In this document: positions 1-64,000 of the stretch, piece by piece
How the letters are laid out: each line of letters opens with the position of its first letter
How positions within the stretch are numbered: position 1 is the first letter of the stretch
Assembly (NCBI RefSeq): GCF_902500225.1
Contig: NZ_LR722662.1
Coordinates: 1-64,000 of the forward strand
Reading direction: 5' to 3'
Source of the DNA: Buttiauxella massiliensis
GTDB taxonomy: Bacteria; Pseudomonadota; Gammaproteobacteria; Enterobacterales; Enterobacteriaceae
DNA: 64,000 nucleotides
Notes under the pieces: model-generated
The model's input: only the letters and a program-made list of their open reading frames with translations
The model's database searches: none
Told to the model about the DNA's origin: nothing
Program-made: the position numbers and the translations under genes

Positions 1-127
1 TGGTCAGGGAGTCGGTAGAAATCTACAATACCCGGCGTCCGCATCTGTCGTTAAAATACAAAACGCCCGATGAAGTTCATCAGGCATTTTAAGGCTGAAA
101 AGTGTCAACCTATATCAGGACTAGTCA
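1..127 (+). mobile_element. 3' end of an IS3-family insertion sequence
   Basis: The window opens inside an insertion sequence. It holds the last codons of a transposase and then about 35 bases that look like a right terminal inverted repeat, ending in CA at 127 as IS3-family ends do (5'-TG...CA-3'). The left end lies outside the window, so the exact element, its terminal repeat and its target duplication cannot be verified. It sits about 100 bp upstream of yajR, where E. coli has the cyo operon nearby. Confidence 0.7.
3..92 (+). CDS. IS3-family transposase OrfB, C-terminal fragment
   Basis: Only the last 29 codons are visible, in frame from the window edge to TAA at 90-92. The residues YNTRRPHLSLKYKTPDEVHQ match the conserved C-terminal tail of IS3-family DDE integrase-type transposases (the Y-N-x-x-R-P-H-x-x-L and T-P motifs). 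The rest of the catalytic domain is outside the window, so it cannot be said whether the element is intact. Confidence 0.8.
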   Translation, partial: VRESVEIYNTRRPHLSLKYKTPDEVHQAF

Positions 128-230
128 ATGCCATCAAGCATCCCACATTGTAATATTTATTAAACAACCAGCCATTTACCCTCCCCTGCCCACGCACTAC
201 ACTAAGGCCTGCTTTTTATCTGAGGTGGTA

Positions 231-1595
231 ATGAACGATTACAAAATGACGCCCGTCGAGTTACGTGCGACGTGGGGTTTAGGCACGGTATTTTCACTAC
301 GCATGCTCGGCATGTTTATGGTGCTACCGGTTCTTACTACTTACGGAATGGCGCTACAGGGTGCCAGTGAAGCGCTAATTGGTATTGCCATCGGCATCTA
401 TGGTCTTGCTCAGGCTGTCTTCCAGATTCCTTTTGGACTGCTTTCAGACCGTATTGGCCGCAAACCGCTAATTATCGGCGGCTTGCTGATTTTCGTGCTT
501 GGTAGCGTTATAGCAGCGCTGTCTGACTCTATCTGGGGCGTTATCCTTGGCCGGGCATTGCAAGGCTCAGGTGCAATTGCTGCGGCTGTAATGGCGCTGC
601 TTTCGGATTTAACCCGCGAACAGAATCGTACCAAAGCCATGGCGTTCATCGGCGTGAGCTTCGGCGTCACTTTTGCCATCGCCATGGTACTTGGCCCAAT
701 CATCACCCATAGCCTCGGCTTAAACGCACTGTTCTGGATGATTGCCGTATTGGCAAGTTGCGGCATTTTAATCACCCTGTGGGTGGTGCCAAACACCAAA
801 AGCCATGTGTTGAACCGCGAGTCTGGCATGGTGAAAGGCTGCTTTAGCAAAGTGCTGGCCGAACCGAAACTACTGAAGCTGAACTTCGGCATCATGTGCC
901 TGCACATCATGCTGATGTCGACGTTTGTCGCACTCCCAGGCCAACTCGAGCAGGCGGGTTTCCCGGCGTCTGAGCATTGGAAAGTTTACCTTTGCACTAT
1001 GTTGATTGCTTTTGCTTCGGTGGTGCCATTTATCATTTATGCGGAAGTAAAACGCCGTATGAAACGTGTTTTTGTGGGCTGTGTTGCATTATTGCTAATC
1101 GCTGAAATTGTTCTGTGGGGTTCCGGCCCGCACTTCTGGGAACTGGTGTTGGGTGTCCAATTGTTCTTCCTCGCCTTTAACCTAATGGAAGCTATTTTAC
1201 CGTCGCTTATCAGCAAGGAATCTCCGGCAGGCTACAAAGGCACAGCGATGGGGATTTATTCCACCAGCCAGTTTTTAGGCGTAGCCATTGGCGGTTCACT
1301 GGGCGGATGGATTGACGGGTTATTTGATTCGCAGACGGTATTCTTGATGGGCGCATTGCTGGCAATGGTGTGGCTACTGGTGAGTAGCACTATGACTGAG
1401 CCGCCCTATGTGGCAAGCCTGCGAATTGAACTACCGGAATATGTGACCGCAGATGAGTCACTAAAACAGCGTTTGCTGGCTCAACATGGCGTGAGTGATG
1501 TGAATATTATCGCGCAGGAACGCAGCGCTTACGTGAAGATAGACAGTAAGCTAACGAATCGATTTGAGATTGAACAGTTGGTGAAAGGGGCATAA
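231..1595 (+). CDS. yajR: MFS efflux transporter YajR
   Basis: 454-residue inner-membrane major facilitator transporter, the same length as E. coli YajR. Twelve membrane segments fill residues 1-385; the MFS motif A (GLLSDRIGRKP) lies in the loop after the second helix, and motif B-like GRALQGSGA follows. The last ~65 residues form the soluble ferredoxin-like YAM domain that distinguishes YajR from other drug/H+ antiporters. The start at 231 is chosen because GAGGTGG lies just upstream and the protein then begins MNDYKMTP as in E. coli; an in-frame GTG at 102 would begin inside the IS end. Substrate is not known. Confidence 0.95.
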   Translation: MNDYKMTPVELRATWGLGTVFSLRMLGMFMVLPVLTTYGMALQGASEALIGIAIGIYGLAQAVFQIPFGLLSDRIGRKPLIIGGLLIFVLGSVIAALSDSIWGVILGRALQGSGAIAAAVMALLSDLTREQNRTKAMAFIGVSFGVTFAIAMVLGPIITHSLGLNALFWMIAVLASCGILITLWVVPNTKSHVLNRESGMVKGCFSKVLAEPKLLKLNFGIMCLHIMLMSTFVALPGQLEQAGFPASEHWKVYLCTMLIAFASVVPFIIYAEVKRRMKRVFVGCVALLLIAEIVLWGSGPHFWELVLGVQLFFLAFNLMEAILPSLISKESPAGYKGTAMGIYSTSQFLGVAIGGSLGGWIDGLFDSQTVFLMGALLAMVWLLVSSTMTEPPYVASLRIELPEYVTADESLKQRLLAQHGVSDVNIIAQERSAYVKIDSKLTNRFEIEQLVKGA

Positions 1596-1609
1596 AGCCC
1601 CTTTAAAAA

Positions 1610-2101
1610 TCAGTCGCGGAAGTTTTTAAACTGGAACGGTTGCCCCAAATCACCACCACGAACCAGCGCCATTGCGGCCTGTAAATCGTCGCGAGATTTG
1701 CCGGTTACACGCAGCTCTTCGCCCTGAATCTGCACCTGAACTTTGGTCTTGCTGTCTTTAATCAGCTTCACAATTTTCTTGGCGATAGTCGATTCAATGC
1801 CCTGCTTGAGCTTCGCTTCAACGCTCCAGGTTTTACCGCTGTGCACGAACTCTTCCGGCACATCAATTGAAGCCCCTTCGATACCGCGCTTAAGCAGCTT
1901 GGCACGAAGAATATCCAACAGTTGGTTGACCTGGAAGTCAGACTCGCTGGCAACTTTGATGGACTGATTTTTCTCATTCAGTTCAAATGTTGCCGGCACA
2001 TTACGGAAGTCAAAACGAGTAGCAACCTCACGTTCCGCGTTTTCAATCGCGTTACGCACTTCCTGGATATCAATTTCAGACACAATGTCAAAAGATGGCA
2101 T
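1610..2101 (-). CDS. yajQ: YajQ nucleotide-binding protein
   Basis: 163-residue cytoplasmic protein of the YajQ/UPF0234 family, full length. The family folds as two ferredoxin-like domains and binds nucleotides; Xanthomonas and Pseudomonas members are reported cyclic-di-GMP effectors. The start at 2101 (MPSFDIVSE) is preceded by GGGAGAAG and matches E. coli; upstream in-frame codons read through the promoter side. It converges with yajR (14-bp gap) and diverges from panE. Confidence 0.95.
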
Positions 2102-2165
2102 GCTTTCTTCTCCCTCTCTTTTTGTTGCGTTGCATAATACCTGCTGGGCCGCGCAAAACAACCCG

Positions 2166-2192
2166 TTAAAGCAGGAGAGAGCCCTGTATAAT
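2166..2192 (+). promoter_or_regulatory. Probable sigma-70 promoter of panE
   Basis: A perfect TATAAT at 2187-2192 lies about 37 bp before the panE start, with a weak TTAAAG -35 candidate at 2166-2171. The spacing is acceptable but the -35 match is poor. Confidence 0.45.
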
Positions 2193-2228
2193 ATAGATTA
2201 AGCAAAACATCTGCTGCCAGGAGGCAAA

Positions 2229-3143
2229 ATGAAAATCACCGTGCTAGGTTGCGGTGCGCTCGGCCAACTCTGGCTGGCATCGCTTTTTAAGCAAGGACAT
2301 GAAGTTCAAGGATGGCTGCGCGTGCCGCAACCTTTTTGCCATGTCAATCTGGTCGAAACCGATGGTAGCGTGTTCAACCAAACTCTTATCGCCAACGATC
2401 CTGATTTTCTCGCAAGTAGTGATTTGTTGCTGGTAACACTTAAAGCATGGCAGGTTTCTGGCGCTGTAAAAGTCCTGGTGGGAAGACTACCGGCAAACAG
2501 CCCAATTCTGCTACTCCACAACGGTATGGGGACGCTCGAAGAGTTACGCAGCATACATCAACCCATTTTACTGGGCGTCACCACGCACGCGGCACGCCGC
2601 GACGGTAATGTGATTATCCACGTCGCCAATGGCATAACGCATATTGGGCCAGGAAACGCGGCGGGCCATAATTTCAGCTATCTCGCCGATACCCTGCACA
2701 ATGTGTTGCCCGAAATAGCCTGGCACGACAACATCCTGCCTGCCAGTTGGAAGAAGCTGGCGGTAAATTGCGTGATTAACCCTCTCACCGCACTCTACAA
2801 TTGCTCGAATGGTGATTTACGCCAGCATCAAAATGAAGTCAGCGATATTTGCCATGAAGTCGCTATGGTAATGGAACGCGAAGGCCACCATACAACGCCT
2901 GAAGACTTGATTTATTATGTCGGCGAAGTTATCGAAAGCACAGCGGAAAACATCTCGTCGATGCTTCAGGATGTGCGGGTCGAACGCCACACCGAGATTG
3001 ATTACATTACTGGTTATTTACTGCAACGCGCGCGCGCCCATGGCCTTTCAGTGCCGGTGAACAGCCGCTTGTATGAGCAAATAAAGCGTAAGGAGAATGA
3101 ATATGAGCGCTCGAGCACTGGTTTGTCTGGCTCCTGGGACTGA
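2229..3143 (+). CDS. panE: 2-dehydropantoate 2-reductase (ketopantoate reductase)
   Basis: 304 residues; reduces ketopantoate to pantoate with NADPH in the pantothenate/coenzyme A pathway. The N-terminus shows the Rossmann dinucleotide motif GCGALGQLW (residues 7-15); the central [14 protein letters not shown] block carries the conserved catalytic lysine of the family. CCAGGAGG precedes the ATG. Its 3' end overlaps the start of yajL by 41 bp, as these two genes overlap in E. coli, so they are co-transcribed and probably translationally coupled. Confidence 0.96.
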
Positions 3144-3693
3144 AGAGACTGAAGCCGTCACCACCATCGATCTTCTGGTCCGTGGTGGTATTAGTGTTAC
3201 CACCGCAAGCGTTGCCAGCGATGGGGATCTGACGATTACCTGTTCGCGTGGGGTAAAACTGCTGGCTGACGCGCCGCTGGTTGAAGTGGCGGACGGTGAG
3301 TTCGATATCATCGTGTTGCCGGGCGGCTTAAAAGGTGCGGAATGTTTCCGCGACAGCCCACTACTGGTTGAAACCGTGCGCCAATTCCATCTTTCGGGGC
3401 GCATCGTTGCAGCTATATGTGCTGCAGCCGGTACGGTATTGGTTCCGCATGAACTGTTCCCAATCGCCAATATGACTGGTTTTCCGGGGCTGAAAGAGAC
3501 GATTCCAGAAGCACAATGGCAAGATAAACGTATGGTCTGGGATCCGCGTTTTAACCTGTTGACCAGTCAAGGGCCAGGAACAGCGATGGATTTTGCCCTG
3601 AAGATAATCCATCTGCTGGCAGGGAAAGAAAAAGCCGCTGAAGTAGCGGCTCAGGTTGTATTGCCTCCGGGTATTTTCGATTATCGGGTCTAA
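3103..3693 (+). CDS. yajL: DJ-1/PfpI family protein YajL
   Basis: 196 residues, the length of E. coli YajL, a DJ-1 homologue described as a chaperone and protein deglycase acting under oxidative or electrophile stress. The nucleophile-elbow cysteine is seen in [13 protein letters not shown] (near residue 106). The start at 3103 is preferred over the ATG at 3097 because AGGAG at 3091-3095 is correctly spaced only for the former. E. coli has P-A where this protein has A-G right after the AAICAA motif, a small change beside the active site. It follows panE in an overlapping operon. Confidence 0.95.
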
Positions 3694-3699
3694 TTTGTA

Positions 3700-3721
3700 A
3701 GCGCCCTAAAACCAGGGCGCT
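3700..3721 (-). terminator. Hairpin at the convergent ends of yajL and the DmsC-like gene
   Basis: Perfect 8-bp stem AGCGCCCT / AGGGCGCT with a 6-base loop, overlapping the stop codon of the membrane-anchor gene. It lacks a good U tract on either side, so termination strength is uncertain. Confidence 0.5.
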
Positions 3722-4506
3722 CCGCTCATGACGTTGCCATAAAACAACATCCTTCCTGCAAATTCACCCGATAGAATTATCACTACCAGCAATATCCCTG
3801 CAAATAACGGGATTTTTCTACTGCCCGCGCGGGATAATAGCCAGCCACTTACGACAAGACTTGCCAGCAACTGCCACCAGAACAACGCACTGCCGGCATC
3901 CGCGCCGGGAATTCTGTATCGCATCCACAGGGACATTGCGACCAACGTGATTCCCAGCAACAACCCAACCTTAAGAGTAGCCGGGAGATTTTGCTGAACA
4001 TAATTTGCCATGACGCTGACACTGGCAAATCCGAGCAATATTGAGGTGCCAAAGAAAGCGGACGGCGTGGCGAGTGTGTTCCACAATGGGTGCAGCGTCA
4101 TCTGGTAATAGATCTGAGAACTGACAAGTATTGCGCCAATGCCCAGTAAACAAACGGCCCAGTTGGCGGCTTTCATCCATACTGAATCGTTCGCAAACCA
4201 GCACATTATGAGCCACAGCGTCAGAGCGCCATTAAGCAAAATAAAGGCAACGACTTCACGACTAAGCCATGAACGCCCTATACCAGCAAAAGCCCGATAG
4301 GCTCCCAATGGCGACCCCAAATGTGCCAAAGAAGCACAGGAACCTACTACGGTTACCAGCCAAAAAGCTGATGCAATTTTACGCATTGTTAGCGTATCAA
4401 AAACCCTATCTCTCCCGACCAGGCAAAGAGTTAAAGCGATGACACCACCTATCCCCCATTGCGCCAGAACAGTAAAAAATACGAGCGGTAATTCATAAAT
4501 TTCCAT
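3706..4506 (-). CDS. DMSO reductase-type membrane anchor subunit (DmsC family)
   Basis: 266 residues, hydrophobic throughout, with about eight predicted membrane helices. The N-terminus ELPLVFFTVLAQWGIGG and the SLAHLGSPLGAYRAF block resemble E. coli DmsC (LMIFTVFGQ..., SMLHLGSPMRAF). In the family this subunit anchors the catalytic dimer and oxidises menaquinol. It is the last gene of the three-gene operon, 9 bp after the Fe-S subunit. Somewhat shorter than E. coli DmsC (287). Substrate of the complex cannot be read from this subunit. Confidence 0.88.
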   Translation of the reverse strand: MEIYELPLVFFTVLAQWGIGGVIALTLCLVGRDRVFDTLTMRKIASAFWLVTVVGSCASLAHLGSPLGAYRAFAGIGRSWLSREVVAFILLNGALTLWLIMCWFANDSVWMKAANWAVCLLGIGAILVSSQIYYQMTLHPLWNTLATPSAFFGTSILLGFASVSVMANYVQQNLPATLKVGLLLGITLVAMSLWMRYRIPGADAGSALFWWQLLASLVVSGWLLSRAGSRKIPLFAGILLVVIILSGEFAGRMLFYGNVMSGAPWF

Positions 4507-4515
4507 ATAAGCCCC

Positions 4516-5064
4516 TTATTCATCCGCAGGAATGATCACGATATTAGGCCCACTGATCCGGTGGTCAGGGAGACGATAACGTTTCTCCAGCCTTTCCCAG
4601 GGAGTTTGATACTCCGCTCGTAGTGCCGAAATTTCGCCAAAGCGCAGTACGCCTGCAGGGCAAGACTCAACACAACGCGGTAATAAACCTTCATCTAGCC
4701 TCTCGGCACAAAGATTACATTTACTCGTTTTACCTTCATTGGGATCGAACACTGGTGCGTTATATGGACAAGCCATAATGCACATACGGCAACCGATACA
4801 GCGCTCGTGATCCTGTACTACGATGCCATCAGGACGTTTATGGTAGGTATTCGCCGGGCAAACTTTTATGCATTGAGGATCGTCACAGTGGTTACAGGAC
4901 ATCGTAATAAATGCCTGACTATTTGGATCATCCGTTCGACATTCCCTTACACGTCGCCAAAGCACGCCCAGAGGTGTTTCGTTTTCTGATTTACACGCCA
5001 TGCTGCATGTTTTGCACCCATAGCAGTTTTTCATATCGATGAGAAAACCATATTGTTTAGCCAC
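4516..5064 (-). CDS. DMSO reductase-type electron transfer subunit, four [4Fe-4S] (DmsB family)
   Basis: 182 residues with sixteen cysteines arranged in four ferredoxin motifs: C14/17/20/24, C57/60/65/69, C89/92/95/99 and C116/119/131/135. This is the DmsB/NrfC/PhsB pattern, carrying electrons from the membrane anchor to the molybdenum subunit. The start is GTG at 5064, two bases after the dmsA-like stop codon and with GGGAGG upstream, which suggests translational coupling. At 182 residues it lacks part of the C-terminal tail of E. coli DmsB (205). Confidence 0.92.
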   Translation of the reverse strand: MAKQYGFLIDMKNCYGCKTCSMACKSENETPLGVLWRRVRECRTDDPNSQAFITMSCNHCDDPQCIKVCPANTYHKRPDGIVVQDHERCIGCRMCIMACPYNAPVFDPNEGKTSKCNLCAERLDEGLLPRCVESCPAGVLRFGEISALRAEYQTPWERLEKRYRLPDHRISGPNIVIIPADE

Positions 5065-5066
5065 AG

Positions 5067-7400
5067 TTACGCCTCCCTTCTCACATCAACTAACGTGCTG
5101 TTACAGCAATGTCCGTTGCTTAATGGTTCCACATGATCATTCGTCACATGACTACTACTACCGCCCTGCTGTTCCCACCAACCGTTATCTAACGACACCA
5201 CACCACGCTTTATATGAGTGGTTACATCCGCAATCGCCCGATGTTCGCCGCGATGGTTATAAACAACCACCCATTCACCAGCGCTGATATCGCGCGAGCG
5301 CGCATCATCGGGATGAATCATCACGTTTGGACGGTTACGTTGAACCTCGAGGATCCATTCATTCATGCCGTGGCTAGAATGAACGCTGCGGGCCAGCTTT
5401 CGCTGCACCGCCATTAGAGGATATTTTTTCGCGAGCTCAGGAGAGCCTTTTACTGACTCAGAAACCTGCTTCCAGGTGACCACTGGTGAAAAGTTTTTCT
5501 TTTGCCACTCTTCTATAAACAGATTTGCTTTGCCAGTACTGGTCCGGAATTGCCCGTCTTTGAATGGAATCCAATCGCCCTCCGTTGGGCGAACAGGCCC
5601 TTTAGCCAGCATCTCACGAGTAATACCCGAACCTTCCAGGCAAGCATCGATGTAATGCTCTATTGGCTGGTTGAACACCTCACCAAACCCAAAGCGCTCT
5701 GCGAGTCGGGCAAAAATCCAATAATCAGGTTTCGCTTCACCCGGCGGTTCCACAGCCTTTTCCATCAATTGCACGTAATGACTACGCACACCAGCCATCA
5801 GGCTAACATCTTCAAAAATGGTCGTAACTGGAAGCACCAGATCCGCATACAGCGCCGAGGAAGTCATCAAGTTGTCCGCAACCACAACAAAAGGAACGCT
5901 TTTGAAGGCTTCCCGAACCTGGTTGGTATTGGGGAGTTGGGTCATAGCTCCCATCGTCATGTTCCACCAGAACTTAACAGGATGAGGTTTCTGCTGGACA
6001 ATCCATTCCCCAATTTTCGATACCGGGATTGGAGCGATTTTTTTTGCATTTGGTGCTGGTGGGATAATGGGAGAGAACTTAGCCATCTGCCTTGCGCCAC
6101 CGGCATCGCAAACACCTGCACCCCGTTTACCGATATTCCCAGTGAGCAATGCCAGATAGAATTGGCTTGCAGCGACATAAGTCCCAAATTCAGTGCGCTG
6201 CGCACCGGACATATTCTGGATAATCATCGAAGGTGTTGTGCTGGCATAATCACGAGCAAGGCGCAATACCGTATGTTTAGGGATATCCGTTTCTTCTGTT
6301 ACTCGTTGAACATTCCAGGGCTCTGCTTCTTGTTTTATCTGGTCAAGAACGGTGGTAAACGCGCTGCCAACTGGCAATTCGTTGCTGAAAAGAGCAGGCA
6401 TTACTCCGGGTAAGTCATGACGCACAACGCTCTGACTGTGGGTATCGAAGACCAGATAGCTATCCGGATCTTCAGCTTTTTCACGCAATAATTTTTGCTG
6501 TGCGTCTACCAGATAAACTGCACCGGTATGTGCCCTCAAAAACTCCGCGTCATAACGCTTTTCATCAATGATGATTTTGATCATCCCCAAAGCCAAAGCA
6601 ATGTCAGTACCCGGAACAATAGGGATCCACTCATCTGCTTTTGCCGCCGTTTCATTGAAACGAGGATCGATAACCACCATGCGTGCGCCATTGCGCTGCG
6701 CCTGACTGTAATTTTTGAAATAAGCATGCATGGTTACTGCTGGATTGTTCCCCCAGCAAAGAATGTAACGACTGTCAGCTATCGTATCGCGTGTATCTGC
6801 ATAGCGTAGGCCCAGCATTGGTATCATGGCTGCGGTCACCGCTGCACAGCAAAGAGATCCCGCCTGTTTAGTTGACCCTCCCAGATAATCGAAAAAGGCT
6901 TTCCCCATATCATTCTTGATGGAGTCCATATTCCCGGCATGGGTAGTGATTAACAGCCCTTCATTGCCATGAGCCTCAATCGTGTCACGAATCTTGTTTT
7001 CGATAAGATCGAGAGCTTCATCCCAACCGATCGGTTTAAAAATCCCTTTGCCTTTCTCACCGGTACGCAAAAGTGGCTGGGTCAAACGTAGTGGGTGATA
7101 TACCCATTTGGTACGGCTAATACCGCGCAGGCAACATTTCACATTGAAATCTTTGCTTGCCTCGATTTTCATCAGACGGTCTTTCCAGACAAAGGCAGTC
7201 AAATTGCAATGCAAGCACTCCATTGCACAGGTGGAGCGGTAGGTCTTGTAATCCGAGAGTTTCAGGCGCACCCGGGGTAGTGGCTCGCCGTTTGCCTGAC
7301 GTAAACCCAACATACAGGGTGTAAGTGAAGCTAACCCAATAACTCCCATCCCTTTAAGTAACATTCTTCGTTGTAATCGATATTTGCTCAACGCTTCCAT
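5067..7400 (-). CDS. DMSO reductase-family molybdopterin oxidoreductase, catalytic subunit
   Basis: 777 residues from ATG 7400, chosen because AGGAGGT sits a few bases upstream. A Tat signal is clear (RRMLLKG at residues 11-17, then a hydrophobic stretch), so it is exported folded. A [4Fe-4S] motif follows: C58-x3-C62-x2-C65 and C89 or C90. The bis-MGD core extends from about residue 100, ending in a molydopterin-binding domain with VMIHPDDA near the C-terminus. At the expected Mo-ligand position the sequence reads GSLCC (S182, C184, C185), so the ligand could be Ser or Cys. Size and partners fit DmsA/YnfE/PhsA-type reductases (S- or N-oxides, thiosulfate, polysulfide); the substrate is not identifiable. 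No dedicated Tat/Mo chaperone (DmsD-like) gene is in the cluster. Confidence 0.9.
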   Translation of the reverse strand: MEALSKYRLQRRMLLKGMGVIGLASLTPCMLGLRQANGEPLPRVRLKLSDYKTYRSTCAMECLHCNLTAFVWKDRLMKIEASKDFNVKCCLRGISRTKWVYHPLRLTQPLLRTGEKGKGIFKPIGWDEALDLIENKIRDTIEAHGNEGLLITTHAGNMDSIKNDMGKAFFDYLGGSTKQAGSLCCAAVTAAMIPMLGLRYADTRDTIADSRYILCWGNNPAVTMHAYFKNYSQAQRNGARMVVIDPRFNETAAKADEWIPIVPGTDIALALGMIKIIIDEKRYDAEFLRAHTGAVYLVDAQQKLLREKAEDPDSYLVFDTHSQSVVRHDLPGVMPALFSNELPVGSAFTTVLDQIKQEAEPWNVQRVTEETDIPKHTVLRLARDYASTTPSMIIQNMSGAQRTEFGTYVAASQFYLALLTGNIGKRGAGVCDAGGARQMAKFSPIIPPAPNAKKIAPIPVSKIGEWIVQQKPHPVKFWWNMTMGAMTQLPNTNQVREAFKSVPFVVVADNLMTSSALYADLVLPVTTIFEDVSLMAGVRSHYVQLMEKAVEPPGEAKPDYWIFARLAERFGFGEVFNQPIEHYIDACLEGSGITREMLAKGPVRPTEGDWIPFKDGQFRTSTGKANLFIEEWQKKNFSPVVTWKQVSESVKGSPELAKKYPLMAVQRKLARSVHSSHGMNEWILEVQRNRPNVMIHPDDARSRDISAGEWVVVYNHRGEHRAIADVTTHIKRGVVSLDNGWWEQQGGSSSHVTNDHVEPLSNGHCCNSTLVDVRREA

Positions 7401-7456
7401 GAAATACCTCCTGTTTTTAATCACCATTAGTGAATCACGGTAAACCAATGGTGAAC

Positions 7457-7470
7457 TTGAGAGATGTCAA
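7457..7470 (-). promoter_or_regulatory. FNR-like site upstream of the molybdoenzyme operon
   Basis: TTGAGAGATGTCAA matches the FNR consensus TTGAT-N4-ATCAA except the inner base of each half. Its centre (7463.5) is about 43 bp before a possible start point near 7420, with ACTAAT at 7426-7431 as a -10 on the minus strand, the geometry of a class II FNR promoter. An exact palindrome AACGATCGTT overlaps its edge at 7469-7478 and could be an IclR-type operator. Confidence 0.4.
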
Positions 7471-7571
7471 CGATCGTTTAATCCCGCAATCAAGGTTTAA
7501 GGAATGTGAAGTCGGATCGATATCAGGGGGTTTAGTGATAGACTCAGCGAAGATTGAGAACGGGATATACC

Positions 7572-8261
7572 ATGCCAGAAACGATACAAGGTGTTAATTC
7601 AGTCGATATTGCGGTCTCCATTATGGAGTACATCGCCACTCAGCATGGCCGGGCTAGAGCAACGGATATAGCAAAAGGTTGCGGTTTATCAAAAAGCCGT
7701 CTGCATAAGTATCTTGTTTCACTTTGCCGGACGGGAATGTTGTTTCAGGATGGCAGCGGGCAGTACTGCTTGGGTGACACGATTGTGCGGCTCGCCAGCA
7801 GTGCAGCAACTCACGCCGATCCACTCTCTTTGATCAACAACTTGCTGTGCGAGTTTCGCGATCGGATGAATCTCTCAACTGGTATGGTCATTGCTCAATC
7901 GGGCAATCTTGTTCTACGCCACTATCACCGCAGTTTTCGAAATGTCGAAATTGATTTTCGCGATAATACGCCAATCCCGCTTCACTTAAGTGCTGCCGGG
8001 CAAGTGTATATGTGCTTTGGCAATTACACGCCAGCGAATGAGCGAGAACAGCAATTAATAGAAGAGACAACAAAATTGGGATACGCCGTGCGTTATAAAC
8101 CTGCGCAGGGAATTCCTGGCGCGCAATCAATCGCCTGCCCGATACTGAATCGTAAAGGCAACCTATTGGCTATTGGTGTCACAATGGGATTCTTCGAAAA
8201 AGAACAGATTCCTGATATTGCACGGGAATTGAATCAAGCGTTATCGACGCTGGAGTTGTGA
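7572..8261 (+). CDS. IclR-family transcriptional regulator
   Basis: 229 residues. N-terminal winged helix-turn-helix (about residues 8-70: VDIAVSIMEYIA...ATDIAKGCGLSKSRLHKYLVSL) followed by the IclR effector domain with LHLSAAGQV and a final G-N-L-L-A-I-G-V block. It is transcribed divergently from the molybdoenzyme operon across a 171-bp gap, the usual arrangement for a local regulator of that operon. ATG 7572 is preferred over a TTG at 7554 because CGGGATA lies at proper spacing. The effector ligand is unknown. Confidence 0.88.
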   Translation: MPETIQGVNSVDIAVSIMEYIATQHGRARATDIAKGCGLSKSRLHKYLVSLCRTGMLFQDGSGQYCLGDTIVRLASSAATHADPLSLINNLLCEFRDRMNLSTGMVIAQSGNLVLRHYHRSFRNVEIDFRDNTPIPLHLSAAGQVYMCFGNYTPANEREQQLIEETTKLGYAVRYKPAQGIPGAQSIACPILNRKGNLLAIGVTMGFFEKEQIPDIARELNQALSTLEL

Positions 8262-8298
8262 AAGGGTCCTCCTGTGAGAAAGACCCTTGTCGAATCAT

Positions 8299-9747
8299 TT
8301 AAGCGCGGTAAACCTTCACGTTCTCAAAACCTTGCTCACGCAAATACAGCGCCTGCAAACGGCTCATCACACCACGGTCGCACCACAGCAGATAGTTTTT
8401 GCTCTGGTCCAAATCGCCGAATGCAGTGCTCAGTTTATAGAATGGCAGTGATGCCACTTCCACGCCTTCTGGCTTAAATGGCTTATCGTCTTGTTCATCG
8501 ATAGAACGAATATCCAGCAGCACGTCATTCGGGCCAAATGCATCAACGGTTTCAACTTCCGTTACCACTTCTTTGCTCTGATTGGCAATTTCACGGATAT
8601 CGATGTTGCTGGCTTCTTCAATCACGCGATCGAGGATTGAGAAGTCAAAGTTAGCTTCTTCCGCTTCAATCTTCGCCTTCACCGCTTTAACGGTTGGGCT
8701 TTTTGAAATCACACCGCAATATTCCGGCATGGTACGCGCAAAATCAGCGGTACCAATTTCACGAGCCAGATCGATGATGTGCTCTTTATCGTGAGAGATC
8801 AGCGGACGCAGAATCAGCGTATCGGAAACGTTGTCGATTAAACGCAGGTTGGTCAGCGTCTGGCTGGAAACCTGGCCCAGTGCCTCACCGGTCACCAGTG
8901 CCTGCACGCCGTAGCGTTCAGCAACACGAGAAGCTGCGCGCACAAACATACGCTTAAGCACGACGCCCATCTGGCCGTCTTCGACTTTCTCGAGGATTTC
9001 GCCAACAACAGGTTCAAAGTTGATCGCCACGAAGCGCACACGGTGGGAGCTGCCAAAGCGGTTCCACAGATAGTGAGCAACTTGTTTAACACCGATTTCG
9101 TGCGCAGCGCCACCGAGGTTAAAGAAGCAATAGTGCACGCGGCAGCCGCGACGCATCAGCATGTAGCTGGAAACCCCGGAGTCGAAACCACCGGAAATCA
9201 GCGACAGCACATCTTCTTGCGTACCAATCGGGAAGCCGCCGATGCCTTCGTAACGGCCTTTCACCAGCAGCAGGCGATCGTTTTCGATTTCCAGATTCAC
9301 GGTCACTTCTGGCTTAGTCAGTTTTACGCGCGCGGATTCAATATGCTGATTCAGGCCGCCGCCGACATAGCGTTCAACTTCAATCGAGCTAAACTCATGC
9401 TTACCACGACGTTTCACACGCACACAGAAGGTTTTGCCTTCCAGTTGCTCGCGATAAAGTTCCAGCGCCTGTTCGAAGATATTGTGCAAATCGGTAAACG
9501 GCACATCTTCAACTTCAAGAATGTGGTGAATACCGGGAATGCGGGTCAATGCTTCACGAATGGCAATACGCTGATTTTCATCTTTAGCGCGAACTTCAAT
9601 GTTGTCCCAGTGGCGTACAACCGCCAGATCTTCATCGTAGTGTTTTAAAACGTTGCGAATGTTCCCAGTGAGCATCTTAATAAAGCGTATGCGCACAGAT
9701 TGACTCTTGATTGTGATTTCCGGGAACAATTTAATGATAAACTTCAT
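8299..9747 (-). CDS. thiI: tRNA 4-thiouridine synthase / ThiS sulfurtransferase ThiI
   Basis: 482 residues, the E. coli length. It makes 4-thiouridine at tRNA position 8 and passes sulfur to ThiS for thiazole synthesis. Order of parts: N-terminal ferredoxin-like and THUMP domains (to ~165), PP-loop ATPase with SGGFDSG, then a C-terminal rhodanese domain whose persulfide cysteine is C456 in [11 protein letters not shown]. The second conserved cysteine is in MPEYCGVIS. It converges on the IclR gene and diverges from xseB. Confidence 0.97.
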
Positions 9748-9949
9748 GGCGGCTTAGGTTCGATTCGTTGATGAGCCGTGCACGATGGCTATGAATCATG
9801 CGGGCTGAAAGACTTAAGAATTGCAACGGCAATAAGCGCCGCTACATCCGAGGCGCAAAAGTATATCACTAACAGCTTGCCATGGCGTTACACAAATGAC
9901 TCCGCTACCATGGTGGGGTCGCAAAAATTATTAGAGTCAGACATTCACT

Positions 9950-10192
9950 ATGCCGAAAAAAACCGAAGTCCCGGCCAGTTTTGAAACTGCGCTTGTGGAG
10001 CTTGAGCAGATTGTTACTCGTCTTGAAAGCGGAGATTTAGCGCTCGAAGAGGCGTTAAATGAATTTGAACGTGGGGTGCAGCTTGCGCGCCAGGGTCAAG
10101 TAAAACTGCAACAAGCAGAGCAACGCGTACAAATCCTGCTAAACGATAGCGAAGACGCCCCACTCAAGCCTTTTACCCCGGATATCGAGTAA
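9950..10192 (+). CDS. xseB: Exodeoxyribonuclease VII small subunit
   Basis: 80 residues, full length for XseB. It forms the helical accessory subunit of exonuclease VII (XseA is elsewhere), which degrades single-stranded DNA from both ends. The [26 protein letters not shown] stretch (residues 11-36) is the family signature, split by a conserved GDL turn. The stop codon is followed directly by the ATG of ispA, as in E. coli, so it leads the xseB-ispA-dxs-yajO operon. Confidence 0.96.
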
Positions 10193-11092
10193 ATGGATTT
10201 TAACCATCAGTTGCAGGCCCACGCCGAGCGGGCCAACGATGCGCTGCTGCGTTTTCTGGCACCGCTACCGTTTCAGAACACTCCTCTGGTTGAGGCAATG
10301 CACTATGGCGCACTATTTGGTGGCAAGAGACTGCGCCCTTTCCTGGTTTATGCGACCGGGGAAATGTTCGGCATAGCGCAAGAGACGCTGGATGCACCTG
10401 CTGCGGCAATCGAATGTATCCATGCTTATTCATTGATTCATGATGATTTACCCGCCATGGACGACGACGATTTACGTCGTGGGCAACCGACTTGCCACAT
10501 TAAATTCGGTGAAGCCAGCGCCATTTTGGCCGGAGATGCCCTACAAACGCTGGCGTTCTCTATACTCAGTGATGCCCCGATGCACGGCGTTGCTATTGCT
10601 GACCGACTGGCAATGGTGAAAGAGCTGGCACATGCCAGCGGTGTTGCGGGCATGTGCGGTGGGCAAGCGTTAGATCTGGAAGCCGAAGGCAAGCATGTCG
10701 ATTTGCAAAGCCTTGAGCGTATTCATCGCCACAAAACCGGCGCGTTAATTCGTGCGGCGGTTCGCCTGGGCGCATTGAGTGCCGGGGATGCAGGCCGTAA
10801 CGCCCTGCCATTGCTTGACCGTTATGCGGAAAGCATCGGCCTGGCGTTTCAGGTTCAGGACGATATTCTCGATGTCATCGGCGATACCGCGACACTGGGT
10901 AAACGCCAGGGCGCTGACCAACAGTTGGGTAAAAGTACTTATCCGGCCTTGTTGGGGCTTGAAAATGCCAAAGCTAAAGCTTGGGATCTCTACCAGGATT
11001 CTCTCCGGGCGTTGGAAGGCCTGGCTCACCAGTCTTTAGACACTACCGCACTGGAAGCGTTAGCGAGCTATATAATCCAACGTGATAAATAA
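10193..11092 (+). CDS. ispA: Farnesyl diphosphate synthase (geranyltranstransferase)
   Basis: 299 residues. Condenses IPP with DMAPP and GPP to farnesyl diphosphate. Both aspartate-rich motifs are present: DDLPAMDDDD near residue 84-93 (first Asp-rich motif) and QVQDDILDV near residue 222 (second). Lies directly after xseB with no gap and 71 bp before dxs, linking precursor supply and chain extension in one operon. Confidence 0.97.
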   Translation: MDFNHQLQAHAERANDALLRFLAPLPFQNTPLVEAMHYGALFGGKRLRPFLVYATGEMFGIAQETLDAPAAAIECIHAYSLIHDDLPAMDDDDLRRGQPTCHIKFGEASAILAGDALQTLAFSILSDAPMHGVAIADRLAMVKELAHASGVAGMCGGQALDLEAEGKHVDLQSLERIHRHKTGALIRAAVRLGALSAGDAGRNALPLLDRYAESIGLAFQVQDDILDVIGDTATLGKRQGADQQLGKSTYPALLGLENAKAKAWDLYQDSLRALEGLAHQSLDTTALEALASYIIQRDK

Positions 11093-11163
11093 TTATTAAC
11101 TTACCCTTTGGCATTCGGGCGCAGGCTTGAAGGATGAAGAGTAAACACCACGATGAGTTTCTA

Positions 11164-13026
11164 ATGAGTTTTGATATTGCCAAATACCCGACCCTCGCAC
11201 TGGTGGAATCAGCCCCTGAGCTACGCCTGTTGCCAAAAGATAGCTTACCGAAACTGTGTGACGAGCTGCGTCGTTACCTGCTCGATAGCGTAAGCCGTTC
11301 CAGTGGGCACTTTGCCTCTGGCCTTGGCACGGTCGAACTGACCGTAGCGCTTCACTACGTGTACAACACTCCGTTCGACCAGTTAATCTGGGATGTCGGT
11401 CATCAGGCTTATCCGCATAAAATCATTACGGGTCGTCGTGACAAAATTGGCACTATCCGCCAGAAAGGTGGTTTGCATCCGTTCCCGTGGCGCGCCGAAA
11501 GCGAATATGACGTATTGAGCGTGGGGCACTCTTCAACCTCAATCAGCGCAGGAATTGGTATTGCCGTTGCCGCAGGAAAAGAAGGCAAAGACCGCCGCAC
11601 AGTTTGTGTGATTGGCGATGGCGCAATCACTGCGGGTATGGCGTTTGAAGCGATGAACCATGCCGGTGATATTCGCCCGAACATGTTGGTGATTCTTAAC
11701 GACAACGAAATGTCGATTTCCGAGAACGTCGGCGCGCTGAACAACCACCTGGCGCAACTGCTTTCCGGCAAACTCTATTCCTCGCTGCGTGAAGGTGGCA
11801 AGAAAGTTTTCTCCGGCGTACCGCCGATTAAAGAACTGCTCAAACGTACCGAAGAACACCTGAAAGGCATGGTGGTTCCAGGAACGCTGTTTGAAGAACT
11901 CGGCTTTAACTACATTGGCCCGGTCGACGGGCACGATGTGGTCGGGCTTGTGAACACGCTCAAAAACATGCGCGACCTGAACGGCCCGCAATTCCTGCAC
12001 ATCATGACCAAAAAAGGTCGTGGTTATGCGCCTGCGGAAAAAGACCCGATCAGCTTCCATGCGGTGCCTAAATTTGACCCGCAAAGCGGCACGCTACCGA
12101 AAGCGTCTGGCGGCCTGCCGAGCTATTCGAAAATCTTCGGTAACTGGCTGTGTGAAACCGCCGCGCATGACGACAAGCTGATGGCGGTCACGCCAGCGAT
12201 GCGTGAAGGTTCGGGTATGGTGGAGTTTTCACGCCAGTATCCGTCACAATATTTTGATGTCGCAATCGCCGAGCAACACGCCGTCACGTTCGCCGCAGGC
12301 CTGGCGATTGGCGGTTATAAGCCAGTGGTCGCGATTTATTCGACCTTCCTGCAACGCGCTTACGACCAGGTGATTCACGACGTCGCTATCCAGAAACTAC
12401 CGGTGTTATTTGCTATCGACCGCGCAGGCATCGTCGGCGCTGACGGGCAAACTCACCAGGGTGCGTTTGATATCTCCTTCCTGCGCTGCATTCCAGAAAT
12501 GGTCATCATGACACCAAGTGATGAAAACGAATGCCGCCAGATGCTGCATACCGGCTATCACTACAACGATGGCCCATCTGCTGTGCGTTATCCGCGTGGC
12601 AACGGCACAGGAGCTGAGTTGCAGCCGCTGGAATCCTTGCCAATCGGTAAAGGCGTGAAGAAACGTGAAGGTGAAAAAATCGCCCTGCTGAACTTCGGCA
12701 CTTTGTTGCCAGAAGCTGAAGCGGTTGCGCAATCACTAAATGCAACGCTCGTCGATATGCGTTTTGTGAAACCGCTGGATGAAGCACTGATTCTTGAACT
12801 GGCCGCCAGCCACGAATCATTAGTGACTATTGAAGAGAATGCCATTATCGGTGGTGCAGGTAGCGGCGTGAATGAAGTGCTGATGGCAAACCGTAAAGTG
12901 GTTCCGGTTCTCAATCTCGGTCTGCCGGATTACTTTATCCCGCAGGGCACCCAGGAAGAAGCGCGTGCGGCTATCGGCCTGGATGCTCCAGGCATAGAAG
13001 CGAAGATTCGCGACTGGCTTAAATAA
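11164..13026 (+). CDS. dxs: 1-deoxy-D-xylulose-5-phosphate synthase
   Basis: 620 residues, as in E. coli. TPP-dependent condensation of pyruvate and glyceraldehyde-3-phosphate, the first step of the MEP isoprenoid pathway, also feeding thiamine and pyridoxal synthesis. The TPP/Mg motif [18 protein letters not shown]...LNDNEMSIS is intact, as is the transketolase pyrimidine-domain motif [14 protein letters not shown]. The ATG at 11164 gives the E. coli N-terminus ([13 protein letters not shown]); an in-frame ATG ten codons earlier has no homology support. Confidence 0.97.
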
Positions 13027-13080
13027 TCCCCTGCTCCACTCCTGCTATGCTTAAAGAACCTGAATAGCCGGAGTGGAAGC

Positions 13081-14055
13081 ATGCAATACAACACGTTAGG
13101 AAAAACAGACCTCAAGGTTTCCCGTCTTTGCCTGGGTTGTATGACCTTTGGTGAGCCAGACCGTGGCAATCACGCCTGGACGCTTCCCGAAGAGAGCAGC
13201 CGCCTCATCATCAAACACGCCATCGATAACGGCATTAATTTCTTTGATACCGCCAATAGCTATTCCGACGGTAGCAGCGAAGAGATTGTCGGGCGCGCTC
13301 TTAAAGATTTCATGCGTCGCGAAGATGTGGTTCTCGCCACCAAAGTCTATTTCCCGGTGGGTGATCTAACCGAAGGTCTTTCCCGTGCGCAGATACTGCG
13401 TTCAATCGACGACAGCCTGCGCCGCCTCGGAACCGATTACGTCGATCTCCTACAAATCCACCGCTGGGACTACAACACGCCCATTGAAGAGACGCTTGAA
13501 GCGCTCAATGACGTGGTGAAAGCGGGTAAGGCGCGTTATATCGGTGCGTCGTCGATGCACTGTTCGCAACTCGCACAGGCGCTGGCCTTGCAGGATCAAC
13601 ACGGCTGGGCGCGTTTCGCTACCATGCAGGATCACTACAATCTGATCTATCGTGAAGAAGAGCTGGATATGCTGCCGCTATGCTACGAGCAAGGGATCGC
13701 AGTGATCCCGTGGAGCCCACTGGCGCGAGGCAAACTCACCCGTCCCTGGGGCGATACTACCGCACGTTCAGTATCCGATGAAGTGGGTAAAAACCTGTAC
13801 GACGGCAGTAAAGACAACGATGCGATGATTGCCGAACGACTGGCAAATGTGGCTGACGATAAAGGCGTGTCGCGGGCGCAAGTTGCGCTGGCGTGGCTAC
13901 TGAGTAAACCGGGCATTGCAGCACCGATTATTGGCGTTTCTCGTGAGCATCAACTGGATGATTTGCTTGGCGCGGTAGATTTAACGCTGAAGCCGGAAGA
14001 GATTGCCGAGCTGGAAACGGTTTATCAGCCGCATGAAAGGGCTGGATTTAAGTAA
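13081..14055 (+). CDS. yajO: Aldo/keto reductase YajO (1-deoxyxylulose-5-phosphate synthase activity)
   Basis: 324-residue aldo-keto reductase with a TIM-barrel fold. Catalytic residues are recognisable: FFDTANSYSDG (Asp and Tyr), ATKVYF (Lys) and QIHRWD (His). E. coli YajO has been reported to form DXP from ribulose-5-phosphate, which fits its place 54 bp after dxs. Very close to the E. coli protein along its length. Confidence 0.94.
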   Translation: MQYNTLGKTDLKVSRLCLGCMTFGEPDRGNHAWTLPEESSRLIIKHAIDNGINFFDTANSYSDGSSEEIVGRALKDFMRREDVVLATKVYFPVGDLTEGLSRAQILRSIDDSLRRLGTDYVDLLQIHRWDYNTPIEETLEALNDVVKAGKARYIGASSMHCSQLAQALALQDQHGWARFATMQDHYNLIYREEELDMLPLCYEQGIAVIPWSPLARGKLTRPWGDTTARSVSDEVGKNLYDGSKDNDAMIAERLANVADDKGVSRAQVALAWLLSKPGIAAPIIGVSREHQLDDLLGAVDLTLKPEEIAELETVYQPHERAGFK

Positions 14056-14057
14056 AA

Positions 14058-14091
14058 AAATGGGCGGGTAACAGTAGTTATCCGCCCATTT
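14058..14091 (-). terminator. Rho-independent terminator between yajO and pgpA
   Basis: Stem AAATGGGCGG / CCGCCCATTT with an inner GTAA/TTAT extension. Read on the minus strand it runs into seven T residues, so it mainly ends the nrdR-to-pgpA direction; it may also serve yajO. Confidence 0.75.
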
Positions 14092-14095
14092 CACA

Positions 14096-14611
14096 TCAGA
14101 ACAACCCAATCGGCCAGTGGTGCCCAATCAGGTAAATAATCCCCGCGGAGAAAACGCCCGCGACAATATCATCCACCATAATCCCCATTCCGCCGTGAAC
14201 GTTACGGTCGAACCAACGGATTGGCCATGGTTTCCAGATATCGAGAATACGGAACACCACAAACCCTGCGGCTACCCAGCGCCAGTCGTTGATGGGCAGC
14301 GCCATCAGCGTAATCCACATGCCGATGAACTCATCCCACACGATACTGCCGTGGTCATGAACGCCCATGTCGCGTGCGGTCTGGTGGCAAAGATAAACGC
14401 CGATACAAATACCGAGCATAATGACCATGGAGTAAACCTGCCACGGCAGGAAGGTCATCAGGTACCAGAACGGGATCGCTGCAAGCGACCCCGCCGTTCC
14501 CGGCATAATCGGGCTTAAGCCACTACCAAAACCGGTAGCCAGTAAATGCCAGGGATTGCTGAGCTTGAGACGGCTTTTTGCCACATCTTTAGAGCGACGC
14601 AAAGTGGTCAT
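14096..14611 (-). CDS. pgpA: Phosphatidylglycerophosphatase A
   Basis: 171-residue inner-membrane phosphatase removing phosphate from phosphatidylglycerophosphate to give phosphatidylglycerol. Family motifs [16 protein letters not shown] and VWDEFIGMW are present, with several hydrophobic helices. Its start lies inside the end of thiL (23-bp overlap), a coupled pair as in E. coli. Confidence 0.95.
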
Positions 14612-15566
14612 ATCCTTTTAAGTTCAACGTTACAGGTTTGCCGTTCTGCAAGAATTGTAGCCCTTCGGACTCAGGCCCAACCTGGCCGATGCAAGTAAAT
14701 GGAATCCCAAGATTGCCAATGGCAACATCCAGCGCACCACGGTTAAGTTCCGGCACGGTAAAGCACAGCTCGTAATCTTCACCGCCAGAAAGCGCCCATT
14801 GCAGGGCCTGCTCGGCGCTGACGTTTGCTTTTACGGCGTCCGAATATGGCAGAGTGTCGAGATCGATACGCGCTCCGCATTCGCTGGCTTTAAGGATATG
14901 ACCCAAATCGGAAATTAGCCCGTCTGAAAGATCAATCGCGCTGCTCGCTAAATCACGTAATGCCTGACCATGAAGGATTCGCGGCGTCGGTCGCAAATGG
15001 CGTTTTTTCAGATACGCAGATTGCGTAGCATCTTTAACGGCTAAACGATCCTGCAAAATAGCCAGACCTGCCGCGCTATCGCCAGGTGTGCCGGTGACAT
15101 AAATCCAGTCGCCAGGGCGCGCTCCGCTACGTTTAAGCGCACGCCCCACCGGCACCAGGCCGTGGATACCCAGCGTCATCGCGAGCGGACCACGGGTGGT
15201 ATCACCGCCGATGAGCTGCATATCGTAGTATTCGAGTTGTTCAAACAGACTATCGCTGAAGGCTTCAAGCCAGCTTTCATCGACTTCAGGAAGGGTAATA
15301 GCCAGCGTCAGCCAGGCCGGATCGGCGCCCATAGCAGCCAAATCGCTTAGATTAACCGCCAGAGCTTTGTAGCCCAAATCGCGAGGATCGATATCCGGCA
15401 GGAAGTGGATACCTGAGACAAGCGTATCGGTGCTTATCGCTAAAAGTTGCTTCTCGGCTACCGTCAGCAATGCACAATCATCGCCGATTCCGGTTTCCAC
15501 ATCGCGACGGGAACTGCTTACGCGATCAAAATAACGGGCAATTAAGGAAAACTCACCGCATGCCAT
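14589..15566 (-). CDS. thiL: Thiamine-monophosphate kinase
   Basis: 325 residues; phosphorylates thiamine monophosphate to the active diphosphate. The AIR synthase/PurM-like fold is indicated by the metal-binding GIGDDCALL near the N-terminus, [12 protein letters not shown] and the GGEDYEL motif. It is followed by pgpA with overlap. Upstream, 168 bp separate it from nusB, holding a strong terminator and a palindromic repeat, so transcription here may start separately from nusB. Confidence 0.96.
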
Positions 15567-15582
15567 TCGTTACGCCTCTGAA

Positions 15583-15644
15583 TATACCCGTCATTCTGCA
15601 AGCTGCGGGGTTGTTCGCTGCAACTCGAATACTAACGGATATAG
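15583..15644. repeat. ~61-bp palindromic intergenic repeat, copy 1
   Basis: Read on the minus strand this copy contains TATTCGAGTTGCAG ... CAGCTTGCAGAATGACGGGTA, which aligns end to end with the element at 44985-45045 (ATTCGAGTTGCAG ... GCAACTTGAAGTGTGAAGGGTA). Both are imperfect inverted repeats of the same length in intergenic space. It resembles a short palindrome family that I recall from other Enterobacterales genomes; I cannot name it with certainty. Confidence 0.7.
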
Positions 15645-15647
15645 AAT

Positions 15648-15728
15648 AAAAAAAGGCCGGGTATTCAATATTCTTTAGGCTACAGCGTTGTTAGCTGTAG
15701 CTCAAAAACTCATGAATAATCACCGGCC
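15648..15728 (-). terminator. Long stem-loop terminator after nusB
   Basis: On the minus strand, just past the nusB stop, GGCCGG pairs with CCGGCC across about 70 bases and is followed by seven T residues. Inside it a perfect 8-bp hairpin GCTACAGC / GCTGTAGC lies at 15679-15701, and TATTCA/TGAATA arms extend the outer stem. The compound shape is longer than a plain terminator. Confidence 0.65.
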
Positions 15729-15734
15729 AGAAGA

Positions 15735-16154
15735 TTACTTTTTGCGGGGACGAATCTGTGGAGCAGCCTTATCAAGCACACCATTTACGAACTTGTGGCT
15801 GTCTTCGGCACCGAAGGTTTTCGCAAGATCGATGGCTTCGTTGATTGCCACTTTGTATGGCACGTCATCACGTTTAGACAGTTCAAACAGTGCGATACGC
15901 AGGACCGCTTTTTCTACCTGGCCCAACTCTTCGAGTTGACGGGACAGGTAAGGCTTCATGAGCCCATCCAGATACGCGCTGTTAGTAGCCACCCCGATCA
16001 ACAGCTCGCGGAAGTAGACAACGTCAACGTCTTTGACGTCCTGTTCCGCCAGGAACTGGTATTCGACATCAGCGATGTCATTTCGAGATAACTGCCAGGA
16101 GTATAGCGCCTGAACGGCACACTCACGGGCACGGCGACGAGCAGCAGGTTTCAC
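15735..16154 (-). CDS. nusB: Transcription antitermination factor NusB
   Basis: 139 residues, E. coli length and nearly identical. All-helical protein that with NusE (S10) binds boxA RNA in rRNA leaders. The N-terminus [21 protein letters not shown] carries the Arg-rich RNA-contacting helix. Follows ribE by 20 bp; probably one transcript from nrdR or ribD through nusB, ending at the stem-loop at 15648-15728. Confidence 0.97.
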
Positions 16155-16174
16155 AGATTTCCCCTTACAAAAAA

Positions 16175-16645
16175 TCAGGCCTTGATGGCTTTCAATACAT
16201 TAATCATTTCAAGCGCGGTCAGTGCAGCTTCTGCACCCTTGTTACCGGCTTTTGTGCCAGCGCGTTCGATGGCTTGTTCAATACTTTCGGTGGTCAGCAC
16301 GCCAAAGGCGACTGGAATACCACTTTCCTGCGCAACATGTGCCAGGCCATTGCTGGCACCACCAGCAACATATTCAAAGTGAGCTGTGCCGCCACGGATA
16401 ACCGTACCCAGCGCAATCACCGCGTCATAATTACCGGTTTTCGCCAGTGCATCTGCCGCCAGTGGCAACTCATAAGCACCCGGAACCCAGACCACGGTGA
16501 TATTTTCATCCTTAACCTGGCCGATACGTTTCAGGGCGTCAAGCGCACCATCCAGCAGGCTGTCATTGATGAAGTTGTTAAAACGCGCGATGGTGATGGC
16601 GACGCGAGCGTCTGGAGTAGCAACGGCTGCTTCAATGATGTTCAT
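16175..16645 (-). CDS. ribE: 6,7-dimethyl-8-ribityllumazine synthase
   Basis: 156 residues (also called RibH). Condenses the pyrimidine and dihydroxybutanone phosphate precursors in riboflavin synthesis; assembles as an icosahedral 60-mer in E. coli. Motifs seen: [37 protein letters not shown] (with the catalytic His in the latter). It lies 79 bp downstream of ribD. Confidence 0.97.
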
Positions 16646-16724
16646 ATTCTTCCTTTACGGTTCTGTTTAGCCCCGTTAGGGGGGCGGATTTTATCATAAA
16701 CTTTTCGTGCCCGCTTACGTTTTA

Positions 16725-17845
16725 CTAGCGACTGTATCGCGGCGTCAAATGCAGGCACAAATCAGGGCCGACCTGGCGGACTTCACTAAAGCTAAATTCT
16801 GGCGCATCGGCTAATTTTTCAAGCCCTGGCAGGTTACATAAGCCACGTGCGTCGTTACCTAATAATTTCGGCGCTACATACACAATCAACTCATCAACCA
16901 GACCGGCTTGAAGTAATGCCCCACCAAGTGTTGCGCCCGCTTCCACCCAAATGGAATTCACCTGGCGTTTGCCCAGTAACATCATCATGACGACCAAATC
17001 GAGATGACCGTTATGCTCTGGCACGATAAATTGCTCAACACCATCAGGCCATATTTGCTCATCCGCTTTACAACGTGCAAGCCAGGTTTCACCTGCCTGA
17101 GCGACAATTTTGTGTTGCGGCGTCACGAGATTTTCACGATCGAGAATAATGCGCGTTGGCTGGCGTAAGTTTTCTTCGGCGTAAACTGCCTGAGTCGCGC
17201 TGTCTAATTCATTCCAACGCACAGTTAAAGACGGATCGTCAGCCAACACCGTTGCACTGCTGCTTAGAATCGATGCACTTTGCGCACGCAAGCGCTGCAC
17301 ATCACGGCGTGACGCAGGGGAAGTGATCCACTGACTTTCACCACATGCCATTGCGGTGCGTCCGTCCAGCGACGCGCCGAGTTTAAGTTGGATATATGGA
17401 AAGCCAGTGCGCATACGTTTCAGGAAGCCACGATTAATTACCTCAGCCTCGTTCATCATCAAACCATGGCTGACTTCAATGCCAGCTTCTTTCAGGCGAT
17501 ACAAACCACGCCCGGCAACTTGTGGATTCGGGTCTTGCATCGCGGCAACCACACGCGAAACACCAGCCGCAATTAACGCATCGCAGCATGGAGGTGTGCG
17601 ACCGTGGTGACTGCAAGGCTCCAGCGTGACATACGCTGTTGCACCTTGTGCTTTGTCACCCGCCATCCGCAATGCGTGAACTTCTGCATGAGGTTCGCCG
17701 GCACGAAAATGGAAACCTTCACCGACGATTTCGCCATCTTTGGCGATCACGCAACCGACATTTGGGTTCGGCATGGTCGTAAAACGGCCACGCTTTGCCA
17801 ATTGCAACGCGCGAGCCATAAACTTTTCATCAAGCGACATCAGCA

Positions 17846-17846
<1 letters not shown>
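16725..17846 (-). CDS. ribD: Bifunctional riboflavin deaminase/reductase RibD
   Basis: 373 residues. N-terminal cytidine-deaminase-type domain with the zinc ligands in HAEVHAL and PCSHHGRTPPCC (near residues 53-87), C-terminal NADPH-dependent reductase domain from about 150. It performs the second and third steps of riboflavin synthesis. The ATG shares one base with the nrdR stop codon (TAATG), indicating translational coupling. A second ATG two codons in (17840) is possible. Slightly longer at the C-terminus than E. coli RibD (367). Confidence 0.95.
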
Positions 17847-18331
<485 letters not shown>

Positions 18332-18446
18332 TTACCGCGAAGTAGCGGGAGTACAAAGGTAACGCCACATCATCCCAACAAATATGACTTTTCATGAGCG
18401 ACAAGCTACGCTTAAAACAGGACAGAACTTCAAGGAAAAATTAGAT

Positions 18447-19007
18447 ATGACAAAGAGTTACCTAAGAATCCTCCTGGTTACCAGCCTGGTGAGTCTCAGC
18501 GCCTGTGCCCAACAAACTGAAGTGCGCCAAATGAAGAGTGAAGTAGGCTCATTGAATAAAGAAATGACAAAGCTCACTGACCAGACAATCAAGTTGACGC
18601 AACAAAATGCGCTGAATGCGAAATCAACGACTGGCGTCTACTTGTTACCAGGTTCTAAAACCCCGGCACGCCTGAATAGTCAGTTAGGCAATTTGCAAAT
18701 GTCACTGAGCAGCATGACTCCAGAAGCAAATGGCACCCGCGCGATGCTCGTTATCAAAGGCGAGTCTCACGATCCTCTGCCCGCTTTTACCGGCAAGGTA
18801 GAATGGGGACAAATTCAGGGCTCCACGGATAACTACCAGGAAGTGAACCTCCAGTCGCAGCAATTCAGTGCGCCAGCTAGCGTGTTAGCACCGAGCGATG
18901 TCAGTATCCCATTGTTGCTTTCAGGTCTTTCGCCGGAACAATTAGGTTTTGTGAGAATTCACGATATACAACCAGTCGACCCTTCTCAGGCACTACCAGC
19001 CCAATAA
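18447..19007 (+). CDS. yajI: Lipoprotein YajI (DUF3251 family)
   Basis: 186 residues. Type II signal peptide with lipobox LSAC and acylated C20. A short coiled-coil-like region follows (QMKSEVGSLNKEMTKLTDQTIKLTQQN, about 25-50) and then the DUF3251 domain ending in GFVRIHDIQPVDP. The function is not known. ATG 18447 is chosen for its AAGGA and because it places the signal peptide at the very N-terminus; an upstream in-frame ATG at 18384 does not. Confidence 0.92.
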   Translation: MTKSYLRILLVTSLVSLSACAQQTEVRQMKSEVGSLNKEMTKLTDQTIKLTQQNALNAKSTTGVYLLPGSKTPARLNSQLGNLQMSLSSMTPEANGTRAMLVIKGESHDPLPAFTGKVEWGQIQGSTDNYQEVNLQSQQFSAPASVLAPSDVSIPLLLSGLSPEQLGFVRIHDIQPVDPSQALPAQ

Positions 19008-19118
19008 TTGATAATTGCCTTCGCGCTTGCGGGGGTAACCCTCAGTAACATCTGCGTTTTTTGTTACAACTAAACAAATGAAACACGATCAGCGCCTTTC
19101 ACTTCAGTGAATAAATCT

Positions 19119-19134
19119 AGTGATCTTAATCACA
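19119..19134 (+). promoter_or_regulatory. CRP binding site upstream of tsx
   Basis: AGTGATCTTAATCACA matches the CRP consensus TGTGATCTAGATCACA at 14 of 16 positions, with the TCACA half perfect. E. coli tsx is known to be CRP-activated with CytR, so the position upstream of tsx fits. Confidence 0.75.
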
Positions 19135-19282
19135 TATATCTGTAACAGCGGACCAGCTATTTGCTTAAATTTCAGAAGCAGGTAGAATCTCGCCCGTTTT
19201 TAATGTGCGCAATTGAGAACGCAATCGATTACGTACTTAACGATAATGTGAAATGAAACATATTTTTGTGAGCAGGGATTTC

Positions 19283-19288
19283 TATAAT
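19283..19288 (+). promoter_or_regulatory. Candidate -10 hexamer for tsx
   Basis: Exact TATAAT within TTTCTATAATAGG, about 100 bp upstream of the tsx ATG. No convincing -35 lies 17 bp upstream, as expected for an activator-dependent promoter, but this is inference. Confidence 0.4.
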
Positions 19289-19387
19289 AGGCGCGTCAAT
19301 AAAAAGCCAAGTTAATGGTTGATGACCTTAGGTGATAAAACACCTCCTGCCCTCACGGGATCCATGTAAAAAACAGTGGCATATAAA

Positions 19388-20266
19388 ATGAAAAAAATTA
19401 TTTTGGCGGCTAGCACCGTCCTGGCGCTTTCAAGCTCTTTCACGGCTCAGGCTGAAGAAACAAAAAATACCGAATACCTCTCTGATTGGTGGCACCAAAG
19501 CGTTAACGTTGTGGGCAGCTACCACACCCGTTTCGGACCACAAATCCGTAACGATACCTACCTGGAATATGAAGCTTTCGCTAAGAAAGACTGGTTCGAC
19601 TTCTATGGTTACATGGATGCACCAGTATTCTTCGGTGGTAACACTGACGCGAAAGGTATCTGGAACCACGGTTCTCCGCTGTTTATGGAAATCGAACCGC
19701 GTTTCTCTATCGACAAACTGACTGGCACTGACCTGAGCTTCGGTCCGTTCAAAGAGTGGTATGTTGCAAACAACTATATCTACGATATGGGTCGCAACAA
19801 AGATGGCCGCCAGAGCACCTGGTATATGGGTCTGGGTACCGACATCGATACTGGCCTGCCAATGAGCCTGTCCATGAACGTGTACGCGAAATACCAATGG
19901 CAGAACTATGGCGCATCCAACGAAAACGAGTGGGATGGCTACCGCTTCAAAGTGAAATACTTTGTACCGATTACTTCCCTGTGGGGTGGTAACCTGAGCT
20001 ACATCGGTTTCACCAACTTCGACTGGGGTTCAGATCTGGGCGATGACAATTTCCTCGACCAGAAAGGCAAACAAGCTCGCACCAGCAACTCTATCGCTTC
20101 CAGCCATGTTCTTTCTCTGAACTACGATCACTTCCACTATGCAGTTGTTGCCCGTTACTGGCATAACGGTGGCCAGTGGAATGATGACGCAGATCTTAGC
20201 TTTATGAATGAGAACGTGCGCTCTACCGGTTGGGGTGGTTACTTAGTGGTTGGTTACAACTTCTAA
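19388..20266 (+). CDS. tsx: Nucleoside-specific outer membrane channel Tsx
   Basis: 292 residues: signal peptide of about 22-26 residues ending in AQA, then a 12-stranded beta-barrel with a C-terminal aromatic (GYNF), the BAM recognition signal. It passes nucleosides and deoxynucleosides and is a phage T6 and colicin K receptor in E. coli. The barrel is almost identical to E. coli except a variable stretch around residues 220-232 ([16 protein letters not shown]), a loop likely at the surface. ATG 19388 is preferred to a GTG four codons earlier because it begins the signal peptide as in E. coli. Confidence 0.97.
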
Positions 20267-20283
20267 TAGCTGTCTGAATCTTT

Positions 20284-20319
20284 AAAAAGCCGATCCGCTA
20301 ATTGCCGGTCGGCTTTTTT
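20284..20319 (+). terminator. Rho-independent terminator of tsx
   Basis: Stem AAAAAGCCGA / TCGGCTTTTTT with an inner CCG/CGG helix, followed by a T run, 17 bp after the tsx stop codon. Confidence 0.85.
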
Positions 20320-20557
20320 GTTTCTGGAATAGAACCTTCAATTTGCTGCAACTCAATAAAATGGTTTAGAGAACGGTCGGAACGCTCTGAGAAGTACAAT
20401 CCTGTAGTTTTGACCGACAAGCAGCGATCCAGATCCACTCGAAAACTCCGATAAACTAGTCCCTCCTGACAGCATACTGTCAGCAGACTTTTATACTGGC
20501 GAAAAAAAACCGCAGCACCATGGCCGCGGTTTTTGATATCAGCAAATACCCTGACTA

Positions 20558-21529
20558 TTAAGGCAGAATCGACGGTTGATCCGCACCTTCTTTCTCTACT
20601 TTCTGCTGCAACATGTGCTCACGCTTCATGCCCAGTTTCAACGCCAGTGCAGACGCCACGTAGATAGAAGAAACAGTACCGATAGAAACACCAATAAGCA
20701 TGGTCAGTGAGAAGCCTTTCAGCATCGCACCACCAAACAGATAGAGCATCAGAATCACGACTAAGGTAGTACCGGATGTAATCAACGTACGATGCAGTGT
20801 CTGCGTCAAAGAAACGTTGAAGATTTCGTAAGGTGTTCCGCGACGAATCTTACGGAAGTTTTCACGAATACGGTCAGATACTACGATACTGTCATTCAGT
20901 GAGTAACCGATAACCGACATCAAAGATGCAACGATTGTCAGGTCAATCTCAATGTGGAATAACGACAACACACCCAGCGTAATCACCACGTCGTGCATCA
21001 ACGCGATAACCACACCCGCAGCCAGACGCCACTCAAAGCGGAAGCCTACATAAACCAGAATAGAGATCAGTGCCGCTAACAGCGCCAGAGCACCATTCTG
21101 CGCCAAATCCGCACCCACGCTTGGGCCGACGAATTCGATGCGTTTTACACCGGCATTCTGGTTAGTCGCTTCGTTAATCACCTGAACAACTTTGCTGCCC
21201 AGCACTTGCCCGCCGGTTTCCCCTTGAGCAGGTGGCATACGCACCATAATATCGCGGCTGCTACCAAAGTTCTGAACCAGCGGCTCAGCAAAGCCAGCCT
21301 TCTGTAGTGCTTCGCGCATCTGGTCTAAATCCGCTGGTTTTTCCAGCGAGATTTCGATAACCGTACCGCCAGTGAAATCCAGACCCCAGTTAAAACCTTT
21401 CACGCCGATAATCACGACAGAAAGGATTAGCAGGAAACCGGAGATACCGAAAGCCCAGAAATCCCAGCGCATAAAGTCATGGACTCTACGGCCGTAGTTC
21501 AATTGTTCAACAGTATATTCCTGTGCCAC
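20558..21529 (-). CDS. secF: Protein translocase subunit SecF
   Basis: 323-residue RND-type membrane protein with six helices and a large periplasmic loop after the first. With SecD and YajC it uses the proton gradient to pull secreted proteins through Sec[15 protein letters not shown] is the conserved periplasmic entry motif, and [20 protein letters not shown] marks the RND proton-channel helix. It follows secD by 10 bp and ends the queA-tgt-yajC-secDF operon. Unlike E. coli, no yajD lies between it and tsx. Confidence 0.97.
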
Positions 21530-21539
21530 AACGCACTCC

Positions 21540-23387
21540 TCAGATAGACAGCTTGTTGACGCGTTTGCCGCCGTACAACAGGTTTACGATGGCACGGGTA
21601 CCGACGATAGCAGTAAACATGGACGTCGCCACACCAATACCGGTCGTGATCGCAAAGCCTTTAATTGCCCCGGTGCCTACGGCATACAGGATGATGACCT
21701 TGATAAGCGTCGTAATGTTGGCATCGAAAATAGAGCTGAACGCGCCCTGGTAGCCCTCGTGGATAGCCTGTTGTACCGAACGTCCGTTACTAAGTTCTTC
21801 CTTAATACGTTCGTTTATCAGTACGTTGGCATCGACGGCGACGGCAAGGGTTAACACGATCCCCGCAATCCCTGGCATGGTGAGCGTTGCCCCTGGCAGC
21901 AGGGACATAATCCCAACAATCATTACCAGGTTAACCAACAGTGCAGAGGTCGCAATCAGGCCAAACTTCTTATAGAAGAACAGCATAAAGATGATTGAAA
22001 CGGCCAGACCTGCCAGACACGCTTCCAGACCTTGCTTGATGTTTTCCATACCCAAAGTTGGGCCGATGGTACGTTCTTCAACAATCTGAATTGGCGCAAT
22101 CAGAGCACCCGCACGCAACAGCAGAGAAAGCTGGCGAGCTTCATTTGGATTGCTAATACCGGTGATACGGAAGCTGTTACCCAGACGCGACTGAATGTTC
22201 GCCACGTTAATAACTTCTTCTTGTTTCGCCAGAATTGCACGACCTGTGGAATCTTTCTTACCGCTGTCTTTGTACTCCACAAACAGGGTTGCCATCGGTT
22301 TACCGATGTTGTCCTTGGTGAAGTTAGACATGATGTTACCGCCAGCGCTATCAAGTGAAATATTCACCTGTGCCTGGTTGTATTCATCGGTGCTGGAAGT
22401 GGAGTCGGTGATATGGTCACCGGTCAGAATCACACGTTTGTACAGGACAACCGGTTGACCTTCACGGGTCTGTTTCACTTCGGAATCACCCGGTACACGG
22501 CCAGAAGCCGCAGCGGAAGCATCCACATTAGTGTTGACCAGACGGAATTCAAGCGTTGCAGTCGCGCCAAGAATCTCTTTCGCACGCGCAGTATCCTGAA
22601 TACCTGGCAGTTCAACGACAATACGATCCGCACCCTGACGCTGTACCAATGGTTCAGCAACACCCAGTTGGTTTACACGGTTACGCAGGATATTGATGTT
22701 CTGTTGAACGGCATACTCACGCGCTTCACTCAGGCGAGCATCTGTCATTACAGCGCGCATTGCGTTGCTGCCTTGAGCAGAAATCACCAGATCACGATGG
22801 CGTGGAGTTAAATAGGAGATAGCTTGATCACGCGTTTGGCTGTCACGGAAAACAACATTGACGCCATAGTTATCGGCTTTACGCACGTTGGTGTACGCAA
22901 TGCTCTTATCGCGAAGATCGCTACGCAGGTTATCGATGGTTTGTTCCTGCAACTTGCTCAGCGCGGTATCCATGTCCACTTCCATCAGGAAGTGCACGCC
23001 ACCACGTAGATCAAGACCGAGTTTCATCGGTTCTGCGGAAATAGCTGATAACCAGCGAGGAGTGGCCGCAGCTAAGTTAAGTGCCACAACGTACTTATCG
23101 CCAAGGACGCTCATCAGAGCCTCACGAGCACGAAGCTGTGTATCAGTGGTGTCAAAGCGTGCAAGAATTGCACCCTCTTCCAGGGCCACAGACTTAGCGG
23201 GGATTTTTTCTGCGTTTAAGGTGTTCTGGACCTGGATCAGCGTTTGCTCACTGGCGGCGACGCCGCGCGCGCCAGTGATCTGAACTGCCGGATCCTCACC
23301 ATATAGGTTGGGAAGTGCGTATAGCAGACCGACGATAAACACGACGATCAGCATGATGTACTTCCACAAAGGATAGCGGTTTAGCAC
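21540..23387 (-). CDS. secD: Protein translocase subunit SecD
   Basis: 615 residues, the E. coli length. One N-terminal helix ([22 protein letters not shown]), a large periplasmic P1 domain (about 30-450) and five C-terminal helices. The [15 protein letters not shown] motif and [17 protein letters not shown] (Asp in the proton pathway) are intact. Partner of SecF just downstream and of YajC upstream. Confidence 0.97.
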
Positions 23388-23414
23388 GGTAGTTCCCTTA
23401 GGGAAAAACGAATA

Positions 23415-23747
23415 TTACAGCGCCTTCATAGTGCCTTTCGGCAGAACGGCAGCTACGAAATCACGCTTGATAACCACTTCAGTGGTGTCGTTTAACGCGA
23501 TAGAGATATAGCCAGTTTCAGCTACTTTCACTACGCGACCAACCAGACCACCAGTAGTCAGCACTTCATCCCCTTTAGAGATGGAGTCCATCAGCTTTTT
23601 ATGCTCTTTGGTACGTTTTTGCTGTGGGCGCAAGATCATGAAATAGAAGATCAGACCAAATACCACCAGCATAAGAATCAAAGAGTACGGGCTACCCTGC
23701 GCCGGAGCACCTGTTGCAGCAACCGCATCAGAAATGATAAAGCTCAT
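23415..23747 (-). CDS. yajC: Preprotein translocase accessory subunit YajC
   Basis: 110 residues. A single membrane helix (about residues 20-40: YSLILMLVVFGLIFYFMILRP), then a basic cytosolic domain with KGDEVLTTGGLVGRV. Associates with SecDF and with AcrB in E. coli. Sits 27 bp before secD and 21 bp after tgt. Confidence 0.97.
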   Translation of the reverse strand: MSFIISDAVAATGAPAQGSPYSLILMLVVFGLIFYFMILRPQQKRTKEHKKLMDSISKGDEVLTTGGLVGRVVKVAETGYISIALNDTTEVVIKRDFVAAVLPKGTMKAL

Positions 23748-23768
23748 TAAAAATCCCTCATTATTAAA

Positions 23769-24929
<1,161 letters not shown>

Positions 24930-24976
24930 TTAAGACAAAACGCCGTCGGAGTAACCGGCGGCGTAGAATTTAGTGA

Positions 24977-26047
24977 TTACGCGCCTGGGCGCTCATCAAT
25001 AGCCTGCGGATTGTACGTGATGAACATGGCATCCCCGTAACTAAAAAAGCGATATTCGGAACTTACGGCTTCTTTATAGGCGTTCATGGTGTTTTTATAA
25101 CCAGCAAACGCAGAAACCAGCATGATCAGAGTCGATTCCGGCAGGTGGAAATTGGTCACCAGCGCATCAATCACTTTGTATTGATAACCTGGGTAGATGA
25201 AAATTTGTGTATCGCCAAAGAAAGGTTCGATCAGGTCATTTTTTGCGGCCTGTGCCGCGCTTTCTAACGAACGAACTGATGTCGTGCCAACCGCGATAAC
25301 GCGATTACCACGTGCTTTACAGGCTAATACGGCATCAACAACATCTTGTGGCACTTCCGCATATTCGGAATGCATGATGTGGTCTTCGATGCTATCAACG
25401 CGCACTGGCTGGAATGTCCCGGCCCCTACGTGCAGCGTGACAAACGCTTGTTCAATACCCTTGCTGCGCAGTGCTTCCAGTAACGGCTCATCAAAGTGCA
25501 GACCCGCAGTCGGAGCCGCAACCGCACCTGGTTTCTGGCTATATACCGTCTGGTACAGCTCGCGGTCAGACTCTTCATCCGGACGGTCAATATACGGTGG
25601 CAACGGCATATGGCCGATACTGTTTAAAATATCGAGCACGCTGCGCTCGTCCTCAAACTGCACTTCGAACAGCGCATCGTGGCGCGCAACCATCGTGGCA
25701 TGTACGCTTTCATCATCGCCCAACAACAACTCAGCGCCCGGTTTCGGTGCTTTAGAGGCACGGATATGCGCCAGAATGCGTTTGTCATCAAGCATGCGCT
25801 CGACCAGCACTTCAATCTTACCGCCGCTCGCTTTACGGCCAAAAAGGCGCGCCGGGATTACGCGGGTATTGTTAAAGACCAGCAAATCTCCAGGGTTGAG
25901 CTTACCGAGCAAATCGGTGAAAGTGCCATGCGTTAAATTACCCGTCGGCCCTTCCAGCGACAGCAAACGACACCCACTACGCTGTGCTTGTGGATAATGA
26001 GCAATCAAGGATTCAGGTAATTCAAAGGAAAAATCGGCAACGCGCAT
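24977..26047 (-). CDS. queA: S-adenosylmethionine:tRNA ribosyltransferase-isomerase
   Basis: 356 residues, full length. Transfers and isomerises the ribosyl group of SAM onto preQ1-tRNA to make epoxyqueuosine. Recognised by [25 protein letters not shown] and [17 protein letters not shown]. It starts the queA-tgt-yajC-secDF operon and diverges from acpH. Confidence 0.97.
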
Positions 26048-26150
26048 GGTTTAGAACTCAAGACTTAAAAAGTGGCGCTACAGTCTAGTGCCAGGGGACT
26101 TTCCCTGCAAGGAATAAGCCGCCCTTACGCTATTTACGAATAAGGTTACT

Positions 26151-26732
26151 ATGAATTTTCTCGCCCATTTACATCTCGCAAGCCTTGCTGACAGCTCACT
26201 TCTGGGTAATTTGCTGGCTGATTTCGTACGTGGCAACCCGGATGAAAGTTTTCCAGGCGATGTGGTGGCAGGCATCCGAATGCACCGTCGTGTGGATGTT
26301 CTGACCGACGGTTTACCGGAAGTGGCGATTGCACGTCAATGGTTCCGCCCTGAAACGCGCCGTGTCGCACCGATTACGCTGGATGTTATGTGGGATCATT
26401 TCGTTTCACGCCATTGGCAAACGCTAAGCCCGAATATCCCACTACCAGAGTTTATCTCCAGCGCCCGCGCCAATATTGAACCGTTCTTATCGGACACCCC
26501 ACCACGCTTTATCAATCTGAATCAATATCTGTGGGAAGAGCGCTGGATGGAGCGTTATAGTGATATGGCATTTATTGCTAATGTTCTCAATGGCATGGCT
26601 AGCCGTAGACCAAAACTAGATGCTTTGCGAGCTTCCTGGCAAGATCTTGATGCTCACTATGATGAACTTGAAGAGCTGTTCTGGCAGTTTTACCCGCGCA
26701 TGATGGCGATGGCCGAGCAAAAGAATTTGTAG
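26151..26732 (+). CDS. acpH: Acyl carrier protein phosphodiesterase AcpH
   Basis: 193 residues, matching E. coli AcpH (YajB). Removes the 4'-phosphopantetheine arm from holo-ACP. The N-terminus [10 protein letters not shown] and [12 protein letters not shown], with the His and Asp of the HD-like metal site, are conserved, and [12 protein letters not shown] follows. Divergent from queA. Confidence 0.95.
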
Positions 26733-26760
26733 CCTGTCGCAGCCTCACGATTAAATTCTT

Positions 26761-26786
26761 GCCCTTTTACAAAAAAGGGCTATTTT
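26761..26786 (+). terminator. Terminator after acpH
   Basis: Perfect 8-bp stem GCCCTTTT / AAAAGGGC with a 4-base loop and a TATTTT tail. Confidence 0.6.
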
Positions 26787-26933
26787 GGATCGCCGCTGTG
26801 CCAATATTCATTTTTTGATAGGTAAATCCTATCTGATTAATCGGCGCAGTGTGCTTGAGTTAGAGGGATTGCCACCCCTATACTCCCCCCCGTTGCGTTA
26901 ACACTCACTTTAACAAAATTAACAGGAGTACAT

Positions 26934-27536
26934 ATGGTCCTGGTTACTCGTCCAGCCCCTGACTTTACAGCTGCAGCCGTTCTTGGTAGCGGTGAAATCG
27001 TTGAAAACTTCAACTTCAAAGCACACACCAATGGTAAAACCACCGTTGTGTTCTTCTGGCCAATGGACTTCACTTTCGTTTGCCCGTCTGAGCTGATTGC
27101 TTTTGACAAGCGTTACGAAGAATTCCAGAAACGTGGCGTAGAAGTCGTTGGTGTATCTTTTGACTCCGAGTTCGTTCACAACGCATGGCGTAAAACCCCT
27201 GTTGAAAACGGCGGCATCGGTGAAGTGAAATACGCGATGGTTGCTGACATTAAGCGTGAAATTCAGAAAGCTTATGGCATCGAACATCCAGACGCAGGCG
27301 TTGCGCTGCGTGGTTCTTTCCTGATCGATAAAGCCGGTATCGTGCGTCACCAGGTTGTTAACGACCTGCCGCTGGGCCGTAACGTTGATGAAATGCTGCG
27401 TATGGTTGATGCGCTGCAATTCCACGAAGAGCACGGCGAAGTGTGCCCAGCTCAGTGGGAAAAAGGGAAAGAAGGCATGAACGCGTCTCCAGACGGCGTT
27501 GCTAAATACCTGAGCGAAAACGTTTCTAGCCTGTAA
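26934..27536 (+). CDS. Typical 2-Cys peroxiredoxin (AhpC/TSA family)
   Basis: 200 residues, cytoplasmic. Peroxidatic cysteine C50 in DFTFVCPSE and resolving cysteine C171 in GEVCPAQW give the typical 2-Cys Prx layout (AhpC/Prx1 type). A GGIG segment (93-96) resembles the GGLG of hyperoxidation-sensitive enzymes, but the C-terminal YF motif is absent, predicting a peroxide-robust enzyme. AGGAG precedes the ATG. No ahpF-like reductase is adjacent, so the reductant is probably thioredoxin or an AhpF encoded elsewhere. E. coli K-12 has no gene here; Salmonella has a similar tsaA-type gene near this position (from memory). Confidence 0.93.
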   Translation: MVLVTRPAPDFTAAAVLGSGEIVENFNFKAHTNGKTTVVFFWPMDFTFVCPSELIAFDKRYEEFQKRGVEVVGVSFDSEFVHNAWRKTPVENGGIGEVKYAMVADIKREIQKAYGIEHPDAGVALRGSFLIDKAGIVRHQVVNDLPLGRNVDEMLRMVDALQFHEEHGEVCPAQWEKGKEGMNASPDGVAKYLSENVSSL

Positions 27537-27557
27537 TAGCTAAACGTTTTTGACAAC

Positions 27558-27583
27558 AAAGGCCGCGCAAGCGGCCTTTTTTA
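27558..27583 (+). terminator. Rho-independent terminator of the peroxiredoxin gene
   Basis: Stem AAAGGCCGC / GCGGCCTTT with a GCAA tetraloop and a TTTTTTATT tail; lies 22 bp after the stop codon. Confidence 0.88.
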
Positions 27584-27600
27584 TTGCCTTTAAATTGCGC

Positions 27601-29469
27601 CTAAAACGCAAAACACGAACATCCCATCACGCCCCAGAAAGCACCTTCATCAGAAACCTGAATTGTCGATTTACGCGCTGCGTCATGTTGATGACCATGC
27701 ACATTACAACTGCCACAACACTGATGAACCTGCGCCGTCATACCCACTTTTGCCGCAGCGGGCGGGTCAGCGCGATAATGCCCCGGAACGTTAACCACCG
27801 GCGACCATTCTGGCAGCACAGGAATCGACGGCGGTGCCAGTGGCGTAAACATGCCAGCGGCGTAAACCACTTTGCCATCCACCAGCGTCAGCACCGATTC
27901 GATGCCTTTGATTTCTTCTTCCGTCACCTTGAAATAATCTTTTGAAAGGACGACTAAATCGGCAAGCTGCCCGGCTTTAATGCGCCCTTTCTTGCCTTGT
28001 TCGCTGGAAAACCATGCACTGCCCGCCGTCCATAGCTCAAGCGCCACGTCACGCGACAGGCGATTGTTATCGTCGTACATTTGCATTCCGCCGACGGTGC
28101 GCCCCGAAACCAGCCAGTACAGCGCCGTCCACGGGTTATAGCTGGCGACGCGTGTGGCATCCGTCCCCAGGCCGACAGGTAATTCTGCCGCCAGCATTTT
28201 GGCAATCGGCGGAGTTTGTTTTACAGCTTCCGTTCCGTATCGCGCGGCATAATATTCCCCCTGAAACGCCATGCGATGCTGTACGGCAATCCCACCACCC
28301 AGCGCCTTTACGCGCTCAATGTTCTTCTCGCTGATTGTTTCCGCGTGGTCAAACAGCCAGTGCAAACCGTTAAAAGGAATATCGTGATCCACCTTCTCAA
28401 ACACATCCAACATGCGGCTGATGGACTCGTTGTAGGTCGCGTGTAGACGGAACGGCCAGCGATGCTCAACCAGATGGCGCACCACACGTTCCAGTTCTTG
28501 CTCCATGCCGTCGGGCAAATCTGGGCGCGGCTGCAAGAAATCCTCAAAATCAGCGGCGGAAAACACCAGCATTTCACCCGCGCCGTTCGCACGATAGAAA
28601 TCCGTTCCCTGCCCCGGTTTGAGCATATCCGTCCATTTTTCAAAATCTTCCAGCTCATGCTGTGGGCGCTGGGTAAACAGGTTGTAGGCAATGCGCACCG
28701 TCATCTGTTTTTGCGCGTGAAGCTGGTCGATAATCTGGTAATCCTCCGGGTAATTCTGGAACCCGCCCCCGGCATCAATCGCGCTGGTGATGCCCAGCCG
28801 GTTGAGTTCGCGCATAAACTGGCGCGTGGAATTGACCTGCATTTCCAGCGGAAGTTTTGGCCCTTTCGCCAGCGTCGAGTACAAAATCATCGCATTCGGT
28901 TTGGCTATCAACATTCCGGTTGGGTTGCCATTGCGGTCGCGCATGATTTCACCGCCCGGCGGATTTTGCGTCTCTTTGGTGTAACCCACCGCTCTAAGTG
29001 CCGCCTGGTTTAGCAGTGCACGGTCGTAAAGATGCAGCACAAAAACGGGCGTATCTGGAGCCGCCTCGTTGAGTTCTTCAAGCGTTGGCATACGGCGCTC
29101 AGCAAACTGAAACTCAGTCCACCCTCCAACCACACGTACCCACTGCGGCGAAGGGGTACGCAAAGCCTGCTCTTTTAGCATCCGCAGTGCATCCGCAAGA
29201 GATGGCACACCTTCCCAACGCAGTTCCAGGTTGTAATTGAGCCCACCACGAATAAGGTGCAAATGTGAGTCATTAAGGCCGGGTATTACCGTATGGCCTT
29301 GAAGATCAACTCGCTGTGTTTCCCCACTCGCAAAGCTCATCACCCACGACTCATTTCCTACTGCGATAATTTTGCCGTCTTTGATAGCCACCGCTTCAGC
29401 CAGCGGCGCTTCGCTATCGAGCGTGTGAAACTGCCCGTTGGTGAGAATTAGTGAAGCAGATTGCGACAT
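27601..29469 (-). CDS. YtcJ-type metal-dependent amidohydrolase
   Basis: 622 residues from ATG 29469 (GAGGAGA upstream); a longer in-frame reading would run through the neighbouring gene. Amidohydrolase superfamily, YtcJ/NfdA-like: N-terminal beta-sandwich part (LTNGQFHTLD, VDLQGHTVIPGL), metal-binding H69-x-H71 in GLNDSHLHL, later metal histidines in RLHATYNES and LFDHAET, and GLGTDATR near the last Asp. No signal peptide. Unusual C-terminal extension of ~50 residues holds HQCCGSCNVHGHQH and ends in GCSCFAF. Last gene of a three-gene operon. Substrate unknown; relatives hydrolyse formamides or other amides. Confidence 0.88.
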   Translation of the reverse strand: MSQSASLILTNGQFHTLDSEAPLAEAVAIKDGKIIAVGNESWVMSFASGETQRVDLQGHTVIPGLNDSHLHLIRGGLNYNLELRWEGVPSLADALRMLKEQALRTPSPQWVRVVGGWTEFQFAERRMPTLEELNEAAPDTPVFVLHLYDRALLNQAALRAVGYTKETQNPPGGEIMRDRNGNPTGMLIAKPNAMILYSTLAKGPKLPLEMQVNSTRQFMRELNRLGITSAIDAGGGFQNYPEDYQIIDQLHAQKQMTVRIAYNLFTQRPQHELEDFEKWTDMLKPGQGTDFYRANGAGEMLVFSAADFEDFLQPRPDLPDGMEQELERVVRHLVEHRWPFRLHATYNESISRMLDVFEKVDHDIPFNGLHWLFDHAETISEKNIERVKALGGGIAVQHRMAFQGEYYAARYGTEAVKQTPPIAKMLAAELPVGLGTDATRVASYNPWTALYWLVSGRTVGGMQMYDDNNRLSRDVALELWTAGSAWFSSEQGKKGRIKAGQLADLVVLSKDYFKVTEEEIKGIESVLTLVDGKVVYAAGMFTPLAPPSIPVLPEWSPVVNVPGHYRADPPAAAKVGMTAQVHQCCGSCNVHGHQHDAARKSTIQVSDEGAFWGVMGCSCFAF

Positions 29470-29492
29470 AACCTGTTCTCCTCGGTGAAACG

Positions 29493-30035
29493 TTATTTTT
29501 TCAGCCAGCCCGCAAACAGACGCGTCATAATGGGCATCCACAGCCATACCACCAGCGCGACGACCAGCGCATCGTTGATAAAGTGCAGTAACAGCGAGCC
29601 GTGCATAGAGGGAAAAATCAGCGCAGTGATTCGCGGAACGATATTGGTGCTGGGGAAAATCACGGCCAGCGTTATCAGAAATTGCTTCCACTGTGCCGGA
29701 CGGTTGATCGTTGGTGTTTCCGGGGTGAACCAAAATGCATTTTCGGTGCGCACTTCCAGATGATCGTCCTGGCTGAGGATCGGTTTGATCTCATCAACCA
29801 ACGCTTCACGCTCAGCCGATTTCGTCCAGGTGGTGAGATTTTCTAGCGTGTCGAAGCGGATAACGATGTTGTACACATCATTTCCAGCCGTGGGGCGAAT
29901 AACATGCACGCCGCGATGACCTGGATAACGAGCGGCTGCAGGCATGATTTTCTCAAGCCACTGCTCATAACGCGCGGCCTGCCCCGCTTTAAGGGCGTGA
30001 GTAATCACCAGCGTAACCGTGTTGTTGTCCGCCAT
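29493..30035 (-). CDS. ABM-domain protein with C-terminal membrane helices
   Basis: 180 residues. The first ~100 residues are an antibiotic-biosynthesis-monooxygenase (ABM) type ferredoxin-like domain (VTLVITHALKAGQAARYEQWLEKIMPAAARYPGHRGVHV pattern), a fold used for heme, quinone or aromatic substrates and for sensing. Residues ~117-135 and ~147-172 are hydrophobic and should span the membrane twice, leaving the ABM domain in the cytosol. It lies 23 bp before the amidohydrolase gene and 3 bp after the hydrolase gene, so all three are one operon. No catalytic role can be assigned. Confidence 0.82.
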   Translation of the reverse strand: MADNNTVTLVITHALKAGQAARYEQWLEKIMPAAARYPGHRGVHVIRPTAGNDVYNIVIRFDTLENLTTWTKSAEREALVDEIKPILSQDDHLEVRTENAFWFTPETPTINRPAQWKQFLITLAVIFPSTNIVPRITALIFPSMHGSLLLHFINDALVVALVVWLWMPIMTRLFAGWLKK

Positions 30036-30038
30036 AGA

Positions 30039-30680
30039 TCAGGCTTTCCGTTCCGGCGCACCATGAACCATGGTGTAGGCGTAATCGACCCCAATGCCAT
30101 ACGCGCCGCTGTGCTCGCGTACCAGATCCATCACCGCATCGTAAGTGTCGCGTCGCGCCCAATCGCGTTGGTATTCCAGCAATACTTGCTGCCAGGTCAC
30201 TGGCACCGCACCCGCCTGCACCATACGATCGATTGAGCGCTCGTGCGCATCCACCGACGTGCCGCCTGAGGTATCAGTCACTACGTAAACCTCGAAGCCC
30301 TCTTTTAGTGCCATTAGCGCCGGGAATGTCAGGCATACTTCGGTCCACAGCGCAGAGATAATCAGCTTCTTGCGCCCGGTCGCTTTCACCGCTGCAACAA
30401 AAGCAGCATCTTCCCAGGAGTTCATTGAGGTGCGTTCGATTGGGGTTATTTCAGGATGAACAGCCAGCAGTTCGGGCCAGATGTAACCGCTGAAGCTTTT
30501 AGTTTCGACCGAGGTATAAATGGTAGGAACGTTAAAGATCTTGCCCGCTTTTGCCAGTGCTACCGTGTTGTTTTTCAAAACTTGGCGGTCAATATTGGCG
30601 ACGCCAAAAGACATTTGTGGCTGATGGTCGATAAAAATCAGAGTGGAGTTGTTCGGGTCGATCAGTTCACGTATAGACAT
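30039..30680 (-). CDS. Isochorismatase-like cysteine hydrolase (YcaC type)
   Basis: 213 residues from ATG 30680 (AAGGAAAAC upstream). Cysteine hydrolase fold with D18 in IFIDHQPQ and nucleophile C116 in SALWTEVCLTFPA, and the family's cis-peptide-type neighbourhood before the cysteine. Where many family members have the catalytic lysine, this protein has R83 (IERTSMNSW), the same as in E. coli YcaC, which has no known substrate. First gene of the operon with the ABM protein and the amidohydrolase. Confidence 0.88.
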   Translation of the reverse strand: MSIRELIDPNNSTLIFIDHQPQMSFGVANIDRQVLKNNTVALAKAGKIFNVPTIYTSVETKSFSGYIWPELLAVHPEITPIERTSMNSWEDAAFVAAVKATGRKKLIISALWTEVCLTFPALMALKEGFEVYVVTDTSGGTSVDAHERSIDRMVQAGAVPVTWQQVLLEYQRDWARRDTYDAVMDLVREHSGAYGIGVDYAYTMVHGAPERKA

Positions 30681-30809
30681 AAAGTTTTCCTTAAATTTCA
30701 TCTGATTGATTAGGGAGATAGTCCAAGCGGCTGCCTCCCAAACGGTATGAGATCTGGAAATGTCTAACTTAAGGGGATCTTATTGAAGGGAACGAAAACT
30801 AAGAATAGC

Positions 30810-30847
30810 ACCGGTTTTCCCCTTCGCTCGGCAAAAGGGAAACCGGT
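30810..30847 (-). terminator. Strong hairpin after malZ
   Basis: Arms ACCGGTTTTCCCCTT / AAAAGGGAAACCGGT form a ~13-bp stem 10 bp past the malZ stop codon. No U tract follows, so it could be a processed 3' end or Rho-dependent end rather than a classical terminator. Confidence 0.5.
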
Positions 30848-30857
30848 TTCAGGGTAC

Positions 30858-32672
30858 CTAATTACGCCACACTGAAACTGAAACCGCAGGCAGCAACAGT
30901 TCGCAGTTTTCAAACGTCGCTTCACCTTCCAGCTGCGTCCAGACTTTGTCGTTTAACAGCGGTTCCCACGGCAGCGTGAGCGCCGTTTGTTCACCACGGT
31001 TGAGCGCCACCAGTACGCGCTCGCCCTGGTAAACACGCACAAAGACCACCACGTCGCCTTCGGCGTAAATCACCTGACAGCCGCCGTGGCGCAAAGCACG
31101 GCTTTTGTGGCGCAATTTGCCAAGGCGCTGGTAAAGCGCCAGCAAATCCTGATCCTGCCGATCGGGGTCCCATGGGAATGGCTTGCGGCAGAACGGGTCG
31201 TTATTACCATCCAGACCGACTTCATCGCCGTAGTAAACACAAGGCACACCAGGCCAGCAATACAGCCACACTACAGCCAGCGGCAATCGCGCAACATCCT
31301 TACCGAGGATCGACTTGAAACGTGCAGTGTCATGACTATCAAGCTGGTTAAACATGCGCAATTGCTGCTGCTGAGAAAGCCCCGCACGATATTCATCCAT
31401 CCAGGCCATACATGTTTGTGCGTCGATATGCTGCGGATCGTAAGAAATATCGGTGTTAGCGAGGAATCCCCAAATTGGGAAAGTAAATCCGCGATAGTTC
31501 ATCGCCGCATCTTCGGCATCAGTCTGCAACCACTGGCGCGCATCGCCAAAATGCTCACCCAAAATATAGGCTTCGGGATTGGTTTCTTTCGCCGCTTTGG
31601 TGATACCGCTGACGTGCAGCAAATTGTTTTTTGCCCCGCCCGCTTCACCAAGCATATGCACCACATCAAGCCGCCAGCCGTCGATACCCCACGGTTCACG
31701 CAGCCAGTGGCGCACAACGCTGTCTTCGCCCTGGTAAATTTCATCAACTAGCGTGGCAGATTGATAATCGAGCTTTGGCAAACTGGAGTACCCAAGCCAG
31801 TCGAGCGCATGCCCCTCCTGGTTATAGCTGTAAAAATCACGCCATGGAGATTGTGGATTGTGGCTCGCCCCCTCTCCATGAGTTTGCTGCCTGTCAAACC
31901 ACTGATGCGTATCACCACTGTGGTTAAATACCCCATCGAGCATCAGGCGCATACCGTATTTCTGAGTATTTTTACGCAAACGTAAAAAAGCGTGATCGCC
32001 GCCGAACTGCACATCTACGTGGCGATAATCCTGAGTATCGTATTTATGTACGCTCGGCGCGGTAAAGATCGGATTGAGATACAGCGCGGTGACACCCAGC
32101 TTTTTCAGGTACGGCAGGTTTTCGCTAATCCCATCCAGATCGCCGCCATAAAATGTCGATCCGCCGGCATCTCCACTGAGCGGTTCGTCCCAATTGCGCA
32201 AAACAATGTCGCGTTTTGCCGCATGGTGATAATAAACCTGATCCTGCTCGGGCGAGCGTTGCTCACTACGCGCAAAACGATCGGGGAAAATTTGATAGAA
32301 GATCTGATCTTGTACCCATTGCGGGCCGTCATCCGGAAGATCAACCGCAAACTGCTCAAGCCTTGCAGGTGGAATTGATCTCAAACCTTGCGGTGTTAGC
32401 CAGCGCTGTTTATCCAACCACAGCAGCTTGAAGCTGTAGCGTCGGCGCGGCTGCCCTTCGGTTAGATCAATCACGCCGCGCCATGCCACCACTCCCTCTT
32501 CGGGAGCCACTTTTTGGCGCGTCATCTGTATTGAGGTTTCTTCATTATCCTTTTCGTAACGCAGAACTACACGCTGCGGTAAATCATCGCCAGAAACCCA
32601 CAGCGTGATATACAACTTGTCTTTACGTGTTTGTATGAAAGGGGGCACCGGAAGGTGCCATGCATTCAACAT
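30858..32672 (-). CDS. malZ: Maltodextrin glucosidase MalZ
   Basis: 604 residues, exactly the E. coli length. GH13 enzyme releasing glucose from the reducing end of maltodextrins. N-terminal beta-sandwich (1-120), then a (beta/alpha)8 barrel with the four GH13 regions: [17 protein letters not shown] (nucleophile Asp), LGEHFGDA (acid Glu) and [11 protein letters not shown]. Two MalT boxes lie 80-100 bp upstream. Confidence 0.97.
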
Positions 32673-32750
32673 AATCGTATCCCCAGAAAATTTATTGCCG
32701 CCACCTTGCCACAGCGTAGTTGGCTATCACTCATCGTTGCTATTTTTATT

Positions 32751-32774
32751 GGGGGATGAAAGCGGGGGATGAGA
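32751..32774 (-). promoter_or_regulatory. Tandem MalT boxes upstream of malZ
   Basis: Two direct copies of GGGGATGA (32752-32759 and 32765-32772), 13 bp apart, match the MalT box GGGGA(T/G)GAGG. malZ belongs to the MalT regulon in E. coli. They lie 79-102 bp before the malZ start in the space shared with the divergent small gene at 32845. Confidence 0.75.
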
Positions 32775-32812
32775 AATTGAGCCGTTTGCTTAATAAGTTA
32801 GCGCTACCTATA

Positions 32813-32828
32813 GTGAGAATATTCTCAC
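32813..32828. promoter_or_regulatory. Perfect 16-bp palindrome before the small secreted gene
   Basis: GTGAGAATATTCTCAC is an uninterrupted perfect palindrome ending 16 bp before the ATG at 32845 and just ahead of its CAGGAG. It could be a repressor operator or a leader hairpin covering the ribosome binding region; its identity is unknown. Confidence 0.5.
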
Positions 32829-32844
32829 CGTTCAGGAGACCGTT

Positions 32845-33138
32845 ATGTCTATCGTCCGAAATATTACGCTGCTTCTTTGCGTGGTCTGGTCTGCCAATTC
32901 TCTGGCAAATTCGGCTTACGAATCTCTGCAGTTTGGCAAATATAAACAGCAAATTATCAGTGACTTGAAGAAGACTTGCCACCCGCAGAAGAAGACATCT
33001 GATGAGGTTTGGGCGAATAAAATCCTCTCTAACGAGGATAACAAAGCCTATATCCGTGATGCGAGGATTGCGCTTGAGCGCAATAACGAGAAAAACTACT
33101 GGGATGCAATAAGTAAAGTGGAATGCCCGGAGATGTAA
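32845..33138 (+). CDS. Small secreted protein, unknown function
   Basis: 97 residues. Sec signal peptide with a hydrophobic core (ITLLLCVVWSANSLA) and a cleavage site near residue 22 (SLANS), giving a ~75-residue mature protein with two cysteines (in KTCHPQ and VECPEM) that could form a disulfide. Well-spaced CAGGAG before the ATG supports expression. Mature part is charged and helical-looking. It lies divergent to malZ and convergent with proY. Family not recognised. Confidence 0.75.
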   Translation: MSIVRNITLLLCVVWSANSLANSAYESLQFGKYKQQIISDLKKTCHPQKKTSDEVWANKILSNEDNKAYIRDARIALERNNEKNYWDAISKVECPEM

Positions 33139-33184
33139 GCAAGAAGGTGGATGTCGCTTTCGCTAGTCCACCTGACAACGGTGA

Positions 33185-34576
33185 TTATACTCCGTTGCTG
33201 CTTTCGCTTGCGGCGAGTATCTGGCGGCGTTTGAATAGCCAACCGACCAACAGCAAAACTATCCACACACAGCCAACATACAGTGAAATGCGGGTGTCCG
33301 GGTGCCAGCCGATAAGCGCGATAATAAACACCAGGAACACTAGCCCGACTGCTGTAGTTGCAACGCCGCCCGGTACCGGGAATTTCAGCGCCTTTGTTTG
33401 TTCTGGTGAGAGTTTGCGGCGGAAAGCAATCTGCGACAGCAAAATCATAATCCACACCCACACGGTGGCAAAGGTTGCCAGCGACGCAATCACCAGGAAT
33501 ACATTTTCTGGAATTAGGTAATTTAACACTACCGCCAGCAACAACGCGAAACACATCACTAAAACCGTCACCCAAGGGATGCCGTTACGTGAGGTTTTAG
33601 CGAAGACTTTCGGCGCGCTGCCCTGCTCCGCCATGCCGTGTAACATGCGACCCACGCCAAATACATCGCTGTTAATCGCAGAAAGTGAAGCGGTGATCAC
33701 CACAAAGTTCAGAATGCCTGCCGCAGCCGTTATCCCCATATGCTGGAAAGTCAGCACGAACGGGCTACCTTCCGTCCCTACCTGGTTCCACGGGTAAATC
33801 GACATGATGACAAACAGCGTGCCCACATAGAACACCAGAATGCGTAGAGGAACAGAGTTGATCGCACGTGGAATCGACTTCTGCGGGTCTTTCGCTTCAC
33901 CAGCAGTAATACCAATGATTTCAATACCGCCGTAAGCAAACATCACCATCTGCAACGACATAATCATGCCTATCCAGCCATTGCTGAAGAAGCCGCCATT
34001 GCTCCATAAGTTATGAATACCTGTTGGCTTGCCGCCGTTACCAATACCCCACACGATGATGCCAATGCCGGCAGCAATCATGATAATGATGGTGGCAACC
34101 TTGAAGAATGAGAACCAGAACTCCAGCTCGCCGAACACCTTCACGCTCATCAGGTTAATGGCACAAATAATCAGCACCACGCTCAATACCCAGACCCAAT
34201 GGGGCACCGCGGGGAACCAGAGACCCATATAGATACCGAAGGCGGTAACATCCGCAATCGCTACTATCAGGATTTCAAAACAGTAGGTCCAGCCAGTGAT
34301 ATATCCGGCTAATGGGCCAAGGTTGTCTTGCGCATAACGTGAGAATGAACTGGCTGAAGGGTTATGAACCGACATCTCGCCGAGTGCACGCATAATGATA
34401 TATGCCGCCACCCCGCCAATGATGTAAGCCAGCAATACACTTGGGCCAGCCATTTTAATTGCGTCTGCCGAGCCATAAAACAGCCCGGTGCCAATTGCCG
34501 AACCCAACGCCATAAAGCGTATGTGCCGGGTACTCAAGCCGCGCTTGAGTTTATTAGCGTTTTCCATTGATTCCAT
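33185..34576 (-). CDS. proY: APC-family permease ProY
   Basis: 463 residues, about 12 membrane helices, amino acid/polyamine/organocation superfamily. N-terminal [28 protein letters not shown] is the consensus signature of AAT-type permeases. E. coli ProY was described as a cryptic proline transporter; later work in enterics points toward histidine, so substrate is not secure. An alternative ATG lies at 34567. It follows brnQ behind a terminator, so it is probably transcribed mainly on its own or by read-through. Confidence 0.93.
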
Positions 34577-34590
34577 ACCTGCTTAACAAT

Positions 34591-34622
34591 AAAAAAAAAC
34601 CACGGAGCTAAGCCCCGTGGTT
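34591..34622 (-). terminator. Rho-independent terminator between brnQ and proY
   Basis: Stem AACCACGG / CCGTGGTT with a 9-base loop, followed on the minus strand by nine T residues. It ends brnQ 17 bp past its stop and lies only 15 bp before proY, so read-through would set proY expression. Confidence 0.85.
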
Positions 34623-34639
34623 GAACATAATTTTAATTT

Positions 34640-35962
34640 TTAGTGGGCGGCGGATGCCACCTGTCGCCCTGCGGCACGGTCCCAAATAATGGCAATAACC
34701 ACCATGATGACCGTTGGTGCTAGCCATGCCAACCCTTGATCAGCAAGCGGCAAACGCGCCGTCCACGCTGGTAAAATATCACTGATTGCCGAAGCTTTAA
34801 TCCCATCAAGGATACCGAACAAGGTACTGATGAGCATCGCCGGAGCGATAACGCGAGTTGAATTATGCCACCACGGACGGGTGAAACTCAGTACCACCAG
34901 CGCAATACACGGTGGGTAAATCGCCGTCAGCACGGGAATCGAAATCTGAATCAAATGGCTCAGGCCGAGGTTAGAAACCACCATCGAGAACAGGCCAAGG
35001 ATAAACACCAGCGAGCGGTAAGAAAGCGGCAGATACTGGCTGAAGAACTCAGCACACGCACAAGTCAGGCCAATCGCCGTTACCATACACGCGAGGAAAA
35101 TCAGCGCGGCAAGGAAGAAGCTACCGGCACCACCGAAGGTATGAGCAACATACGCATGCAGAATTGCGGCACCGTTCGCGTTTTGATCGCTAACCAGCGA
35201 TGCGCTGTCAGAACCCAGACGGAACAGAGCAAGGTAAATCAGCGTTAAACCAACACCTGCAATCAGGCCAGCCCAGATTGTATAGCGCGTCAGCAAGCGA
35301 GATTCCGTAACGCCACGTGAACGCGCTGCGTTAACAATGACAATCCCGAAGACCAAAGATGCCAGCGTATCCATGGTCAGATAACCATTGACGAAGCCGT
35401 TAGAAAACGCCGCATGTTGGTACGCTTCCGTCGCGGTGCTGATACCGCCTGCAGGCCACAGAATCGCGCCGACTGACAACGCCAATAACGCGACAATTTT
35501 TACCGGAGCCAGCACGTGACCGACTGTGTCCAGCAATTTGCCCGGATACAAAGAGATGGCCATAACAATGGCAAAATAAACCAGGCTGTAGATAAACAGA
35601 GCAAGTTCACTGCTGCCAACCAGCGGCGCAATCCCCACTTCGAAGGAGACAGTCGCTGTACGAGGTGTCGCAAACAGCGGACCAACGGCCAGATAACAAA
35701 CGGTGGCCAACAGCACACCAGCACGGCGGCCAATTGGCGAGCTCAGGCTATCAATACCACCACCAACGCGGGCGATAGCGACAATAGTCAGAACGGGCAG
35801 GCCAACTGCTGTGACCAGAAAGCCAAGGGAGGCAATCCAAACGTGTTCACCAGCCTGTAACCCCACCATTGGCGGGAAAATGATATTGCCTGCTCCAACA
35901 AACAGCGCAAAGGTCATAAAGCCCAGTGCGAGGATGTCACGAGATTTCAAATGATGGGTCAT
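34640..35962 (-). CDS. brnQ: Branched-chain amino acid:Na+ symporter BrnQ
   Basis: 440 residues, about 12 membrane helices, LIVCS family; sodium-coupled uptake of leucine, isoleucine and valine. N-terminal [32 protein letters not shown] is highly conserved and carries the unwound first helix of this fold. One residue longer than E. coli BrnQ. Its stop is followed by a strong terminator. Confidence 0.96.
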
Positions 35963-36374
35963 AAAATTTTGCAGCCTGTGGATGTGTGGTGTTGTTTGAA
36001 AGTATTCAAATTTCTATGTCTGGAAACTCAGCATAAAACCGGCAATCAGGAGTTACGACAGCGGAAAATCCTTTCCGGGATCGGTGGAGAAGAATAGTTG
36101 TTTGAATTACCACTCAAATCCAGTCGGTCTACTAATTACAGGGGCGCAATTAAAACGCTTATAGCGTTTGAAGGCAAGAAGGGATCCTAAAACCAGATTG
36201 ATATCCTTAAATTAGCCAGGAAGTTAGAGGATAAGTTTATCCATCAGAAAATATCATGGTCGTTTGTGCGGTCAAATTATAACCGATCGAGGATTATTGA
36301 TTTACATCTGAGCAAAAAAAACACAGACCAGAAAACTGGCCTGTGGAAAGTTTTTTTGACACTACGAGAGCAAA
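35963..36374. other. 412-bp intergenic region, brnQ leader and phoR 3' side
   Basis: AT-rich sequence containing the brnQ upstream region and, at its right end, the phoR terminator. I see an imperfect TTTGAA/TTCAAA repeat around 35995-36012 but no identifiable operator or small RNA. Confidence 0.4.
36314..36357. terminator. Bidirectional terminator after phoR
   Basis: Stem CACAGACCAG / CTGGCCTGTG (one G-U pair) with a 4-base loop; A-rich on the left and T-rich on the right, so U tracts follow in both directions. 18 bp past the phoR stop codon. Confidence 0.85.
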
Positions 36375-37682
<1,308 letters not shown>

Positions 37683-37704
37683 GCGTCACTCTCCTGATAA
37701 GGAA

Positions 37705-38394
37705 TTAAAAGCGGGTTGAGAACCGATAACCCGTACCGCGTACTGTTTGTACCATTCTGTCATGCCCACTATGTTCGAGCGCTTTGCGTAACCGCCGAAT
37801 ATGTACGTCCACCGTTCGGTCTTCGACATACACATTGGTGCCCCATACATGGTTTAGCAATTGTTCACGGCTATACACCCGCTCCGGGTGTGTCATAAAG
37901 AAGTGCAGTAGCTTAAATTCTGTTGGCCCCATATCCAATGGGTTTTCCCCGGTCATCACGCGATGCGACGACGGGTCGAGAATAAGCCCCTGCATATCGA
38001 TCACTTCTTCTACTGCCATCGGAGAGATACGGCGCATCACAGCTTTAATACGCGCCACCAACTCTTTCGGAGAAAACGGCTTAGTAATATAGTCATCGGC
38101 CCCAACTTCGAGACCTCGCACACGGTCTTCTTCTTCCCCACGCGCAGTCAGCATCATCACCGGTATATCACGCGTCATAGCTTCACGTTTCAGGTGCTTA
38201 ATAAACTGAATACCGGAGCCGCCTGGCAGCATCCAGTCCAGCAGAATCAGGTCGGGGAAAGGTTCGATAAGCAAGTTCACTGCACTGTCATAATCTTCCG
38301 CTTCAACTGGCTGAAAACCGTTTTGCTCAAGCACAAAACTGACCATCTCGCGGATTGGAGCTTCATCTTCTACGACCAGAATGCGTTTCGCCAT
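37705..38394 (-). CDS. phoB: Phosphate-regulon response regulator PhoB
   Basis: 229 residues. Receiver domain with acidic pocket E9/D10 and phosphorylation site D53 or D54 in [11 protein letters not shown] in MLTARG region and later KPF, followed by an OmpR-type winged helix (from ~130). Nearly identical to E. coli. Preceded by a strong Pho box, so autoregulated. Confidence 0.98.
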
Positions 38395-38446
38395 GATTTG
38401 TCTTGTCCAGGGAATAATTATTGTTGTTTCAATGCGGTGCCATTAT

Positions 38447-38475
38447 GCGTCAGATTTATGACAGATTTATGAAAA
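38447..38475 (-). promoter_or_regulatory. Pho box of phoBR
   Basis: On the minus strand the sequence reads TTTTCATAAATCTGTCAT followed by AAATCTGACGC, which reproduces the E. coli phoB promoter: two overlapping Pho boxes built from CTGTCAT-type 7-mers separated by AT-rich 4-mers. It ends about 50 bp before the phoB ATG. Confidence 0.92.
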
Positions 38476-38585
38476 AAATGACCGTTCAGCAACCCATCAA
38501 TTTCATTTATGACACAGAGACATATGCCGTTTTTTACCTTGTCCCCTTATAATCGGGACTTCATTGTTAAGCCACCGGACAGGTC

Positions 38586-39803
38586 ATGCGCATAATTCAC
38601 ACATCAGACTGGCATCTTGGTCAAAATTTTTATACCAAAAGTCGCGGTCCTGAGCACCAGGCTTTTCTTGAATGGCTGCTCAAAGCTGCCGTTGAAAATG
38701 ATGTGGATGCCATAATCGTCGCGGGTGATATTTTTGATACCGGCTCGCCACCAAGCTATGCGCGAGAACTCTACAACCGTTTTGTGGTGCAGCTCCAGGC
38801 GACGGGATGCTCGCTCGTGGTGCTGGCTGGAAACCATGATTCAGTGGCGACGCTCAACGAATCCCGCGAGCTTATGGCCTGCCTGAACACATATGTGATT
38901 GCCAGTGCCCGCCATGATGCCAGCCAGCAAGCTATCGTTCTTAATACCAAAAGCGGCAAGGCGGGTGCGATTCTCTGTCCAATCCCATTTTTGCGCCCAC
39001 GCGATATTCAAAACAGCCAGGCGGGGCTGTCCGGCCATGAAAAACAGCGTTCTTTAATGGAAGCCATTAGCGAACATTATCAGCAGTGTTATCGCGCAGC
39101 CTGCGATTTGCGCGCTGACGCGAAGCTGCCGATTATCGCCACCGGGCATTTAACGACCGTCGGCGTGACAAAAAGCGATGCAGTACGTGACATCTATATT
39201 GGCACGCTTGATGCCTTCCCGGCGCAGCATTTCCCGGATGCCGATTACATAGCGCTTGGCCATATTCATCGTGCGCAATTAATTGGCGGCACCGAACATA
39301 TCCGTTACAGCGGTTCACCTATTCCGCTAAGTTTTGACGAAACCGGCAAGACCAAGAGCGTTTATCTGGTTGAGTTTGCCGAGGGTAAACTTCATGAGGT
39401 CACCCCACTGACTGTTCCTGTTAGCCAGCAGTTAGCGGTCATTAAAGGTTCGCTGTCTGAAATTGAACAGCAACTAGAACAGTGGCGCGATGCCCCCGCA
39501 GAACCCAAAGTGTGGCTGGATATCGAAATCGCCACCGATGAATACCTGCATGATATGCAACGCCATATCCAGCAAATCACCGAAACGCTGCCAGTAGAAG
39601 TGGTGTTGCTGCGCCGTAGCCGTGAGCAGCGTGAACGCGTAATCGCCCAGCAGCATAAAGAAACCCTGAGTGAACTCACCGTTGAGGAAGTTTTTGAGCG
39701 CCGCCTGGTTCAGGAAGAGACCACGGAAGAGCGTGCACAGCGTTTGCGCACACTGTTTGCTCAAACCGTTGCCAGTCTGCATGACACGGAGGAACAGGCA
39801 TGA
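38586..39803 (+). CDS. sbcD: SbcCD nuclease subunit SbcD
   Basis: 405 residues. Mre11-type calcineurin-like phosphoesterase with the metal motifs in order: SDWHLGQ, GDIFDTG, LAGNHDS, ATGHLT and ALGHIHRAQ. With SbcC it cleaves hairpin DNA and protein-blocked ends. The ATG follows GGACAGGTC. Its end overlaps sbcC by 4 bp (ATGA). Five residues longer than in E. coli. Confidence 0.97.
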
Positions 39804-42800
39804 AAATCCTTAGCCTGCGGTTAAAAAACCTCAACTCCCTGAAAGGGGAATGGAAAATTGATTTCACCAGCGAACCTTTTGCCAGCAACGGATTGTTTGC
39901 TATCACCGGGCCAACCGGTGCCGGGAAAACCACCTTGCTGGATGCGATTTGCCTGGCGCTTTACCACAAGACTCCGCGCCTCAATACCGTCTCGCAGTCG
40001 CAAAATGATCTGATGACACGCGATACAGCCGAATGTCTGGCAGAAGTGGAGTTTGAAGTTAAAGGTGTTGCCTACCGTGCTTTCTGGAGCCAGAACCGGG
40101 CGCGCAACGCGGTAAACGGCAATCTACAAGCCCCGCGTGTCGAGCTGGCAGAAGTGGAAAGTGGCAAGATTGTCGCCGATAAAGTGAAAGATAAGCTCGA
40201 TATCACGGCAAAACTGACTGGGCTGGATTACGACCGTTTCACCCGCTCAATGATGTTGTCTCAGGGGCAGTTCGCCGCATTTTTAAATGCCGATGCCAAT
40301 GACCGTGCCTCGCTGCTCGAAGAACTGACCGGCACTGAAATTTACGGCACCGTTTCTGCGGCCGTTTTTGAAAATCATAAAAATGTGCGCAGCCAACTTG
40401 AGAACCTGCAAGCCCAGGCTGCTGGTGTAGCGTTATTGAGCGAAGAGCAGCGCCAGCAGCTTGCTGAGAGTTTGCAGGCACTTACTACTGAAGAAAAAGT
40501 ACAGCTTGCAGAACAACTTAAACTCCAGCAACACCAGCAGTGGCTCGGCCTGCTTTCACAGCTCACACAGAAGCATACACAGACCCAACAGGCCTTGAAT
40601 GCTGCAACCCTCGCAATAACAGAGGCGGCACCGCAGTTAGAAAAACTCACCCGAGCGCAACCCGCAGAAAAACTGCGCCCGGACTGGAAACGGTTACAGG
40701 AATTACAAACCACTCTACAAGCCACGCGCATTAAAACTGAGGAAGTGAACACTCGCTTACTTCAGACAAAGGCACGCCGCCAGCAGACCCGGCTCGCAGC
40801 AGCAAGCCAGGCTGCAAAACTGACTGAAGATAATACTCAGCTTCAGGATTGGCTGAAAACCCACGGACATTTTCGCTTGTGGGGTGCAGAACTGGCAGGC
40901 TGGCGCATGGCTTTCGGCCAGCAACAGCGTGATGCCACTCAGCTACAAACTTTGCTACGAGATATAGACGCCAGCCAGAAAAAACTCGCTCTGCTGCCCG
41001 TCATTGAATTGTCTCTTAGCGCAGATGAAGTTAGTGCTCATTTACAGACGACGATTGCCGCACGCCCTCAGCGCCAGAGGCTTGCAACGCTTCAACCGCA
41101 GCTCTCCTCATTACTCAAGCGCAAAGCTCTTCAGCAACAAGAGCTCGCCATTCTTGAGAAACAGATTACCGAGGGCGATGCGCAGCTGGTGCTTAAACGC
41201 CAGCAATATAAAGAACGCCACCAGCATGAGCGTGATTTGGAGAAACTCTGCGAACGTGAAAAGCTTATTGTCAGCCTGGAAGCTGAACGCGCCCTTTTGC
41301 AGCCTGAGCAACCCTGCCCATTGTGCGGCTCCACGCAACACCCGGCGGTCGCTGATTACCAGGCGATACAACCAGGTGAAAACCAGCAGCGCCTGGATAA
41401 ATTAAAACTGGAAGTGGCAAGCCTTGCAGAAGCGGGCTTTGCGATGAAAGGTCAGCTTGATACACAGCGTAAACAACGTGAAAACCTGATTCATACCATC
41501 AAGACCCTGGATGAAGAGGAAAATGAGCTACGTGCTCACTGGCAACAACTGTGTGCCAACCTGCAATTGGTGCTGGCACCCGAAGATGATATTCAGCACT
41601 GGCTCGAAAGTGAGGAGCAGCGCGAACAACAGCTGCATCAGCTTAGCCAGCGCATTGTGCTGGAAGAACAGCTAACTCAGGCGAAAGTCCAGCATCGTAA
41701 ACTTGCCGATGAAATTGCAACCCAACGCGATGCGTTGAACACCGCCCTGGAAAATGTTGGCCTGCAACATCCCGCTCACGGTGAAGAAAATAACTGGCTG
41801 GCACAGAGACAGCAGGAATCGCAACTCTGGCAGCAACGCAGTGAACAGTTACCGCGTTTGCAGCAACAACTGGCGACCCTTGAGAGTGTGTTAAATGCCT
41901 TTGTTGATGATGGCACCCTGCCAGCGTTGCTATCCGAAAGCGAACAAATCGCAGCATTACAAAACTGGCACTCGTTGCACAGCGATTGCATCGCACTAGA
42001 GAGCCAATGGCAAACACTGCAACAGCAACTGCAACAAGAAGAAACCCGTGTTGCTCAGGCAAACACACAATTCCTGAGTGCGCTTGCCGCAAGTCCCTTT
42101 GCCGACGTGGAATCATTCCAGGCGGCTTTGCTGGATGAAAATGAACGCCAGATGCTTGAGCAGAAAAAGCAGCAGCTTGAGCAACAACACCAGCAGCAAA
42201 CCGTGCTCTGCCAGCAGGCTGAGAAAGCGCTAGCGGAGCATATTGCGGCTCGCCCGCAAGCGCTGGCGGAAGATACACAGCTGAGCGAGCTGCAAGAACA
42301 GCTGGCTCAATGCAACCAACAACTGCGCGAGAACACCACTCAGCAAGGGCAAATTCAGCAACAGTTACAACATGACGTGGAAAACCGTCAGCGCCAACAA
42401 GGGCTGATGCAGGCAATTGTTGAGTGCCAGCAACAAGTTGAAGACTGGGGTTATCTCAATGCGTTGATTGGCTCAAAAGAAGGCGACAAATTCCGTAAGT
42501 TTGCCCAAGGGCTGACGCTCGACAACCTGGTATGGCTTGCCAACAACCAGCTCAACCGACTGCACGGTCGCTATTTGCTACAACGAAAAGACAGCGAAGC
42601 GCTGGAATTACAAGTGGTGGATACCTGGCAGGCTGATGCGGTGCGTGACACGCGTACACTTTCTGGTGGCGAGAGCTTCCTGGTCAGCCTCGCGCTGGCA
42701 CTGGCGCTCTCCGATCTGGTGAGCCATAAAACGCGTATCGATTCGCTGTTCCTCGATGAAGGCTTTGGCACGCTGGACGCTGAAACATTGGATACCGCGC

Positions 42801-42955
42801 TAGATGCGCTGGATACACTTAACGCCAGTGGAAAAACTATCGGTGTTATCAGCCATGTTGAAGCAATGAAAGAGCGCATTCCGGTACAGATCAAGGTTAA
42901 AAAAATCAACGGATTGGGAGTGAGTCGCCTGGCGAAGGAGTTTGCTGTCGGGTGA
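39800..42955 (+). CDS. sbcC: SbcCD nuclease ATPase subunit SbcC
   Basis: 1051 residues, Rad50-like SMC ATPase. Walker [10 protein letters not shown] near residue 38, two long Gln/Glu/Leu-rich coiled coils separated by the zinc hook CPLCG (about residue 500), the ABC signature [20 protein letters not shown] and Walker [13 protein letters not shown] near the C-terminus. The Gln-rich coiled coil gives CAGCAA-type low-complexity DNA. Coupled to sbcD. In K-12 araJ follows; here mak follows directly. Confidence 0.97.
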
Positions 42956-42964
42956 TTTTTGTCG

Positions 42965-43003
42965 ATGACGCTGCGCTTATCTGAGCTACAGGCACAGCGT
43001 CAT
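42965..43003. terminator. Hairpin between convergent sbcC and mak
   Basis: Perfect 9-bp arms ATGACGCTG / CAGCGTCAT with a 21-base loop, just after the sbcC stop and before the mak stop. No U tract, so it is a weak terminator candidate. Confidence 0.35.
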
Positions 43004-43013
43004 AGGCCCGCTT

Positions 43014-43925
43014 TTATTTCTCTAATGGCCACAACCATGCAGCACCACGGACACCGCTGGAATCACCGTGCACCGCTTTACGAATTGGGGTTTCGCACTC
43101 TCCACCAAATACCCATGGTTTCACTAGCTGCGGCACCGTTTTGTACAAGCGTTCGTTGTTGCTCATCCCACCGCCCAATACGATCACATCGGGATCGAGA
43201 ATATTGACGATGTGCGCCAGTGATTTTGCGAGACGCATTTCGTAACGCGCGATCGCCAGCTCAGCGACAGGATCTTGTTGATCGACTAAATGCATGATCT
43301 CATTGCCTTTGAGCTGTTTTCCGCTCAGGCGATGGTAATCCGTGCCAAAGCCGGTACCGGAAATAAAGGTTTCGATGCACCCTTGTTTGCCACAGTAGCA
43401 AGGCACTTCCTCGCGAAAACGTAGCTCGTCTTCGTCCATCCACGGTAATGGGTTGTGCCCCCATTCGCCCGCAGTACCGTTACCACCAATCAAACTGCGA
43501 CCATTAATGGCAATACCTGAGCCACAGCCGGTTCCGATAATCACCGCAAAAACAATCGCTGCCCCTGCTGCTGCACCATCTATGGCTTCGGAAACCGCCA
43601 GGCAGTTGGCATCGTTTGCCAAACGCACTTCACGGCTTAGCGCATCGCATAAGTCTTTGTCGAAAGATTGGCCATTGAGCCAGGTTGAGTTGGCATTTTT
43701 TACCACTCGGGTGTAGGGCGAAATCGAGCCTGGGATACCAACTCCGACCGTTCCCTTCTCACCTGTGGCCTCTTCAGCCAGGCGTACCAATTCAGCAATG
43801 GTGCCAATGGTTTGCTGATAATCATTTTTCGGTGTTGGCAGGCGATGACGGAAAAGTTGTTTACCATCATCCGCCAGTGCGATCACTTCTGTTTTTGTTC
43901 CACCTAAATCGATACCAATGCGCAC
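43014..43925 (-). CDS. mak: Fructokinase Mak (ROK family)
   Basis: 303 residues. ROK family sugar kinase: ATP motif [11 protein letters not shown] at the N-terminus, catalytic Asp in [15 protein letters not shown] zinc motif built from GEWGHNPL and [12 protein letters not shown]. Phosphorylates fructose (and mannose) to the 6-phosphate. E. coli Mak is 302 residues and weakly expressed. Convergent with sbcC, divergent from rdgC. Confidence 0.95.
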
Positions 43926-44050
43926 AGCGATGCCCTCATTTAATTAGTGTTATCAACAGAATAGAAGTGTGGCCCTGTAAAGGCAATGAAACACAGCCGC
44001 TGATTCGCTATCATGCCCGCTGCGTTTAACTGACAGTCCGGGAAATAATC

Positions 44051-44962
44051 ATGCTGTGGTTCAAAAATTTAATGGTTTACCGTTTAAGCCGTGACATCAC
44101 GCTTTCAGCGGATGAGATGGAAAAACAGTTGGCCGCGTTTACTTTCACCCCATGTGGCAGCCAGGATATGGCAAAGACCGGCTGGGTGTCGCCAATGGGT
44201 TCGCACAGCGATGCATTAACCCATGTAGCCAACGGGCAGATTGTGATTTGCGCCCGTAAAGAAGAAAAAATCCTCCCGGCCCCGGTGATTAAACAAGAAC
44301 TGGAAGCGAAGATCAGCCGTCTTGAAGCCGAACAAGCTCGTAAGCTGAAAAAGACCGAGAAAGATTCCCTAAAAGATGAAGTGCTGCACTCTTTGCTGCC
44401 ACGCGCTTTCAGTCGTTTCAATCAAACCATGATGTGGATCGATACCGTCAACGGTTTGATCATGGTCGATTGTGCCAGTGCTAAAAAAGCTGAAGATACG
44501 CTGGCACTGCTGCGTAAAAGCCTCGGTTCGCTGCCTGTTGTGCCATTGGCGCTGGAAACCCCTATTGAGCTGACGCTGACTGAGTGGGTGCGTTCTGGCG
44601 ACGTGCCTCCGGGCTTTGCGCTGATGGATGAAGCCGAGCTTAAAGCTATTCTCGAAGGCGGCGGTGTGATTCGCTGTAAGCAGCAGGATCTGGTTTGCGA
44701 TGAGATTGCAGCCCATATCGAAGCTGACAAAGTGGTCACCAAACTGGCTCTCGACTGGCAAGAACGCATTCAGTTTTTGATTGCTGACGACGGTTCGATT
44801 AAGCGCCTGAAGTTTGCCGATACCCTGCGTGACCAAAATGAGGATATTGACCGTGAAGATTTCGGTGCTCGTTTTGATGCAGATTTTATTCTGATGACGG
44901 GTGAACTGGCGGCGTTGATTAAGAACCTGGTGGAAGCACTGGGCGGCGAAGCTCAACGCTAA
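44051..44962 (+). CDS. rdgC: Nucleoid-associated recombination regulator RdgC
   Basis: 303 residues. Forms a ring-shaped dimer on double-stranded DNA and limits RecA access. Full length; N-terminal [11 protein letters not shown] and central [16 protein letters not shown] are family-typical. Divergent from mak; followed by the second copy of the ~61-bp palindromic repeat. Confidence 0.97.
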
Positions 44963-44984
44963 CATTTTTCAGAAGAGAATGTTT

Positions 44985-45045
44985 TACCCTAAATAATTCG
45001 AGTTGCAGGCAGGCGACACACCTGCAACTTGAAGTGTGAAGGGTA
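44985..45045. repeat. ~61-bp palindromic intergenic repeat, copy 2
   Basis: Starts TACCCT and ends AGGGTA; inner arms TTGCAGG / CCTGCAA bracket an 11-base loop. It lies between the rdgC stop (22 bp) and the ppnP stop (2 bp) of convergent genes, so it can serve both as a 3' end. Same family as 15583-15644. Confidence 0.8.
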
Positions 45046-45047
45046 AA

Positions 45048-45341
45048 TTATTTATCAGCTAAATAACGGCAAAGATACGACGTAGGTTCAGCGACTTGTA
45101 AATGGAATTCACTGTGTCCAGGAACATGGAACACGGTGCCCGCTGCATAAGTTTTCCACTCGGTTTCACCCGGTAGTAAAACGTGTAATGCACCACTGAT
45201 GACGGTCATTTCTTCTGGTTGAGCCGTGCCAAAAGTGTATTCACCTTCAACCATGACCCCAACACTCGCGCGGCCAGTGCTGCTGCTTGTAAAACCAATA
45301 GATTTCACTTTACCGGAAAAGTACTCATTACTTTGAAGCAT
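45048..45341 (-). CDS. ppnP: Pyrimidine/purine nucleoside phosphorylase PpnP
   Basis: 97 residues; small cupin (formerly YaiE) that phosphorolyses a broad range of nucleosides in E. coli. The start at 45341 gives [17 protein letters not shown], the conserved N-terminus; longer in-frame sequence upstream has no counterpart. Cupin beta-barrel residues [17 protein letters not shown] and [13 protein letters not shown] are clear. Three residues (ADK) longer than E. coli at the C-terminus. Confidence 0.95.
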
Positions 45342-45421
45342 GACCAGGCCCTTTTTAAAATAGTTGAAAAAACAATATAGAGGGGAACTTGAGAGCCTGT
45401 CACGCAAATTATTACCTGTCG

Positions 45422-46099
45422 TTATGCGAGCAATTCCGAGGCTAAACGTGCAATCAACACGTTCGATAACAATACCGGGACATCTAATGATTTTTGCAAC
45501 AAATCGCGATGTTTTTGATGGAATCCAAGGCAGTCCAGCACCAAAACATCTGCACCACTTTCTACCAGTTTTTTTCCTGCATCGATGAGATCTTGCTCAG
45601 TTCCATGAACAGGGTTAGCCAGTTCATACAGCGGCTCAATGGGGAGTAACTCCCATTTTTTATTCTGATATTTCATCATTTCGGGAACGGGAAGAATGAT
45701 ACCGACCTGGTGTCCATCGACTATTGAAGCCACAAGCGGTGGAATAATTCGCTCAGGCTCCAGCAAGATACCTTTACGCACCGAGAGGTTGGCTAAGCGG
45801 TGTGTGCTCATCAATAAAATGACATCGAAACCCTGGTTATCCAGCACCTCAATAACACTTTGCAACGCTCGCTCTACTTTCTGCTTCCCCACGTAAGCCA
45901 AAACATTACCGGTTAACAGCGTCAGAAGTTGTTCTTCATCGGGTGACGGTGAAAATTCTTCCATCACTTCGCCATAAGAAAGATTACCTAACAGACTGAA
46001 AGTTTTAATTTGTTCTTCAGAAATATGGTCTGTGAGTAACGGCAGTATTTCACTGACCGGGACGACACCAATGGTGAGAATTGCCAATGTTTGTTTCAT
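45422..46099 (-). CDS. aroM: AroM family protein
   Basis: 225 residues, AroM family, function unknown (aspartate/glutamate racemase-like fold suggested by ILTIGVVP... and [16 protein letters not shown] with a conserved cysteine). In E. coli it is the last gene of aroL-yaiA-aroM, regulated by TyrR/TrpR. Here a 280-bp gap separates it from yaiA, larger than usual, so it may have its own promoter. Confidence 0.92.
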
Positions 46100-46379
46100 G
46101 TTTCGTTCCGCCCTTGTCCCATATCAGTCCTTCACTGCTGCACTGGTATCTTTCCTGTGAATGATACTCTGCTGAAGGTCGCTCAATAATTAACCACAAA
46201 GCGTAGCAGCATAATTGCAGAGCATCTGCCGGAATGTTCAACGAAACGTCAACGACATATATACAACATCACGATAATGATTTGTTAACAACAAGATTAA
46301 ACGAAAGGTGTGATTAGTGACCAGGTCATTGAGTTAATTCGGAAAACAGGGGGGTAATCATGGCGTCCATGCCGAGGTA

Positions 46380-46571
46380 TTACGTTTTTTGCGGATCTTC
46401 ATAACGCCGCTTCGCATCCAGCGCTTCTTGTTCTGTTTCGTGTTCACTAATCAGCGTATCAGGATGGGGATGGTCAGCACGGAGTTGATACCAGGTCACG
46501 GTCTGGTCAGTAGCGCCTTTTTCAACAGTAACAATTCGTGCTTCTCGGGGATAGGGAGGATTGCTCGCCAT
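46380..46571 (-). CDS. yaiA: Small conserved protein YaiA
   Basis: 63 residues, same length as E. coli Yai[28 protein letters not shown] and DAKRRYEDP are conserved. Function not established. It lies 44 bp downstream of aroL on the same strand. Confidence 0.93.
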
Positions 46572-46615
46572 CGCTCTTCCTTAGGTTATGGATGAGCGTT
46601 AAGTATAGACAATGA

Positions 46616-47140
46616 TTAGCTGGCACGAACCGTATGCAATGCTGTAATCACCGCTTCGACAATCTCGGCTGGCGGACGAGTGGCATCAATCACATGGTGT
46701 GCAGCCTGGTTGTACAGCGCTTCACGCGCCGCGAGAACATCAACGATTTCGTCGGTAATAGGTCTGCCAGTCAGTGTTGGGCGTTGGCCCTCTTCCGGGA
46801 AGGCTTCTAAACGTGAAGCAAGGATTTGCGCCGGTGCACGTAAATAGATAACCACACCATGTTCACGCATAAACTGGCGATTACTTTCAGCCAGTACCAT
46901 ACCGCCGCCGGTTGCGATGACCGTATTGGGGGCCGTGACACTTTTCAGTGCGCCAGATTCTCGGCGACGAAAACCGTCCCATCCTTCTTGCGCCACAATA
47001 TCAGCAACACTCATCTTGGTGCTGGTTAAAAGGTAGTGGTCGGTATCAACAAAGTTACAGCCCAATGCCTGCGCTAATGCAACACCGACGGTTGTTTTGC
47101 CACAACCTCGCGCGCCGACTAAATAAATGGGTTGAGTCAT
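46616..47140 (-). CDS. aroL: Shikimate kinase II
   Basis: 174 residues. Phosphorylates shikimate in the chorismate pathway. P-loop [11 protein letters not shown] near residue 8-18, shikimate-binding DTDHYLL and [13 protein letters not shown]. Preceded by a TrpR-like operator; repressed by TyrR and TrpR in E. coli. First gene of aroL-yaiA(-aroM). Confidence 0.96.
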
Positions 47141-47180
47141 CGGTGGCTAATCCTTAGAAGTCCGCCAAAGGTTGCCATCA

Positions 47181-47198
47181 TACCAGCAAGCTAGTACG
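47181..47198 (-). promoter_or_regulatory. TrpR-like operator upstream of aroL
   Basis: On the minus strand the sequence reads CGTACTAGCTTGCTGGTA, close to the TrpR operator at E. coli aroL (CGTACTAGTTTGATGGTA as I recall it). It lies about 41 bp before the aroL ATG. A clear pair of TyrR boxes was not made out. Confidence 0.6.
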
Positions 47199-47219
47199 TG
47201 GAATAGAATTACATCGGTA

Positions 47220-47681
47220 TTAAGCGCTTTTTGAACGACCGGCGACAAGCAGCCATTTCTCCAGTTCATTGGCAAACATCTGGCGGTCGCGCTGATTAAG
47301 ACTATCAGGCCCACCAGTTTGCACTCCACTGGCTCTTAATGTATCCATAAAATCGCGCATCGTCAGGCGCTCACGGATGGTAGCAGGTGTGTAAAGCTCA
47401 CCGCGAGGATTAAGAGCAATCGCCCCCTTTTCCAGCACATCCGCTGCGAGCGGTATGTCAGCCGTGACCACTAAGTCACCTTTTTCACAACGGCGCACAA
47501 TTTCGTTGTCAGCCACATCAAACCCCGTCGCTACTTGCAGGGTACGAATAAAGCGTGAAGGTGGGGTTTTCAGCCCCTGATTGGCTACCAGTGTTACCAC
47601 AATTTGCGCACGTTCAGCCGCACGAAACAGCACTTCTTTTATGACTTTTGGACACGCATCGGCATCCACCCAAATTTGCAT
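47220..47681 (-). CDS. yaiI: YaiI/YqxD family protein (UPF0178, DUF188)
   Basis: 153 residues. PIN-like/NYN-type fold suggested for the family: [30 protein letters not shown] and [15 protein letters not shown] carry conserved acidic residues that could bind metal. Function unknown. Divergent from proC. Confidence 0.93.
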
Positions 47682-47840
47682 GACGACTCCTGATTGTCAG
47701 TGGGAATGGGGCGATCTTGCCGTGATTTTCCGTCAATCGCCAACTTTATCTTTGCTTGCTGTTCCGCCTGGACGTAGCGTGAGCGCCTGAAAGCACGGTA
47801 AGCTATGCTCATCACACAACTCAAAAGATGGAGTGAGACT

Positions 47841-48650
47841 TTGGATAAGAAAATTGGATTTATTGGTTGCGGCAACATGGGAAAAGCCATCCTGGGTGGC
47901 CTGATAGCCAGTGGACAGGTACTTCCAGGTAATATCTGGGTCTACACACCGTCGCCCGATAAAGTGGAAGCATTAGGCGACCAGTACGGTATTAATGCGG
48001 CGCAAAGTGCACAAGAAGTGGCGCAGATCGCCGATATCGTCTTCGGTGCAGTGAAACCCAATGTGATGATAAAAGTTCTCGGTGAAGTTAATTCCAGCCT
48101 GAATAAAGATACCGTGGTGATTTCAATTGCCGCAGGCATTACGCTGGATTCGTTGGCTAAAGCATTAGGCCATGACCGCAAAATTATCCGCGCAATGCCT
48201 AACACACCAGCATTAGTGAATGCAGGTATGACCTCGATTACGCCAAACGCCCTGGTTACTTCAGAAGATATTGCCGATGCGGTGAATATTTTCCGCAGCT
48301 TCGGGCTTGCCGAAGTCGTCTCTGAAAACATGATCCACCCGGTCGTTGGTGTCAGTGGTTCAGCACCGGCTTATGTCTTTATGTTTATCGAAGCTATGGC
48401 TGATGCCGCAGTGCTAGGTGGAATGCCGCGCAAGCAAGCGTATCAGTTTGCAGCACAGGCAGTGATGGGTTCAGCCAAAATGGTATTGGAAACAGGCCAG
48501 CATCCTGGTGAGTTGAAAGATATGGTGTGTTCACCGGGCGGTACAACGATTGAAGCGGTAAAAGTTCTGGAAGAAAAAGGGTTCAGAGCCGCAGTGATGG
48601 AAGCCGTAGTGAAATGTATGGCCAAATCCGAGCACTTAGGTAAATCATAA
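47841..48650 (+). CDS. proC: Pyrroline-5-carboxylate reductase
   Basis: 269 residues from a TTG start at 47841. This start is chosen because GGAG lies 7 bases upstream and the protein then matches E. coli ProC (269 aa) from its first residues; an in-frame ATG at 47805 has no ribosome site. Final step of proline synthesis. Rossmann GFIGCGNMGKAILGG, conserved RAMPNTPALV and dimerisation helix GGMPRKQAYQFAAQAVMGSAKMV. Confidence 0.95.
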   Translation: MDKKIGFIGCGNMGKAILGGLIASGQVLPGNIWVYTPSPDKVEALGDQYGINAAQSAQEVAQIADIVFGAVKPNVMIKVLGEVNSSLNKDTVVISIAAGITLDSLAKALGHDRKIIRAMPNTPALVNAGMTSITPNALVTSEDIADAVNIFRSFGLAEVVSENMIHPVVGVSGSAPAYVFMFIEAMADAAVLGGMPRKQAYQFAAQAVMGSAKMVLETGQHPGELKDMVCSPGGTTIEAVKVLEEKGFRAAVMEAVVKCMAKSEHLGKS

Positions 48651-48658
48651 TTTTTCTG

Positions 48659-48685
48659 CCCTCTCCTGTAATCGGAGAGGGTTTT
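48659..48685 (+). terminator. Terminator of proC
   Basis: Stem CCCTCTCC / GGAGAGGG with TTTT following; overlaps the last codon of the convergent dgcC gene. Confidence 0.8.
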
Positions 48686-49796
48686 AAGCCGCTATATCGG
48701 CGACCTCTGTGCGGCTACGACCCAGGTTTTTGGCTTTATACAGCGCCACATCGGCCGCTTTTAGCCATTCGCGATAATTAATCATACTTTTATCAAATTC
48801 CGCCACTCCTACGCTGATGCGCAGCGAAATACGCGGTGCATGAGGTATGCGAAACTCTTCAAGATATTCCCGTACTCGTGCCATCGCCTGTATTGCGCTT
48901 TCTTGAGCCGTGCCAGACATAATTACGCCAAACTCATCCCCCCCAAAGCGCCCGATAACATCGGTAATACGCAGAGTCAGTTGCAGATGCTCGGTAAGCG
49001 CCAGAATAGCCTCATCCCCCACATCGTGCCCGTATGAATCATTAATTGATTTAAAGTAATCAATATCAATGAGTAACAAAGTGGCACTACGCTGGTAACG
49101 CTGGCAGTTATCATACTCGCCATGCAGCAGATGCTCCCAGTGGCGGCGGTTATATACACCCGTCATGCCATCGCGAGTGCTCATATACATTAAACGCCGT
49201 TTATGTTCGGAGAGTTTGAGGGCAGTTCGGTAACTGACCAGGCCAAAGTAAGTCGGGTAAATCAGCAGGAATGGCAGACAAATCCATACCTGTGATGGCA
49301 TGGTTTGTAGATTGAGTGGCATGTGAAACAAACCCAACGTCAGCAGACAACTCAGCACAATTACACCCAAGCCACCCAGGAACAATTTCAATCCACCACA
49401 GCCGACGTTGTTCATACACAACATTGCGAGAATTAGCGCTGATGGTAAAGCGTTCAACCCCATCACCGCAATCCACACGCCACCCATCAAAGAATCGACC
49501 ATTAAGTTACGGATTTCGGCTCGGGCGGGATCGGATGCACGATCTGCAGTTTGCCATGCGAAGTGTGGCCAGATAAAACTATAGGCGACCAATAGCAACC
49601 ACCACCACCCCGACACCGGTTGCATAACGAGCACTGAGGAGACACAGAAAAAACCTGTCGCTAATCCTATGATTCGAGGGATGTAAAGTCGTCGGGCAAA
49701 TCGTCGCGCCGAGCGATGCTTGTCCTCATCAAGGTACGTTGAGCTATCCATAAATCCCCCACGAAGCCATCTTCCAGAACTGTGTTCATCTTTCAT
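48684..49796 (-). CDS. dgcC: Diguanylate cyclase DgcC (AdrA)
   Basis: 370 residues. N-terminal MASE2 sensor domain with several membrane helices (about 30-200), then a GGDEF domain: STRDGMTGVYNRRHW, IDIDYFKSINDSYGHDVGDEAI and intact RFGGDEF. Makes cyclic di-GMP that activates cellulose synthase; in E. coli and Salmonella transcribed under CsgD. The inhibitory-site RxxD is not evident just before GGDEF. Confidence 0.95.
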   Translation of the reverse strand: MKDEHSSGRWLRGGFMDSSTYLDEDKHRSARRFARRLYIPRIIGLATGFFCVSSVLVMQPVSGWWWLLLVAYSFIWPHFAWQTADRASDPARAEIRNLMVDSLMGGVWIAVMGLNALPSALILAMLCMNNVGCGGLKLFLGGLGVIVLSCLLTLGLFHMPLNLQTMPSQVWICLPFLLIYPTYFGLVSYRTALKLSEHKRRLMYMSTRDGMTGVYNRRHWEHLLHGEYDNCQRYQRSATLLLIDIDYFKSINDSYGHDVGDEAILALTEHLQLTLRITDVIGRFGGDEFGVIMSGTAQESAIQAMARVREYLEEFRIPHAPRISLRISVGVAEFDKSMINYREWLKAADVALYKAKNLGRSRTEVADIAA

Positions 49797-49904
49797 GATA
49801 ATTAGGAATATTCTGAAATATTTTCCGTAATTATAGAAAGCTTAATCCGGGGGAAAGTATGATTTTATGAGTGAGTCAGCGAACCGACTCACCCATTTAG
49901 GCTA

Positions 49905-50219
49905 TCAGGATTGTTTTTTCAGGCAATTACTCATAAAAGTTTTTCGTGTATCACCGGATAATGTTTTTTTGCCTGCCTCAGCGTTACAGTCTTTCATTTT
50001 CTGCTGCTGCGGCGTCAAACTTTTATCTGCTGGCGCTGACTGACTATTTTTCAGGCAATTGCTCATATACGTTTTACGGGCGTCCCCTTTCAGAGTTTGA
50101 GAGGTCGCTTGTTGGTTACACGACGTCATACGTTGCTGCTGCGGCGTCATCGCTTTATCTGCTGCCGCAGCCGACCCTATCACACCCGCCATTAACACCA
50201 TTATCAATACAGTTTTCAT
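49905..50219 (-). CDS. psiF: Phosphate-starvation-inducible protein PsiF
   Basis: 104 residues. Signal peptide to about residue 20 (GSAAAA), then two tandem copies of one ~40-residue unit: LTPQQQxM-x2-C-N-x2-A ... L-x-GD-x-RKT-x-MSNCLK. Each unit has two cysteines. Start at 50219 (AAGGATGG upstream). Function unknown; E. coli psiF is in the Pho regulon behind phoA. Here phoA is absent and no Pho box is obvious upstream. Confidence 0.94.
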   Translation of the reverse strand: MKTVLIMVLMAGVIGSAAAADKAMTPQQQRMTSCNQQATSQTLKGDARKTYMSNCLKNSQSAPADKSLTPQQQKMKDCNAEAGKKTLSGDTRKTFMSNCLKKQS

Positions 50220-50475
50220 AGCACCATCCTTTTTATTGTGGTGCATTAATTTTGGTCTGTAGTTGGAAAAATGGCGAACCGGCAGGCCGTGTATTGCTCT
50301 GTCTATTGCTTAAGCGAAGCGATAAAGCGCAGCAATCGGCACAAGGTTTCAGGAGGATTAAAAAGTACCCGGAGAGATAAGATAGCTGGATGCTAATGTA
50401 GTTTAGTTATTCTAATTAATAATAAGAAAATAAATAATGTGAAACTCCCACAAAAGAAATTAAGAATAGATCAAA

Positions 50476-50736
50476 TCAAGTAGTCAGAGGAGTCAATAAT
50501 CGCGATAAATATTGTTTAAGCACAGTATTATCATTAGCAGTCACTGAATCATCAGGCTGAGTTTCATTTAAAGCATCTTCAATATTTGTGATTATTGCTA
50601 GTCGTTCGCTGCGCTCCATTCTTTCGAGCATGGCGAAAATCACTATTTCCAGGGCTTCTATCTGTGCAACAAACTCTTTTGACTCTTCTTCTTTTTCAGC
50701 GAGTTTAGTCAGTAACTCAGAAATAAGGTTTTTCAT
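50476..50736 (-). CDS. iraP: Anti-adaptor protein IraP
   Basis: 86 residues, the E. coli length. IraP blocks RssB and so stabilises sigma-S during phosphate starvation. The N-terminal MKNLISELLTKLAEKEEESKE coiled coil and VEALEI-type helix (QIEALEIVIFAML) match; the C-terminal half is more diverged. Start at 50736 chosen by this match. In K-12 it lies next to phoA; here the psiF gene is the next gene downstream. Confidence 0.92.
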   Translation of the reverse strand: MKNLISELLTKLAEKEEESKEFVAQIEALEIVIFAMLERMERSERLAIITNIEDALNETQPDDSVTANDNTVLKQYLSRLLTPLTT

Positions 50737-50967
50737 AGTTCTAACCACCAGGGATTTGAAGCATGACGTTAGCATTATGATTTCAGATTGCCTAGAGGCT
50801 GAAGCGAATATTTTTATATGACTTATTAAATATGTGCCGGAGCCCAAAAATATTATCAGGTAACTATTCCGACACTAAAATGAATGACAACTATGGTATA
50901 GTAATTTCATGACTGACCATTTTTTAAGCAAAAAATAAAAAAATAGCTTCAGAATAAATGGGATAAA

Positions 50968-52188
50968 TTATGAGCCAAACTGTTTTCTCTGGGCATCTTG
51001 TTGCTTTTTGCGCCGTAACATTACCGCCAGTTGCCAGACATTCAGCAATACAACCAACGCGGTAGCAAGAAATACCCAACGGTAACCCGCCATCGCGGAA
51101 ACGCCAGCCCCCATGAGCGGCCCAACAACGTTTCCAAGATACATAAATGACTGATTATATCCAAAAATTCTTCCTGTAACCTGGTCACTGGAATACTTAA
51201 CCAGCAAAGTTTGAACCGCAGGTAGCATCGCACCATCTGCAAAGCCAAGTAAAAAGCGCAATACAGCCAATTGCAGCGGTGATGTTACCCAGGACATAGC
51301 AAAAAATAATATTACTGCAAAGATTAGCGTCGCCATTAATACTCTGGCTGTGCCGATTCTGTCTCCTAACTTGCCTAATCTGGGAGCAGAAATAAGAGCT
51401 GATATACCTGGAACGGCAGCAATAAAACCACTAATGAATGCAATATTATTGCTTTCAGGGGAAAGATGCTTGATGAAAAGGGCAAGTATTGGCCCGACTG
51501 AACCATTACAAAGTTGAATGACCATCGTAGTGACGAACAGACTTATCATTAATTTAGGATAAGGTAATGACGCAAACACAGCTTTACCCGATAAACGATC
51601 GGCCTTGCTAATATTGGGACGCGCGCCTTCTTTTATCAGAAATAACGTCACTAAAAAACTTACCATCAACAATGCAGCCGTGACGTAGAAGACCATCCGC
51701 AACCCAAGGGTATCAGCCATATATCCACCCAAAAGTGGACCAACAATAACACCACTGATTTGTGCGGTGGAAAGTGTACTTAACGCCCAGCCACTGCGTT
51801 CTCTTGGAACTTGAGAAGCCACCAGCGCCATCGCGTTTGGAATATAACCGGAGGTTAACCCCATCACAGCGCGTAAAATAAAGAGTTGCCAAACATTAGT
51901 CGCAAATGCCTGTAGCAAAATAGCGACCGCCATACCCAGAGAAGCACGCAGCAGCATTAATTTTCGGCCTTTGCGGTCAGCAAGGCTTCCCCACATCGGA
52001 GAAACAATGGCGGACACCAGAAACGTCACGCTAAAGGTCAGACCCGACCACATTGATAACGCCTCGTGAGAAGTCACACCAAGTTGTTCTACATAAAGCG
52101 GTAAAAACGGCAGTATTTGGCTAATGGCAAGCCCGGTAAAAAAACAACCGAACCACACCGAGATAATGTTGACCTTCCAGGATTCCAT
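50968..52188 (-). CDS. MFS drug transporter, MdtG-like
   Basis: 406 residues, 12 membrane helices. Resembles E. coli MdtG (YceE) along its length: FLPLYVEQLGVTSHEALSMWSG, motif A SLADRKGRKLMLLR, SAPRLGKLGDRIG, RFLLGFADGAMLPAVQTLLV. It is diverged enough to be a paralogue rather than MdtG itself. E. coli has no gene between iraP and ddlA. Substrate unknown, likely drugs or a metabolite. Confidence 0.88.
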   Translation of the reverse strand: MESWKVNIISVWFGCFFTGLAISQILPFLPLYVEQLGVTSHEALSMWSGLTFSVTFLVSAIVSPMWGSLADRKGRKLMLLRASLGMAVAILLQAFATNVWQLFILRAVMGLTSGYIPNAMALVASQVPRERSGWALSTLSTAQISGVIVGPLLGGYMADTLGLRMVFYVTAALLMVSFLVTLFLIKEGARPNISKADRLSGKAVFASLPYPKLMISLFVTTMVIQLCNGSVGPILALFIKHLSPESNNIAFISGFIAAVPGISALISAPRLGKLGDRIGTARVLMATLIFAVILFFAMSWVTSPLQLAVLRFLLGFADGAMLPAVQTLLVKYSSDQVTGRIFGYNQSFMYLGNVVGPLMGAGVSAMAGYRWVFLATALVVLLNVWQLAVMLRRKKQQDAQRKQFGS

Positions 52189-52258
52189 ACCGTTTACGCT
52201 TTATTAATGGGATAAAAAGATCTGCAGAATAATGTGAAGTTTATCATACAAATTAATT

Positions 52259-52957
52259 TTATCGACAAAGCCCATGGCCGCGCATCCCCATATGAAAATG
52301 ATTGGCATGAGCAGCGTTATATTCGGGCCCCAACGCATTGCCAAAAAATGAACAACCGTTTTCGAATACCATATGAAGATATTCACGTTCCTTCCCAGTA
52401 CTCCTCCAGTCTTTCAGGACACTGATTTGTTGCTGATTGGCAAAGCTAAAACCGCTGATATCCAACGCATCTGCTGTAGCATGCTCACTGCGTCGAGCCC
52501 CTTCACGGTTGTAGATATTTCGACAGGCAAAACTCCCCAGATGGTTAATGCGCGTAAGCCTGCTGCCCATTTCAGCTTGTGCCAGCGGAACGGCGCGTTG
52601 ATGAATAAACATCGTGCTGCTGAGCGCAAGCGAGCAACTTGCCAGAAAGCTGCTGTTAAGCCCTACGCTGCCAAAATCCACCACCCTAACTACGCCAGTT
52701 AGTGGGCAATTACCTTGGGTATCCGCAGACTTGCGGAAATTTATCTGTCCACGCGCCTGCGCCTGCTGCAACAACGCAAGGCAGCCTTGCGGATCGTTAA
52801 CCATCTGGCGCAATTTGTAGCGAGTAACCTGCGTTGGTGGATCATCAATAGATAGTGGCGCAAAGGGATTGTATTGCGCAGGCAGGCGCTGATAGAGCCA
52901 GAACCCCACTGCGGCCATAATGGCTATGACAATCACAGTTTTCACTCCTTTCACCAT
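52259..52957 (-). CDS. Extensin-like family protein, membrane-anchored, peptidase-like
   Basis: 232 residues. One N-terminal membrane helix (VKTVIVIAIMAAVGFWLY), then a periplasmic extensin-like C-terminal domain. Motif SEHATADALDISGF and final ANHFHMGMRGHG recall the zinc ligands of LAS-type (M15) peptidases: H...D and H-x-H. Several cysteines (GCLALL, NCPLTG, SCSLAL, FACRNIY, ENGCSFF, GLCR) could form disulfides. Family function is unproven; a role in cell-wall trimming is inference. Confidence 0.85.
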   Translation of the reverse strand: MVKGVKTVIVIAIMAAVGFWLYQRLPAQYNPFAPLSIDDPPTQVTRYKLRQMVNDPQGCLALLQQAQARGQINFRKSADTQGNCPLTGVVRVVDFGSVGLNSSFLASCSLALSSTMFIHQRAVPLAQAEMGSRLTRINHLGSFACRNIYNREGARRSEHATADALDISGFSFANQQQISVLKDWRSTGKEREYLHMVFENGCSFFGNALGPEYNAAHANHFHMGMRGHGLCR

Positions 52958-53090
52958 CCTTTCACCCGATTTTGTTTACGGAATAATCATTATAGAAGCC
53001 GGTCGGTTTTAAGAGGCAGGAAGCACATGAATCCTCGTTATGAGCGTGGTATGTTGTCCGCCTTTGTACTGTTTAAGGATGGATTTTGGC

Positions 53091-54191
53091 ATGGCAAAAC
53101 TGCGGGTTGGTATCGTGTTTGGGGGCAAGTCAGCTGAGCACGAAGTATCATTACAGTCGGCGAAAAATATTGTCGACGCCATTGATAAATCAAAGTTTGA
53201 AGTCGTGTTACTGGGTATTGATAAACAAGGCCAGTGGCATATCAATGATGCGTCCAACTATCTGTTAAATGCAGAAAACCCGGCATTAATCGCTCTGAAT
53301 CGCTCAGGGACAAATGTTGCCGTGGTGCCTGGTCAAACAGAAAACCAACTGATTGAATCCTCCTCCGCTGCATTTTTAGCGCCTGTAGATGTCATTTTCC
53401 CGATTGTTCACGGCACTTTAGGCGAAGATGGCTCTTTGCAAGGTATGCTGCGCATGGCAAACCTACCATTCGTTGGCTCCGGTGTGCTGGGTTCAGCCGT
53501 AAGCATGGACAAAGATGTCACTAAGCGTCTATTACGTGACGCTGGTCTGAATGTTGCTCCATTTATTACCCTCACCCGTTCAAACCGAAACAAAACCAGC
53601 TTTGCCGAAGTCGAAGCAAAACTTGGCCTGCCATTGTTCATTAAACCTGCCAACCAGGGTTCTTCCGTGGGCGTCAGCAAAGTAAATACCGCTGAGCAAT
53701 ATGAAACGGCAGTCACGTTAGCCTTCGAGTTTGACCATAAAGTTGTGGTGGAAACCGGCATTAAAGGCCGTGAGATTGAATGTGCTGTGTTGGGTAACGA
53801 TGAGCCACAAGCGAGTACCTGTGGTGAAGTGGTGGTAAGCAGTGATTTCTACTCTTACGACACCAAGTACATTGATGATAAAGGCGCGCAAGTTGTTGTT
53901 CCTGCGTCAATTCCGGAAGATATTAACGACAAAATCCGTGAGATTGCAGTACGTGCTTATCAGACCCTGGAATGCAGCGGAATGGCGCGAGTTGACGTAT
54001 TCCTGACAGCTGATAATGAAGTCATTATCAATGAGATCAACACACTGCCAGGTTTTACCAATATCAGCATGTATCCAAAACTGTGGCAGGCAAGCGGTTT
54101 AGATTATCAGACACTGATTACCCGTTTAATTGAACTGGCTCTTGAGCGCCATCGCCAAGATTGCGCTCTGAAGAGTTCGATTACCGCCTAA
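53091..54191 (+). CDS. ddlA: D-alanine--D-alanine ligase A
   Basis: 366 residues. ATP-grasp ligase for peptidoglycan precursor D-Ala-D-Ala. [32 protein letters not shown] (Lys/Ser loop) and [19 protein letters not shown] at the metal site are intact. ATG 53091, with AAGGATGG upstream, gives [12 protein letters not shown] as expected; upstream in-frame ATG has no homology. Confidence 0.97.
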
Positions 54192-54194
54192 GCC

Positions 54195-54425
54195 CTACTC
54201 TTTCGCCGTCTCCGTATCCTCGGGTTCCGGACGACGGCGAATAATAAACCCAGCCAGCCAGAAACAAATTACCCACGTCACAAGCCCAACAGCATAATTT
54301 TGCCAGCCTTCGGTTTTAAACCCCAGCAAGCCAATCACACCATTCAAAATAAAGATCAAACCAATCGCTACAGCGTAATAGTGCCAGTCACGGCGCATTT
54401 TTAAAGAGAGTGTTTTCGCAGACAT
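54195..54425 (-). CDS. yaiZ: Inner membrane protein YaiZ (DUF2754)
   Basis: 76 residues, two membrane helices (about 17-36 and 45-63). RRDWHYYAVAIGLIFILNG and WLAGFIIRRR match E. coli YaiZ. Function unknown. Ends 3 bp from the ddlA stop, convergent. Confidence 0.92.
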   Translation of the reverse strand: MSAKTLSLKMRRDWHYYAVAIGLIFILNGVIGLLGFKTEGWQNYAVGLVTWVICFWLAGFIIRRRPEPEDTETAKE

Positions 54426-54697
54426 GGTGCAATCCGTCAGGGCAAAAAGAGGACTTATTGTGGCATAGGCTTAGACGAGAATCCGCACGTTAATGCGTCT
54501 CCCAAAGGATATTGTTACAGAAATTTCACCTAAGTTACAAATATGTGATCTCAAACATACATTCACAAACCAGGAGCATTCCGCCCGCTAAATTACCAAC
54601 AATCTGATATTGACAACCCATATGACCTGCCAAACTCAACGCAATTGAAGTAGCAGGCCGCAGCCTGAATCGTTTTACTGTTGCATGGGAGGTCGTG

Positions 54698-55024
54698 ATG
54701 GCTGATATGAGTTTGTCGAAACAGGTTGTTCCTGTAATAACCACGATTTCAACAACGAAAGCAGAGGGATCTACCCAGAGTAATCTGGCTTACGCTGTGT
54801 TCATTTTGTTCTGCTTTTGGGTCGGTACGCAGATACTGGGTTTGATAGTTCACTCTCCTGGAGTGCTTGAACATCTCGCGCAGGGTAATGATGCGTCACG
54901 TCCGCACATTGAAATGGGATTCGCAGTAAGCACTGTATTTGGTCTGGTACCATTCCTCGCGGGATGTACGGTAATCGGTTTGATTAGCCTTGCGCTAAAA
55001 TTCTACCAACGCCACCATTTTTAA
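54698..55024 (+). CDS. yaiY: Inner membrane protein YaiY (DUF2755)
   Basis: 108 residues with two membrane helices (about 30-50 and 78-100). AYAVFILFCFWVGTQILGLIVHSPGV and GLVPFLAGC match E. coli YaiY. ATG 54698 is preferred over the adjacent GTG at 54695; GGGAGG lies upstream. Function unknown. Confidence 0.9.
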   Translation: MADMSLSKQVVPVITTISTTKAEGSTQSNLAYAVFILFCFWVGTQILGLIVHSPGVLEHLAQGNDASRPHIEMGFAVSTVFGLVPFLAGCTVIGLISLALKFYQRHHF

Positions 55025-55061
55025 AGGTGTCTTATCCAATGCAGAGTCGAAAACTTCGTTC

Positions 55062-55103
55062 GTAGGGCGGGTAAGCAAAGCATCACCCGCTTAGCCACCC
55101 TAC
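55062..55103. repeat. REP-like palindrome between yaiY and yaiW
   Basis: GTAGGGCGGGT pairs with ACCCGCTTAGCCACCCTAC in two blocks (GTAGGG/CCCTAC and CGGGT/ACCCG) with a bulge. The GTAGGGCGGGTAAGC...ACCCGC pattern is like a short palindrome family common in Enterobacteriaceae at 3' ends. Located between convergent genes. Confidence 0.65.
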
Positions 55104-55112
55104 CAGTCTGAC

Positions 55113-56222
55113 TTACAATTTCATACACGCCGCACGCCGCTCATCAACCCGCTTTGCAAACCATGCTGTCGTCAAATTTCGAGTAATTTTCGGACTCTCA
55201 AGCGTAATACCCGGCAACATTTCACGCGGCAATTTCTTGCCGGTTTTTTTCTCTGCTATCGCATAAACCTGCTGGTATAAGTCCGTTTTCTCAAAATCTA
55301 TACTGTCACCTTTCTCCAGCGCGCGATGAATCTGGCTTTCACTCATATCGAGTTTGCCTGCCAGTTTCCTTACAGCCAACTCAGTGCTGCCTGCTTTATC
55401 GGTGTTGTACAGAATTAAATCGCCATCCAGCGCCAGTTTCACACCGGTTGCCTTACTGACCGCACTCTGGAATGCAGCATTACGGCTGGCATACCATCCC
55501 GCATTGAAGTCGGCAAAACGATATAGCGGCTGAGTATAATTTGCCGGGTAATTCAGCAAATGATAGGTACCGAACCATAATCCACCACGCCGAGTGAACA
55601 CTTCCTGGCGCACTGTGCCTTCCATCTTCCAGGGGTAACCTGAAGTGTGCTGCTCAGCAAAGGCAATGCTGACTTGCATTGGCCCGCCAGTGTGTACCGG
55701 GTTAAGATTGCCGAAAAGTTTCTGCCCCATTGGTACCATGTCGATAAAATCATCAAATATCGCACTCAGCTGTCCTTCTGTTTTCACATTATCCAGGCGC
55801 TCGCTGTAGCTCTTTCCATTTGGCGATTCAATTAATAACGCGGTGTGGACCAGAAAAACCGGGATATGCATTTTTTCAGCGCGACGGTCTATCTCCTTCC
55901 AGGCAATTTTGCTCAGATTGGGCACCGCAGGATCAGCAACCAGATTGGATTCCTGCTGTGCGACTGCCAGTACCGAGCAAATATTCTCTTCGCTAGGCGC
56001 AATATTCTGGCTCTTGAACGTGACCGCTAAATCTTTCGCCCAACTGTTGCGGTCTTTCACGCTGGCAGGGATTTTTTGCTTCACTACACTTTCAACATCA
56101 ACAGGTTTTTGGGTTTCTGAAACAGAGGGTGTGCTTTTAGTGGTACACCCCGCCAGGACAAAAATAGCACCGAGGCTGAGGGCAAAAAGCCCATGCTGTC
56201 TGCTTAAAGTGACTGTGGTCAT
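55113..56222 (-). CDS. yaiW: Outer membrane lipoprotein YaiW (DUF1615)
   Basis: 369 residues. Signal peptide II with lipobox LAGC (C26). Nearly identical to E. coli YaiW over the C-terminal 300 residues (GGPMQVSIAFAEQHTSGYPWKM, RRGGLWFGTYHLLNYPA). In E. coli YaiW is a surface-exposed lipoprotein involved with SbmA in uptake of proline-rich peptides and is co-transcribed with sbmA. Here 3.4 kb separate them. Confidence 0.95.
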   Translation of the reverse strand: MTTVTLSRQHGLFALSLGAIFVLAGCTTKSTPSVSETQKPVDVESVVKQKIPASVKDRNSWAKDLAVTFKSQNIAPSEENICSVLAVAQQESNLVADPAVPNLSKIAWKEIDRRAEKMHIPVFLVHTALLIESPNGKSYSERLDNVKTEGQLSAIFDDFIDMVPMGQKLFGNLNPVHTGGPMQVSIAFAEQHTSGYPWKMEGTVRQEVFTRRGGLWFGTYHLLNYPANYTQPLYRFADFNAGWYASRNAAFQSAVSKATGVKLALDGDLILYNTDKAGSTELAVRKLAGKLDMSESQIHRALEKGDSIDFEKTDLYQQVYAIAEKKTGKKLPREMLPGITLESPKITRNLTTAWFAKRVDERRAACMKL

Positions 56223-56359
56223 AACGTTCCGTTGTAATTGTTTTCTAAGGCAGGATGAAACAATAGCAGTTCTGCAATCTGCCGTTTATCAGAGATTGAC
56301 TGATATATGCTAAGGGCCATCGGCTCGCTGACATAAAGTGCGATCTTCTTGACATAAAC

Positions 56360-56388
56360 TTGACACTTGATTGCCTGGTCAGTAATTT
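56360..56388 (+). promoter_or_regulatory. Promoter of the marR-emrAB-like operon
   Basis: TTGACA at 56360-56365, a 17-bp spacer and TAATTT at 56383-56388 form a good sigma-70 promoter. The palindromic operator overlaps its spacer, -10 and start region. Confidence 0.7.
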
Positions 56389-56410
56389 CACATGTAATTA
56401 CTGACCAGGC
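56373..56410. promoter_or_regulatory. MarR-type operator, perfect 15-bp inverted repeat
   Basis: Arms GCCTGGTCAGTAATT (56373-56387) and AATTACTGACCAGGC (56396-56410) are exact complements around an 8-base spacer. The palindrome ends 7 bp before the marR-like ATG and lies over the -10, so the encoded regulator very likely represses its own operon from here. Confidence 0.85.
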
Positions 56411-56417
56411 AAATATC

Positions 56418-56873
56418 ATGAAAAACAATCCGGGTATTATCGACAACAAATTTCATCTCGGTTTGCTTATCCACCTTGCGAACCAGTTTAAAGACCAGCT
56501 TATCAGCCAATACTTCTCTGGTATGGATATTACCGCCGCACAATTTAAGGTGCTGATTAATATTTATAAAGGTGTCACAAGCCCGGTCGAAATCAGCAAA
56601 ACTCTAGTGATGGATGCTGGCGCAATGAGCCGCATGGTTGATCGTATGGTCAAACGTGAACTGATCGTTCGCTCCCCAAATCCACACGATAAGCGCCAGG
56701 TTATTCTGGCTCTTACAGATAAAGGCCAGATGATTTGCGATCGTTTTCAGAACGAGGCACTCACCTCAATTATCAGCGACCTTACCGCACGCCTGACGCA
56801 GGATGAATCCCAACAGCTGGTGACTTTGATTACCAAAATGCTGCCGGATGACATTACAGCGCCGCACCGATAA
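56418..56873 (+). CDS. MarR-family transcriptional regulator
   Basis: 151 residues, winged helix-turn-helix. DITAAQFKVLINIYKG, TSPVEISKTLVMDAGAMSRMVDRMVKRELIVRSPNPHDKRQVILALTDKG shows the recognition helix and the DxRxxxLxLT wing (here HDKRQVILALT). Close to EmrR/MprA in role: first gene of an efflux operon, 20 bp before emrA. ATG 56418 chosen because longer forms would run through the operator. Confidence 0.93.
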   Translation: MKNNPGIIDNKFHLGLLIHLANQFKDQLISQYFSGMDITAAQFKVLINIYKGVTSPVEISKTLVMDAGAMSRMVDRMVKRELIVRSPNPHDKRQVILALTDKGQMICDRFQNEALTSIISDLTARLTQDESQQLVTLITKMLPDDITAPHR

Positions 56874-56893
56874 CACCGAATAAAGGCCAAAAG

Positions 56894-58075
56894 ATGGAAA
56901 CCACCCCAGAAGAACACGTTAAGCGCTCCAGTAAACGCAAACGTAACTTTATTATTCTTATCCTGATTCTCATGCTGGCAGCCGCGGGCTGTCTGGCATG
57001 GTATTTCTTATATGCTCGTTATTACGAATCAACAGATGACGCCTACGTAAATGGCAACCAAGTGGCGTTAACGCCACAGATTGGTGGCACAGTGACTCAA
57101 GTTACTGCTGACGAAGGAGACTTTGTCGAGAAAGGCCAGCGACTCGTGTTGCTAGACCCAAGCGATACCAAAATTGCGCTTCAGCAAGCAGAAGCAAACC
57201 TTGCCAATACCGTGCGCCAGGTTCGCGGTTTGTACAGCACGGCTGATAATTACCGCGCTCAGGTCGCAGCAAAACAGGTTGCTCTGCAAACTGCACAAAA
57301 TGACTATGCTCGCCGCCAGAAAATTTTCTCAACCGGAGCAATTGCGGCTGAAGATCTCTCGCATTATCGCGATGCAGTATCTAGTGCACAAAGTGATTTG
57401 GCTGCCGCACAACAGGCGTTACGCACCAACCTTGCGATGGTTGATGACACGGTGATTGATAGTCACCCTGAAATCAAAACCGCAGTAGCGACACTGCGCC
57501 AGCGCTATCTTGATAATGCGCGTACCACCATTGTTGCCCCTGTCAGCGGCTATGTTGCGAAACGCGCGGTGCAGTTAGGGATGAGAGTGACTTCCGGTAC
57601 AACATTACTTGCCATCGTGCCACTGAATGAGGTTTGGGTTGATGCCAACTTCAAAGAAAGCCAAATGAGCACCATGCGCCTTGGGCAAAAAGTGACGCTT
57701 AGTGCCGATCTCTACGGCGATGATGTTGAGTACCACGGAACCATTGAAAGTCTGGGTATCGGCACCGGCAGCGCGTTCTCTTTGTTGCCAGCCCAGAACG
57801 CCAGCGGTAACTGGATCAAAATCGTTCAGCGTTTACCTGTGCGCATCACGCTTGACCCGCACGATATGCAGAAGCACCCGTTGCGCGTTGGCTTATCGAT
57901 GAATGCCCGTGTAGATATTCGCAACAATGAAGATGGCCATCTGCTGCCACAACAAACTGTTAGCACGCCTCGCTTTACCACCGATGTTTATAAAGATTCG
58001 CTGGAAGCGGCAGATAAACTTGTGGCAAAAATCCTTCATGACAACAGCAATGCGGTAGCTTCAAGCGCCCATTAA
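56894..58075 (+). CDS. EmrA-type membrane fusion protein
   Basis: 393 residues. One membrane helix (about 17-40), then HlyD/EmrA periplasmic adaptor: TDDAYVNGNQVALTPQIGGTVTQVTADEGDFVEKGQRL (lipoyl half), a helical hairpin (about 95-200) and APVSGYVAKRAVQLGMRV (second half). Bridges the EmrB-type pump to an outer membrane TolC channel. Paralogue of E. coli EmrA, whose locus lies elsewhere. Coupled with emrB-like (10-bp gap). Confidence 0.92.
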   Translation: METTPEEHVKRSSKRKRNFIILILILMLAAAGCLAWYFLYARYYESTDDAYVNGNQVALTPQIGGTVTQVTADEGDFVEKGQRLVLLDPSDTKIALQQAEANLANTVRQVRGLYSTADNYRAQVAAKQVALQTAQNDYARRQKIFSTGAIAAEDLSHYRDAVSSAQSDLAAAQQALRTNLAMVDDTVIDSHPEIKTAVATLRQRYLDNARTTIVAPVSGYVAKRAVQLGMRVTSGTTLLAIVPLNEVWVDANFKESQMSTMRLGQKVTLSADLYGDDVEYHGTIESLGIGTGSAFSLLPAQNASGNWIKIVQRLPVRITLDPHDMQKHPLRVGLSMNARVDIRNNEDGHLLPQQTVSTPRFTTDVYKDSLEAADKLVAKILHDNSNAVASSAH

Positions 58076-58085
58076 GAGAGACGTT

Positions 58086-59621
58086 ATGCAAGATAAAGCC
58101 GCATTTACGCCTCCCAATATGTGGCTGGCGGTGCTCGCGCTATCGCTGGCTACATTTATGCAGGTGCTGGATTCCACCATCGCCAACGTGGCGTTGCCGA
58201 CCATCGCCGGTAATCTCGGCGTGAGTGCGGATCAAGGCACGTGGGTTATCACTTCGTTTGCGGTGTGTAACGCTATTGCCCTACCGCTGACCGGCTGGTT
58301 TACCCGGCGCTTTGGGCAGCTCAAGCTGTTTATTGGCTCGGTGGTGATGTTCACCCTCACCTCGTTCCTGTGCGGTTTTGCACACAGCATGACCGAGCTG
58401 ATTTTCTTCCGCGCCCTGCAAGGTTTCTTCGCTGGCCCAATGTTCCCGATGTGCCAGACGCTCCTGCTGGTTATCTTCCCCTCCAGCAAACGCAGTATGG
58501 CGCTGGCGCTGTTATCGATGGTGACCGTGGTTGCGCCGATTGTCGGGCCGATTACCGGCGGCTGGATAACCGATAATTACTCGTGGCCGTGGATTTTCTA
58601 TATCAACGTACCAATCGGGATTTTTGCTTCTATCGTCGTCTGGACGCAACTGCGTAGCCGTGAAGAAACCACGACTCATTCGCCCATCGACTACATCGGT
58701 ATCGCTCTGCTCGTCCTCGGTGTTGGGCTATTGCAGGTAGTTCTGGACAAGGGAAATGATCTCGACTGGTTCGCCTCGTCGCACATTATTATCATGTCAA
58801 CGATCTCCGCTATCTCGTTGGTGTCGTTTGTTATTTGGGAATTGGGTGAGCGCCATCCGATTGTTAACCTACGTCTGTTCAAGGACCGCAACTTTGCCAT
58901 CGGTACGATTTCGCTGACGCTGGGCTACGCCGCGTTCTTCGCCATCAACATCATTTTGCCCCAGTGGCTGCAAACGCAGATGGGTTATACGGCTATCTGG
59001 GCGGGTCTTGCTGCCGCGCCAATGGGAGTGTTGCCGCTAATGATGACGCCGATTATCGGGCGCTACGCCAGCAAGTTTGATTTGCGGATCCTGGCCTCGC
59101 TGTCATTCCTGACCATGGGGGCTTCGTGCCTTATCCGTGCGCAATTCAATACCGATGTGGATTTCCGCACTATCGCCGAAGTGCAGCTGTTTATGGGGAT
59201 TGGCGTAGCCTTCTTCTTTATGCCTATTACCACGATTGTGCTGTCGAACCTGAATGGCGCACAAGTGGCAGAAGGTTCCGGTCTGGCAACGTTCTTCCGT
59301 GTGCTGGGTGGTTCTTTTGCGTCATCACTCACTACGTGGATTTGGTCACGCCGTGAAGTGTTCCACCACGCAAATCTGACCGAAAGCGTGTCGATTTATA
59401 ACCCTTCAGCGGTTGATTATCTGGATAAGATGGGTGGCGCGACGCAGCAGCATCTGGCGTTTGTAGATAAGACCATTGAACAGCAAGCCTACATGATGTC
59501 GACCATCGACTACTTCTGGATTTTAGGTTGGGGGTTTATGGCGCTGATTGTCGTTATCTGGTTCGCTCGACCACCGTTTGTACGTTCGGGCGCACCAGGT
59601 GCTCAGTCTGCGGGGCATTAA
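58086..59621 (+). CDS. EmrB-type multidrug efflux MFS transporter (DHA2, 14-TMS)
   Basis: 511 residues, fourteen membrane helices. DHA2 motifs QVLDSTIANVALPTIAGNLG, motif A GWFTRRFGQLKLF and motif C APIVGPITGGWI. Pumps hydrophobic drugs with the EmrA-type adaptor upstream. Followed by a terminator, so the operon is marR-emrA-emrB only. Likely paralogue of EmrB. Confidence 0.93.
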   Translation: MQDKAAFTPPNMWLAVLALSLATFMQVLDSTIANVALPTIAGNLGVSADQGTWVITSFAVCNAIALPLTGWFTRRFGQLKLFIGSVVMFTLTSFLCGFAHSMTELIFFRALQGFFAGPMFPMCQTLLLVIFPSSKRSMALALLSMVTVVAPIVGPITGGWITDNYSWPWIFYINVPIGIFASIVVWTQLRSREETTTHSPIDYIGIALLVLGVGLLQVVLDKGNDLDWFASSHIIIMSTISAISLVSFVIWELGERHPIVNLRLFKDRNFAIGTISLTLGYAAFFAINIILPQWLQTQMGYTAIWAGLAAAPMGVLPLMMTPIIGRYASKFDLRILASLSFLTMGASCLIRAQFNTDVDFRTIAEVQLFMGIGVAFFFMPITTIVLSNLNGAQVAEGSGLATFFRVLGGSFASSLTTWIWSRREVFHHANLTESVSIYNPSAVDYLDKMGGATQQHLAFVDKTIEQQAYMMSTIDYFWILGWGFMALIVVIWFARPPFVRSGAPGAQSAGH

Positions 59622-59624
59622 ATC

Positions 59625-59659
59625 AATCTGGCGGGAATACCCGCCAGATTTCTCTTTTT
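59625..59659 (+). terminator. Terminator between emrB-like and sbmA
   Basis: Stem AATCTGGCGGG / CCCGCCAGATT with an AATA-type loop, then TCTCTTTTT. Symmetric enough to serve the convergent sbmA as well. Confidence 0.85.
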
Positions 59660-60875
59660 AGACCGACTCACCTGCCGCTTCTACCGGAATATCCTGCAAC
59701 GTGCGCTCAAAACTACGCAGACGTTTATAGATAGACATCAGCTCAACAAGCGTAGTCCACGAGCTAATCAAATACTGGAATGAACCACGAACCTGACCGA
59801 ACACGTTGGTGATTTGCGTCATCAGGCCAAGCGTAATAGTCCCAGCCACAATCGATGGGAATAGCAGGAACAAGCCGAACACATTATCAACCTGCAAGTA
59901 GAGAATACGAGCAATGTTGAAGTACATGTAGTGGAAATAGAGTCGGAAATAGTTTCTGCGCACGCCATCAAACAGCTCTTTTACAGTTGGTGGAGAAGCA
60001 CGAGATGGGTCGTCCTCGCCATAAACCAGCTCTTTACGATACGCCGCTTCAACACGCTGATTTTTGAACTCAAGCCCTGGCAGTTTAATCCCTACCACAG
60101 CCAGCAATCCTGTGCCCAGAAGTGACCAGATAATGGCAGCAATCACCAGGCCGTAAGGAATATGCCCAACGATCGGTAAATCTGGAACGTGAGCTGACAG
60201 AGTGACTAACACAGGCAGGAAGGCAATTAACGTCATAATCGCGTTAATAAAGCTGACACCCATATCTTCGAGAGTGGAGGCAAAGCGCATGGTATCTTCC
60301 TGCACACGCTGCGCGGCACCTTCGATATGGCGCAGCATCTGCCAGTTCTCCATGTAGTATTCGTTCATCGCGGTACGCCAGCGGAAGACATAGTGGCTGA
60401 CGAAAAAGTTATTCATCACGCCAACAATCACCGCAATCAGTGCAATACCGAGAAATACGCCAACTTCATGATAGAACTGCTCAATAGTCACTTTATGGGG
60501 AGAACTAAGCGCAGTCTGAATTAAATCGTAGAATGGGGCATACCACGCATTCACCGCCACCCCCACTTCCACCAGGAACCAAGTCACGAAAATAATCAGC
60601 GAGGAGCCGAGAATGGACCAATACTGCCAACGGTGCGGGCTGTAGATAAACCAGAATAGTGCAAATATACCTACGCAAAGAGCGTAGTAGGCGTAAAACA
60701 CCAGATAGCCCATCGACCAGAAACGAGCAGCACTGATTGGCACTTCGCCACTCGCGCCGGTGATATGCTCAAGCCAGTTGCCTCCACCAGCCTGCCAGAA
60801 AATAACGGCGATCATTGCCCAGATAAAAGCCGACAGGAAAAAAGCTGTCGGGCGTGGGAAAAACGATTTAAACAT
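59658..60875 (-). CDS. sbmA: Peptide antibiotic transporter SbmA
   Basis: 405 residues, eight membrane helices, SbmA/BacA family. Proton-driven importer of microcin B17, J25, bleomycin and proline-rich peptides. Near identical to E. coli across the core ([40 protein letters not shown]). C-terminal tail differs. In E. coli yaiW follows directly; here the next gene downstream is the convergent emrB-like gene. Confidence 0.97.
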
Positions 60876-60973
60876 TACAACACTCCTGAAAACACACTCT
60901 TATTGTTATAACTTTCCCGGAAAAATAAGGCTCACTGAATGTTGTATCAAGAGATGTAAGGGTTAGTGCAGCT

Positions 60974-61495
60974 CTACCATTGCTCAAGGATTTCTGCGGT
61001 AGATTTTACCCGCAGGGTATTTCCAGGAATCGTAAAGTTACGCCAGACATCGTTGTAATGCTCGATCAACACTTCAGCAAGAGCCGCCGGACGATTTGCT
61101 GTGGTATGGGCGTCAAGGGCAACAGTCATGGCATAGCCGCGACTGGCTCCATTTTTAATAGTAGCGTCCACGCAATAATCTGTGGCACAACCGCACACCA
61201 CAAATTCGTTTATTTTGTGGCGTTGAAGCAGTTCATCAAGTTCCGTGCGATAAAAAGCGTCACAGGCTGTTTTGGTTACATACAGCGCATCGGCTGGCTG
61301 TATTAGCTCAGGTAACAAACTAAACGCCGTGCTCCCCTGCTCAAAACCAGGTTCTGTATGTTGGATGAAAATAACTTTTTCTGCGGCATCGATCAGTTGG
61401 TTAATACGAGTCGTGCAGGTTTCACGGTTAAAACGTGGGGTATCAAATACCCCGTTTTGCATATCGATAACCATCAGTACACGTTGGGCAGGCAT
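60974..61495 (-). CDS. Isochorismatase-family cysteine hydrolase
   Basis: 173 residues from ATG 61495, the family's usual size. Complete catalytic triad: D11 (LMVIDMQNGVF), K75 (LYVTKTACDAF) and C108 (VCGCATDYCVDATIKNGASRGY). Family members include nicotinamidase, biuret/ureidoacrylate hydrolases and isochorismatases; the substrate is not identifiable. Extra upstream codons to 61525 are in frame but begin outside the family region. Not related in operon to the similar gene at 30039. Confidence 0.88.
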   Translation of the reverse strand: MPAQRVLMVIDMQNGVFDTPRFNRETCTTRINQLIDAAEKVIFIQHTEPGFEQGSTAFSLLPELIQPADALYVTKTACDAFYRTELDELLQRHKINEFVVCGCATDYCVDATIKNGASRGYAMTVALDAHTTANRPAALAEVLIEHYNDVWRNFTIPGNTLRVKSTAEILEQW

Positions 61496-61551
61496 AATTA
61501 AGCTCTCAATGAACAAGGAAGTCATGAGCGTAGCATAAGCCTGGTTTTGCT

Positions 61552-62478
61552 TTAAACCGTGTAAAGTTTGGGTTGACCGTCAGGCCGGGTTTTAAAACGA
61601 CGATGCAACCAAAGGTACTGTTCTGGCGCACGCATAATTTCATGCTCAATTTTACGGTTCATATATGCCGCTGCGGCTTGTTCATCATCGAGCGGGTAAT
61701 CATTCATCTCAGGCCCAATAACCAACTGATAACCTGAGCCATCCGATTTACGGTACAGAACAATTGTAAGAAGCACGGGCTTCGCCAGACGGGCAATAGT
61801 GTAAGTCCCGTTAGTGGTTGCTGCCTGCGGTACAGCGAAGAAGGGTGCAAATGAACTGCCTTTTGGGCCGTAATCCTGATCGGGTGCAAACCACACCGCT
61901 TCACCGGACTTAAGCGCCTTCACCATGCCTTTCAAGTTACGCCTGTCGATCATGGCTTTATTGGAACGAGAGCGACCACGGGTCTGCACGAACTCCATCG
62001 CTTTATTATTGTGTGGGCGATACATCGCCATCATTGGTCGGCAAAGGCCCATGACGCGGCCACCTAATTCCAGCGACATGAAATGCACGCCAATGGCCAG
62101 AACACCTTTCCCTTTATCACTAGCTGCAGTGATGTGTTCAAGGCCGCTAACATCAAACCATTTCCGAACCCGCGCATCAGGCCAAAACCAGGCCATTCCT
62201 GTTTCAATCAACCCCATCCCCAACGAGGAGAAATTCTGCTTAACGAGTTCTTCAATTTGCACGTCGCTATAATGCGGGAAACAAAGTTTGAGATTCTGAC
62301 GAGCAATAGAAACCCGGCGTTTAAGAAAACGCATTGATGCCCGACCAATTAAGTCACCCATTTTAAGCAGCACGGGATATGGCAGTTGCACCCAAAGCCA
62401 CAAGATGGCAAGACCAAACCAGGTCAGCCAATAGCGAGGGTGAAGGAGATCTTTTCGAAATGACGGTTTGCTAGACAT
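61552..62478 (-). CDS. lpxP: Lipid A acyltransferase, LpxP-like
   Basis: 308 residues. One N-terminal membrane helix, then the lysophospholipid acyltransferase core with H132-x4-E137 (VHFMSLELGG). YRPHNNKAMEFVQTRGR, APDQDYGPKGSSFAPFF and MRAPEQYLWLHRRFKTRPDG are closer to E. coli LpxP (cold-induced palmitoleoyl transfer to Kdo2-lipid IVA) than to LpxL, by residue comparison from memory. In K-12 lpxP is far from this position. Confidence 0.85.
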   Translation of the reverse strand: MSSKPSFRKDLLHPRYWLTWFGLAILWLWVQLPYPVLLKMGDLIGRASMRFLKRRVSIARQNLKLCFPHYSDVQIEELVKQNFSSLGMGLIETGMAWFWPDARVRKWFDVSGLEHITAASDKGKGVLAIGVHFMSLELGGRVMGLCRPMMAMYRPHNNKAMEFVQTRGRSRSNKAMIDRRNLKGMVKALKSGEAVWFAPDQDYGPKGSSFAPFFAVPQAATTNGTYTIARLAKPVLLTIVLYRKSDGSGYQLVIGPEMNDYPLDDEQAAAAYMNRKIEHEIMRAPEQYLWLHRRFKTRPDGQPKLYTV

Positions 62479-62874
62479 TTTCTGCTTCTTTATGCGTAAT
62501 TGGTGTGTATCGCATAAGGAGTTAAATCATTAGCGGTACAGCGAGGTGCCATAACTAAGACGCGATCGGGCAGTAATAGTTGCAGCACAGTAATCAATGT
62601 TCCGCTGATGATACGCATTTTCTGATCAAGCTATGTATAGGAGTTGTCAGTTTTTTTGCTTATTTCCTACAATTACATCAGCAACAGGCGTTATACGCAC
62701 TTTTAAGCTCAAAAAACAGACAACAAAAGTCTGATTTTGTTCTTTCTATGGTAAAACGCAACCAATCACTCCCCCATTTCTGATGAATAAATTTTCATCT
62801 TTTCACCTGTCGCAAACCGATATTTGTGCCAATACTTATTGGGATTTCCCTACATACTTCAGGAACCTGGCCCT
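62479..62874. other. 396-bp intergenic region upstream of lpxP-like gene
   Basis: AT-rich space shared by the divergent lpxP-like gene and the small secreted gene at 62875. No hairpin, operator or convincing small coding frame seen; a 67-codon frame at 62580-62783 lacks any ribosome site or family feature. Confidence 0.5.
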
Positions 62875-63162
62875 ATGAAAAAACTAACATTAGCCTTACT
62901 TTCAAGCACTCTTTTGTTCGCATCCGCAGGAGCATTTGCCGAAAACCCAGCTACCAGTACCTCAGGTATGCAGGCTGAGAAAGAACAACTCAATAACCCG
63001 GGCCATATTATTGATGACTGCCGTGCAGCTGGAAACGAAAACAAAAAAGGCTGCGAATCAGGGCACGAAATGCGTTCTGAGCACAAAGGCGACGATAAAA
63101 TGCTTAAAAAAGGCGGCACAACTGACGACGTAACGCAGAAAGACGTACAAAAAACTAACTAA
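62875..63162 (+). CDS. Small secreted charged protein, unknown function
   Basis: 95 residues. Sec signal peptide (KKLTLALLSSTLLFASAGAFA, cleavage near residue 22) and a ~73-residue mature part rich in Lys, Asp, Glu and Asn, with two cysteines 12 residues apart (DDCRAAGNENKKGCESGHEM) that may bridge. AGGAACC before the ATG. Likely periplasmic and disordered outside the loop. Family not recognised; neighbour of ampH in the same direction but with its own gap. Confidence 0.78.
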   Translation: MKKLTLALLSSTLLFASAGAFAENPATSTSGMQAEKEQLNNPGHIIDDCRAAGNENKKGCESGHEMRSEHKGDDKMLKKGGTTDDVTQKDVQKTN

Positions 63163-63333
63163 TATCAGGTGCACCACGGCGACAAGCAGCGGTGCATTAC
63201 TGAGCGAAAAACTCGTTGAAATGGCGCGTTACGCTTTTTCTTATCACATTCCTCATTTTCCGCGTTTGCGCAGCGCCATAGAGTAGTATAAATACGATCA
63301 ATATCGCTTCTCTTCGTTTATGGATTACCTGCG

Positions 63334-64000
63334 TTGAAAATTCTTCTCCCGCGTCTTGCGGCGCTCGTTATTGCTGCGCTGCCAATTTTGAGCTTTGCAC
63401 AAACATCTCCCGATCCGGTTTTTGCCTCCGAGATTGCAGACCGTTATGCCAACCATATTTATTACGGCAGCGGAGCTACCGGTATGGCGATGGTAGTGAT
63501 TGATGGTAATCAGCGCGTTTTCAGAAGCTTTGGTGAAACACGGCCCGGAAATAACGTCCGTCCGCAGCTTGACTCTGTTATCCGCATTGCGTCGTTGACC
63601 AAGCTGATGACCAGTGAGATGTTGGTAAAAATGTTGGATCAGGGAAAAGTTCAGCTTAATGATCCATTAAGTAAATATGCCCCGGCGGGAGCCAGAGTCC
63701 CAACATACAATGGTAACCCTATCACTCTTGTTAATCTGGCTACGCATACAAGTGCCTTACCCCGTGAACAACCCGGCGGAGCGGCTCATCGAACTGTGTT
63801 TACCTGGCCGACACGCGATCAACGCTGGAACTGGCTTGCCACTGCAAGTTTAAAGAGCTCTCCAGGCACTATCGCCGCTTATTCAAACCTTGCTTTTGAC
63901 TTGCTGGCTGATGCCCTGTCTCAGGCAGCAGGGAAACCGTATCCCGCACTGTTCGAAGAACAAATAACTCGCCCACTAGGGATGAAGGACACCACGTTCA
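63334..64000 (+). CDS. ampH: Beta-lactamase-fold peptidase AmpH (5' part)
   Basis: 222 codons visible, running off the window. Class C beta-lactamase-like penicillin-binding protein: signal peptide to about residue 22 (LSFAQ), catalytic SLTK in RIASLTKLMTSEM and YSN motif in AAYSNLAFD. D-Ala-D-Ala carboxy/endopeptidase in E. coli, acting on peptidoglycan recycling. The start is TTG at 63334; the only close ATG (63320) is out of frame and reads five codons to a stop. Next to sbmA region as in K-12. Confidence 0.93.
   Translation, partial: MKILLPRLAALVIAALPILSFAQTSPDPVFASEIADRYANHIYYGSGATGMAMVVIDGNQRVFRSFGETRPGNNVRPQLDSVIRIASLTKLMTSEMLVKMLDQGKVQLNDPLSKYAPAGARVPTYNGNPITLVNLATHTSALPREQPGGAAHRTVFTWPTRDQRWNWLATASLKSSPGTIAAYSNLAFDLLADALSQAAGKPYPALFEEQITRPLGMKDTTF

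Follow-up and report, generated by a model that had tools for sequence, protein, structure and literature searches.

The window analysed here, a 64,000-nucleotide stretch of the Buttiauxella massiliensis genome, carries a conserved hydrolase module in its smallest form. In it, a cysteine hydrolase of the isochorismatase family (HYD) and a YtcJ-type metal hydrolase (AMD) are encoded together with a small membrane protein made of an ABM domain and two helices (the ABM protein). The three-gene set is a genuine unit with wide conservation: the hydrolase genes HYD and AMD, both intact and with their catalytic residues conserved, travel together, and the small membrane protein usually encoded with them is either the ABM-plus-two-helices type or XapX/DUF1427, never both in one locus. 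As a whole, the module is best explained, tentatively, as a membrane-held hydrolase pair that breaks down or detoxifies reactive aromatics; perhaps it breaks down or disarms reactive plant-type chemicals. The proteins in question all come from large families, most members of which have no known substrate, and the two hydrolases, with an interchangeable membrane partner and a tail of the metal-binding type, make up a small, testable system, in which DUF1427/XapX is tied to a definite enzyme pair. Among the matches listed from the open-access literature, we recognised no paper describing this gene combination.

Operon layout and selection

The three genes form an operon on the minus strand, in the order HYD, ABM protein, AMD (Table 1), with gaps of 3 bp between the first two (30036-30038) and 23 bp between the last two (29470-29492). 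These coordinates match the single three-gene operon described in the first-pass annotation of this DNA, and the two different hydrolase folds recognised there correspond to PF00857 for HYD and PF07969 for AMD. Comparison with the orthologues of other Buttiauxella and of Enterobacter sp. Ag1 gave dN/dS values of 0.012-0.116 over the three genes, with 13 of the 26 pairs close to saturation (dS above 1). All three genes are under purifying selection, and with such ratios across its three genes the operon is not a chance arrangement.

Table 1. Features of the hydrolase module in the Buttiauxella massiliensis window
Feature	Position	Strand	Basis
HYD, YcaC-like cysteine hydrolase, isochorismatase family, 213 aa	30039..30680	-	PF00857, E 1.9e-22
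ABM protein, 180 aa, ABM domain and two-helix membrane tail	29493..30035	-	PF03992, E 9.9e-9
ABM domain, residues 7-80	29796..30017	-	Pfam span
Two predicted membrane helices, residues 115-140 and 148-173	29517..29693	-	Hydropathy, predicted model
AMD, Amidohydro_3 (YtcJ-type) metal hydrolase, 622 aa	27601..29469	-	PF07969, E 4e-132
AMD Cys/His-rich C-terminal tail, residues 582-622, end GCSCFAF	27604..27726	-	Residue conservation
Operator-like block 5' of HYD	30748..30767	-	Alignment of 17 upstream regions

The two hydrolases

Although the open frame of HYD starts at 30701, the start at 30680, also that of the first-pass annotation, was preferred: this ATG is preceded by an AAGGAAA ribosome site and yields the 213-residue length usual among relatives. 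HYD combines the isochorismatase profile match with the catalytic Asp, basic residue and Cys of that family, and these residues (D25, R90 and C123, numbered on the frame from 30701) are present in 71/71 aligned rows. By sequence it shares the isochorismatase fold of YcaC (E. coli 1yac, P. aeruginosa 4wgf), with an E of 5.5e-39 against 1yac, and its three catalytic residues align with Asp19, Arg84 and Cys118 of the P. aeruginosa protein. HYD nevertheless falls short of the YcaC model: it scores 153.6 bits with NF041461, half of the curated cut-off of 310, and a Priestia plasmid carries a true YcaC and this HYD side by side. The HYD tree was built from matches above 300 bits (58 of 87). A crystal of P. 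aeruginosa YcaC showed its active cysteine modified by acrylamide, which is an electrophile (PMC4519933).

AMD belongs to the Amidohydro_3 / COG1574 YtcJ family, which includes NfdA and metal-dependent bile salt hydrolases, and shares with it both the Pfam profile and the HxH, H, H, D metal ligands; H69, H71, H343, H375 and D437 are identical in at least 98% of 89 rows. The stretch expected to hold a carboxylated bridging lysine reads GEML, with E299 conserved, in a protein for which there is no reliable model (the predicted one, with a pLDDT of 51, is unusable). A hydropathy scan of AMD found no hydrophobic segment. What sets AMD apart is its C-terminal tail, absent from six relatives, of which five have 38-53% identity and the sixth 62%. 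Its residues C584, C588, H591, H593, H595, C617 and C619 are conserved in 92-98% of 89 rows, and the end motif occurs in 79/80 named loci and 43/47 phylum-sample loci (both sets are defined below). The tail does not need a partner: across the two samples, 15 AMD loci with the tail encode neither an ABM nor a XapX protein.

The ABM protein

The window protein is a member of PF03992 by both its profile match and its predicted fold. Its AlphaFold2 model (pLDDT 79.5, pTM 0.47) matches ABM-fold structures in Foldseek, best 3e8o with an E of 3.2e-8, and 19-residue hydrophobic windows start at 119-123 and 144-160; hydropathy and model thus both give the two membrane helices that had been predicted at the outset. 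Residues F61, W70, S73 and R76 are found in 41/41 aligned rows and N66 in 28/41. By their spacing, N66 and W70 may be the counterparts of the SnoaB Asn and Trp; a SnoaB N63A mutant has reportedly been made. The N-terminal part resembles, in its predicted fold, the ABM-fold oxygenases and isomerases SnoaB, LsrG, MhuD and WhiE-ORFI, whereas the two-helix membrane tail and the setting in a hydrolase operon are not found in these proteins. The ABM domain itself may perform an oxidation in the window's form of the module. An Azotobacter relative falls just below the Pfam cut-off (22.6 vs 23.1 bits).

Conservation of the unit and the alternative membrane protein XapX

Two sets of loci were surveyed. 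For the named loci the top 80 of 401 matches were taken, which biases this set to close relatives, while the phylum sample comprises 398 genomes, many of one family and non-independent, with 47 of its 56 AMD places retained; the nine in the window's own family were omitted because the named loci already cover that family. The close ABM clade is present in 22 of the 398 genomes, 21 of which have an AMD orthologue (Fisher p 6e-21 for the association of near-ABM and AMD, the genomes being non-independent). At 22 of 28 near-ABM places the gene lies at most 1.1 kb upstream of AMD, and in 19 of these at most 170 bp. Distant ABM relatives do not follow AMD (1/19 genomes). HYD is found within 5.9 kb of AMD in 70/80 named and 38/47 phylum-sample loci, and in 11 of the 36 named ABM loci it is not immediately upstream of ABM. 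The order HYD-ABM-AMD recurs on a Priestia megaterium plasmid, in a different phylum. The families therefore co-occur in the neighbourhood survey, contrary to the independent occurrence that the first-pass annotation had named as grounds for refuting its reading.

Where the ABM protein is missing, its slot is often taken by XapX/DUF1427, likewise a small membrane protein, which has no ABM domain and no detectable homology to the two-helix tail; the possibility that this tail is a XapX homologue found no support (hhalign probability 0.3%). ABM occurs in 36 named and 17 phylum-sample loci, XapX in 41 and 16, and both together in 0/127, an exclusion that holds per locus and not per genome, since several genomes have both at separate places. 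Neither is present in 14/47 phylum-sample loci. XapX was detected in 23/47 AMD-positive genomes vs 0/33 AMD-negative and 0/14 control genomes, counts that exclude five rows under Pfam's cut-off and in which the AMD-negative genomes, chosen by serial number among genomes giving no AMD match, are not taxonomy-matched.

On the AMD tree, which carries long-branch warnings and leaves out L065, L178-L181 and every second named locus, at least three changes between ABM and XapX are seen, two of them between well-supported groups. In a tree of 41 rows with hand-chosen outgroup rows (seven with ABM, one with neither partner), the 15 Enterobacterales XapX rows form one clade (support 99/94), while a single Enterobacterales ABM clade is neither shown nor rejected (31/18). 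The initial view of the ABM protein as a membrane partner thus gains partial support: it recurs beside AMD, and the non-homologous XapX takes its place elsewhere. The further proposal that the two small proteins are functional equivalents, docking the two-hydrolase enzyme at the inner membrane via the metal-bound tail of AMD, is doubtful; if true, it would give DUF1427 its first role. As regards earlier sightings of this domain, DUF1427 was reported in 2005 as confined to plant-associated Proteobacteria (PMC554113). A XapX protein of 92 aa from Citrobacter koseri, close to a LysR gene and to an MFS efflux protein, appears simply as a table entry in a section on potential virulence factors (PMC13268207).

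Regulator and upstream region

Many relatives have a divergent LysR gene beside the module. The absence of a local regulator, noted at first pass, is true of the window, but it is a derived state: the LysR gene was lost recently in Buttiauxella. The block upstream of HYD (Table 1) is common to some of the LysR-HYD intergenic regions of relatives. It is found with at most two mismatches in 6/6 Buttiauxella regions lacking the LysR gene and with at most one mismatch in 6/11 LysR-bearing regions, the other five having 5-7. In the window's genome, only its own site was found at up to two mismatches, and the reversed pattern also gave one match; because the pattern was built from that same site, and given the reversed match, this search says nothing on a regulon. 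A promoter and terminator scan 5' of HYD found nothing.

The LysR proteins of relatives share 35-42% identity with YhaJ and 50% with another LysR of the window's genome, which adjoins what we read as gabT-like and amino-acid permease genes. Their best NCBIfam models are PunR (purine; 191 vs 345 bits) and AllS (allantoin), and no YhaJ model appears among the best 25 of 47 matches. The published YhaJ box, TCA-N7-TGA in the text available of PMC5031710, is not conserved 5' of HYD in the 17 aligned upstream regions. A YhaJ-type quinol sensor was accordingly set aside as a weak lead, given the nearer PunR model, the closer paralogue and the unconserved box.

Proposed function and competing explanations

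The reading as breakdown of reactive aromatics is drawn from the genes that accompany the module in relatives, and is one of association only. Beside the module, many relatives carry DoxX, the transporter MFS_3 or an alpha/beta hydrolase, and some a pirin; in 35/47 phylum-sample loci, AMD has near it one or more genes from the set DoxX, MFS_3, alpha/beta hydrolase, pirin, VOC, KatG, WrbA and FMN reductase. Twenty control windows contained no AMD, HYD or XapX, and MFS_3 once, DoxX twice, alpha/beta hydrolase once, pirin twice and WrbA once. The plant-linked distribution reported for DUF1427 and the reaction of the YcaC cysteine with an electrophile speak for this reading, and the PunR and AllS matches of the relatives' LysR against it. 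Of the 36 named ABM loci, which represent the subtype of the window, only 5 have MFS_3, 1 has DoxX and 2 have the alpha/beta hydrolase, and no close MFS_3 relative was found in the window's genome.

In the mechanism that we envisage, the membrane protein would hold the soluble HYD and AMD on the cytoplasmic side of the inner membrane, where the Cys/His tail of AMD may bind a metal or the partner. With somewhat less assurance, the compounds degraded or detoxified could be reactive aromatic or quinone-like ones, for example plant phenolics; a lactone, ester or amide would then arise by ring opening or oxidation, the latter possibly carried out by the ABM domain in the window's form, and the nucleophilic cysteine of HYD and the metal-bound water of AMD would act on it in turn. 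After the loss of the local LysR, a regulator encoded elsewhere may act on the operator-like block. The phenotype predicted for the module is sensitivity to reactive aromatics.

An alternative that we regard as rather unlikely, though it merits serious consideration, is catabolism of a nitrogen compound, in which AMD would open or deformylate its substrate (an amide, a ureide or an N-formyl compound) and the product would be hydrolysed by HYD, with ABM as an accessory. Amidases abound in both hydrolase superfamilies, the relatives' LysR resembles PunR and AllS, and PF07969 counts among its members a formamide deformylase and bile salt hydrolases that cut amides (PMC13081902). HYD also matches nicotinamidase and biuret hydrolase models, and AMD allantoinase, dihydropyrimidinase and deaminase models, yet all of these matches are far under their cut-offs, and neither HYD nor AMD scores high enough to pass any NCBIfam model with a known activity (for AMD, among the best 25 of 32). 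Among those recurrent neighbour clusters to which a name was given there is no urease or ammonia-assimilation gene, and the recurrent transporter is MFS_3, whose best models are an H+ antiporter and the EntS exporter. The suggestion of the first-pass annotation that an amide or N-formyl compound is broken down in steps hence goes unsupported, with no model of known activity reached and the relatives' genes of a more aromatic or redox appearance; such substrates are neither shown nor excluded, and amide cleavage is not readable from sequence.

It is improbable that the pair instead inactivates an antibiotic or signal, hydrolysing a lactone or amide in a signal molecule or in an antimicrobial made by a competitor, with MFS_3 acting as exporter. 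The resemblance of MFS_3 to enterobactin and macrolide exporters would suit such a role, as would the frequent carriage on plasmids (383/72,556 records with an AMD relative at E up to 1e-60) and the patchy spread of AMD (47/398 phylum-sample genomes). However, the module occupies the same site beside malZ in Buttiauxella, Cedecea and Shimwellia, is under purifying selection in the window's relatives, and lacks an exporter in the window's operon. That the genes are co-transcribed chance neighbours with no common function, as the AMD loci lacking HYD or ABM and the distant ABM relatives might suggest, is most improbable in view of the recurrence of the unit across families and phyla with its order kept in Priestia, the near-ABM association, the ABM/XapX exclusion and the confinement of XapX to AMD-positive genomes among those compared.

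Returning to reactive aromatics, a known system close to the module is the mhq-type quinone detoxification cluster, composed of a ring-cleaving dioxygenase, a C-C hydrolase, an azoreductase and an MFS transporter, whereas the window's gene run holds only HYD, ABM and AMD. Neither 'amidohydrolase' nor 'isochorismatase' appears as a word in the main text, as available, of the mhq paper (PMC12673573). An ABM-like C-terminal domain on MFS_3 was supported neither by Pfam nor by hhalign (probability 1.8%). A VOC protein lies near AMD in 2/47 phylum-sample and 0/80 named loci, and parts of the mhq set are present in relatives: VOC, DoxX and MFS transporter genes flank the unit in both Rhizobium and Agrobacterium, joined in Rhizobium by one for an alpha/beta hydrolase.

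The hydrolase operon and its products

The operon formed by HYD (a YcaC-like cysteine hydrolase), a small membrane-tailed ABM protein and AMD (a YtcJ-type metal hydrolase) is a real and conserved unit, but the stepwise breakdown of an amide or N-formyl compound proposed for it in the first-pass annotation is not borne out. New here are a swap between two small membrane proteins of unrelated origin next to one hydrolase pair, AMD's Cys/His tail, and a genomic context for DUF1427 (XapX, PF07235). No earlier description of the HYD-ABM-AMD unit was recognised in the open-access literature searched, mostly at the level of listings.

Genes of the hydrolase operon in the window
Gene	Position	Strand	Pfam family
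HYD	30039-30680	minus	PF00857
ABM protein	29493-30035	minus	PF03992
AMD	27601-29469	minus	PF07969

The three-gene arrangement first noticed holds with regard to coordinates, families and intergenic gaps (3 bp for HYD/ABM, 23 bp for ABM/AMD), and we take the flanking genes to be malZ and a peroxiredoxin gene. Among the best 80 of 401 named AMD relatives, that of B. izardii is the closest (98% identity), which places the window in a Buttiauxella genome. The AMD metal ligands H69, H71, H343, H375 and D437 are kept in at least 98% of 89 rows. Residues D25, R90 and C123 of HYD, invariant in all 71 aligned rows, pair in the alignment with the P. aeruginosa YcaC residues Asp19, Arg84 and Cys118 (PMC4519933). 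Against orthologues from Buttiauxella and Enterobacter sp. Ag1, dN/dS was 0.012-0.032 for HYD (8 comparisons), 0.024-0.116 for ABM (9) and 0.022-0.040 for AMD (9), with dS above 1 in 13 of the 26 comparisons; given its highest range, the ABM protein evolves fastest of the three, yet remains constrained.

The structure of the ABM protein predicted from 27 sequences (pLDDT 79.5, pTM 0.47) has an N-terminal ABM domain and, after it, two long helices (residues 115-140 and 148-173). In this model, the first domain groups by Foldseek with ABM-fold proteins, among them SnoaB and LsrG, with 203 matches at an E-value of 0.001 or lower (best 3.2e-8). F61, W70, S73 and R76 are invariant in 41 rows, while N66 is present in 28 of them.

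Co-occurrence and gene order

Among 11 relatives in the genus sample, ABM and AMD occur together in eight and are both absent from three. In the phylum sample, AMD was found in 47 of 398 genomes and the near ABM clade (profile score above 150 bits) in 22, 21 of which are AMD-positive (Fisher p 6e-21, the 398 genomes not being independent); AMD is present in just one of the 19 genomes carrying distant ABM relatives and no near ABM. Of 28 near-ABM places, 22 lie on the same strand, upstream of AMD and within 1.1 kb, including 19 within 170 bp, and six lie elsewhere. In the named set (best 80 of 401), ABM adjoins AMD at 36 loci, with HYD immediately upstream of ABM in 25.

The order HYD-ABM-AMD recurs on a plasmid of Priestia megaterium, from another phylum. 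There (locus L127, 2964-4382), a true YcaC (373 bits, over the cut-off) directly precedes the YcaC-like HYD, so these are distinct genes able to co-occur. An Azotobacter plasmid has the order ABM, alpha/beta hydrolase, AMD, katG, and a Pseudomonas oryzihabitans plasmid carries adjacent HYD and ABM, with no AMD within the stretch read.

In Buttiauxella brennerae (L043, about 4231-4434; L035), HYD and the LysR gene are absent from a short malZ-ABM interval, although the ABM and AMD frames are still open. In Kosakonia quasisacchari (L065), a frameshift or an assembly error breaks the AMD frame inside the gene (487 aa). Three Escherichia albertii plasmids (CP045688.1, CP043249.1 and CP043253.1) carry partial AMD matches of about half length and about 69-70% identity, perhaps decayed copies. 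Klebsiella pneumoniae CP125156.1, with AMD at 86% and ABM at 63% identity, is listed in the plasmid collection; judging by its 5.37 Mb, it is probably a misfiled chromosome.

Exchange of the small membrane partner

In Enterobacter, Kosakonia, Pantoea and others, HYD is grouped with XapX genes, often a tandem pair, divergently from AMD, whereas in Rhizobium and Agrobacterium, and likewise in the one E. coli locus read, XapX lies between HYD and AMD. In E. coli, 647 of 5,426 genomes matched in all; among the 25 matches listed, 13 have the amidohydrolase, hydrolase and XapX genes, the others being matched by ycaC only. ABM and XapX occur at 36 and 41 of the 80 named loci, and at 17 and 16 of the 47 phylum-sample loci, respectively, and in none of these 127 loci together. 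The exclusion holds within a locus but not across a genome: B. agrestis has both types of locus, one each, and XapX is found elsewhere in some genomes whose AMD adjoins ABM. Homology between XapX and the ABM membrane tail was not detectable.

PF07235 was found in 23 of 47 AMD-positive genomes, in none of 33 others and in none of 14 control genomes, and of the 30 places where it scores above the cut-off, we count 24 within 2.5 kb of AMD. At Enterobacter-type loci (L093, 1-3122, minus strand; L080; L115), the HYD-XapX-XapX genes precede a response regulator and a frame of at least about 1000 aa, whose start, by inspection, looks like a fusion of a Ser/Thr protein kinase with an ATPase. In a 2005 census, DUF1427 was among nine domains confined to plant-associated Proteobacteria (PMC554113). 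For Citrobacter koseri (ACSR9D_06615-06655), a 2026 genome paper lists a XapX protein of 92 aa, with a LysR of 300 aa, a PQQ-dependent dehydrogenase and an MFS efflux protein of 534 aa in its vicinity (PMC13268207), lengths that agree with the XapX form of the module.

On a quick AMD tree of 96 rows, which carries long-branch warnings, the partner label switches at least three times, two of these switches falling between well-supported groups. The groups concerned are one of 25 rows with only XapX among its labelled members, one of 59 that includes ABM, and the Enterobacterales XapX rows nested in that second group. A careful 41-row tree joins these nested XapX rows in a single clade (99/94), next to ABM-bearing Enterobacterales and Pseudomonas-like rows. 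In the HYD tree, HYD of Enterobacterales XapX loci clusters with most XapX-locus HYD of other classes and not with HYD of Enterobacterales ABM loci (98 and 99% SH-aLRT); the exceptions are three XapX rows outside the XapX-HYD group (L157, L159, L161) and two ABM rows inside it (L140, L172). Our reading is that HYD and XapX arrived jointly where AMD was already resident, and took the place of HYD and ABM there.

The Cys/His-rich tail of AMD

The AMD C-terminal tail harbours C584, C588, H591, H593 and H595 and closes with GCSCFAF; 98% of 89 rows have C617 and C619. This type of end motif is present at 79 of 80 named and 43 of 47 phylum-sample loci. When the phylum and class samples are pooled, ABM or XapX lies near 33 of 48 tailed AMD versus none of 6 untailed ones (Fisher p 0.002), but the untailed ones are few and partly related. 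In the class sample alone, neither partner was found beside any of five tailed AMD, so the tail must be older or more widespread than its partner.

Neighbours and possible function

Near AMD, the phylum sample (47 loci) and the named set (80) hold, respectively, DoxX at 17 and 39 loci, MFS_3 at 16 and 47, alpha/beta hydrolase at 18 and 38, pirin at 9 and 6, and VOC and KatG each at 2 and 0; WrbA and an FMN reductase turned up only at the annotated loci of E. coli and Priestia. At least one of these families occurs at 35 of 47 and 48 of 80 loci, and two or more at 20 and 45. With the same profiles, 20 control windows (209 kb) gave MFS_3 once, DoxX twice, alpha/beta hydrolase once, pirin twice and WrbA once, and no AMD, HYD or XapX; these windows are non-random, 11 being chosen around distant ABM genes, two holding the yqjF-yhaJ-yhaK region, two lying around other LysR genes and five being pieces of the window. 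By association only, the neighbours suggest the handling of reactive aromatic compounds. This association is weakest for the window's subtype, since its 36 named ABM loci show MFS_3 at only five, DoxX at one and alpha/beta hydrolase at two, and the best MFS_3 relative in the window's genome is not a close one (26% identity).

Regulation

The first-pass annotation saw no local regulator, which is correct for the window but not as an ancestral state: the relatives' LysR profile matches a nearby gene in 24 of 36 named ABM loci (21 by clustering). In Cedecea, Serratia, Hafnia and one uncultured Buttiauxella, among others, this gene lies immediately upstream in divergent orientation; it is absent from the seven other named ABM-form Buttiauxella loci, and B. 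brennerae (L043) is without HYD as well. The upstream block, TTAGACATTTCCAGATCTCA in the window, shows at most two mismatches to the common pattern in all six LysR-less Buttiauxella regions; among 11 LysR-bearing regions, six have at most one mismatch and five have 5-7 differences. The lack of a local regulator is thus a recent loss, with the block as a candidate operator. The relatives' LysR is nearest to the PunR model, though below its cut-off, and so does not point to a particular inducer.

Between malZ and HYD, an inverted repeat at 30810-30849, accggttttcccctt ... aaaagggaaaccggt, is kept in other Buttiauxella and may be the malZ terminator, although it went unflagged in the terminator scan. 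Elsewhere in the window's genome (L124, 4439-5353, minus strand), a second LysR, at 50% the closest there to the one lost from the operon locus, lies beside what we take to be gabT-like and amino-acid permease genes.
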